Source of the DNA: Cyanobacteria bacterium HKST-UBA04
Lineage (GTDB): Bacteria; Cyanobacteriota; Vampirovibrionia; Vampirovibrionales; JAGQHJ01
DNA length: 32,250 nucleotides
Assembly: GCA_020431915.1 (NCBI GenBank)
Contig: JAGQHJ010000024.1
Location: forward strand, 1-32,250
Direction: 5' to 3'
The translations under genes were made by a program, and so were the position numbers. The notes beneath the pieces were generated by a model that was not told the origin of the DNA, did no database searches, and saw only the letters and a list, made by a program, of their open reading frames with translations. This document shows positions 1-32,250 of this stretch, in pieces (position 1 is the first letter of the stretch; every line of letters starts with the position of its first letter).

Positions 1-2
1 GG

Positions 3-323
3 GCCTTGCACTCTTTGGGGGATGCCCGCAACAAGTTTGAAGCCCAGGTGGCCCTCAACATTATTGTGGTGGTGGTGGAGCACTATTTTGAAAGCCGCCT
101 GAAGCCGGTTTCGGGGCCACCCGAAATTCACACCGATGCCCTTAACCCGTCGGTGCCGATGGTTGGTTCACCCGAGCAACAGGGGATGCAGCGGCAATGG
201 TACGATATCCAGCAATCTTTGAAGTCGGCCCTGCAACTGGTGGCCGATGCCCCCGATGATACCGAGGGTCACGTCATCCCCATGATCCACCAGATGGTCA
301 AATCCACGCTGATGGCTCCCTAA
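3..323 (+). CDS. C-terminal part of an unrecognised protein (5' truncated)
   Basis: The reading frame is open from the left window edge to a TAA at 321-323, so only the last ~106 residues are visible and the true start lies outside. The fragment begins with a hydrophobic, Val-rich helix-like stretch (around VALNIIVVVVEHYFESRL) and continues into a polar segment ending QMVKSTLMAP. I recognise no family. A TTG at 6 could formally start the frame, but nothing resembling a ribosome site can be seen before it, so truncation is the simpler reading. It is followed by 118 bp and then a cluster of three small paralogues on the same strand. Confidence 0.55.
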   Translation, partial: ALHSLGDARNKFEAQVALNIIVVVVEHYFESRLKPVSGPPEIHTDALNPSVPMVGSPEQQGMQRQWYDIQQSLKSALQLVADAPDDTEGHVIPMIHQMVKSTLMAP

Positions 324-351
324 CCACCCCCCGGCTTGTTACAAAACGCGC

Positions 352-371
352 TGTTTGGCTGTGTTTGGCTG
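352..371 (+). repeat. Tandem 10-bp direct repeat
   Basis: TGTTTGGCTG occurs twice back to back (352-361 and 362-371) in the leader of the 442-1017 gene. It is a short exact duplication in otherwise non-repetitive DNA and could be replication slippage or a regulator site. Confidence 0.6.
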
Positions 372-441
372 GCACCGACCCCGTGTTGGTGTTACAACAG
401 TCAGTACAATTGTGGGTGAATGATGTGGAGATGTTTAAGCG

Positions 442-1017
442 ATGCGACTTTCGGCCGTTCAGTTTGGTCAGATTTATGCCTTTGGTTTTCAGAATACCCA
501 GCGTGGGCACCAGGCCCACCAGACCACGGTGCACGACGCCTTTGGGCCGGCCACCCAGGTGGCTGAGGATGGCAGCGTAACCCTGCCCAAGTCGCCTGCC
601 CTTGATGCGCTGCAAGCCCGGTTGGCGGCGTTGTTTACAGATGGCTTTCGGTTTGTGGCCAACCCAACGACGCCCGATGGCCAGGCGCCGTTGGTTTTGC
701 TGACCAACGAGGGCAGTTCGCGCCATGCGGCCAACCACGGCCGCTCTGGTAACCCATCGGCGACGCTGTATGACGCGTATCTTCAAAAAGCCACGCCCAG
801 ACTGTTCCGGTGGCAGGACCAGACCCTCCATGAGGACAGCCCTGCACCCACCCCGACAACAACAGCCCCCTCGGCTGAAGCGGGTGCGCCCCCACCCGAG
901 GAGCCACCGGTAATGACGGCGGCTGACTTTGACGGTCTTGTAATAGCCGGTAATGATGAGACACCTAATGCTTCGCCCGATTCAACTGATTCCGCCAATC
1001 CCGCCAACGACGCCTAG
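442..1017 (+). CDS. Small paralogue family member 1, unknown function
   Basis: A 191-residue protein of unknown function and the first of three tandem related genes. Shared features are an N-terminal motif F-G-x-[IV]-Y (VQFGQIYAF here, residues ~6-14), a middle motif with an aromatic residue and then ANP (FRFVANP), a strand-like LLTN motif (VLLTN), and a C-terminal stretch with a Y/A-rich helix and a Trp (LFRW). Unlike its neighbours it carries a ~55-residue Pro/Thr/Ala/Asp-rich low-complexity tail. No signal peptide or membrane segment is visible. The ATG has GGAG at 427-430, an 11-nt spacing. The stop is 7 nt before the probable GTG start of the next paralogue, so the two are probably co-transcribed. 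Confidence 0.75.
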   Translation: MRLSAVQFGQIYAFGFQNTQRGHQAHQTTVHDAFGPATQVAEDGSVTLPKSPALDALQARLAALFTDGFRFVANPTTPDGQAPLVLLTNEGSSRHAANHGRSGNPSATLYDAYLQKATPRLFRWQDQTLHEDSPAPTPTTTAPSAEAGAPPPEEPPVMTAADFDGLVIAGNDETPNASPDSTDSANPANDA

Positions 1018-1024
1018 ACGGCTT

Positions 1025-1519
1025 GTGAGTGTTTCAAGTGAGGGGTCCCATCATGGTTCCCCGCTCCGGCAAGCGGCCTTCGGGGCCATTTACAAGCTGA
1101 ACCTGCGCGTGGTTGACCCCAGCCAGCCAACAGCCTCCCCGACGCCCTCGAGCTACATGTCGGAGGTCGTGGATATTTTTGGCACGGCGTTTTCCTTAGC
1201 CGACCGTGGCTCGGATGCGGGCCGGGTGACGGTGCACACCGATCGGCACCCGATGTTTACGGCCTTGAGCCAATACGTGTTTGAGCACTTGACGGGGTCA
1301 GACTATAAGTTTGGGTTTTTCAGCAACCCAGAAGCCCTGGGCTATGGCGACACGTATATCCTGACCAACCAAACCGATACCGATTTGGATCAGTTTGGGC
1401 GCACCCATACCAGCACGGCCTTTAACCGCTATGCCCAGCAGGGCCAGCCCTTGTACTTTGACTGGAATGTGGCGACACAAACCTTTGATGTGCGGTCGAA
1501 ACTGGGGGAAACCGCTTAG
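1025..1519 (+). CDS. Small paralogue family member 2, unknown function
   Basis: This is the second member of the tandem family, 164 residues if it starts at GTG 1025. An in-frame ATG at 953 would overlap the previous gene by 65 nt and add a Pro/Arg-rich leader not seen in the siblings, so the GTG is preferred; no clear ribosome site decides it. Shared motifs are AAFGAIYKL near the N-terminus, YKFGFFSNP, then YILTN, and a C-terminal segment with FDW. The product looks soluble, with no signal peptide and no cysteines in the conserved parts. The order of motifs matches the flanking paralogues, which argues for gene duplication rather than chance. Function is unknown. Confidence 0.65.
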   Translation: MSVSSEGSHHGSPLRQAAFGAIYKLNLRVVDPSQPTASPTPSSYMSEVVDIFGTAFSLADRGSDAGRVTVHTDRHPMFTALSQYVFEHLTGSDYKFGFFSNPEALGYGDTYILTNQTDTDLDQFGRTHTSTAFNRYAQQGQPLYFDWNVATQTFDVRSKLGETA

Positions 1520-1582
1520 GGTTTTTGATATGATAGTCGTAGTAATTAAGTGGGCCTTTGGGTCGTATAAAGGACAGTCTCC

Positions 1583-1996
1583 ATGATGCGTGTTTCAACC
1601 ATTCAGCCCCAGTTTGGGCGTGTTTACAGCCTTGCGATTAAGCGCGAGGGGTCGGCGTTTTTTGAAGAGGCGGCCGAAGGCTTGGTGGCGCCCAAGCCCC
1701 CGGTTATACACGACGATGGGACGTTTGCCCACTCCGGGCAAACCGACGAGGTGTTGACAGGGCTTGATGGGATACTGGCCCAAACCGGCGAATCGAATTA
1801 TCGACTGGTGGCCAACCCCGAGTTGGGGCGCAGCAGCGACGTGTATGTGTTAACCAATACCGGCACCCCTGACAAGGACGAGCATGCCAATACGCCTGAA
1901 AAATGGGCTTACTATGCCCAAGCGGCCCATCATCTGGATTTGTGCTGGAACGGGCGTCAGTTGCAGCTGCACCGCAACGAAGCAATAATTCCTTAA
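1583..1996 (+). CDS. Small paralogue family member 3, unknown function
   Basis: This is the third tandem paralogue, 137 residues and the shortest. Family motifs are PQFGRVYSL, YRLVANPELG, YVLTN and LCWNG near the C-terminus. The start is ATG 1583 (a second ATG follows directly), preceded by AAGGA at 1570-1574 with 8-nt spacing. TATAAA at 1566-1571 and TATGAT at 1529-1534 are possible -10 elements, so it may have its own promoter despite lying only 63 nt after member 2. No membrane segment or catalytic signature can be seen. Function is unknown. Confidence 0.75.
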   Translation: MMRVSTIQPQFGRVYSLAIKREGSAFFEEAAEGLVAPKPPVIHDDGTFAHSGQTDEVLTGLDGILAQTGESNYRLVANPELGRSSDVYVLTNTGTPDKDEHANTPEKWAYYAQAAHHLDLCWNGRQLQLHRNEAIIP

Positions 1997-2648
1997 CCCG
2001 CTATAAACAGTCAAAAAAGGGTACAAAGAAAAAGTCCGCTTCCCCCCTCAGAAAGCAGACAGACAACAATGAACAAGTGATGTGATAAAGAAACTTGGAT
2101 AAAACCTAAAGTTCCTTCCCTTGTTAAGATGACGTGATTTATCCCCCCTTGTTGAAAACCTGAGTTTCAGTTAACTCCGTCTTCAAACCACGGTCATCCG
2201 TATCGCGCTAAAAGCAGCGATCACTTGGTTTTTCATTGGACGATGGACTGGTTGGACACTATGTGACTGGATAGTGTAGTGGTCTCTTCCCCTACATCAT
2301 ACCGGCGCATTGGGCCCTAGGTATGCTGTTCTCAAGACCAGTGTATGGTTGGCTCCCCCTGTAAGGCTGTTGATTGCGGGTTGGGTCACAAGCGCAGTTG
2401 GCGCGACAGTTGCCGGCTTGGCAGTATCAAGCCCGGTGGTTTCTGTGATTCTATCTATCTCCTTGAAGACAACCAAGGTGGTTATCTGCATCAGGTGCGG
2501 GATTTAAGGTTTTCTTTATATTCCCGGCTCACTTGTATAAACGTGTCCAGCCGAAAATTGATGCTAGTAGGTTACGGGAATTAAACATTTTTTATATAAA
2601 AATACAGACTATACTTGGGTTTCGGCGGTTTGTGCCCGGAAAACCGGC
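1997..2648. other. Gene-free stretch with several hairpins
   Basis: These 652 bp lie between the paralogue cluster and the convergent asparaginase gene and contain no convincing coding sequence. Visible structure: a perfect 7-bp hairpin ACACTAT/ATAGTGT (2256-2262 / 2271-2277, 8-nt loop); CCGGCTTG paired with CAAGCCCGG with one bulge (2413-2420 / 2428-2436); CCTTG/CAAGG (2461-2465 / 2474-2478); and an AT palindrome TTTTTATATAAAAA at 2589-2602. Short open frames on both strands at ~2297-2507 lack ribosome sites. A structured non-coding RNA is possible, but I match none of the known ones (no tmRNA, RNase P or SRP signature). Confidence 0.5.
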
Positions 2649-3701
2649 TCAGGCTGTGGGTGAAACCCAGGGAAACGTCATGGAGAAGTGGCCGACAGGC
2701 TGGCCCTGGTCGTTGCGCTGGGTGGTGGCCAGTGCCGGGTCGGCCGTCAAAAGCTGGGTTTCTTGTGCATCGAGCCATTGCAGGTTGGCCAGCAGGTGCA
2801 CCACGTAGCGGTTTCGTATGTCCAGCCGCCCGTCCCACACCTTTAAAATGAGCGCCTGCTGCCGTTGGCGATGAACCACGCCGAGTACCCCTTCTGCCCC
2901 CACCTTGGCCAGCAGACGGCCCTGGCTGACGGTCATCAGGCGGCTGTCAATGCGCTGCGCGTCGCCGACCAGTGCCGGGTGGGTGGTCATGGCTTCAACC
3001 ACCCGATGCCATTTGGGGTTGGTGGCCAACTGGGCCATGGCCCGGCCGGCAGCCGCCATGCTGATGCCAAACGTCGGTACACCACAGCCGTCAATGAGGT
3101 TGTCCAGCTCGGTGGTGCCGGCTGCCTGTTGCAGGGCTTTTAAAATGGCTTGCTGTATCGGGTGGTCCGGTTCGGTATAGCCGGCCAGATCCCAGCCATG
3201 CCAGTGGCAGGCCAACAGCAGGCCGGCATGCTTGCCCGAGCAATTATGGTACAAGGGGGTTTTGGGATGGCCTTCGGTACACAGCCGGGCCCGGTGATCG
3301 GCATCCAGGGGCCAGGTGGCTCCGCAGGCCAAGTGTTGGGTGGAGGCGCCGGCAAGGTGTAGTATTTCCTCGACCAAGCCGGTTTGTTCGGGCAGGCCAG
3401 CGTGCGAGGCGGCAATAATGGCCCATTGCCGGGGGCTCAGTTCGTTGGCACGGGGATGAGACAGCAGGGCGACGGCTTGAAGGGGTTTGATCATGGAGCG
3501 GGTGATCAGCCGGGTTTGGTTGGAAGCCGGGAACTGTTGCACGATTTGGCCGTCATAGGAGACAACGGCTGCCGACACGTGGTGGGTGGTTTCACACACG
3601 CCCGAGGGGCCGTGGCGATGGCACCGCCATGCCCGAACCCCAATGGCCGGCGTGGCGGCGTCGGGATTGATGTCTACAGTATTTAAGGGATACCCGTTCA
3701 T
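2649..3701 (-). CDS. L-asparaginase, rhizobial (AnsA/ReAV) type
   Basis: A 350-residue protein of the thermolabile rhizobial asparaginase family, predicted to hydrolyse L-asparagine to aspartate and ammonia in the cytoplasm. The residues known from Rhizobium etli asparaginase are all in place: Ser-x-x-Lys (S69, K72 in RSMIKP), the second Ser (S99 in ASHAG), and the zinc-site Cys/Lys/Cys (C154 and K157 in HNCSGKHAG, C206 in DGCGVPTFG). Length is normal for the family. It is divergent from the TonB-like gene, with palindromes between them that may control it. It stands alone, with no transporter or aspartase beside it. It is not related in sequence to the E. coli AnsA/AnsB fold. Confidence 0.9.
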   Translation of the reverse strand: MNGYPLNTVDINPDAATPAIGVRAWRCHRHGPSGVCETTHHVSAAVVSYDGQIVQQFPASNQTRLITRSMIKPLQAVALLSHPRANELSPRQWAIIAASHAGLPEQTGLVEEILHLAGASTQHLACGATWPLDADHRARLCTEGHPKTPLYHNCSGKHAGLLLACHWHGWDLAGYTEPDHPIQQAILKALQQAAGTTELDNLIDGCGVPTFGISMAAAGRAMAQLATNPKWHRVVEAMTTHPALVGDAQRIDSRLMTVSQGRLLAKVGAEGVLGVVHRQRQQALILKVWDGRLDIRNRYVVHLLANLQWLDAQETQLLTADPALATTQRNDQGQPVGHFSMTFPWVSPTA

Positions 3702-3721
3702 AGGTCTGACGCGCTACAATG

Positions 3722-3746
3722 GTTATAATTTATAACGTGTATACAC
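3722..3746. promoter_or_regulatory. Two abutting perfect palindromes in a divergent promoter region
   Basis: GTTATAATTTATAAC (3722-3736, 7-bp arms) is followed without a gap by GTGTATACAC (3737-3746, 5-bp arms). They lie 21 nt upstream of the asparaginase ATG (minus) and ~210 nt before the TonB-like ATG (plus). Each strand of the first palindrome contains TATAAT/TATAAA-like -10 sequences, so the site could be both promoter core and operator. The protein that would bind is unknown. Confidence 0.4.
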
Positions 3747-3958
3747 TATATTTACCCCTTTGGCCCCATGTCAGCAATATGTCAGCCATGGCCTAAGGCA
3801 CCCCTCCATGGGGCTGGTCCGATCAGGCTGTGCTGATGCCGCTCCGTCAGGGTGCTTGTAATGCCGACAAGAAGCCACCGCCTCTCGATTTAAACGCCGT
3901 GTATGGCACAGATGATCGCCTGATCCGCATTGTGTCCCTCATAGATTGATCGGTTTTG

Positions 3959-5242
3959 ATGAGCCTAAATCAGCCCAACCAACCCAAGAAAAAGCCTTCT
4001 TCTTTTACCATCCCCAGGGATGTGCCTGAGCTTGCGCCGGTTACCCCTTCCGGCCCGGTTAAGCTGCTGACGCCTACCAAAACCATGCCCATGTGGCTGG
4101 CCACCCTTTTGAGTCTGGGCACCCACGTGCTTACCCCGGCTTTTGTGGCGCTGGTGCTGTTTATTTTGATGTTTCTGGGGATCAGCTTCTTTACGTTTAA
4201 CCGCCCCGAACCGGTCCGTGATATCGAGTTTCAGCTGGTCGAGGCGCCCGAGGAAAAACCGCGTGACCCCAATACGCGCAACCGTGCCGAACGCAACACC
4301 CGTGCCGGTGGCGAAAAAAAGCTGAACCTGCGCGAAGCGGAAAGCGAAACCGCTGCCGGATCGGCGGCCAAGAAAGCGACCAACCGGCCCAACGTGGTTC
4401 AACCCAAGCCACAACCCCGGCCACAGCCGCAAACGGTTAGCCAACCCAAACCGCAACCCCGGCCGCAGCAGGCGCCAAAGGCGGTTAGCAAGCCAACGCC
4501 CAAACCGGCAGCCCAGCCCCAGCAAACACCGGTTAAAACGGTAACCGAGCCGACGCCAACCCCTACGCCCCGTCCGCCGAGAAAAGTGCCTACCAAAAAA
4601 CCCACGGTCAGCAGTATTCGCCCTTCCACTACCCGGCCCAGCCCCTTGTCGCCCATTCAGGTGCCTTCCGGTGCTGCTCCGGTTACTACGACCGGCCCGG
4701 TGGTCAAGGGCGGTTCGTCTTCCTCCGAGGCCGATGGCGCAGCTATTGGTAGTAGCGGTGGCCCGGCCACTCTGCCCGGTCGGTTTGCCCGACCGTCTGC
4801 CGGTGGTTCTGCCGGTGGCCCGTCTTCCAGTGGCTCAGCCGGTGGTCAGCCCGGATCCGGCGGAACGGGTGCTGCCAACCGAGCCGGCTCGCCCGGTGGT
4901 GGTGGTGGACGGCCCGGTATCGATGCCGTGGCCGAACCCAACTTTGGCCCCTACCTGGCCGAGCTGCAGCGGCGTATTCGACGCAACTGGCATCCGCCCG
5001 AGGAGCGGTCAAGCAATGTGGTGATGGTGGTCTTCAATATTGGCCGTGACGGCCGACTGCTGAGCCAGCAAATTATTCGCAGCTCCGGTTCGGCTCAGGC
5101 CGACTCGGCGGCCCGCTATGCCGTGGAACGCTCCGCGCCTTTCCGGCCCCTGCCGCCGGAGTATACCAAGAGCAGCATCAGCATCGAGTTTACCTTTGAC
5201 TACAAGTACATGAACTCGACGATGGGGGCCTTCCGCCACTAG
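3959..5242 (+). CDS. TonB-like energy-transducing protein
   Basis: A 427-residue protein with TonB/TolA architecture: a short cytoplasmic N-terminus, one membrane segment at about residues 45-75, then a long Pro/Lys/Gln-rich linker with repeats such as QPKPQPRPQ. A Gly/Ser-rich stretch follows, and last a C-terminal TonB-type domain (about residues 325-420: YLAELQRRIRRNWHPP, then VVFNIGRDGRL and RSSGSAQADSAARYAV). Such proteins couple inner-membrane energy to outer-membrane transport or stability, usually with ExbB/ExbD or TolQ/TolR, none of which is in this window. ATG 3959 is chosen over the TTG directly before it. It is the best evidence here for an outer membrane. Confidence 0.8.
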   Translation: MSLNQPNQPKKKPSSFTIPRDVPELAPVTPSGPVKLLTPTKTMPMWLATLLSLGTHVLTPAFVALVLFILMFLGISFFTFNRPEPVRDIEFQLVEAPEEKPRDPNTRNRAERNTRAGGEKKLNLREAESETAAGSAAKKATNRPNVVQPKPQPRPQPQTVSQPKPQPRPQQAPKAVSKPTPKPAAQPQQTPVKTVTEPTPTPTPRPPRKVPTKKPTVSSIRPSTTRPSPLSPIQVPSGAAPVTTTGPVVKGGSSSSEADGAAIGSSGGPATLPGRFARPSAGGSAGGPSSSGSAGGQPGSGGTGAANRAGSPGGGGGRPGIDAVAEPNFGPYLAELQRRIRRNWHPPEERSSNVVMVVFNIGRDGRLLSQQIIRSSGSAQADSAARYAVERSAPFRPLPPEYTKSSISIEFTFDYKYMNSTMGAFRH

Positions 5243-5283
5243 GTTTGCAGGGAGGCGTTCTCTCTTGAGGGGGAGCCAAACAC

Positions 5284-5326
5284 CAAAAACACCCTGACCG
5301 GTTCAGAAAAAACCAACCAGGGTGTT
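5284..5326 (-). terminator. Rho-independent terminator for the 5376-5984 gene
   Basis: AACACCCTG (5288-5296) pairs with CAGGGTGTT (5318-5326), with an inner GGTT/AACC pairing. Read on the minus strand the stem is followed by a T run, as expected downstream of the minus-strand gene ending at 5376. On the plus strand there is no T run, but it may also stop the TonB-like transcript. Confidence 0.65.
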
Positions 5327-5375
5327 GTAGGGTATTGTTCAGAGAAGGAGGAGAAGAAAAACGGTTGCTTGGCGG

Positions 5376-5984
5376 TTAGGCGATGGCGTCCACAATGCGT
5401 TTAGGGGTTGCGGGGGCTTGTGGGTTCAGTTCGTCCTGTTCCGGGGCCGGAATTCGGTGGCCTTGGACGAGTTCTTGCAGCTTGGCTTCGGCATGCTCAA
5501 TGTCGCCGGGGCTGGCCATCGCCACTTCAAACCGGCCCTTGGGGCCGGTGCTAACCAGAAACATCTTGCCGCTACGGCTTTCCACGTGGCTGCGTTGTCT
5601 GGTGGGGTCGCCATGGCGGGCCACGAAGGCGGCTCTAAAAGTTTGGGCCGGTGACAGGTCGGTGGTTTCAAACTCGATGGGCTGGCCTGTGTGCTTGTTG
5701 ACCACCACGGCATGGTCGCCGCCGGTTTCTCGGTCGCCAAACATGGCATAGGTGTGCATGAACTGGTCGCCGGTATCGACTTGCCCGGCTCCCAGTACGG
5801 TATAACGGCCGTCGGTTTCCCCGGCATGAGTGGTGAGGAAATCGGATCCGCCTGTCGACACGTCTGTCGAGATGGTTGCCAAATGGGTGTCTGGGGAAGT
5901 TTGGGAAGTGGGGGCGGTTTGGTGGTGGTGGCCATTGTGGCCGCTGTGGCCGCCGTGAAGTTTGAGCAGGCTGGTAATCGACAT
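5376..5984 (-). CDS. Unrecognised protein with His/Gly-rich N-terminus
   Basis: A 202-residue protein of no family I know. Residues ~9-21 are rich in His and Gly (HGGHSGHNGHHH), a composition typical of metal-binding tails. The rest is polar, with a possible beta-rich core from about 60 to 170 (YTVLGAGQVDTGDQF, then FLVSTGPKGRFEVAMASPGD). There is no signal peptide, membrane helix or cysteine motif. It is transcribed away from pcm, behind an AT-rich leader of ~200 bp, and is followed by a good terminator, so it is probably a single-gene unit. Metal binding is only a suggestion from composition. Confidence 0.6.
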   Translation of the reverse strand: MSITSLLKLHGGHSGHNGHHHQTAPTSQTSPDTHLATISTDVSTGGSDFLTTHAGETDGRYTVLGAGQVDTGDQFMHTYAMFGDRETGGDHAVVVNKHTGQPIEFETTDLSPAQTFRAAFVARHGDPTRQRSHVESRSGKMFLVSTGPKGRFEVAMASPGDIEHAEAKLQELVQGHRIPAPEQDELNPQAPATPKRIVDAIA

Positions 5985-6048
5985 AAGGCTGCAGGGTCTC
6001 GCGGTTAAGTAACGGTATGTTAGCCGTAGTAAAGACGTTGAACGCGCA

Positions 6049-6072
6049 AAGTTGCTATCAAGTTTGCAACTT
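6049..6072. promoter_or_regulatory. Inverted repeat upstream of the His-rich protein gene
   Basis: AAGTTGC (6049-6055) and GCAACTT (6066-6072) form a perfect 7-bp inverted repeat with a 10-nt centre, 65 nt upstream of the minus-strand start at 5984 and inside an AT-rich leader. An operator or leader hairpin is plausible; nothing identifies the regulator. Confidence 0.3.
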
Positions 6073-6188
6073 ATTTATAAATTGACTGCTTTAAAATGTA
6101 TGTAATTGACGCTCAGATGACATATAAAACCATGGCCCCCAGGTTGCGTCAACCACCTCCCTCAGGTTAGTAGGAAAAGTGGTTTGTC

Positions 6189-6836
6189 TTACCCGTTGTG
6201 GCCAACGAGCGGCACGAAGCGGACACTCCCCAGGTCGATTTGGTTGAGGCCCCCGTTGCGCTTGACCAGCTTGTACAGGGTTTGGGCACCATTGGCCGGG
6301 CCTTTGGGGTAGACCATAATGCCGCCGTCGTCGCAGAGCTGGTCGACCAGCGATTGCGGGTAGTGTTCGGTGGCGGCCGTCACGATAATGCGATCGTAGG
6401 GGGCTTGCTCAGGGTAGCCGTTGGCGCCGTTGCCCACCACAAACTGGATGTGGCCCTGGCGGGTATACCCCAACTCGTCAAGCAGGTGCTGGGCCTGTTG
6501 GCTCAGGTGGCCATGGCGTTCGATGGTGGTTACGGTTGCCCCGAGCTCGGCCAGCACGGCGGTTTGGTAACCGGAACCCGTGCCGATTTCCAACACGCGC
6601 GCATTCGGGGTCACCTCAAGGGCCTCGCTCATCAGGGCCACGATGTAGGGTTGCGAAATGGTTTGTTCGCAGTCAATGGCAAAGGCATGGTCGCCGTAGG
6701 CCGACGCGTTGGAGTCAAAAGAGGCAAAGCGGTGCCGGGGCACGGCAGCCATGGCGGCCAGTACCCGTTCGTTGGTAATGCCTCGCCGACGCAATTGGGT
6801 GTCTACCATTTGCTGGGCCAGGGCGGGGTCGGGCAT
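6189..6836 (-). CDS. pcm: Protein-L-isoaspartate O-methyltransferase
   Basis: A 215-residue cytosolic SAM-dependent methyltransferase that methylates isoaspartyl residues so that age-damaged proteins can be repaired. Family marks are the N-terminal block with RRGITNERVLAAMAAVPRHRF, the TISQPYIVALM motif (59-69), the SAM-binding motif VLEIGTGSGYQTAVL (81-95), and the DRIIVTAA motif near 149. Length is typical. Its ATG directly follows the stop of the upstream regulator gene (TAA then ATG, no gap), so it is the last gene of a kinase-regulator-pcm operon, and translation is probably coupled. The tie between a two-component system and protein repair is unusual but could simply be shared stress expression. 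Confidence 0.92.
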   Translation of the reverse strand: MPDPALAQQMVDTQLRRRGITNERVLAAMAAVPRHRFASFDSNASAYGDHAFAIDCEQTISQPYIVALMSEALEVTPNARVLEIGTGSGYQTAVLAELGATVTTIERHGHLSQQAQHLLDELGYTRQGHIQFVVGNGANGYPEQAPYDRIIVTAATEHYPQSLVDQLCDDGGIMVYPKGPANGAQTLYKLVKRNGGLNQIDLGSVRFVPLVGHNG

Positions 6837-8186
6837 TTACCGGGCCACCAAATCGGGCTTGGTTTTCAGGAAGTGCTCGACCCAGGTAAACAGGCTCGAC
6901 AGTTCAAAGGGTTTAGGCAGATACAAATCGGCACCGGCATTCAGGGCCTGGTCTCGATCATGCAGGGAGCTGATGCAGATGACCACCAGATCGCGGGTCA
7001 CGTCGTTGCTTCTGAGCCACTGGATAAAGCCCCAGCCTTCCTCGGGGTTGCCTTGCATGATCGGATCCATCAGCACCATATCGATTTCTGTTTCGCCAAT
7101 CGTGGCTTGGGCTTCCTGTTCGTTGACGGCCACCAGGATTTCGTAGCCCTGCATTTCGAGCGTACTTTTAAGCAGAAAGGCCATGGCGGCATCGGCCTCG
7201 ACCACCAGAATACGCTGGATGCGTTGGGGAACGAGCTTGACGTCGCCCGTCAACTTCAGCCGCTCGCTGGTCCAGTTGCTGCCGTAGGCGGCCTTGGCCA
7301 GGTTCTTCATTTCGATGACGCTGTTGAACACCGACTGGTAACCACGATGCAGGCGGTTTTCGCTGGTGTTAATGCCAATGCTCAGGCAGACAAAGGGAAC
7401 GCGCATGCTCACGTTCTCGTTGACCACTGAAATCAGGTAGCCGCGCTTCTGATCCCGTTCCGAATAGAAGTTGGGCACGACTTCGTCAAACTGCTTGCAC
7501 AGCGACTGAGCCAGCAGCTCGGCCTTGTCGGGGGTTGAAAGGATAAGGAAGTGCTCGTTGTCGGTCTGCCCCACAATGTCGGGTGGCAGTACCAGGCTTT
7601 TAAGCAGGGCAGCCAGGGTTTTTAAAATTTGTTCGCTGGGCATCCGGCCATACACTTCTTCGTAGACGTGCAGGTTGGTCAGTTCCACCATCATCAGCGC
7701 CCAAGCCATATCCAGGTTCATGCGGCGCTGGATGAGACGGCTGAACAGGTGCAGCCCTGGCAGGCGCGTCCGGCTGTCCGACAGGAGTTCCACGTTTCGG
7801 CGCAGGTGAACCAGCAACCGGACCGCAAATTCCTCTGGTTCGATGTCAATGGTCAGGTAGTCGTCGGCGCCGCTCAGGAAGAAATCAATCCGTTCGTCTT
7901 TCTGCCCCGACTCGGAGGCCACGACGATAATGGGTCGGTGTTCGGGCATCTTGCCGCGAATATCCAGGCAGACCTGTTTGACGGCATCGCGTCCCCCCTC
8001 GGCACTTAGGCTGTCGAGGAAAAACACCACCAAGTCGGGCAGGGCCGAGGTAATAATGGGGCTGGCTTGGGCAATGTTGTTGCTTTCAATGGATTGAACC
8101 AGGTTTTCCTGGTTCAGTTCGGCGCGTAACACGTCGGCAAGCTGTTCAGGCGGTTGGCCAATAAGGTGGACGAGCTGGAAGGTCAT
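6837..8186 (-). CDS. Response regulator: receiver - degenerate GGDEF - receiver
   Basis: A 449-residue cytoplasmic signalling protein with three parts. Residues ~1-130 are a worn receiver: Asp at 58 (VVFFLDS), but the usual Lys after GADDYL is replaced (TIDIE). Residues ~135-310 follow the GGDEF fold (SRTRLPGLHLFSRLIQRR at its start), but the GGDEF signature reads DNEHF (210-214), so cyclase activity is unlikely. Residues ~325-445 are a complete receiver: acidic pair E330/D332, phospho-acceptor D374 (LMDP), S406/S407 and K425 (LPKPFE). There is no DNA-binding domain. It overlaps the kinase gene by ATGA (8183-8186), so the two are almost certainly partners. AAGGGG 10 nt before the ATG serves as ribosome site. 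Confidence 0.85.
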   Translation of the reverse strand: MTFQLVHLIGQPPEQLADVLRAELNQENLVQSIESNNIAQASPIITSALPDLVVFFLDSLSAEGGRDAVKQVCLDIRGKMPEHRPIIVVASESGQKDERIDFFLSGADDYLTIDIEPEEFAVRLLVHLRRNVELLSDSRTRLPGLHLFSRLIQRRMNLDMAWALMMVELTNLHVYEEVYGRMPSEQILKTLAALLKSLVLPPDIVGQTDNEHFLILSTPDKAELLAQSLCKQFDEVVPNFYSERDQKRGYLISVVNENVSMRVPFVCLSIGINTSENRLHRGYQSVFNSVIEMKNLAKAAYGSNWTSERLKLTGDVKLVPQRIQRILVVEADAAMAFLLKSTLEMQGYEILVAVNEQEAQATIGETEIDMVLMDPIMQGNPEEGWGFIQWLRSNDVTRDLVVICISSLHDRDQALNAGADLYLPKPFELSSLFTWVEHFLKTKPDLVAR

Positions 8187-9295
8187 TCGCTCAGTACCCC
8201 TTCCGCCTCCCGAACGGCGGCAGCCTGACGTTCAGGGGTGGTAATGGGGAAGATAACGGAGAAGGTGGTTTCCTTGTTGACTTCGCTGTCCACCATAATG
8301 TCGCCCCCCATCGCCTTGGTTAGCGATTTGGTAATGTACAGGCCCAGGCCGGTGCCTTCCACGTCGCGCGTCAGCGTGTTGTCTACCCGGTAAAACTGGT
8401 TAAACAGGTTCTTGAGGTTGTCCGACGGGATGCCCACCCCTTCGTTGGTGATGCTGATTTGCACCATGTCGTCGTTTTCGGGGTAGGGCTGGGCCTTAAT
8501 GCGTACCGTGGTTTCCGGGAAGGAGTACTTGACGGCATTGTCAATCAGGTTCAGCAGAATCTGCTCAAACTTGTCCGGGTCGGCCCAGGCAGTGGGCATG
8601 TTGTCCGAAAAATCCAGGGCAAACTCGCGCGGTTCACTTAATTTGCCCTGAATGCTCTGCACAATGTTGTCGATAACCTTGCGCACGGTGATGCTTCGGT
8701 AAATAAAGCTGGTTCGTTGGGCGCCCAGCTTGGAGACGGTCAACAGGTTTTCCACCAGCCGGCTCAGGCGGTCGGCCTGGTGCTTGATGATGTTGATGAA
8801 ACGGGCCTGCTGGTCGCGATCGATGTTGCCGCTGTAGCGTAGCAGGGTATCGGCAAATCCCTTGATGCTGGTCAGCGGGGTACGAAACTCATGGCTGACG
8901 ACGCTCACGAAATCCGAGTGGGCCTGGGTCAGGGCCACGTCTTCCGAAAACGGCTCGATCCAGGCGAGCAGGGTTTTTTTGTCGATCCAGTCGTATTTCA
9001 CTTTTACCCGGCGCGTTTCGCCATCGGAGATGCGAAACATGGCCGTGTGGGTCTGCAGCAACGCGCCCGGTTTTACATCCAGCCCCTGGCAGAACGGGTT
9101 GTTGCTTTTGGTGGTAATTTCAAACAGGGCTTTGGGCCCCTTGTTGACCACCCGGGATTCAATGTCTTCGACGTAGCCGCTCATGGCCGTGTTGAACCCA
9201 ACCACCTGCCACTGGTCGGTCGTCTTGGACGGGCCGAAAATCAGCACGGGGGTTTGCAGTTTATCGAGCAGGGTTTGTAGTTCGGCGTCACTCAT
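8183..9295 (-). CDS. Soluble sensor histidine kinase with PAS-like N-terminus
   Basis: A 370-residue kinase without membrane segments. Residues ~1-118 resemble a PAS domain (VLIFGPSKTTDQWQVVGFN at its start), pointing to a cytoplasmic signal. The dimerisation/phospho-acceptor domain has the H-box SHEFRTPLTSIKGF (phospho-His H135). The ATPase domain has an N-box (LLNLIDNAVKYS), a G1 box written NEGVG instead of the usual D-x-G-x-G, an F-box (FNQFYRVD) and G2 (GTGLGLYI). The Asp-to-Asn change in G1 touches adenine recognition and may lower ATP affinity. The gene is first in an operon with its regulator and pcm. A 15-bp palindrome lies just upstream of the ATG; no ribosome site is visible. Confidence 0.88.
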   Translation of the reverse strand: MSDAELQTLLDKLQTPVLIFGPSKTTDQWQVVGFNTAMSGYVEDIESRVVNKGPKALFEITTKSNNPFCQGLDVKPGALLQTHTAMFRISDGETRRVKVKYDWIDKKTLLAWIEPFSEDVALTQAHSDFVSVVSHEFRTPLTSIKGFADTLLRYSGNIDRDQQARFINIIKHQADRLSRLVENLLTVSKLGAQRTSFIYRSITVRKVIDNIVQSIQGKLSEPREFALDFSDNMPTAWADPDKFEQILLNLIDNAVKYSFPETTVRIKAQPYPENDDMVQISITNEGVGIPSDNLKNLFNQFYRVDNTLTRDVEGTGLGLYITKSLTKAMGGDIMVDSEVNKETTFSVIFPITTPERQAAAVREAEGVLSE

Positions 9296-9644
9296 TGGGC
9301 AGGGACGGGTAGCCTGTCAGGCTAACGATGACATATATAGTAAGGCATGCATTTGGATCAGTCTTTATTATCATAGATACATCCCGGCCAATTCAACATC
9401 GTCTGGATGGAGGTGCTTGGCCAGGGATTGCCCGATGGGTGCGGGGGTGTTCGGCAGGGGCAAGGGGGTTGGCCCTTGGGAAGGGGTAGCGAACCTGGTG
9501 TTTAAATCGGCTATAGCCTTTAGGGAAGCGGGCTTTCAACGGTTTACTTCGCCCCGGTCATTGCGATAAACTAGATACGCTTTATTCACCGTTGCGCACC
9601 GGGTCGTTCTGTCTGCGCACAACCTGACGGAGCCCTTGCCCGCT
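9296..9644. other. Intergenic region between divergent kinase and asd operons
   Basis: These 349 bp have no coding sequence I can support. They hold the palindrome at 9310-9324 and AT-rich promoter-like DNA for the minus-strand operon at ~9328-9375. A small hairpin CAAGGG/CCCTTG lies at 9461-9466 / 9473-9478. A possible asd promoter consists of TTTACT at 9543-9548, an 18-nt spacer, and TAAACT at 9567-9572. Confidence 0.4.
9310..9324. promoter_or_regulatory. 15-bp palindrome before the kinase gene
   Basis: TAGCCTGTCAGGCTA has perfect 7-bp arms around a central T and lies 15 nt upstream of the kinase ATG (minus strand). AT-rich sequence suitable for a -10 (ACTATATATG on the minus strand) lies just beyond it, so a repressor bound here would block transcription. 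It could also be a hairpin in the leader. Confidence 0.4.
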
Positions 9645-10745
9645 ATGTCCCAGTCCGCCACGCAACCTGTTGTCGCCGTGCTTGGTGCCACCGGTTTGGT
9701 TGGGCAGAAGCTCATTGCGCTGCTCGAAAAACGCCGGTTCCCGTTGTCCCGGCTCAAGCCCCTGGCCAGCCAACGGACGGCCGGCCAGCAAATACAGTTT
9801 GCCGGCCAGTCGGTCGAGGTGGAAGAAGCCTGCCCGGAGGCGTTTGAAGGGGTCGATCTGGTGCTGGCCTCGGCAGGCGGTGCCATTAGTCAGGCCCTGG
9901 TGCATCAAGCCGTGGCGCGCGGGGCGGTGGTGGTCGATAACACCAGTTGCTTCCGTATGCACCCCGACGTGCCGCTGGTGGTGGCCGGGGTAAACAATGA
10001 GGCCCTGGACGCCCATAACGGCGTAATCGCCAATCCCAACTGCTCGACGGCCCAGTTGATGCCGGTGCTCAAGGCGCTGATGCCGCTCGGTGGCGGGTTG
10101 CAGCGGGTGGTGGTCAGCACGTATCAAAGTGTCAGCGGCGCCGGCAAGGAAGCCATCGACGAGCTGCGCCAGAAGTCCAAGCTGGCTGTTGATTGTGCCC
10201 CAGGCGAATACCCGACGGGTTATGCATGCTTTGCCCGCCCGATGGCCTTTAACCTGATTCCCCACATTGACGTGTTTATGGAAGAAGCCCCATACCAGGG
10301 GTATACCAAGGAAGAGTGGAAGCTGATTGTCGAGACGCGCAAGATACTGGACCTGCCCCAGTTGCCGATTACCGCTACGGCGGTTCGGGTGCCGGTTATG
10401 GTGGGCCACAGCGAATCGGTGACCGTGGACTTCAACCAGCCCGTGTCTCTTGATGAGGTAACGGCCGCATTGCGTGCTGCCGACGATGTGGTACTAAGCG
10501 ACGGGTTGACGGATTACCCCACCCCCCTGGAAACCGAAGGAACCGACCCGGTTTACGTGGGTCGCTTGCGGCGCGATGCCTCTAACCCGGAGGCGGGGGT
10601 AAGCATGTGGGTGGTGGCGGACAACCTGATGATTGGGGCTGCCCTTAACGCTGTTCGCCTGGCCGAGGCCCTGGTGGCTCGTGGCTTGGTAACCCCCCGC
10701 AGCCAATGTGCCCATTTGTTTGAACCGGCTGCAGCAACCGCTTGA
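9645..10745 (+). CDS. asd: Aspartate-semialdehyde dehydrogenase
   Basis: A 366-residue NADPH-dependent enzyme converting aspartyl phosphate to aspartate semialdehyde, the branch point to diaminopimelate/lysine and threonine/methionine. It has the nucleotide-binding motif GATGLVGQ (14-21), catalytic Cys C133 in NPNCST, STYQSVSGAGKEA (158-170), and the substrate/catalytic region RVPVMVGHSE with H255. ATG 9645 is preferred to the TTG at 9636 because protein homologues start just before the Rossmann strand, and GGAG lies at 9629-9632 (12 nt away). dapA follows after 26 bp, so the two consecutive pathway steps are co-transcribed. Confidence 0.95.
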   Translation: MSQSATQPVVAVLGATGLVGQKLIALLEKRRFPLSRLKPLASQRTAGQQIQFAGQSVEVEEACPEAFEGVDLVLASAGGAISQALVHQAVARGAVVVDNTSCFRMHPDVPLVVAGVNNEALDAHNGVIANPNCSTAQLMPVLKALMPLGGGLQRVVVSTYQSVSGAGKEAIDELRQKSKLAVDCAPGEYPTGYACFARPMAFNLIPHIDVFMEEAPYQGYTKEEWKLIVETRKILDLPQLPITATAVRVPVMVGHSESVTVDFNQPVSLDEVTAALRAADDVVLSDGLTDYPTPLETEGTDPVYVGRLRRDASNPEAGVSMWVVADNLMIGAALNAVRLAEALVARGLVTPRSQCAHLFEPAAATA

Positions 10746-10771
10746 AAGAATGACAAGGGAAAGATACCGAT

Positions 10772-11692
10772 ATGCCATTGAATGCCCGATTGTATACCGC
10801 CCTGGCTACTCCGTTTACCAAGGAGGGTGCCTTGGACAAGGCGGCTGTGGAACGCCTGGCCCACTACGTTGTGGAACAAGGCAGTGACGGCTTGGTGTTG
10901 ATGGGGTCGACCGGTGAAAACCCGACCCTGACCAACGCCGAGAAACGCGAGGTGGTGTCGGTGGTCAAGGCGGCTTTGGCCGGTAAGGCCGTGGAGCTGG
11001 TGGTGGGGTGCAGCACCAACAACACTGCTGAAACCATTGAACTGGTGGGTCAAACGGCAGCCCTGGGTATTGACGGGGTGCTGGTGGTCTGCCCGTATTA
11101 CAACAAGCCTTCGCAAGCCGGGTTGTTTGCCCACTTCGATGCCATCGCCGCCAGCACGGATGTGCCCATCATGATGTATAACGTGCCCAGCCGGACGGTG
11201 GTGGCAGCCAGTCCCGAGACGGTGGCCCGCCTGGCCGAAAAGCACCACCATATTGTTGGCCTGAAGCAGAGCGTGCCTGACATGGACGCGTGTTCGCATA
11301 TTCGGCGCCTGACACCGGACACCTTCAAAATCTGGTCTGGCGATGACAGCCTGACGTTGCCGATGATGGCCCTGGGGGCTTACGGTTGTGTCAGTGTGGC
11401 CGGACATCTGTTGGGGGCGCCCATCAAGGCCATGATTGATGCGGCTGCGGCCGACGATTTCCAGACGGCCCGCCAGCGGCATTTGGCCTGTGTAGACCTG
11501 TTTGGCGAGTTGTTCTTTCTGCCCAACCCCACGGTGCTCAAGGCGGTGCTGGGGCAGTTGGGTGTTATTGGGCCCACCCTGCGCCTGCCGCTCGTTGAGC
11601 CGGCTGCCGAAGACATGGGTCGTATAAAAGCCCTAACGAAACGCGTGCAAGCGCTACAGGCAGAACACCAGCCGACTACCCTGGCCAGTTAA
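10772..11692 (+). CDS. dapA: 4-hydroxy-tetrahydrodipicolinate synthase
   Basis: A 306-residue class I aldolase condensing pyruvate with aspartate semialdehyde in the diaminopimelate/lysine pathway, immediately after the gene that makes its substrate. Signature residues are GSTGE (45-49, with the active-site Thr), CPYYNKP (107-113), Tyr in MMYNVPSRT (Y136, with R141), and the Schiff-base Lys K165 in VGLKQS. Length is slightly above the usual ~292, with a few extra residues at the C-terminus. AAGGGA lies 11 nt before the ATG. A weak terminator-like structure follows the stop. Confidence 0.95.
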   Translation: MPLNARLYTALATPFTKEGALDKAAVERLAHYVVEQGSDGLVLMGSTGENPTLTNAEKREVVSVVKAALAGKAVELVVGCSTNNTAETIELVGQTAALGIDGVLVVCPYYNKPSQAGLFAHFDAIAASTDVPIMMYNVPSRTVVAASPETVARLAEKHHHIVGLKQSVPDMDACSHIRRLTPDTFKIWSGDDSLTLPMMALGAYGCVSVAGHLLGAPIKAMIDAAAADDFQTARQRHLACVDLFGELFFLPNPTVLKAVLGQLGVIGPTLRLPLVEPAAEDMGRIKALTKRVQALQAEHQPTTLAS

Positions 11693-11717
11693 ATTGAACC
11701 GGCCTTTTGATGTTTAA

Positions 11718-11762
11718 AAACCCTTGTCGCGCAACAGTATTGCAGGTTTCTGTTTTATTATT
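11718..11762 (+). terminator. Weak terminator-like structure after dapA
   Basis: AAACC (11718-11722) can pair with GGTTT (11745-11749), enclosing GCAA/TTGC (11731-11734 / 11740-11743), followed by a T-rich tract (CTGTTTTATTATT). The stem is interrupted and AT-rich, so strength is doubtful. Confidence 0.35.
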
Positions 11763-11812
11763 CCAAGTGTAGGCCTTTGTTGGCCAGCCCGTGCAACTTG
11801 ATTGGGTAGCCG

Positions 11813-12811
11813 ATGACCTTAGACAACGACTCCGCCATGCCGCCAGAACCGTCGCCCGACCCAGGCGATGATCACCCTGCTGCTTCGCCCATCGATGCGA
11901 TGCTGGATCAGCTGGCGGATGTGACCTTGCCAGCCAGCCAGCGGGTCATGCTGGCCAGCCAGTTGCTGACCTTTCGGCATGACGCCCGGGTGGAGGCGGC
12001 CTACGTAAAACTGTTGGCCAGCGAGGCCGACGAGTCGCTGCTACGCCACCTGATTCAACTGGTAGGCAAGTGCCGTACGAAGGAGTCGGTCATGCCGCTT
12101 GTCGACCTGATGTTGTGGACGGGGCAGTCGGCTTACGAGGAGGCCAACCCCGGTAACGGCCAAAGCGATCGGGTGTTGAAGGTTCGGGTTGGTGCGACGA
12201 AGGCCCTGGGCAAAATCGGGGATGACCGGGCCCTGGTTCCCTTGATGGGGATGCTCAACAACATGCGCGAAAACTACCGGTTGCGCCTGGCGGCTGCCGA
12301 AAGCCTGGGCAATATTGGCCATGCCCAAGCCATCCACCCCCTGCTCAACGTGGTTCAGGACGACACGGAGCACAGCCACTACGTCAAGGAGTCCGCCGTC
12401 AAGGCGCTGGGCATGCTCGGCGACATCCGCGCCCTTGAACCCTTGCTCGACATTTTTGAAAGCAAGCAGGGGATTACCCAGAAATTTAACTTCCTCAAGG
12501 AGCGCCTGATTGAATCGATTGGCCGGTTGGGAGCTACGCAGAACCGGGCCATTCGGGTGCTGCAGGAAGCGTTGAAGGATGAGGCCAGTTACATCCGGTT
12601 GGCGGCCGTGCAAAGCTTGTGCGATATTGGCGACGAGGCCTGTATCCCCCTGCTCAAGGAATGCCTGTTTGACAGCGATGACGATGTGGCCATGGCGGCC
12701 ACGGCGGCCCTATACCAGATTGGCGGTGAGTCGCTGATTCGCCAGGTGCTCGACGAGCAGGAGAACCTGCCGAAGTTTGTCCGCGATGAGCTGGAGTGCT
12801 ACATTCCCTAG
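11813..12811 (+). CDS. HEAT-repeat protein
   Basis: A 332-residue protein, probably soluble, made largely of HEAT/PBS-lyase-type helical repeats from about residue 30 to the end. Repeated units have the pattern A-x-x-A-L-G-x-[IL]-G-D-x-x-A (for example ATKALGKIGDDRALVPL, AAESLGNIGHAQAIHPL and AVKALGMLGDIRALEPL), then SLCDIGDEACIPLL and AALYQIGGESLI. The first ~30 residues are Pro/Asp-rich and disordered. Such repeats serve as protein-protein scaffolds; in Cyanobacteria some are bilin lyases, but nothing else here points to phycobilins. No ribosome site is obvious. It lies 120 bp after dapA and is followed by a hairpin. Confidence 0.85.
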   Translation: MTLDNDSAMPPEPSPDPGDDHPAASPIDAMLDQLADVTLPASQRVMLASQLLTFRHDARVEAAYVKLLASEADESLLRHLIQLVGKCRTKESVMPLVDLMLWTGQSAYEEANPGNGQSDRVLKVRVGATKALGKIGDDRALVPLMGMLNNMRENYRLRLAAAESLGNIGHAQAIHPLLNVVQDDTEHSHYVKESAVKALGMLGDIRALEPLLDIFESKQGITQKFNFLKERLIESIGRLGATQNRAIRVLQEALKDEASYIRLAAVQSLCDIGDEACIPLLKECLFDSDDDVAMAATAALYQIGGESLIRQVLDEQENLPKFVRDELECYIP

Positions 12812-12813
12812 GG

Positions 12814-12835
12814 GGTACGGTGATGATGCCGTACC
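12814..12835 (+). terminator. Perfect hairpin after the HEAT gene
   Basis: GGTACGG (12814-12820) pairs exactly with CCGTACC (12829-12835) around an 8-nt loop, 2 nt after the HEAT-protein stop codon. No T run follows, so it may be a transcript-end stabiliser or a regulatory element between this gene and queC rather than an intrinsic terminator. Confidence 0.4.
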
Positions 12836-12853
12836 GTTGAGCACAAAGTTCAA

Positions 12854-12873
12854 TTGAGTCCGATTGAGTTCGA
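12854..12873 (+). repeat. Tandem 10-bp repeat in the queC leader
   Basis: TTGAGTCCGA (12854-12863) is followed directly by TTGAGTTCGA (12864-12873), one mismatch, ending 3 nt before the queC start. No preQ1 riboswitch fold was recognised in this short leader. Confidence 0.5.
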
Positions 12874-12876
12874 TGG

Positions 12877-13602
12877 ATGATGTCTGCACGAAAAAAAGCC
12901 GTTAGTTTGTTGTCGGCGGGTCTGGATTCGACCATGGCCCTGGCCTTGGCTGTGCATCAGGACACGTTGGATGTGGTACTGGCGTTGACCGTGGATTACG
13001 GTCAGCGGGCTGCAGGGCAGGAGATTTGCCATGCCCGTGCCATTGCCGCGCACTATGAAGTGCCCCATAGGGTGGTTGAGCTGCCCTGGTTTGCCGATTT
13101 GTTACCCGACGCCTTCAAGGCAACGGACGGCAAGGCCGAGCCCCATTGGGGTGCGGCCGATCAGCAAAGCGACACGTTTTTTGAGGCTCAGCCGGTTTGG
13201 GTGCCTAACCGAAACGGGGTGTTGTTGAATGTGGCCGCTGCCTACGCCGAAGCCAGCGGCGCCGAGGTGGTGTTGTTTGGCGGCAATGCCGAAGAGGCCC
13301 AGCGGTTTCCCGACAACACCGAAGCCTTCCAGCAGGCCATCAACCACAGCCTGTCCTATTCCACCCAAACCCATGTCACGGTGCACTGCCCCGTGCAGCA
13401 GATGACCAAGGCCGATATGATTGCCATGGCCAAGGGGCTGGAGGCGCTGGAAAAGCCGGTTCCACTGGCTTCGGTATGGAGCTGTTATGGTGACGGACCG
13501 AAGCCGTGCGGGCATTGTCCGTCTTGTGTGCGGTTAAAAAACGCCTTGACCGACCAGGCCCATGCGTTGGCCGGCAGTATGTTTGCCGGTTGTTCGGCTT
13601 AG
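12877..13602 (+). CDS. queC: 7-cyano-7-deazaguanine (preQ0) synthase
   Basis: A 241-residue ATP-dependent enzyme turning 7-carboxy-7-deazaguanine into preQ0 for queuosine tRNA modification. It carries the PP-loop SAGLDST (13-19; usual form SGG-x-DS, so one Gly is Ala), the conserved VPNRNG (109-114), and the zinc-binding Cys set C203, C211, C214 and C217 (WSCYGDGPKPCGHCPSC region). Length is normal. Two adjacent ATGs (12877, 12880) can serve as start. No other queuosine genes are nearby. Its stop codon is one base from the convergent nagA stop. Confidence 0.95.
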   Translation: MMSARKKAVSLLSAGLDSTMALALAVHQDTLDVVLALTVDYGQRAAGQEICHARAIAAHYEVPHRVVELPWFADLLPDAFKATDGKAEPHWGAADQQSDTFFEAQPVWVPNRNGVLLNVAAAYAEASGAEVVLFGGNAEEAQRFPDNTEAFQQAINHSLSYSTQTHVTVHCPVQQMTKADMIAMAKGLEALEKPVPLASVWSCYGDGPKPCGHCPSCVRLKNALTDQAHALAGSMFAGCSA

Positions 13603-13603
13603 C

Positions 13604-14860
13604 TTAGCTGGCTTTCTGGGCGGCTTCGGCCTGGTTGGCTTCGTAGACCACCCGACCCTGCAGCAGGGTTTGTTTGATGGTAAGCGATTGACGATCCCAC
13701 AGGGCGATATCTGCCAGTGCGTCCGGCTTTAGTTCGCCAAAATGGGTGTTTTCACCCAGGTATCGGGCCGGGTTGGCCGTGGCCATTTGCACGGCTTGCG
13801 GAAAACTGGCCAGGTGCCATTTGACCAGGTTGCGAATGGCGCCGTCGAGCAGGCAGGTTGCGCCGGCCAGTTTGCCTTCTTCGTTAATGGAGCCGTCGGC
13901 CGTCAGGGTAATGCGCTGCCCGCCAAACTGGGTGCTTTGCCCCACGTCGGCCCCCATCAGGGTATTGGCATCGCTGACGAGGATGATGCGGTCGGCAGGC
14001 TTGAGTTTCATTACCAGCGCCAGGGCGTCAACGGCGCTGTGGTGGCCGTCGGCAATCAGCTCCACGTATACCGAATCATCCAGGCAGGCGGCTGCCAGCA
14101 GGCCGGGCTTGCGGTGGTGGAAGCCCGGCATGGCATTGAAGAAGTGGGTCACACATTTGGCGCCTGCATCAAAGGCCTTGCGGGCAATATCGATATCGGC
14201 GGCGGTATGGCCAATGTTGACGCGAATACCTTTGCTCGTAATCATTTCAACTAGGTCGCCGTAGGGATCGAGCTCGGGGGCCAGCGTTAAAATGCGCAGG
14301 TTGGGGGCCATCATCTGCTGCAGGTGCTCAAGGGTTGGGGGCAGCAAGTGGGCCTTGGGGTGTGCACCCCGATACTCCGGGTTCAGGAAGGGGCCTTCGA
14401 GGTGAAAGCCGAGGCTGCGGCAATGGGTCAGGTGCTGGTTAATCATCAGCTCCTCAAGTCGGGCAAAGGCACCGAGCAGCTCGATGTTGGAGGCGGTAAT
14501 CAGGGTCGGGCAAATACTGGTAACCCCATGACTGAGCAGCATCTTGAGGCACGACCGTATTTGTTCGGTCGTGGCGGTGTTGAAGGGGACGCCATAGGCC
14601 CCGTTGATGTGTTGATCAATCAGGCCCGGGGTGACCCAGCAGCCGGTGGCATCAATCACTTCCACGTTGTCTCGTTCCAGCAGCAGCGAAGCGGGTGTTT
14701 TGCTGTAGAGGTCACGGATGCGGCCATCCACAATTAGCACGCTTCCGCCTTCCATTACCTCGCCCTTGGGTAGAACCAGATGGCCATTGGTAATCAGGCG
14801 CCAGGTTTCGTCAGGGTTACCGGGCTTTGCCCATGCGCTTGCCGAAGTCGAGTCACTCAT
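13604..14860 (-). CDS. nagA: N-acetylglucosamine-6-phosphate deacetylase
   Basis: A 418-residue amidohydrolase removing acetate from GlcNAc-6-phosphate in amino-sugar or cell-wall recycling. Motifs are PGLIDQHINGAYGVPFN at the first metal site, the metal-ligand Glu in HLEGPFLNPEYRGAH, His in NIGHTAAD, THFFNAMPGFHHRKPG, IADGHHS, and catalytic Asp in LVSDAN. The frame extends upstream to 14995, but ATG 14860 gives the normal N-terminus. It also has TATAAT exactly 7 nt before it, so the extra 45 codons would lie in or before the promoter. It is a single-gene unit; no nagB or PTS gene is near. Confidence 0.93.
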   Translation of the reverse strand: MSDSTSASAWAKPGNPDETWRLITNGHLVLPKGEVMEGGSVLIVDGRIRDLYSKTPASLLLERDNVEVIDATGCWVTPGLIDQHINGAYGVPFNTATTEQIRSCLKMLLSHGVTSICPTLITASNIELLGAFARLEELMINQHLTHCRSLGFHLEGPFLNPEYRGAHPKAHLLPPTLEHLQQMMAPNLRILTLAPELDPYGDLVEMITSKGIRVNIGHTAADIDIARKAFDAGAKCVTHFFNAMPGFHHRKPGLLAAACLDDSVYVELIADGHHSAVDALALVMKLKPADRIILVSDANTLMGADVGQSTQFGGQRITLTADGSINEEGKLAGATCLLDGAIRNLVKWHLASFPQAVQMATANPARYLGENTHFGELKPDALADIALWDRQSLTIKQTLLQGRVVYEANQAEAAQKAS

Positions 14861-15217
14861 GAGCTTTATTATACAGGTGTTTTCGGCTTTTGTGCGGCTC
14901 GGTTCTGGCATGCCAGAACCCCCTTGGGCCAATGCGACGGCATTAATCCATTGGCGAATGTGGGGGGTGTAGAACCGGCTGCGTGCATGGGCCAAAGGGT
15001 TAATTTTTAAGCGTGTCGGTTCAAGGGGGGTGTGGTCTGAACCCTTTTAGCTAACCGGGTTTTGCTGGGCATGGGTGGGTCGGGTCGGGGGCCGTTGACC
15101 CGCCAAATAATGCTACAATGGACCCTAGGACGCGTGCTGCAGAACCACTGTTTATCCCTTACTTTAAATTGTTGTGATCCCTGTTGTTGACTGGCGCGCC
15201 AAGGAAGCGAATTACCC
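14861..15217. other. Intergenic region between nagA and the 697-residue protein gene
   Basis: These 357 bp contain the leaderless nagA promoter at the left and a possible rightward promoter at the right: extended -10 TGCTACAAT at 15111-15119, with TTGACC at 15095-15100 too close (13 nt) to be a standard -35. The transcript start would lie ~90 nt before the GTG at 15218. No other structure was supported. Confidence 0.4.
14868..14873 (-). promoter_or_regulatory. -10 box of a probable leaderless nagA transcript
   Basis: The minus strand reads TATAAT with 7 nt between it and the nagA ATG (14860). Transcription usually begins about 7 nt after the box, so the message would begin at or next to the A of ATG. 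No convincing -35 is present (CGCACA at 17-nt spacing). The same arrangement occurs before the ABC ATPase gene. Confidence 0.5.
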
Positions 15218-17311
15218 GTGGCCATTCATCCCGACGAGTATGCCGTACAACGCCGTTTGCGCCAGATGTTTGACGACAACCCACCTTTTGATGGTATCGG
15301 GGTGCCATCACTAAAATCCAGGCGCTGCTTGCTCGGGCAGCTGGGCCCCCATGGATCTCATGCCCATGGGTCCCATCGCGACGCACGATTGGTACCAACC
15401 CCGGGTATGGTGCATCTTAAGGCCGCCCAGACCTATATCAACCAACAAGCCGCCCAGAGCCGTTTTGAATCGCTGCTTAACGCACCGCCCCACCCAGCCA
15501 CACCGAGTCTAGCCACAAAGAGCCCCGCTCCAACAGCTTCCCTTGTACAACAGGACGCCTTGTCCCAACCGGGTAATACCCATGTGACTTTACAGCCTAA
15601 CGCCCACTTCGACGCCCCAGTTCCGTCTCCGGAGAATGGTCACGATCCCTCCCCGGCGGCGGCTTTGCCGATCCCGGAGCCGGAGGCCTCAAAAACCGAG
15701 TCGTTGATGGCTGCCCGGGCCAAGAAGCTGAACCAGCCCCCGTTGTCTTTGGACGACGAAACGGTGCTGGTTCAAAACCAGATTTTGCTCAAGGTGCAGC
15801 AGGCCGAGCTGGATCAGCAGTTGGCCCAGGTCATGGCAGATGCCAAATACCTGCCCAGTGCCGCTTCCATTCTTAAGGAGACGGCAGCCGAGCAGGCCAG
15901 GAAACAGCAATCCCAGGTGCCGTCTATACTACCCGGCTCGCTGGGGGGCTCTCTTGCCGACGATCAACCGGTTGTTGCGGTGTCGGAAGAACCGCGCCGT
16001 TGCCTGCCCGAGGTCAGTGAACCGGCCATGCTTGAGACGGGCCTGGCCACGGCGGCCAGTGCAGTGATTAACGAGGTGGCGGCTGCCGGCTTGCCTGTTT
16101 GCGAACCGGTGCGGTTGAGCCCTGTTGATCAACCCGCTGGGGCACCACCGGCCTATACCCCATCGGTTCGGGCGTCGGTCAGGGCGCAGTTCAGCCACGT
16201 GTTTGAAACCACGCAAGAGAACGTGGTGCCGTTTAGTCGCGACGGTGTGATCCAGGCCAACATCAACCGGCTGTTCCATCGCTTTGCCTCGTCGGTGGTT
16301 CAGGAAATTGATACCATGGTCAACGCCATGAGCGAGGAAGATTTGTTGAACTGGCGCTTACCTGATCGCTATCAACCTCCGGCGGCTGCCACTCGTGTAT
16401 TATCACAACAGCACAATTTGCCAGCATCTTCAGCGGCACCTGGCCCCTCTGAACCCCAGGTGTTACAAAACGTCACAGTTCCCAAGCTGACGCCGTTTCC
16501 AGGGCTATTATATCCAGAGCCCCTCCAGTTAACACCCCCTAAAATAGGCCTCAAACCCGCTCCTGGACTGTATTCTGGCGTTTTGTTCGACAGGGCGCCC
16601 AAATTGTCCCTCAACCAGGCCCACGAAAGGCTGCTAAGCGGCGAACCACAAGCGATTGCGCCGATCAAAAACTTATCAGTTTCAATTGACAGCAACTTAT
16701 CATATGATAGTAAACATGAGTTACAGCGTATAAATCAGGGTGATGCTCCTATGGTCGATTTATCCAATTACAAAGATTTAACCAAACCGCCGGTCGATGC
16801 TGGGTTTAATGATGCCCGGTCGGCTTCCGGCACTGCCACAGAGAACGTGGTGTCGATGGAGCCCCATCAGCCGTACCCTGGTTCTGGCCTCGATTTGTCG
16901 GGCCCGCCCCCGGAAATGGAAAACTACGTGCCGGATATCGAACCGATGTACAGCGAAAATGTCCGCACCCTGATCAAGCTGGTTCAGGATTTGCCGGAAG
17001 GCGTGAGCAAGCCGACAGGCGCACAAATCATCCGTTTGACGATGGAAGCCATGGGCATCTCCATGGAGGGTGTGCTGTCGGAAGCCCAGCATGTGCAGAG
17101 CGAAATGCTGGACGGCGTTCGCAGCAACATCAAGAAAATTGAAGAATATAAGACCATTATCTGGAAGCTGGAAAGCGAGATCCGTGCCCAGCAGTCCAAG
17201 GCCAATGAACTGTCGGAAATTATCGACCTGTTTGTGTCGCACCATAGCCCGACGGCGACCTTGAAGAAGCCAGAGATTTCGCTGTCTACGGACGGTCTGC
17301 CGAAGCAGTAA
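15218..17311 (+). CDS. Large protein of unknown function with C-terminal coiled coil
   Basis: A 697-residue protein I do not recognise. The N-terminus is polar with a His/Gly patch (GPHGSHAHGSH, ~43-53). The middle is Pro/Ala-rich and probably disordered, with one ordered-looking part near 330-380 (VIQANINRLFHRFASSVVQEIDTM begins it). Residues ~570-680 form a helical domain ending in a coiled coil (SNIKKIEEYKTIIWKLESEI and onward). There is no signal peptide or membrane segment. The start is GTG 15218 with AAGGAAG 10 nt upstream. DNA at ~16370-16780 is more AT-rich with different codon use, suggesting a fast-evolving or inserted linker. It is followed 32 bp later by the processing-peptidase gene. 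A scaffold or cell-surface-organising role is only a guess. Confidence 0.75.
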   Translation: MAIHPDEYAVQRRLRQMFDDNPPFDGIGVPSLKSRRCLLGQLGPHGSHAHGSHRDARLVPTPGMVHLKAAQTYINQQAAQSRFESLLNAPPHPATPSLATKSPAPTASLVQQDALSQPGNTHVTLQPNAHFDAPVPSPENGHDPSPAAALPIPEPEASKTESLMAARAKKLNQPPLSLDDETVLVQNQILLKVQQAELDQQLAQVMADAKYLPSAASILKETAAEQARKQQSQVPSILPGSLGGSLADDQPVVAVSEEPRRCLPEVSEPAMLETGLATAASAVINEVAAAGLPVCEPVRLSPVDQPAGAPPAYTPSVRASVRAQFSHVFETTQENVVPFSRDGVIQANINRLFHRFASSVVQEIDTMVNAMSEEDLLNWRLPDRYQPPAAATRVLSQQHNLPASSAAPGPSEPQVLQNVTVPKLTPFPGLLYPEPLQLTPPKIGLKPAPGLYSGVLFDRAPKLSLNQAHERLLSGEPQAIAPIKNLSVSIDSNLSYDSKHELQRINQGDAPMVDLSNYKDLTKPPVDAGFNDARSASGTATENVVSMEPHQPYPGSGLDLSGPPPEMENYVPDIEPMYSENVRTLIKLVQDLPEGVSKPTGAQIIRLTMEAMGISMEGVLSEAQHVQSEMLDGVRSNIKKIEEYKTIIWKLESEIRAQQSKANELSEIIDLFVSHHSPTATLKKPEISLSTDGLPKQ

Positions 17312-17343
17312 GCCCCGATAACCAAAGAGCGGTTTCCTGATTG

Positions 17344-18657
17344 ATGACCCCCCTGAGCCACATGCGTGAGTTGCTGGCTATTTTAGGCCGGCATGTCTTG
17401 GCTGGGGCCTTGGTGATGGTGGTGCTTGGGTCGGCCTTGTGGGGCTGCTCGCTTATTGAGGATACCCAGCGCCGGTTTTTGCCCCCGCCGACGGTTTTTA
17501 AAGACGAGGCCGAAAAAGCCCGGGCGCTTTATGACCAGGTATGGGTGGCCATTAAGTACGACTATGTGGATGGGGCCACGAACCAGCAAAAATGGGGCGG
17601 CTGGCGCCACAGATATGACAAGTACCTCAAGAACCGGGATGATGCGCGGGTGGCCATCGAGACGATGCTGGCCAGCCTCAATGATCCCTATACCCGATTG
17701 ATGGCGCCCGAGGATGTCAAGGAGCAGTCGTTGCGCATGGATGGCCGGCTGTTTGGGGTTGGGGTGCAAATTAACTACAAAGACGGCGACGTGGTGATTG
17801 TGGCCCCGCTCGACGATTCGCCGGCCAAACGGGCCGGGTTGATGCCGATGGACCGCATTGTGAGTGTCGATGGCCAGTCTCTGGAGAACAAGACCCTGGA
17901 GGAGGTGGCCAACTTGATTCGCGGCCCCAAGGGGACGCCGGTTCAATTGGGTATTGTGCGCCATGGGGTGCCTAAAACCGTTAAGCTGATTCGCGATGAA
18001 ATTACGTTGAAGGTGGTGTTCAGCGAATCGATTTCCCCGGAAATTGGCTATATTCGCTTGTCGACTTTTATTAGCCAGGACGCCAGCCGTGAAATGGCCG
18101 ATGCCCTGATTGCCTTCAAGAACAAGAAGGGTCTGGTACTGGATTTGCGCAGCAACAACGGTGGGCTGCTGACGAACGCCATCGATATCAGCAACATGTT
18201 TTTGAAGTCCGGTAAGATTGTCTCGGTGATTGGGCGTAACGGCGAGCGGGAAGTGTATACCGCCGAAAAGGATTTTCTGTTTGACAAGCCCCTGGTGGTG
18301 TTGATTGATCAGGGCAGTGCCAGTGCGTCGGAAATACTGGCTGGTGCCTTGCAAGACAACGATCGTTCGGTGCTGGTGGGACAAACCTCGTTTGGCAAGG
18401 GCATGGTGCAAAAAATCTACCCGCTGCTCGACGGCTCGGATTTGTACATGACCATTTCCAAGTACTACACCCCGGACGGTACCGATATTAACGAGAAGGG
18501 GATTTCGCCGGACGTGGCCGTCGAGTTGACCATTGACGATGTAGCAGCCCGGCGCGACGTGCAGAAAGACCGGGCGCTGGCCATGGTAAAAGCCTTGGTT
18601 GAACAGCACCTCTTGCATCCGAGCGCACGAAAAGCCGTGGTGGGGGCCACCACCTAG
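17344..18657 (+). CDS. C-terminal processing peptidase (S41 family)
   Basis: A 437-residue envelope serine protease with an N-terminal membrane segment (about 17-34). It may be lipid-anchored: Cys35 follows ALWG, an imperfect lipobox. A PDZ domain spans ~135-215 (RLFGVGVQINYKDGDVVIV, then DRIVSVDGQSLENKT). The catalytic domain has the Ser of GSASASE (S327) and the Lys of SFGKGMVQ (K352), the Ser/Lys dyad of CtpA/CtpB-type enzymes that trim or degrade envelope proteins by their C-termini. ATG 17344 is preferred to the TTG three bases earlier. It lies 32 bp after the 697-residue protein gene, so they probably share a transcript, and that protein may be linked to it. Confidence 0.92.
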   Translation: MTPLSHMRELLAILGRHVLAGALVMVVLGSALWGCSLIEDTQRRFLPPPTVFKDEAEKARALYDQVWVAIKYDYVDGATNQQKWGGWRHRYDKYLKNRDDARVAIETMLASLNDPYTRLMAPEDVKEQSLRMDGRLFGVGVQINYKDGDVVIVAPLDDSPAKRAGLMPMDRIVSVDGQSLENKTLEEVANLIRGPKGTPVQLGIVRHGVPKTVKLIRDEITLKVVFSESISPEIGYIRLSTFISQDASREMADALIAFKNKKGLVLDLRSNNGGLLTNAIDISNMFLKSGKIVSVIGRNGEREVYTAEKDFLFDKPLVVLIDQGSASASEILAGALQDNDRSVLVGQTSFGKGMVQKIYPLLDGSDLYMTISKYYTPDGTDINEKGISPDVAVELTIDDVAARRDVQKDRALAMVKALVEQHLLHPSARKAVVGATT

Positions 18658-18694
18658 AGTCACCGGTTCTGGTGGTTCAGTTGGTTTGGGCGGT

Positions 18695-19675
18695 TTAGTT
18701 CTGCGGATACAAATAGCAGTTGACGCAGTGCGTACCGCTCAGGGTGGTAGGGAGAGGGAAGGCACTCGTGCAGACGGCCATGCGTTGGGGGCATCGGGGC
18801 TCAAAACTGCAGCCGGCCGGCATGGCGGTTAAGGGTGGCGGTTGGCCGTCAATGGGTTCAAGTTTGTCTTTGTTGCGTTGTGGCAGGGAGTTAATCAAGC
18901 CCTTGGTGTAGGGATGGTGCGGGGCTTCAAAGAGCTCGATGACATCGGCTTCCTCAACCAGGCGGCCGGCATACATCACGGCCACGCGGTGGCAAAGTTC
19001 GGCCACAACGCCCAGGTCGTGGGTAATCAAGATAATGGCCATCCCCAGTTCTTGCTGGAGGTGTTGCATCAGGGACAAAATCTGGGCCTGGACGGTGACA
19101 TCCAGAGCGGTGGTGGGTTCGTCGGCAATCAGCAGTTTGGGGTTGCATGACAGGGCCATGGCAATCATGACCCGCTGGCGCATGCCGCCGGAGAACTGGT
19201 GGGGGTAATCGCCAATGCGTTCTGCGGCGTTGGGTACGCGTACCATGTCCAGTAATTCAATGGCTCGTTTGGTTGCGTCGGCTTCGCTTAGGCCTTGGTG
19301 CAGCATCAACACCTCGTTCATCTGGTTGGCGATGGTGTAAACCGGGTTGAGCGAGGTGAGGGGGTCCTGTGGGATGAGCGCAATTTGGGCCCCTCGTATT
19401 TTTCGGTAGGCTTCGGCATCCAGCCGCAGCAAATCCTGCCCGTCAAAGCGCAGGGTATCGGCCTTTACCTGACCCGGCTTGGGAACAAGGCCCATCAGGG
19501 CCATGCTGGTCAGGCTTTTGCCACAACCTGATTCGCCAACCAGGCCCAGTATTTCGTTGGGCTTAAGCTGCAAGGAGAGTCCCTTGACGGCATAGGCCAG
19601 ACCTTCGTCGGTAGGAAAGGCCACGGACAGGTTTTGGATATCAACCAGGGTCTGGGTCGTTGTAGCAGTGGACAT
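18695..19675 (-). CDS. Orphan oligopeptide/dipeptide-type ABC transporter ATPase
   Basis: A 326-residue ATPase of the OppD/DppD type. It shows Walker A ([14 protein letters not shown]), Q-loop ([11 protein letters not shown]), ABC signature (FSGGMRQRV), Walker B ([12 protein letters not shown]), the switch His (LITHDLG), and the C-terminal peptide-transporter extension ([14 protein letters not shown], then [14 protein letters not shown]) where Cys residues bind an Fe-S cluster in some relatives. Permease, binding-protein and second ATPase genes are not adjacent. The frame extends to 19729, but ATG 19675 has TATAAT 7 nt before it, so the upstream 18 codons are probably untranscribed. Confidence 0.92.
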
Positions 19676-19682
19676 AGGCGGT

Positions 19683-19688
19683 ATTATA
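19683..19688 (-). promoter_or_regulatory. -10 box of a probable leaderless ABC ATPase transcript
   Basis: The minus strand reads TATAAT, then 7 nt, then the ATG at 19675. The geometry is identical to that before nagA. No good -35 is visible. Together the two cases suggest leaderless expression. Confidence 0.5.
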
Positions 19689-19824
19689 CTCTGGCTTGGG
19701 GACACGGGCGTGGGGGCTGATGCCATCATACCTGAATTCGGCCAGGACGGCCTTAAGCGGCTGGGCGCATATCTGCGACAGGGATAGCCGTGGGAAATCT
19801 TAATTAAATATTGTGAAATGTCAT

Positions 19825-19849
19825 TGACCTTGCCAGGGTCACTGACCTA
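19825..19849. promoter_or_regulatory. TGACC-type inverted and direct repeats upstream of the respiratory cluster
   Basis: TGACCTTGCCAGGGTCA (19825-19841) is a 17-bp inverted repeat with one mismatched pair, followed at once by a further TGACCTA half-site (19843-19849). Another GGTCA lies near 19922. A TGTGAAATGTCA sequence just upstream distantly resembles CRP/FNR-type sites but has the wrong spacing. The position, ~180 nt before ccoN, suits a regulator of respiration. Confidence 0.4.
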
Positions 19850-20023
19850 CCCTTATGAACACACACCCGCTGATCAGACCCTTTAATCTTGCCAGACTAA
19901 AAGAAAACGGATAGTGAGAGTCGGTCAATTTTTTCGGATATCAGATTGTCCTCAAACACTGTTTGTCTGACAGCCTTACTAGCGCGGTGTCTATAGCGTG
20001 TAGCAGGAGACAGAGTACCACCC

Positions 20024-21454
20024 ATGGGATCGATGCTCGCCGCCATTTTAAGTGACAAACCATTTAGCGCCAGCCGTAATTTCTTTATTTCGGCTCTTTT
20101 TTGGTTGTTGATTGGTACCACGGTTGGGTTGATTGCCTCGCTGCAGTTCACGGCGCCCGATGCCCTGAGCGGTGTGGCCCAGCTCTCTTTTGGTCGGATT
20201 CGCCCGGTGCACATTAACACCATTCTGGTGGGCTGGTTGTCGATGGGTTATGTATCCTGCTATTTTTACCTGTTGCCGGTTTTGACCAAGCGAAACGGCT
20301 TGTGGAGCGAGTGGCTGGGTAATTTAACGTGTGCGGCGTGGAACGTAACCCTGTTGCTGGGTGTGCTGGCCATTGCCAACGGAAATACCGAAGGGCGTGA
20401 ATATGCCGAGCTGGCCTTGACGTTGAACGTGTTTGGCTACGAGCTGCAACTGGCCGACTGGCTGGTATTGGTTGCCCTGCTGCTGCTGGCGTTTAACTGT
20501 TTTATGACGGTGGCCACGGGGCAGGAGAAAAAATGGTACGTGTCGCTGTGGTACATGATGGGCTCGCTGTTCTGGTTCCCCTTTGTCTGGATTATTGGTA
20601 ACCGTGCGTTTGTGCAGCTTGACGGCCTGAACGATGCCATTGCCGGCTGGTTCTATGGTCACAATATTTTGGGTATGTGGTTTACCACCGGTGGTGTCGG
20701 CATTATGTACTACCTGGTACCCCGGTTTTCGGGTAACCCGTTGTACAGCCACACGTTGTCCATGATTGGCTTCTGGACCATCGCTATGTTCTACGCGCCG
20801 ACGGGGACGCACCATATTCTGCAGTCGCCGGTGCCGGAATGGCTTAAGGCGGTTGCGGTTATTGCCAGCGTCTTTTTGTTGGTGCCGGTATTGACCGTGT
20901 TGGTTAACTTCTTTATGACGATGAAAGGCAAGTGGGGGACGGTTAGCGACCATATAGCCCTACGGTTTGCCGTAGCCGGCGGATTTGGGTACCTGTTTAC
21001 CTGTATGCAGGGACCCTTCCAGGCCACACGCTTTATTAACTGGTACCTGCACTTTTCGCAGTGGGTGGTAGGGCACGCGCATATGGCCCTGCTGGCCACG
21101 TTCTCCTTCTTCGTGTTTGCGTGCAGCTACTATATGATTCCCCGTATCCTCAAGCGCAAGATGTTTAGCCGGGAGTTGGCCATTTGGCATTTCTGGCTCA
21201 GCCTGCTGGGCTGGATCATCATGATGATTACCCTGACGATTGCCGGGTTGGTGCAGGCCGCCGGCTGGCACTTCGCCGTGCCGTTTGACCAATGGGTCAT
21301 TGAGTTGGTGCCCTATTGGTTGCTGCGCTCCTTCTCTGGCGTGTTGATTGTAGGTGGCCAGATTCTGTACGCTTACAACATGTATAAGACCATCTTTAAC
21401 GGTGACGAGTGCGAACCGTTGCCTGAATCGAAAACGGGGGCACTCTATGTTTAG
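20024..21454 (+). CDS. ccoN: cbb3-type (C-family) cytochrome oxidase catalytic subunit, divergent
   Basis: A 476-residue polytopic inner-membrane protein, the oxygen-reducing subunit. Ligands are visible: low-spin haem His H63 (RPVHIN) and H353; CuB ligands H213 (YGHNILG) and H263/H264 (GTHHIL); high-spin haem His H351 (VVGHAHM). YGHN and the surrounding IMYYLVPR match CcoN, not NorB or A/B-family oxidases. Tyr323 aligns with the cross-linked Tyr of CcoN. The normally conserved Glu of the STFEGP motif is Gln here (CMQGP, Q329), a point against a fully canonical pump. AGGAG lies 14 nt before the ATG. It opens the 13-gene cluster and is followed by its CcoO partner. Confidence 0.9.
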   Translation: MGSMLAAILSDKPFSASRNFFISALFWLLIGTTVGLIASLQFTAPDALSGVAQLSFGRIRPVHINTILVGWLSMGYVSCYFYLLPVLTKRNGLWSEWLGNLTCAAWNVTLLLGVLAIANGNTEGREYAELALTLNVFGYELQLADWLVLVALLLLAFNCFMTVATGQEKKWYVSLWYMMGSLFWFPFVWIIGNRAFVQLDGLNDAIAGWFYGHNILGMWFTTGGVGIMYYLVPRFSGNPLYSHTLSMIGFWTIAMFYAPTGTHHILQSPVPEWLKAVAVIASVFLLVPVLTVLVNFFMTMKGKWGTVSDHIALRFAVAGGFGYLFTCMQGPFQATRFINWYLHFSQWVVGHAHMALLATFSFFVFACSYYMIPRILKRKMFSRELAIWHFWLSLLGWIIMMITLTIAGLVQAAGWHFAVPFDQWVIELVPYWLLRSFSGVLIVGGQILYAYNMYKTIFNGDECEPLPESKTGALYV

Positions 21455-21487
21455 TATTAACGTAATGATGACCCGTTTGACCGGTAT

Positions 21488-21492
21488 GGAGG
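21488..21492 (+). promoter_or_regulatory. Ribosome site supporting the GTG start of the ccoO-like gene
   Basis: GGAGG lies 12 nt before GTG 21505, a spacing matching other genes in this window. There is no ATG in this frame between the stop at 21478-21480 and the first membrane helix. Confidence 0.45.
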
Positions 21493-21504
21493 CCACGCAG
21501 CGCT

Positions 21505-22446
21505 GTGCGAATTAACTATTTTGTTGCCGGTGGCTTTGTCGTCCTGATTTTCTTCGTCATTATTTTTGTGACGGCCATTTTGCCGGCGACCACCTTTAAA
21601 CCAAAACCGTCTGCAGCCGCCATTGTGTATACCGAGCAGGAACTGCGCGGCCGCAATATTTATCGGCGTGAAGGCTGCTTCTATTGCCACTCCATGTTTA
21701 CCCGCTACCAGGATCGCGAATACGGCGAGATGGTGACGGCCGGTGACTACGTCAACGAAACCCCGCACATCCTGGGGACGGCGCGTACGGGTCCCGACCT
21801 GAGCAATATTGGCAACAACCGGTATGCCACCGACTGGCACCGGGCCCACCACAGCTATCCGCGCAAGGTGAAGCCGGGATCGATTATGCCGAACTATTCC
21901 TTCCTCTCCAAGCAGGATATGGACGACCTGGTGGCTTTTCTGCAGACGTTGGGCCGCCAGCGCAACCAGCCCGAGTGGGTAACGGCTCCGCAGGAGCTGC
22001 GTGACGAGTTTGATGCCGTTAAATCCCATGTGGACGTGAATTCATCGGCTGCCGCCAATGCGGGCCGGGGCATCTACATGCAGAACTGTGCCGGCTGCCA
22101 CGGGGTAACCGGTCGTGGTAACGGTCCGGTCAGTATCACCATGATTAAAAAGCCGGCCAACTTTACCCGGCCGTTTTACAAGAACTACGGTGATGCCATG
22201 TGGTACTACCGTGTCAAAGAAGGTGTGGCAGGGACGCGTATGCCGCGTTGGGGCCAAACTCTGGGCAAAGAGCAAATGCTATACCTGGTGGCCTTCCTGA
22301 AGACCTTGCCTAAAGACAGCCAGGCTGCCGGTGAGGAAATCACCTCCTTCCAACAGCTCGATGACCCGGTTGCCTTGAGCAAAAACTACAACCTGATTAA
22401 GCAGTTGGGTGAACAAAGCCCGTATGGCACGGGGAGACCGGAGTAA
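21505..22446 (+). CDS. ccoO: CcoO-like cytochrome c fused to a second cytochrome c domain
   Basis: A 313-residue membrane-anchored dihaem cytochrome c: one N-terminal helix (about 6-26), then a CcoO-type domain with haem motif CFYCH (58-62), the CcoO hallmarks TGPDLSNIG and DWHRAHHSYPR, and Met129 in IMPNY. A second domain follows with CAGCH (195-199) and MPRWG (M246 likely ligand). In canonical cbb3 the second type of domain sits on the separate CcoP subunit, so here electron entry has been moved onto CcoO. The start is GTG. A 22-codon frame (21447-21515) ending just inside this gene in another frame leaves open a frameshift at the N-terminus. The stop overlaps the next ATG (TAATG). Confidence 0.88.
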   Translation: MRINYFVAGGFVVLIFFVIIFVTAILPATTFKPKPSAAAIVYTEQELRGRNIYRREGCFYCHSMFTRYQDREYGEMVTAGDYVNETPHILGTARTGPDLSNIGNNRYATDWHRAHHSYPRKVKPGSIMPNYSFLSKQDMDDLVAFLQTLGRQRNQPEWVTAPQELRDEFDAVKSHVDVNSSAAANAGRGIYMQNCAGCHGVTGRGNGPVSITMIKKPANFTRPFYKNYGDAMWYYRVKEGVAGTRMPRWGQTLGKEQMLYLVAFLKTLPKDSQAAGEEITSFQQLDDPVALSKNYNLIKQLGEQSPYGTGRPE

Positions 22447-22634
22447 TGGTTGTCCTGTTGTCTGCCAATTGCCCCAATTGTTTCCCGGCTATGGGACTCT
22501 CTTCCGGCTGGATTCTGGCCCTGTTCATCTGTGCCCTGTTTTTTCTGGCGGCAGTGGCGGCCATGGCCGTGGCTTCCAAGACGGGATATCTCGATAACCT
22601 GGAAGACACGAAGTTCTCTATGTTGGAAGACTAA
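22446..22634 (+). CDS. ccoS: CcoS-like oxidase assembly protein
   Basis: A 62-residue protein with one membrane helix (about 20-43) and the C-terminal pattern GYLDNLEDTKFSMLED. This resembles the CcoS ending (S-G-Q-[FY]-D-D-L-E-x-P, then R-[IM]-L-x-D). CcoS is needed to mature cbb3 oxidase (cofactor insertion). Unlike typical CcoS it has an N-terminal stretch with a CPNC motif (residues 9-12), which might bind copper or haem. Its ATG overlaps the ccoO stop by one base, so translation is coupled. The assignment rests on a short tail and on context. Confidence 0.65.
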   Translation: MVVLLSANCPNCFPAMGLSSGWILALFICALFFLAAVAAMAVASKTGYLDNLEDTKFSMLED

Positions 22635-22652
22635 CAAGGAAACCCCTGTCCT

Positions 22653-22817
22653 ATGACCGATCCAACACCTCAAGCAACGGAAACAGACCCAACTGCCGGG
22701 CCGGATTATGCAGAATTTGAAATCGGCAAACACCGTGTCCCCTGGTTCCTCTGGGTGTTTTTTGTCCTAATCGTTAGCTGGGCGTCGATTTCCTGGATTA
22801 AGTTTTTCGGATACTAG
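22653..22817 (+). CDS. Small membrane protein resembling the CcoP/FixP N-terminal anchor
   Basis: A 54-residue protein: an acidic Thr/Pro-rich start, then an amphipathic stretch leading to KHRVPWFLWVFFVLIVSW and one membrane helix (about 30-50). A short charged lead with an x-x-P-W-x-x-W motif into a single helix recalls the FixP-N domain that anchors CcoP in cbb3 oxidase; here no cytochrome follows. AAGGA lies 12 nt before ATG 22653. It probably replaces the membrane anchor of CcoP, with the haem domains supplied by the CcoO fusion and the lipoprotein cytochrome c that flank it. Confidence 0.6.
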   Translation: MTDPTPQATETDPTAGPDYAEFEIGKHRVPWFLWVFFVLIVSWASISWIKFFGY

Positions 22818-22827
22818 GATTGAACGA

Positions 22828-23616
22828 ATGATGATGAAACCACGGTTACTCACACAATTAGGTCTGCTGGCAGTATTGGTGGCAGGCTTTGCAGGTACGC
22901 TTGCGTTGACTGGCTGTGGTGAGGCCCTCAGTACGCGCAACTACGACGATGTGGCTGAAAAAATCGAGGCCGAACGCCCGCAGCCCAACGCCGAAGATGA
23001 TTTTTCCTTCCCCACGGTGGCGCCCAGCCTGAGTCGGGGTAAGCAGGTGTTGGCCGAAAAATGCCCCGGCTACCCGGCGGCCATGAAAACCAAAGCCAGT
23101 GTCGACGGCCAGCGTCCCATCGACATGTACATTGACATGGCCCATGGCAAGCACTCCTGCTCCAAGGAAATGAGCCGCGACGATCGCTGGGCGGCTGTTT
23201 TCTACGTGCGTTCGTTGGGTGGTGAATACGATTTCACGATGAACGTGGCCGACGTCAAGGCCTTGTTTGGTGCCAACTGTGCCGTGTGCCATGGCAACAA
23301 GGGCAAGGGCAACGGGCCGCTGTATACTGGCCACGCGTCGGCGCACGAACTGGGCATGGCCCCGGTGAAAAACGACTTCTCGCCGCCGGCAGCCAATTTC
23401 CATGATTTGCCCCGCTTGTACAACCGTACGAACGAGCAGTTGGTGATGTTTGTCAAGGAAGGGATTTACCCTTCGGCAATGCCCAGTTGGTATGGGCGAG
23501 AGGATAAGGACAAGGGTGTTGTCTTTAACGACGCGGTTATCACGGATCTTGTCCACTACGTCCGCTCTTTGTCTCTCGACAGTGAATCCCAGAACAATTT
23601 GGGTGATAATAGTTAA
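22828..23616 (+). CDS. Lipoprotein cytochrome c with one intact and one degenerate haem domain
   Basis: A 262-residue exported cytochrome c with a lipobox (LTGC, Cys30). Two cytochrome c-like domains can be traced. The first (about 65-130: SRGKQVLAEKC up to AVFYVRSL) has CPGYP (79-83) where C-x-x-C-H is expected, so it cannot bind c-type haem in the normal way. The second (about 140-250) has CAVCH (151-155) and a probable Met ligand in AMPSW (M218). A monohaem lipid-anchored electron carrier between the Rieske/cytochrome b part and the oxidase is the likely role. Three ATGs in a row can start it; AGGA is 8 nt upstream. Confidence 0.85.
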   Translation: MMMKPRLLTQLGLLAVLVAGFAGTLALTGCGEALSTRNYDDVAEKIEAERPQPNAEDDFSFPTVAPSLSRGKQVLAEKCPGYPAAMKTKASVDGQRPIDMYIDMAHGKHSCSKEMSRDDRWAAVFYVRSLGGEYDFTMNVADVKALFGANCAVCHGNKGKGNGPLYTGHASAHELGMAPVKNDFSPPAANFHDLPRLYNRTNEQLVMFVKEGIYPSAMPSWYGREDKDKGVVFNDAVITDLVHYVRSLSLDSESQNNLGDNS

Positions 23617-23632
23617 CGCTCTATTGCCGTTT

Positions 23633-23638
23633 AGGAGG
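23633..23638 (+). promoter_or_regulatory. Distant but strong ribosome site before the Rieske gene
   Basis: AGGAGG, a full consensus, sits 14 nt before ATG 23653. No other start in frame is closer, so the long spacing seems real and is shared by neighbours. Confidence 0.55.
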
Positions 23639-23652
23639 TTGAACCCCGCATT

Positions 23653-24267
23653 ATGGACCGGCGCGCATTCTTAAAGTTATTTTTGGGCTTGCCCGTATTG
23701 GGTTCGCTGCTGTTGTTCATTTCGCCGTTGTTCCGCTACCTGAAGCCTACGGCTGGCGTGTTTCCCCACGGGTTAACCTCCGAGCCCGACGCCCCCCAGA
23801 AGGTGCGTGCCATTGAGTTTAGCCTTAGCGAGTTTGATAAGCCCTGGGTGGCCAAAGAGTTTCTTTTCGAGCAAAGAAACCCGGAATACACCCGCCAAGG
23901 TGCCCAAATCAGTCGGGTTCCCGGGTTTGCCCTGCGAGTACCCTCAGCCAGTGGCAGCGAATACAAGTTTGTGGTGGTTAGCCGCATCTGCCCGCACATG
24001 GGGTGTATCTTCAACTACATCCAGGATCCGCATGTTTGCTCGGAAGGCTACAACTACACCCCGCCCAATGGGACGCCGATGTTTGGTTGCCCCTGTCACT
24101 TGAGCGTCTATGATCCGTTGCAAACGGAAACCATCGATGGCAAGGAAGTCTATGGCAAGGTGGTCAGTGGCCCTGCGCCTCGTCCACCCCGCTATTTCGA
24201 TTACAGCGTCGACCCAGCCGCCGGTAAGCTTGTTATCAGCAGCCTCGAGTCAGGGGGGATCGCATAA
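23653..24267 (+). CDS. Rieske [2Fe-2S] protein, high-potential type
   Basis: A 204-residue membrane-anchored iron-sulfur protein that takes one electron from quinol at the cytochrome b Qo site and passes it to cytochrome c. The N-terminus has twin-arginine character (MDRRAFLKLF) with a helix at about 8-28. Cluster ligands are C113 and H115 in CPHMGC and C146 and H149 in CPCHLSVYD, with C118 and C148 as the usual disulfide. Ser151 and Tyr153 match the residues that raise potential in bc1-type Rieske proteins, so a high-potential cluster is expected. The insertion between the two boxes is somewhat long. It lies directly before cytochrome b no. 1. Confidence 0.93.
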   Translation: MDRRAFLKLFLGLPVLGSLLLFISPLFRYLKPTAGVFPHGLTSEPDAPQKVRAIEFSLSEFDKPWVAKEFLFEQRNPEYTRQGAQISRVPGFALRVPSASGSEYKFVVVSRICPHMGCIFNYIQDPHVCSEGYNYTPPNGTPMFGCPCHLSVYDPLQTETIDGKEVYGKVVSGPAPRPPRYFDYSVDPAAGKLVISSLESGGIA

Positions 24268-24269
24268 CA

Positions 24270-25697
24270 ATGGGAACCGTTGTGATTGGACAAAAGGTGA
24301 ACTCCCTGATCGATTCCGTCAAGCGCTACTTTACGGATCGCCTTGCCAAGATTGATATTTTTGACGAAACCCAGGTGGCCAAACAGGAAACGTCGCCCTG
24401 GTATCAACTGGGTGGATTTGTTTATCTGTTCTGGATGATTACGGTGGTTTCCGGATTGTTTCTGGTGGCCTTTTACATTCCCACCATTTACCAGGCCTAC
24501 GATTCCATCGAGCTGATCAAGGAAAGCCCGCTGTTGAGTATCATTCGTGGGATGCACAAGTACGGTGGCGACGCCATTATTATTGCAGCCACCCTGCGGT
24601 GCTACCGTATCTGGTTTAAGGGCGAGTACAAGAACAAGGGCGAGTTCAACTTTATTATTGCCATGATCACCTTGCTGGCGGCCATGTACTCCGGGCTGAC
24701 CGGATACCTGCTGATCTGGAACCAGCGTGCCTTTTGGGCGACCAAGGTTTTTGCCACCTTCCCCACCTACCTCGATATTGCCCCGGCGGTTAACCAGTGG
24801 TTCTTGCCTCACATTACCGGGTTGGTTACCTCCACGATTGGCACCATGACCCACCAGGGCATGAACACCTCGCAAATCCTGTTGGGGGGGTCTTCCATCG
24901 GTCAGGCCACCATGACCCGTTTCTTCTCGCTGCACTTTGCCTTTTCCCTCATTATGCTGGTGGCCACCGAGCTGTACTTCTATGCCAACCGGGCCAAGCG
25001 CATTAACCTGAACCGCTGGCAGGTCCTGGTATTGATACTGATGCTGATTTTCACGTCCGTGGTGCTGCCTGCCGAAAGCGGCAGCCGGGCCAACCCCGAA
25101 GTAACTCCCCTGCCGATCCTCTCGGACTGGTACTTCCTGGCCCTGTACCAACTGCTTAAATATATGGACCCCTACTGGGCCACGTTATGGACGGTGGCCA
25201 TTCCCTTCGGGTTTATTGCCATCTCCTTCCTGGATTTTGGTCAGGAAACCAACCCCTGGCGCCGGCCTATTTTTACCATGGGGATGATCATCGGTTTCAT
25301 CGATTTCATTGTCTTCTCGGTACTGATTATCTTCAACCAGGCTGATATTAATACCCACCCGCCCTTCTGGTATGCCCAGATGATCCTCATGTTCACGATT
25401 GGTGAACTCTGGCACTTCGCGCTTTATCGGCAAATGAACGTGTGGCTGTGGTGGCTGGTGCCCAACGTTCTGTTTAGCTTCTGGTACTTCTTTATGCACG
25501 TCATTCCCAAGCCCTTGCCTCCCGAGAGCTTGCAGTGGATTTACAACGTGCAGGTGACGGGCAGCATTCCAGAAAACATGGGCCACCACCCGTGGCTGAC
25601 CATGTGGCTGTTCTTCACGCTGGCCCTGGTTGCCCTGACGGCATGGTTCTATACCCTGTTGCCCAAGTCCGGTGCAAATGCTGAGGGGGCTGCATGA
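24270..25697 (+). CDS. Cytochrome b no. 1: Qo motif present, bH haem ligands missing
   Basis: A 475-residue polytopic protein joining b6-like and subunit-IV-like parts in one chain. In helix B, RGMHKYGG gives the first His (H96), but the partner 14 residues on is Arg110 (TLRCYR) where His is expected. In helix D, H222 (FFSLHF) is present, but the second ligand position (236/237) is Tyr/Phe. By bc1/b6f structures the retained pair binds haem bL (near Qo) and the missing pair binds bH. The Qo motif reads SDWY (285-288; usual PEWY/PDWY) followed by FLALYQLLK. Further helices extend the C-terminus. It is 2 nt after the Rieske gene and certainly its partner. Confidence 0.88.
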   Translation: MGTVVIGQKVNSLIDSVKRYFTDRLAKIDIFDETQVAKQETSPWYQLGGFVYLFWMITVVSGLFLVAFYIPTIYQAYDSIELIKESPLLSIIRGMHKYGGDAIIIAATLRCYRIWFKGEYKNKGEFNFIIAMITLLAAMYSGLTGYLLIWNQRAFWATKVFATFPTYLDIAPAVNQWFLPHITGLVTSTIGTMTHQGMNTSQILLGGSSIGQATMTRFFSLHFAFSLIMLVATELYFYANRAKRINLNRWQVLVLILMLIFTSVVLPAESGSRANPEVTPLPILSDWYFLALYQLLKYMDPYWATLWTVAIPFGFIAISFLDFGQETNPWRRPIFTMGMIIGFIDFIVFSVLIIFNQADINTHPPFWYAQMILMFTIGELWHFALYRQMNVWLWWLVPNVLFSFWYFFMHVIPKPLPPESLQWIYNVQVTGSIPENMGHHPWLTMWLFFTLALVALTAWFYTLLPKSGANAEGAA

Positions 25698-26026
25698 TGA
25701 CCCTGATGACGAAGACCGCCGCCACCAATCGCTCGATGGCCCCAGGCCGCTTTGACTGGCTGGCTTTGTTGATGTGGTGGGTGGCTTTTGGCACCGCTAC
25801 CGTAACGCTGTCGAAGGTCTTTGAAACGTCCCGGTTGCTGACCAGTGGGGCTGTGGGTGCTTCTTGGCTGCCTTTGGTCGGGTGGGGGCTGTTGCTGTTT
25901 GCAGCGGTCTTTTACCTGGGCTATCGGTCCTACGAGAACCTGAAGCGCAAGGGTGAGCTGGGCCGTCAATGGTCGGTGTACGAACGGCTGTACGCCCGGT
26001 TTAACCAAGCGGGAGGTGGCAACTAA
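25694..26026 (+). CDS. Small two-helix membrane protein of the respiratory cluster
   Basis: A 110-residue protein with two predicted membrane helices (about 21-42 and 55-77) and a basic C-terminus (YENLKRKGELGRQW). I recognise no family. ATG 25694 overlaps the stop of cytochrome b no. 1 by 4 nt, and the next gene starts directly after its TAA, so it is translated with the complex. A structural subunit of the cytochrome b assembly is the natural inference. Confidence 0.65.
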   Translation: MMTLMTKTAATNRSMAPGRFDWLALLMWWVAFGTATVTLSKVFETSRLLTSGAVGASWLPLVGWGLLLFAAVFYLGYRSYENLKRKGELGRQWSVYERLYARFNQAGGGN

Positions 26027-26275
26027 ATGTGTATGAAAACCATCCTTAAAACAGGCGGTGCCGTGGTTTTAACCCTGGCCGGGTTTTCTCTGCTGCCCCT
26101 GCTGTTTCTTAACGAGCAGAAAACCGCTACCGTGGCCGGTTACGAAGCTTATTTCCATTGGGCTTACTTGGCCGGTGCGTTGATGGTGCTGGCCGGGTTT
26201 GCGTATGTGCTGGCATTGGGCCATGATGAAGTGGCTACACTGGACGAAGCCCACCAGGCTTCGGATAAATCGTAG
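26027..26275 (+). CDS. Small two-helix membrane protein of the respiratory cluster
   Basis: An 82-residue protein with two hydrophobic segments (about 9-28 and 44-65) and a short acidic tail (DEVATLDEAHQ). No family is recognised. The start ATG follows the previous stop with no gap; GGGAGG lies about 10 nt upstream inside the previous gene. Probably an accessory subunit of the cytochrome b complex. Confidence 0.6.
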   Translation: MCMKTILKTGGAVVLTLAGFSLLPLLFLNEQKTATVAGYEAYFHWAYLAGALMVLAGFAYVLALGHDEVATLDEAHQASDKS

Positions 26276-26296
26276 AGTAGGAGACGGATTTCGTTT

Positions 26297-27481
26297 ATGT
26301 TGCGCGACGTGGTATCAGACGCCTATAGAAATGTTATCGAAGCCTTGCGGACGGTAACGTTGTGGCTGGAAAAAGGCCTGAACCTGGTCTTTACCCAAAA
26401 GTACAACCCGTTGTACTACCATGGCGCGTTGCCCAACTTCTTCTTGTGGGTGCTGTACTTAAGCGGCCTGCTGCTGTTTGCCTACTACGTGCCTACCCTG
26501 GAAGGCGCCTATAATTCGGTCAACTACATCACGAGCCGAATTCCTTCGGGTGCCTTGTTCCGGGCCACACACCGGTATGCCGCCGACGCGATGATGATTT
26601 TCGTGCTGGTGCACTTTTTCCGGGTGCTGTTTACCGATCGGTATCGCGAGTACCGCATTCTGCCCTGGATTACCGGGGTGCTGCTCATTACGGTCATGTT
26701 CATTGCCGGTTTAACCGGGTACATGCTCATTTGGGATGCGGATTCCGTGGCGTTGACCTTCCGCACCATGGAGCTGCTCAACGCCATTCCGGTTATCGGT
26801 CCGTCCGTTACGGCGCTGCTGATTGGCGGCCAGCAAATTACCGACTATACCCTGACACGGTATATGTTCCTGCACTTTGCCATCCCGTCGTCGATGCTTT
26901 TCTTCCTGTGGTGGCACTACCTGCGCATTACCCGCCCTGTTACCAATGCGCCGCTGGCCCTGAACCTGCTGATGTTTGGCGGTTTGCTGATGTTCTGCGG
27001 TATTTTCCCCGTTGCCATCGGCCAGGCGCCCCCGGTCAACCTGTCGGACATGGCCTTTATTCCGCAGGCCATCAAGGATGTTGATTGGCTGTACATGTTC
27101 CCGCAAGGCTTCCTGGTTACCGGCAAAACGATTGGTTTTGCCTGGCTCGTAACCCTGGGTATCCCCTTGGGTATGCTGCTGCTGCCCTATGTTCAGAGCA
27201 AGCAGTTTGTGGGCCAGTTTGCCCAAGTGGTTAGCGATAACTGCACTGGCTGCTCGTTGTGCTACCATGATTGCCCCTACGAAGCCATTGAAATGCACGA
27301 TCGGGACGACAACACCAAGTTTAAACGGATTGCCGTGGTCGATGTCGGCCGCTGTGCCAACTGCGGCTTGTGTGTCGGGGCTTGTGCCTTCAAGGCCATC
27401 GAGATTCCCCGGAGCCAAACCCCCAATGTCTTTGCCGAGATCGAAGCGGCCATGGCCCGTGCCGAAGCGGCCCCCGTGTAA
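26297..27481 (+). CDS. Cytochrome b no. 2 fused to a 2[4Fe-4S] ferredoxin
   Basis: A 394-residue membrane protein. The b6-like part carries all four haem ligands: H92 and H106 in helix B (THRYAADAMM to VHFF), H193 and H207 in helix D (FLHFAIP to WWHY), so two b haems are expected. Two more helices follow (about 221-242 and 278-300). The place of the Qo motif reads VDWL (262-265), so the PEWY Glu is lost. The C-terminal domain (about 310-370) has C-x2-C-x2-C-x3-C twice (C316/319/322/326 and C353/356/359/363), a bacterial dicluster ferredoxin that by helix count faces the cytoplasm. The next gene is MvhD-like. AGGAG lies 13 nt before the ATG. Confidence 0.9.
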   Translation: MLRDVVSDAYRNVIEALRTVTLWLEKGLNLVFTQKYNPLYYHGALPNFFLWVLYLSGLLLFAYYVPTLEGAYNSVNYITSRIPSGALFRATHRYAADAMMIFVLVHFFRVLFTDRYREYRILPWITGVLLITVMFIAGLTGYMLIWDADSVALTFRTMELLNAIPVIGPSVTALLIGGQQITDYTLTRYMFLHFAIPSSMLFFLWWHYLRITRPVTNAPLALNLLMFGGLLMFCGIFPVAIGQAPPVNLSDMAFIPQAIKDVDWLYMFPQGFLVTGKTIGFAWLVTLGIPLGMLLLPYVQSKQFVGQFAQVVSDNCTGCSLCYHDCPYEAIEMHDRDDNTKFKRIAVVDVGRCANCGLCVGACAFKAIEIPRSQTPNVFAEIEAAMARAEAAPV

Positions 27482-27522
27482 TGTTGTCTAATCCGAAACG
27501 TTCCTAAGGATACACAAGGAAA

Positions 27523-27936
27523 ATGGCCACTGCCCCTAAAAAACTGAATATCATTGCCATCGTCTGTGAGCGCAGTGTTAATTTCGACAAGAAACTCAAC
27601 GAGCAGAACCAGATTAAGGAATGCCCCAACGTCACTGTAATCAAGGTGCCTTGCAGTGGCCAAATTCAGCCTTCCATGATTGAAGCACCGCTCAAGGCTG
27701 GGGCCGACGGGGTGATTACTACCGGGTGCCGCATTGGGGACTGCTATTACCGTGAAGGCAACAAGTTCCTTCGCGAGCGCCTATTGGGCGAACGGCAGCC
27801 CAAGCTTCGGGCCACGGTGGATCGCAAGCGGTTGCAGGCGTACTGGCTCAGTGCGTTGGAGTTTGGTCAATTTACCCAAATGGCCTCGTCCTTCTCGGCC
27901 TACCTCGAAACCTACGAATCGGCCACCACAGGCTAG
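27523..27936 (+). CDS. MvhD/FlpD-like iron-sulfur electron-transfer protein
   Basis: A 137-residue cytoplasmic protein of the hydrogenase-delta (MvhD) family, which passes electrons between heterodisulfide reductase-type flavoproteins and partner enzymes in methanogens and some bacteria. It has VPCSGQIQP (C44), then the family core GADGVITTGCRIGDCYYREGN (C69, C74). The N-terminal double-Cys motif usual in the family is reduced to a single C15 (VCERS), with C34 as a possible substitute. No HdrA, HdrBC or hydrogenase gene is present. Placed after the cytochrome b-ferredoxin fusion, it probably links those clusters to a soluble partner. TAAGGA lies 12 nt before the ATG. Confidence 0.82.
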   Translation: MATAPKKLNIIAIVCERSVNFDKKLNEQNQIKECPNVTVIKVPCSGQIQPSMIEAPLKAGADGVITTGCRIGDCYYREGNKFLRERLLGERQPKLRATVDRKRLQAYWLSALEFGQFTQMASSFSAYLETYESATTG

Positions 27937-28017
27937 CGCCTCTCTTGGTAGGTGGGTGCCTGATTTTCAGATCATCCTTTAAAATAGAGCTTAAGTAACA
28001 GGAGGGTTATACCCCTT

Positions 28018-28146
28018 ATGGTTCGCAAGAAAATTGAAGCCTCAGACACACAAACCAGCCGGTTTGTCTCTTACGTCTGGTTTTACGGGTTCTTTTTCTT
28101 CCTGTTGCTGCTGATTGCCAGCTATGGTCTGATTGCAGAGTCCTAG
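28018..28146 (+). CDS. Very small single-helix membrane protein
   Basis: A 42-residue protein: basic start (MVRKKIE), one helix (about 17-40, WFYGFFFFLLLLIASYGL), ending AES. It has a strong AGGAGG (28000-28005) 12 nt before ATG 28018, which makes it believable despite its size. Probably a small subunit of the oxidase or cytochrome b complex, as is common for such clusters. No family is recognised. Confidence 0.6.
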   Translation: MVRKKIEASDTQTSRFVSYVWFYGFFFFLLLLIASYGLIAES

Positions 28147-28196
28147 CAGGGCGTCATTGTTGCCGTTTCCTGGAGAACGCTGGAGAAGTAAGACGA

Positions 28197-28424
28197 ATGT
28201 CTGATCATCATGACGAAGACGTGATTTCCACGGCCCATTTTTTTGAAGAATACTGGCCCTTGCTGGTCTTTGGCGGGCTATTCACCCTGACAGTCTTCTT
28301 TCCGCTGTTGTTTTTACCCCCAGAGGCCAAAGGTATTTTTGGTTGGCTTGTGGGTGTCACGGCCGTCTTGAGCGTTGCCATCCTGTTGGGACCGACCCTG
28401 CTCGGCGGCAAGGCCAAGAAATAA
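28197..28424 (+). CDS. Small two-helix membrane protein, last gene of the cluster
   Basis: A 75-residue protein with an acidic His-bearing N-terminus (MSDHHDEDV) and two helices (about 20-41 and 46-67), ending in GGKAKK. GGAG lies 11 nt before the ATG. It ends the respiratory gene series and is followed 75 nt later by a terminator-like hairpin. No family is recognised; an accessory subunit is inferred from context only. Confidence 0.6.
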   Translation: MSDHHDEDVISTAHFFEEYWPLLVFGGLFTLTVFFPLLFLPPEAKGIFGWLVGVTAVLSVAILLGPTLLGGKAKK

Positions 28425-28499
28425 CCGCTGCAAACGTAGTAATATAGGGGTTGCCTTGAGCCATTGCCTTGGGCCTCTGTTTGTACTATTACTTGTATT

Positions 28500-28522
28500 C
28501 GGCCTTTTTGGGGCCGGTTTTT
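28500..28522 (+). terminator. Terminator at the end of the respiratory cluster
   Basis: CGGCC (28500-28504) pairs with GGCCG (28512-28516) around a 7-nt loop, followed by G and TTTTT (28518-28522). It lies between the last cluster gene and rpsP, where a transcript end is expected. Confidence 0.6.
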
Positions 28523-28585
28523 GGCCGGGCAAGCGGCCAAGTCGCCTTTTACCCTTTTTATCCGTGGAGATTGAAGCACCGTCCT

Positions 28586-29011
28586 ATGCTTAAAATCAGA
28601 ATGAAGCGTCTGGGCCGTACGAAACGCCCGTTTTACAGAATTGTGGTCATCAATGGTCATGCCCGTCGGCAAGGCCACGAGATTGAGAAATTGGGCTTTT
28701 TCAACCCCCTTAGCCGGGAGCTGAAGCTCGACAAGTCCAAGGCCGAGGAATGGCTCAAAAAGGGTGCCCAGCCCTCCGAGCGCGTGCAATACCTGATTAA
28801 TAACGCACCGGAAACCGGTGAGTTGGTGATTCTTGAAAAAGTAAAGCGCGAAAAGCTGAACAAAAAAGCCAAGGCTCGCGTTGAGGCTGAAAAAGCTGCC
28901 GCTGCGGCGGCTGAAGCAGCCAAGGCCGAAGCGGCAGCTGCTGCCGCTCAAGCAGCCGAAGCCCCTGCTCAAGAGGCGCCTGCCGAAGCGGAACAGGCTG
29001 CAGCCGAATAA
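28586..29011 (+). CDS. rpsP: Ribosomal protein S16 with long Ala/Glu-rich tail
   Basis: A 141-residue small-subunit ribosomal protein. The N-terminal ~85 residues are a normal S16 ([20 protein letters not shown], then [10 protein letters not shown] and [10 protein letters not shown]). The rest is a ~55-residue Ala/Glu/Lys low-complexity extension, making it about 1.6 times the usual length. Extended S16 tails occur in some lineages, and the tail is probably exposed on the ribosome. ATG 28586 fits the family N-terminus; upstream in-frame codons are ignored. rimM and trmD, its common neighbours, do not follow. Confidence 0.95.
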
Positions 29012-29304
29012 GCGCTTTTCCTCTTTTTTAGGCACACACTACACATGCACGCACCAGACGTGTTTTCGGGTGCTTTGCTTGCCATGGGCAAAAAAAGGCA
29101 AAAAGAGCCAAAAAACCGTGTGGGGGTGCCGTACGGCCTGCGCTTTGCAGGGCCGGTGTTGCTGCCTAAAGTGATTCTGTACCGCCCCCACCTTAGGCCG
29201 GGGCCCCCATGGGCCGGCGTGTTAGGGTATGATGCTGTATAACGTCGACAAGCGCCCCGTCCCTGGTGCTCGCTTTTAGTACGGATTCAGGAATCTCTGC
29301 GCCT
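29012..29304. other. rpsP-cdsA intergenic region
   Basis: These 293 bp have T-rich runs right after rpsP (TTTTCCTCTTTTTT) without a clear stem, and -10-like TATGAT (29228-29233) and TATAAC (29238-29243) before cdsA. A 65-codon open frame (29045-29242) has no ribosome site and looks like chance. Confidence 0.4.
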
Positions 29305-30267
29305 ATGGCCACCACACCCGAATCGTCTACCCAGGTAACCGGTGCATCCGGTTGCTCAGGGTCGGGTCCATCGCATTTTAAACACCGTATTCTGCCTGGG
29401 TTTACGGTGATGGCCATTAATACCCTGATGCTGGTGCTGGGGGGCGTGTGGTGGGCGGCCCTGTTGTATGGGTATTTCTTGCTGATGCTGGGCGAGATGA
29501 TGGGCATGCTCAAAACCAAGCAGATGGTGCCGTCACGTACGGCTGCCGTACTTGTAGGCAGCGGGTTTTACCTGTTGGCCTGGTTGGGCCAGCCCCATTA
29601 TTTCAGCGAACTGGTGGCGCTGGGGGTAATGGTAACCTGTATGGCCCAGTTGTTCCGGGTACGTCGGGCCTCGATTCACGATATTGGCGCGACGGTGTTG
29701 ACGTATTTTTACCTGGGCTTTTTGCCAGCCCACCTGGTGATGCTGCGCCAGATTGGCTGCCAGGGCGATCTGTTGGGCCTGTGCGGTGGCACGCCCTTTT
29801 TTCAGCAGCCCGGCTGCCTCTTTACGTTTTGGGTTATCCTGGCCAATGTGGCCACGGATGTGGGCGCCTATTATGCAGGCAAGCGGTTTGGCAAAACCTT
29901 GTTGCTGTCGGCTATTAGTCCGTCTAAAACATGGGAAGGGGCTATTGGTGGGCTTTTGGCTGGCGTTGGTTCGGCAACCGGCTTTTCCATACTGGTGGGG
30001 TTACCCTTGGTCCATGGGGTGGCCCTGGGTGCGCTGGTTAGCGTGGTTTGTCAGATGGGCGACCTCTTTGAGTCGCTGCTCAAGCGCGATGCCGGCCTGA
30101 AGGATTCTGGTAACGTGCTGGCCGGGCACGGGGGATTTATGGATCGGTTTGACGGCTATATTTTCTCGGGGGCTGTGGCGTATTATTATATTGTGTGGTT
30201 TATGCTACACCAAGGCCTTGCCCTTGACGTATTGAACTGGTGGAGGACCTCCGTTCATGTCGGCTAA
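29305..30267 (+). CDS. cdsA: Phosphatidate cytidylyltransferase
   Basis: A 320-residue polytopic membrane enzyme making CDP-diacylglycerol from phosphatidate and CTP, the precursor of membrane phospholipids. The C-terminal half has the family signature: SPSKTWEGAIGG, then QMGDLFESLLKRDAGLKDSG and GHGGFMDRFDG with its conserved Asp residues. ATG 29305 is favoured, with AGGA 12 nt upstream; a GTG at 29266 would add 13 codons without support. The end overlaps the rnc start by 11 nt, so the two are coupled. Confidence 0.93.
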   Translation: MATTPESSTQVTGASGCSGSGPSHFKHRILPGFTVMAINTLMLVLGGVWWAALLYGYFLLMLGEMMGMLKTKQMVPSRTAAVLVGSGFYLLAWLGQPHYFSELVALGVMVTCMAQLFRVRRASIHDIGATVLTYFYLGFLPAHLVMLRQIGCQGDLLGLCGGTPFFQQPGCLFTFWVILANVATDVGAYYAGKRFGKTLLLSAISPSKTWEGAIGGLLAGVGSATGFSILVGLPLVHGVALGALVSVVCQMGDLFESLLKRDAGLKDSGNVLAGHGGFMDRFDGYIFSGAVAYYYIVWFMLHQGLALDVLNWWRTSVHVG

Positions 30268-31129
30268 GCCCTACCGCGACAGACGACATCAACGAAGCGC
30301 CCAGTCATCCATCACCTCGGAAACCGTATACGACGACCCGTATTGGTTTGGTGTCCGCCAATTCCTGGACGAACTGGGCGTTAGTTATGACTCCTATACC
30401 TTTCCCCTCTATGCCCAAGCCTTGACGCATAGCTCGTTTACCTACGAGTTCAAGCCCAAGGACTGGGACAACTACGAGCGCCTGGAGTTTCTGGGCGACG
30501 CGGTCCTGAAGCTGGTGGTCAGCGAGTACCTGTTCGAACGCTTTCCCCATTACCGCGAAGGGGACATGACCAAGATCCGCGCCGTCATTGTCAGCGATGC
30601 CGTGCTGAGCAAGTTTGCCCTGCAACTGGGTATTGAGCAGGCCATGGTCTTGGGGCCCAGCGAGGCCCGGTCGGGTGGAGCGCATAAGGTCAGCAACCTG
30701 GCCTGCGCCTTCGAGGCGTTTTTGGCGGCGCTGCACCTGCAGGGGCAAACCACCTTTATTGTGGACATGCTTTGCGACCTGATTGCCGACGAGGTAACCA
30801 AGATCGACCTGAGCAAGACCAAATCCAATTTCAAGGCGGCCTTGCAGGAACTGACCCAGGCCCAGGGGCTTGGCCTGCCTGAATACGATACCCTCAGGGA
30901 GGAGGGCCCCCCCCATAACCGCACCTTTATTGTGCAGGTGCTGGTCGACGGCGAGGTTATCGGCGAGGGCAATGGTAAAACCAAGAAGGAAGCCCAGCAG
31001 CAGGCGGCCAAACTGGCCCTTAAATGCTTAAACGTCCCCGTTGACGACGACGAAGAAGACGAAGCGGCTATGGACATCGACATCGACGGCGGGGTGTCCG
31101 ACGAACCCTACGACGACAGGCCGTTTTAA
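30257..31129 (+). CDS. rnc: Ribonuclease III with one catalytic Asp replaced
   Basis: A 290-residue double-stranded-RNA endonuclease. The nuclease domain has ERLEFLGDAVL (E74, E77, D81) and the second acidic motif as ACAFEAF: E153 is kept, but the residue matching E. coli Asp114 is Cys150. A dsRNA-binding domain follows (about 195-265: SNFKAALQELTQAQ, then GNGKTKKEAQQQAAKLAL). The extreme N-terminus (about 25 residues) and the very acidic tail (DDDEEDEAAMDIDIDGG) are extra. It should still cut, since the essential D45/E117 equivalents are present, but the metal site is altered. GGAGG lies 10 nt before the ATG. cdsA overlaps upstream. Confidence 0.93.
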   Translation: MSAKPYRDRRHQRSAQSSITSETVYDDPYWFGVRQFLDELGVSYDSYTFPLYAQALTHSSFTYEFKPKDWDNYERLEFLGDAVLKLVVSEYLFERFPHYREGDMTKIRAVIVSDAVLSKFALQLGIEQAMVLGPSEARSGGAHKVSNLACAFEAFLAALHLQGQTTFIVDMLCDLIADEVTKIDLSKTKSNFKAALQELTQAQGLGLPEYDTLREEGPPHNRTFIVQVLVDGEVIGEGNGKTKKEAQQQAAKLALKCLNVPVDDDEEDEAAMDIDIDGGVSDEPYDDRPF

Positions 31130-31133
31130 ACCG

Positions 31134-32250
31134 ATGACCCAGGCGGTGCTTGCACATAAAGAGGCTCACCAGCCCAAGGGCAAGGAGCACGCACCCAGGG
31201 CTTGGCTGTATGCCCACCAGGGCCATTCATTAAGTGCCGATGGCCATGGCCTGCTGGATTGGCTGATGATGGCCGACCGTGCGCGCATGAATGCCGATGC
31301 TGCCCCAGAGGGGGTGCTGGCTCGGCAATGGCTGCCTTTATGGGCCCGGCTGGTGGGTGAGCGCAGTACCCAGCACATCAACCACCATTTTCCCCTGGGC
31401 GAGCATGTCCTTAATGTCATTGAGAATACCCGTGCCTGTTCGGGCTTTGCGGCATTGAGCCAAGGGCAGCGGCACGTGGCGGTATTGGCAGCCCTGTTGC
31501 ACGATATCGACAAGAACACTGGCCCGGCCCGGTTTCGGCATGCCGTGCCGGTGGATCGCATCCATCCGGCCAAGTCGGCCGAGTTGTCCATGCCCGAACT
31601 GGCCCGGTTGGGGGTGGACATGGCCCTTCGGCACCGGCTGTACAGCCTGATTGTGCATCACCAGCAATTTGGGGCGCTGTTTGCCCGGTATCCGGGTAAA
31701 CCTCCGGTTGACGAGGTGGCCATGGGCCATATTGCCAAGAAAATACGCAGTCCGGGGCTGTTAAGCTGCCTGGCCGTGCTGTCGGAAGGCGATATCCGCT
31801 CGGTGCAGCACGCCCCAGGCTACTTTACCGAAGACGTCCGGCAACTGCTGCCGCAGTATCTGGCCCGTACCCGTGCCTTGGCTATGGCCTGGCAGCAGGG
31901 CCAGGCCTGGTTGCCCACTCGGTTTACGTCTGCCGACGGCCACTTGGCAGCATTCAGCGGTTTTGTTTGGCCAGCTGAGAGCATGGCGGCCCTGCTGGAA
32001 GCTTTGGCTGAAAGTACTTATGGTGGGGCGTTCTTGCTGCCTTATTGCGCCGATTTACCTGATTTGGCCAAGCGTATGTCCGGCCAAGCTTCCGGTGTTG
32101 TTGGGCTGGTGGGCTTTTTGCCGGAAAATCTGGCTGGGCTGCTTGCATCGGGCGATAGCCCCATTTGGACGCCCCGGGCCGTGCCGATGCAGCAGTTTTA
32201 TGACCAGTATTCGGGTCAAGTTGTGCCGTCTGACGGTAAAAAAAGCGTGT
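31134..32250 (+). CDS. HD-domain protein (3' end beyond window)
   Basis: The frame is open from ATG 31134 (4 nt after the rnc stop) to the window edge, 372 codons so far. It has metal-dependent phosphohydrolase (HD) features: an early His in PLGEHVLNVI, the HD doublet in ALLHDIDKN, then a His in RIHPAKSAEL and another pair in IVHHQQFG. Similar HD modules occur in nucleotidyltransferases and nucleotide phosphohydrolases, but no nucleotidyltransferase motif precedes it. A second part (after ~270) is unrecognised. Probably co-transcribed with rnc. Substrate unknown. Confidence 0.75.
   Translation, partial: MTQAVLAHKEAHQPKGKEHAPRAWLYAHQGHSLSADGHGLLDWLMMADRARMNADAAPEGVLARQWLPLWARLVGERSTQHINHHFPLGEHVLNVIENTRACSGFAALSQGQRHVAVLAALLHDIDKNTGPARFRHAVPVDRIHPAKSAELSMPELARLGVDMALRHRLYSLIVHHQQFGALFARYPGKPPVDEVAMGHIAKKIRSPGLLSCLAVLSEGDIRSVQHAPGYFTEDVRQLLPQYLARTRALAMAWQQGQAWLPTRFTSADGHLAAFSGFVWPAESMAALLEALAESTYGGAFLLPYCADLPDLAKRMSGQASGVVGLVGFLPENLAGLLASGDSPIWTPRAVPMQQFYDQYSGQVVPSDGKKSV

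What the first reader, a model, noticed from the sequence alone, without database searches (positions are those of the whole stretch)
20024..28424. Thirteen-gene respiratory cluster mixing cbb3 oxidase, Rieske/cytochrome b and a ferredoxin/MvhD branch
Seen directly: one strand, short gaps or overlaps, genes for CcoN-like, CcoO-cytochrome c fusion, CcoS-like, FixP-N-like, cytochrome c lipoprotein, Rieske, two different cytochromes b, MvhD-like and four small membrane proteins. Known: cbb3 and Rieske/cytochrome b make a quinol-to-oxygen chain; MvhD-type proteins and dicluster ferredoxins handle low-potential electrons. Inference: the products form one supercomplex in which quinol oxidation feeds O2 reduction by the Rieske branch and exchanges electrons with a cytoplasmic ferredoxin-type carrier by the cytochrome b branch (bifurcation or its reverse). 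I cannot tell whether this has been described.
Basis: partly seen in the sequence, partly recalled or inferred. Interest (0 to 1): 0.85.

Follow-up and report, generated by a model that had tools for sequence, protein, structure and literature searches.

The report
Split cytochrome b respiratory gene cluster
A conserved gene cluster in non-photosynthetic relatives of cyanobacteria encodes an oxygen-respiring electron chain whose cytochrome b appears to be divided between two complementary proteins, one of them wired to an iron-sulfur connector in the cell interior; if the two work as a pair, they would be a natural version of a mutant enzyme so far only engineered in the laboratory.

Summary
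Thirteen same-strand genes (20024-28424) encode a C-family oxidase core, a CcoO-cytochrome c fusion, cytochrome c, Rieske, two cytochromes b, an FlpD/MvhD protein and small membrane proteins. The order is conserved class-wide in Vampirovibrionia (28 relative loci, about 40-73% identity for most genes), and FlpD co-occurs with the cluster almost perfectly (75 of 79 genomes). New here: the two cytochromes b are reciprocally specialised. CytbA keeps the quinol-oxidation (Qo) side and the heme bL histidines, but both heme bH histidines are gone in 29/29 sequences (Arg/Lys and Tyr). Cytb-Fd keeps all four histidines in 30/30, has lost Qo-side conservation, and carries two [4Fe-4S] motifs followed by MvhD. 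Eleven ordinary cytochromes b from the same genomes keep all four. In several genomes this pair is the only cytochrome b of its type. Best reading: a heterodimeric complex III in which the low-potential electron must cross bL to bL into cytb-Fd, whose cytoplasmic side is an iron-sulfur junction. Electron direction through MvhD is undetermined. Complex III/IV association in this group was already published; in the papers I could read, the MvhD arm and the split were not. New variant of a known kind.

The parts
20024..21454 (+). CcoN-like catalytic subunit of a C-family heme-copper oxidase
   Evidence: COX1 7.7e-80, ccoN TIGR00780 2.6e-77 (below its equivalog cut-off); H63,H213,H263,H264,H351,H353 and Y229/Y230 in 26/26
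21505..22446 (+). CcoO fused to a second cytochrome c domain
   Evidence: FixO 1.2e-31, Cytochrom_C 1.7e-17; two CxxCH in all relatives
22446..22634 (+). CcoS-like small membrane protein
   Evidence: no Pfam hit; homologue at same place in relatives; CcoS-like ending is by eye
22653..22817 (+). single-TM protein, FixP N-terminus-like by eye
   Evidence: no Pfam hit; conserved position
22828..23616 (+). cytochrome c lipoprotein; one CxxCH here, two in relatives
   Evidence: Cytochrom_C 2.5e-10; heme motifs; first motif replaced by CPGYP
23653..24267 (+). Rieske [2Fe-2S] protein
   Evidence: Cluster ligands C113,H115,C146,H149 and disulfide Cys invariant 29/29; S151 29/29; position 153 Y17/F12
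24270..25697 (+). cytbA: cytochrome b with bL ligands and Qo features but no heme bH histidines
   Evidence: b6 H86 and H187 equivalents His 29/29; H100 equivalent R24/K5; H202 equivalent Y29; SDWY 29/29; Q142, W146, G171, G172 29/29
25694..26026 (+). small membrane protein (gene 8)
   Evidence: no Pfam hit; homologues between the two cytochromes b in several relatives
26027..26275 (+). small membrane protein (gene 9)
   Evidence: no Pfam hit; small membrane ORF at same place in relatives
26297..27481 (+). cytb-Fd: b6-type cytochrome b with all four heme His, fused to a C-terminal 2x[4Fe-4S] domain
   Evidence: Cytochrome_B 3.2e-30, Fer4_7 1.8e-9; four His 30/30 and eight Cys 30/30; Fd part resembles HdrA C-terminal ferredoxin domain
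27523..27936 (+). MvhD/FlpD-like [2Fe-2S] protein
   Evidence: FlpD 4.5e-24; four Cys 29/29; single copy per genome in 12 of 12 cluster genomes
28018..28146 (+). 42-aa single-TM protein (gene 12)
   Evidence: read from sequence; homologue after MvhD in most relative loci
28197..28424 (+). small membrane protein (gene 13), detected only in close relatives
   Evidence: L064,L065,L067,L068
28499..28517 (+). terminator-like hairpin after the cluster, before rpsP
   Evidence: consensus scan only; such matches are above shuffle expectation in this region as a whole, so weak

Best explanation
The cluster encodes a complex III-IV unit in which the work of cytochrome b is divided between two subunits that most likely pair as a heterodimer. 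CytbA with the Rieske protein oxidises menaquinol at a Qo site. One electron goes Rieske -> cytochrome c (gene 5) -> CcoO-cytochrome c -> CcoN -> O2. The other goes to heme bL of cytbA, which has no heme bH behind it. It therefore has to cross to heme bL of the partner cytb-Fd and then to its heme bH on the cytoplasmic side. There cytb-Fd forms a junction with a short Fe-S wire (2x[4Fe-4S], then the [2Fe-2S] of MvhD). Shown: gene content, order, ligand patterns, co-occurrence. Inferred: heterodimer, bL-bL transfer, supercomplex. Direction through MvhD is open; I lean slightly to electron entry from a cytoplasmic donor towards heme bH and menaquinone (about 55:45 over exit), because MvhD proteins in known systems receive electrons from a dehydrogenase and because exit from menaquinol is uphill.
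For: Reciprocal specialisation on one alignment: cytbA 0/29 bH His but 29/29 Qo-side residues; cytb-Fd 30/30 four His with Q142, W146 and G171 equivalents not conserved; 11/11 ordinary cytochromes b of the same genomes keep all four His. Helix-C Gly121 near heme bH is G in 30/30 cytb-Fd and 11/11 ordinary, but only 9/29 cytbA. One Rieske gene for two cytochromes b, order conserved class-wide. FlpD in 75 of 79 cytbA genomes; 70 of 75 on the same contig and strand, 1.6-3.0 kb downstream; Fisher p 1e-70, which counts sampled genomes, not independent events. The pair is the only cytochrome b of this type in G430, G343 (one contig), G403 and G390, and the cluster oxidase the only heme-copper oxidase in 9 of 12 genomes, so it probably does complex III work there. 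Natural fusion cytb-2x[4Fe-4S]-FlpD next to a ba3-like oxidase in Defluviimonas. Heme bL-bL transfer on a catalytic timescale is demonstrated in engineered bc1 with one half lacking Qo function and the other lacking bH/Qi function (PMC4330944).
Against: No structure: both AlphaFold2 models failed (pLDDT 44 and 47) and hetero-oligomers could not be modelled. Heme loss is inferred from ligands; Lys or Tyr could in principle ligate a heme (Arg hardly). Most cytb-Fd sequences retain a D-W-F/L-Y-like motif at the Qo position, so its Qo side is eroded rather than erased. Gly37 on the bH side is kept in cytbA. Several genomes also hold ordinary Rieske/cytochrome b complexes.
Confidence: 0.5

Rival explanations
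1. Outward bifurcation: the low-potential electron of menaquinol is pushed bL -> bL -> bH -> [4Fe-4S]2 -> MvhD to reduce a cytoplasmic carrier or pyridine nucleotide, paid for by O2 reduction, as proposed for anammox Rieske/cytochrome b complexes.
For: Published precedent: Kuenenia Rieske/cyt b complexes with NAD(P) oxidoreductase and a proposed heme-to-FeS path (PMC12954380). Rieske Ser151 invariant, Tyr in 17 of 29, residues that PMC12954380 links to higher potential.
Against: Menaquinone genes in 12 of 12 cluster genomes; raising an electron from about -80 mV to ferredoxin level against the membrane potential needs more than one Rieske electron is likely to pay (textbook potentials, own estimate). 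No NAD(P)-binding subunit in the cluster. The Defluviimonas module stands next to an oxidase without any Rieske.
Confidence: 0.22
2. Two separate enzymes share one operon: a Rieske/cytbA quinol:cytochrome c reductase working without a Q-cycle, and a cytb-Fd/MvhD donor:menaquinone oxidoreductase.
For: No physical evidence of contact; Defluviimonas shows that a cytb-Fd-FlpD module can exist without a neighbouring Rieske or second cytochrome b.
Against: CytbA alone would leave the bL electron without an exit; in engineered bc1 the bH knock-out loses Qo-Qi connection (PMC4330944). Reciprocal erosion and strict co-occurrence are unexplained.
Confidence: 0.2
3. CytbA is a largely structural paralogue, and the Rieske protein works with cytb-Fd in an ordinary Q-cycle.
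For: Cytb-Fd has all four heme ligands and a DW(F/L)Y-like motif in most lineages.
Against: Qo-side residues are invariant in cytbA (Q142, W146, G171, G172, SDWY all 29/29) and eroded in cytb-Fd.
Confidence: 0.06

Closest known systems
Melainabacterial complex III/IV combination (Soo et al. 2014, 2015, 2017; Matheus Carnevali et al. 2019, PMC6349859)
   Same: Same lineage and very likely the same locus: O2 reductase next to petB/petC-like genes, described as a fusion of complexes III and IV; Obscuribacter and Vampirovibrio annotated with complexes I-IV and cbb3.
   Different: In the passages read no mention of a second cytochrome b with ferredoxin domain, of MvhD, or of missing heme bH ligands. 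Soo et al. 2017 (Science) could not be read, so prior mention there is not excluded.
Cytochrome bc1 / b6f complexes
   Same: b6-type cytochrome b homology, Rieske protein, Qo-type motif, quinol to cytochrome c.
   Different: Known complexes are homodimers with bL and bH in each cytochrome b; here one of two non-identical cytochromes b lacks bH ligands and the other carries Fe-S clusters.
Anammox Rieske/cytochrome b complexes with NAD(P) oxidoreductase (Kustd1480-1485, Kuste4569-4574; PMC12954380)
   Same: Rieske/cytochrome b with a cytoplasmic Fe-S arm and a proposed third outlet for the low-potential electron.
   Different: b6-like cytochrome b plus subunit IV, modelled as a homodimer; flavin/NAD(P) subunit and multiheme cytochromes c; no MvhD or oxidase described in the passages read.
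HdrA C-terminal ferredoxin domain with MvhD (methanogen MvhAGD-HdrABC, HdrA2)
   Same: Fd domain of cytb-Fd plus MvhD match adjacent C-terminal parts of HdrA2 (571-648 and 647-771) and the Fd domain matches solved HdrA structures.
   Different: No HdrA flavin domain or HdrB/C in the cluster; the electron partner is a heme b protein.
Engineered cross-inactivated bc1 dimers (PMC4330944)
   Same: One half Qo-active with the bH/Qi branch disabled, the other half bH-active and Qo-inactive.
   Different: Engineered fusions of two cytochromes b by point mutations; here natural, conserved and with an Fe-S outlet.
Defluviimonas plasmid locus NZ_CP156080 (L092)
   Same: Cytochrome b with four His, two [4Fe-4S] motifs and FlpD in one 526-aa chain, next to an oxidase.
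   Different: B-family (ba3-like) oxidase with a CuA-type subunit II; no Rieske or second cytochrome b nearby.

Membership tests
Rieske/cytochrome b (bc1/b6f) complex | Rieske protein with CxH and CxxH cluster ligands | tested here: met
   29/29
Rieske/cytochrome b (bc1/b6f) complex | Cytochrome b partner of the Rieske with His pairs for both bL and bH | tested here: not met
   cytbA 0/29 for bH; the four His are met only by cytb-Fd, 30/30
Rieske/cytochrome b (bc1/b6f) complex | PEWY-type Qo motif | tested here: inconclusive
   SDWY 29/29 in cytbA; degenerate in cytb-Fd
Rieske/cytochrome b (bc1/b6f) complex | Dimer with electron-transferring bL-bL contact | not testable with these tools
C-family (cbb3) heme-copper oxidase | CcoN with CuB, heme b and heme b3 ligands and active-site Tyr | tested here: met
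   26/26; ccoN model 2.6e-77 but below equivalog cut-off
C-family (cbb3) heme-copper oxidase | CcoO and CcoP subunits | tested here: inconclusive
   CcoO present as a fusion with cytochrome c; no separate CcoP recognised in the cluster
MvhD/FlpD | Pfam FlpD and four cluster Cys | tested here: met
   85.3 bits against cut-off 22.3; 29/29
MvhD/FlpD | Association with HdrA and a hydrogenase or formate dehydrogenase | tested here: inconclusive
   FlpD occurs once per cluster genome, only in this cluster, with no Hdr or hydrogenase gene in it; HdrA and hydrogenases elsewhere in the genome were not searched
Anammox-type NAD(P)H-forming Rieske/cytb complex | NAD(P)/FAD oxidoreductase subunit in the cluster | tested here: not met
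   No such ORF among 20024-28424
Melainabacterial complex III/IV unit | CcoN-type oxidase adjacent to Rieske and cytochrome b genes | tested here: met
   published in PMC6349859

The most novel reading that the evidence does not exclude
A natural, obligate cytochrome b heterodimer in which heme bL-to-bL transfer between two different subunits is the only path for the low-potential electron, ending in an Fe-S/MvhD outlet that links aerobic respiration to a cytoplasmic low-potential carrier.
Probability: 0.4. Interest if true: 0.9.

Novelty: new variant of a known kind. Interest (0 to 1): 0.72.

Why it matters
Whether electron transfer between the two halves of a bc complex matters in living cells has been argued from engineered dimers. 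A conserved natural pair with complementary losses would make it obligatory and directly testable. It would also show how a respiratory complex III can exchange electrons with the cytoplasm, in the sister group of Cyanobacteria that is used to reconstruct the origin of aerobic respiration.

Tried and rejected
AlphaFold2 of cytb-Fd and cytbA: unusable (pLDDT 44 and 47), so no fold search was run. First idea that invariant His42 of cytb-Fd sits at the b6 Cys35 (heme cn) position: rejected on the fuller alignment; Tyr41 is at 35 and His42 at 36. Chance or artefact: rejected by class-wide conserved order and invariant ligands. Flanking-gene hitchhiking: rejected, the neighbours (oppD, S41 peptidase, rpsP) are shared only within Vampirovibrionales while the cluster persists elsewhere. 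One sequence picked by coordinates for the C106 cytochrome b was the wrong ORF and was replaced by proper controls. Paper searches for a described MvhD-Rieske-cytochrome b oxidase cluster found none. The genome-wide pattern scan finds close relatives only, so absence outside the class is not shown.
Full report
Setting. The window is contig C99 of a 2.7 Mb draft genome (87.7% complete). Its nearest named relatives are Vampirovibrionales and Candidatus Melainabacteria / Caenarcanales MAGs, so it belongs to the non-photosynthetic sister group of Cyanobacteria.

Observation. Thirteen ORFs run on the + strand from 20024 to 28424 (the 42-aa gene 12 was read). Family searches confirm a CcoN-like COX1, a FixO-cytochrome c fusion, a cytochrome c, a Rieske protein, two cytochromes b, a dicluster ferredoxin domain at the C-terminus of the second, and an FlpD/MvhD protein. 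The small ORFs have no Pfam match where tested, but most recur at the same positions in relatives. A divergent oppD-like gene precedes the cluster and rpsP follows it, with a terminator-like hairpin at 28499-28517 (weak).

Conservation. tblastn of each protein on eight relative loci and on 20 loci taken from six families of the class (one of these is the same contig as a locus) gives the same order: CcoN - CcoO-c - CcoS-like - FixP-N-like - cytochrome c - Rieske - cytbA - small membrane ORFs - cytb-Fd - MvhD - 42-aa protein, apart from loci cut by contig ends and small ORFs that escape detection. Identities for most genes run from about 40 to 73%, lower for the cytochrome c and small ORFs. The flanking genes are shared only within Vampirovibrionales, so the unit itself is conserved, not the neighbourhood. 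CytbA was found in 79 of 382 sampled class genomes and FlpD in 78; 75 have both, 70 of these on one contig and strand with FlpD 1.6-3.0 kb downstream, the other five on different contigs. In 12 cluster genomes examined, FlpD is single copy and lies in this cluster; a genome from a family without the cluster (G003) has none. In a phylum-wide sample of 386 genomes, cytb-Fd relatives at E <= 1e-40 appeared only in this class.

The key finding. On a common alignment with cyanobacterial cytochrome b6 numbering, cytbA has His at 86 and 187 (heme bL) in 29/29, but at 100 it has R (24) or K (5) and at 202 Y (29): no heme bH histidine. Cytb-Fd has all four in 30/30. Eleven ordinary cytochromes b from the same genomes have all four. 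L003 and L069 are the same contig, so these are 28 and 29 distinct loci. Helix-C Gly121, next to heme bH, is kept in cytb-Fd and ordinary proteins but in only 9/29 cytbA. Conversely, the Qo-side positions Q142, W146, G171 and G172 and an SDWY motif are invariant in cytbA, whereas cytb-Fd varies at 142 and 146, has N at 171 in 22/30, and has a degenerate motif. Each group is monophyletic in a quick tree (support 1.0 and 0.96). The losses are therefore complementary and shared across the class.

Other cofactors. Rieske ligands, the eight ferredoxin Cys, four MvhD Cys and the CcoN heme and CuB ligands are invariant, so apart from heme bH of cytbA (and the first c heme of gene 5 in the window alone) every centre looks functional.

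Physiological setting. The cluster oxidase is the only heme-copper oxidase in 9 of 12 cluster genomes. In G430, G343 (a single contig), G403 and G390 the cytbA/cytb-Fd pair is the only cytochrome b of this type; the others, including the window's genome, have further cytochrome b loci. MqnA/MqnD-type menaquinone genes are present in 12 of 12, 2-oxoacid:ferredoxin oxidoreductase-type genes in all, and the NADH-binding subunit NuoF is missing in 11 of 12, while complex I core genes are present in the window's genome. Complex I probably takes electrons from ferredoxin (inference).

A natural fusion. A Defluviimonas plasmid encodes one 526-aa chain with four-His cytochrome b, two [4Fe-4S] motifs and an FlpD domain, next to a ba3-like oxidase with a CuA-type subunit II, CyoE and SCO, and without a Rieske gene nearby. 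It suggests that cytochrome b, ferredoxin domain and MvhD act as one module and that the module is linked to oxygen reductases of two different families.

Mechanism. The simplest account of complementary losses in two co-encoded cytochromes b served by one Rieske protein is a heterodimer. CytbA supplies Qo and bL; the electron then crosses to bL and bH of cytb-Fd. Such bL-bL transfer has been demonstrated in engineered dimers with one half lacking Qo function and the other lacking bH/Qi function (PMC4330944). At the cytoplasmic side the ferredoxin domain and MvhD resemble the adjoining C-terminal parts of HdrA2, where MvhD passes electrons from a dehydrogenase (established knowledge). Direction is open. 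Exit of electrons from menaquinol to a ferredoxin-level acceptor would be strongly uphill, so entry is slightly favoured, but the anammox proposal of quinol-driven NAD(P)H formation (PMC12954380) shows that exit is taken seriously elsewhere.

Known versus new. That Melainabacteria combine complexes III and IV is published (PMC6349859), as are complexes I-IV with cbb3 in Obscuribacter and Vampirovibrio. In the passages I read there is no mention of the MvhD arm or of the divided cytochrome b. Soo et al. 2017 was not read and may contain part of it. I therefore rate this a new variant of a known kind.

Limits. No structural model, no biochemical evidence, draft genomes, shallow search outside the class, and sampled genomes that are related to each other, so the co-occurrence p-value overstates independence.

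Noticed in passing
window 22828-23616 (motif near 23060-23080): The cytochrome c lipoprotein has lost its first heme motif (CPGYP in place of CxxCH) while every relative examined has two CxxCH; real loss or assembly error not decided.
   Followed up: partly
L093:836-4956 (G000:C106): Another Rieske/cytochrome b locus in the same genome, followed by a protein matching cytochrome bd subunit I with a cytochrome c domain; an unusual complex III variant.
   Followed up: partly
L094:1-2342 (G000:C31): A third Rieske/cytochrome b locus, with cytochrome b fused to cytochrome c domain(s), more like an ordinary complex III.
   Followed up: partly
L092:11981-17584 (Defluviimonas plasmid NZ_CP156080.1): ba3-like oxidase operon with a cytochrome b-2x[4Fe-4S]-FlpD fusion protein and a hemerythrin gene; the fusion is annotated only as cytochrome b N-terminal domain protein.
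   Followed up: partly
L054, L058, L059 (cytbA of the large-genome families): CytbA has a C-terminal extension of about 150 residues ending in an extra hydrophobic stretch, absent in the window's family.
   Followed up: no
cluster-bearing genomes: NuoF is missing in 11 of 12 cluster-bearing genomes although complex I core genes are present in the window's genome; complex I probably uses ferredoxin.
   Followed up: partly
window 26297-27481, residues Y41/H42 of cytb-Fd: Invariant Tyr-His at the b6 Cys35/Leu36 position, close to where the Qi/heme cn site lies in b6f; His42 is invariant in 30/30 but absent in the ordinary cytochromes b and in the Defluviimonas fusion.
   Followed up: partly
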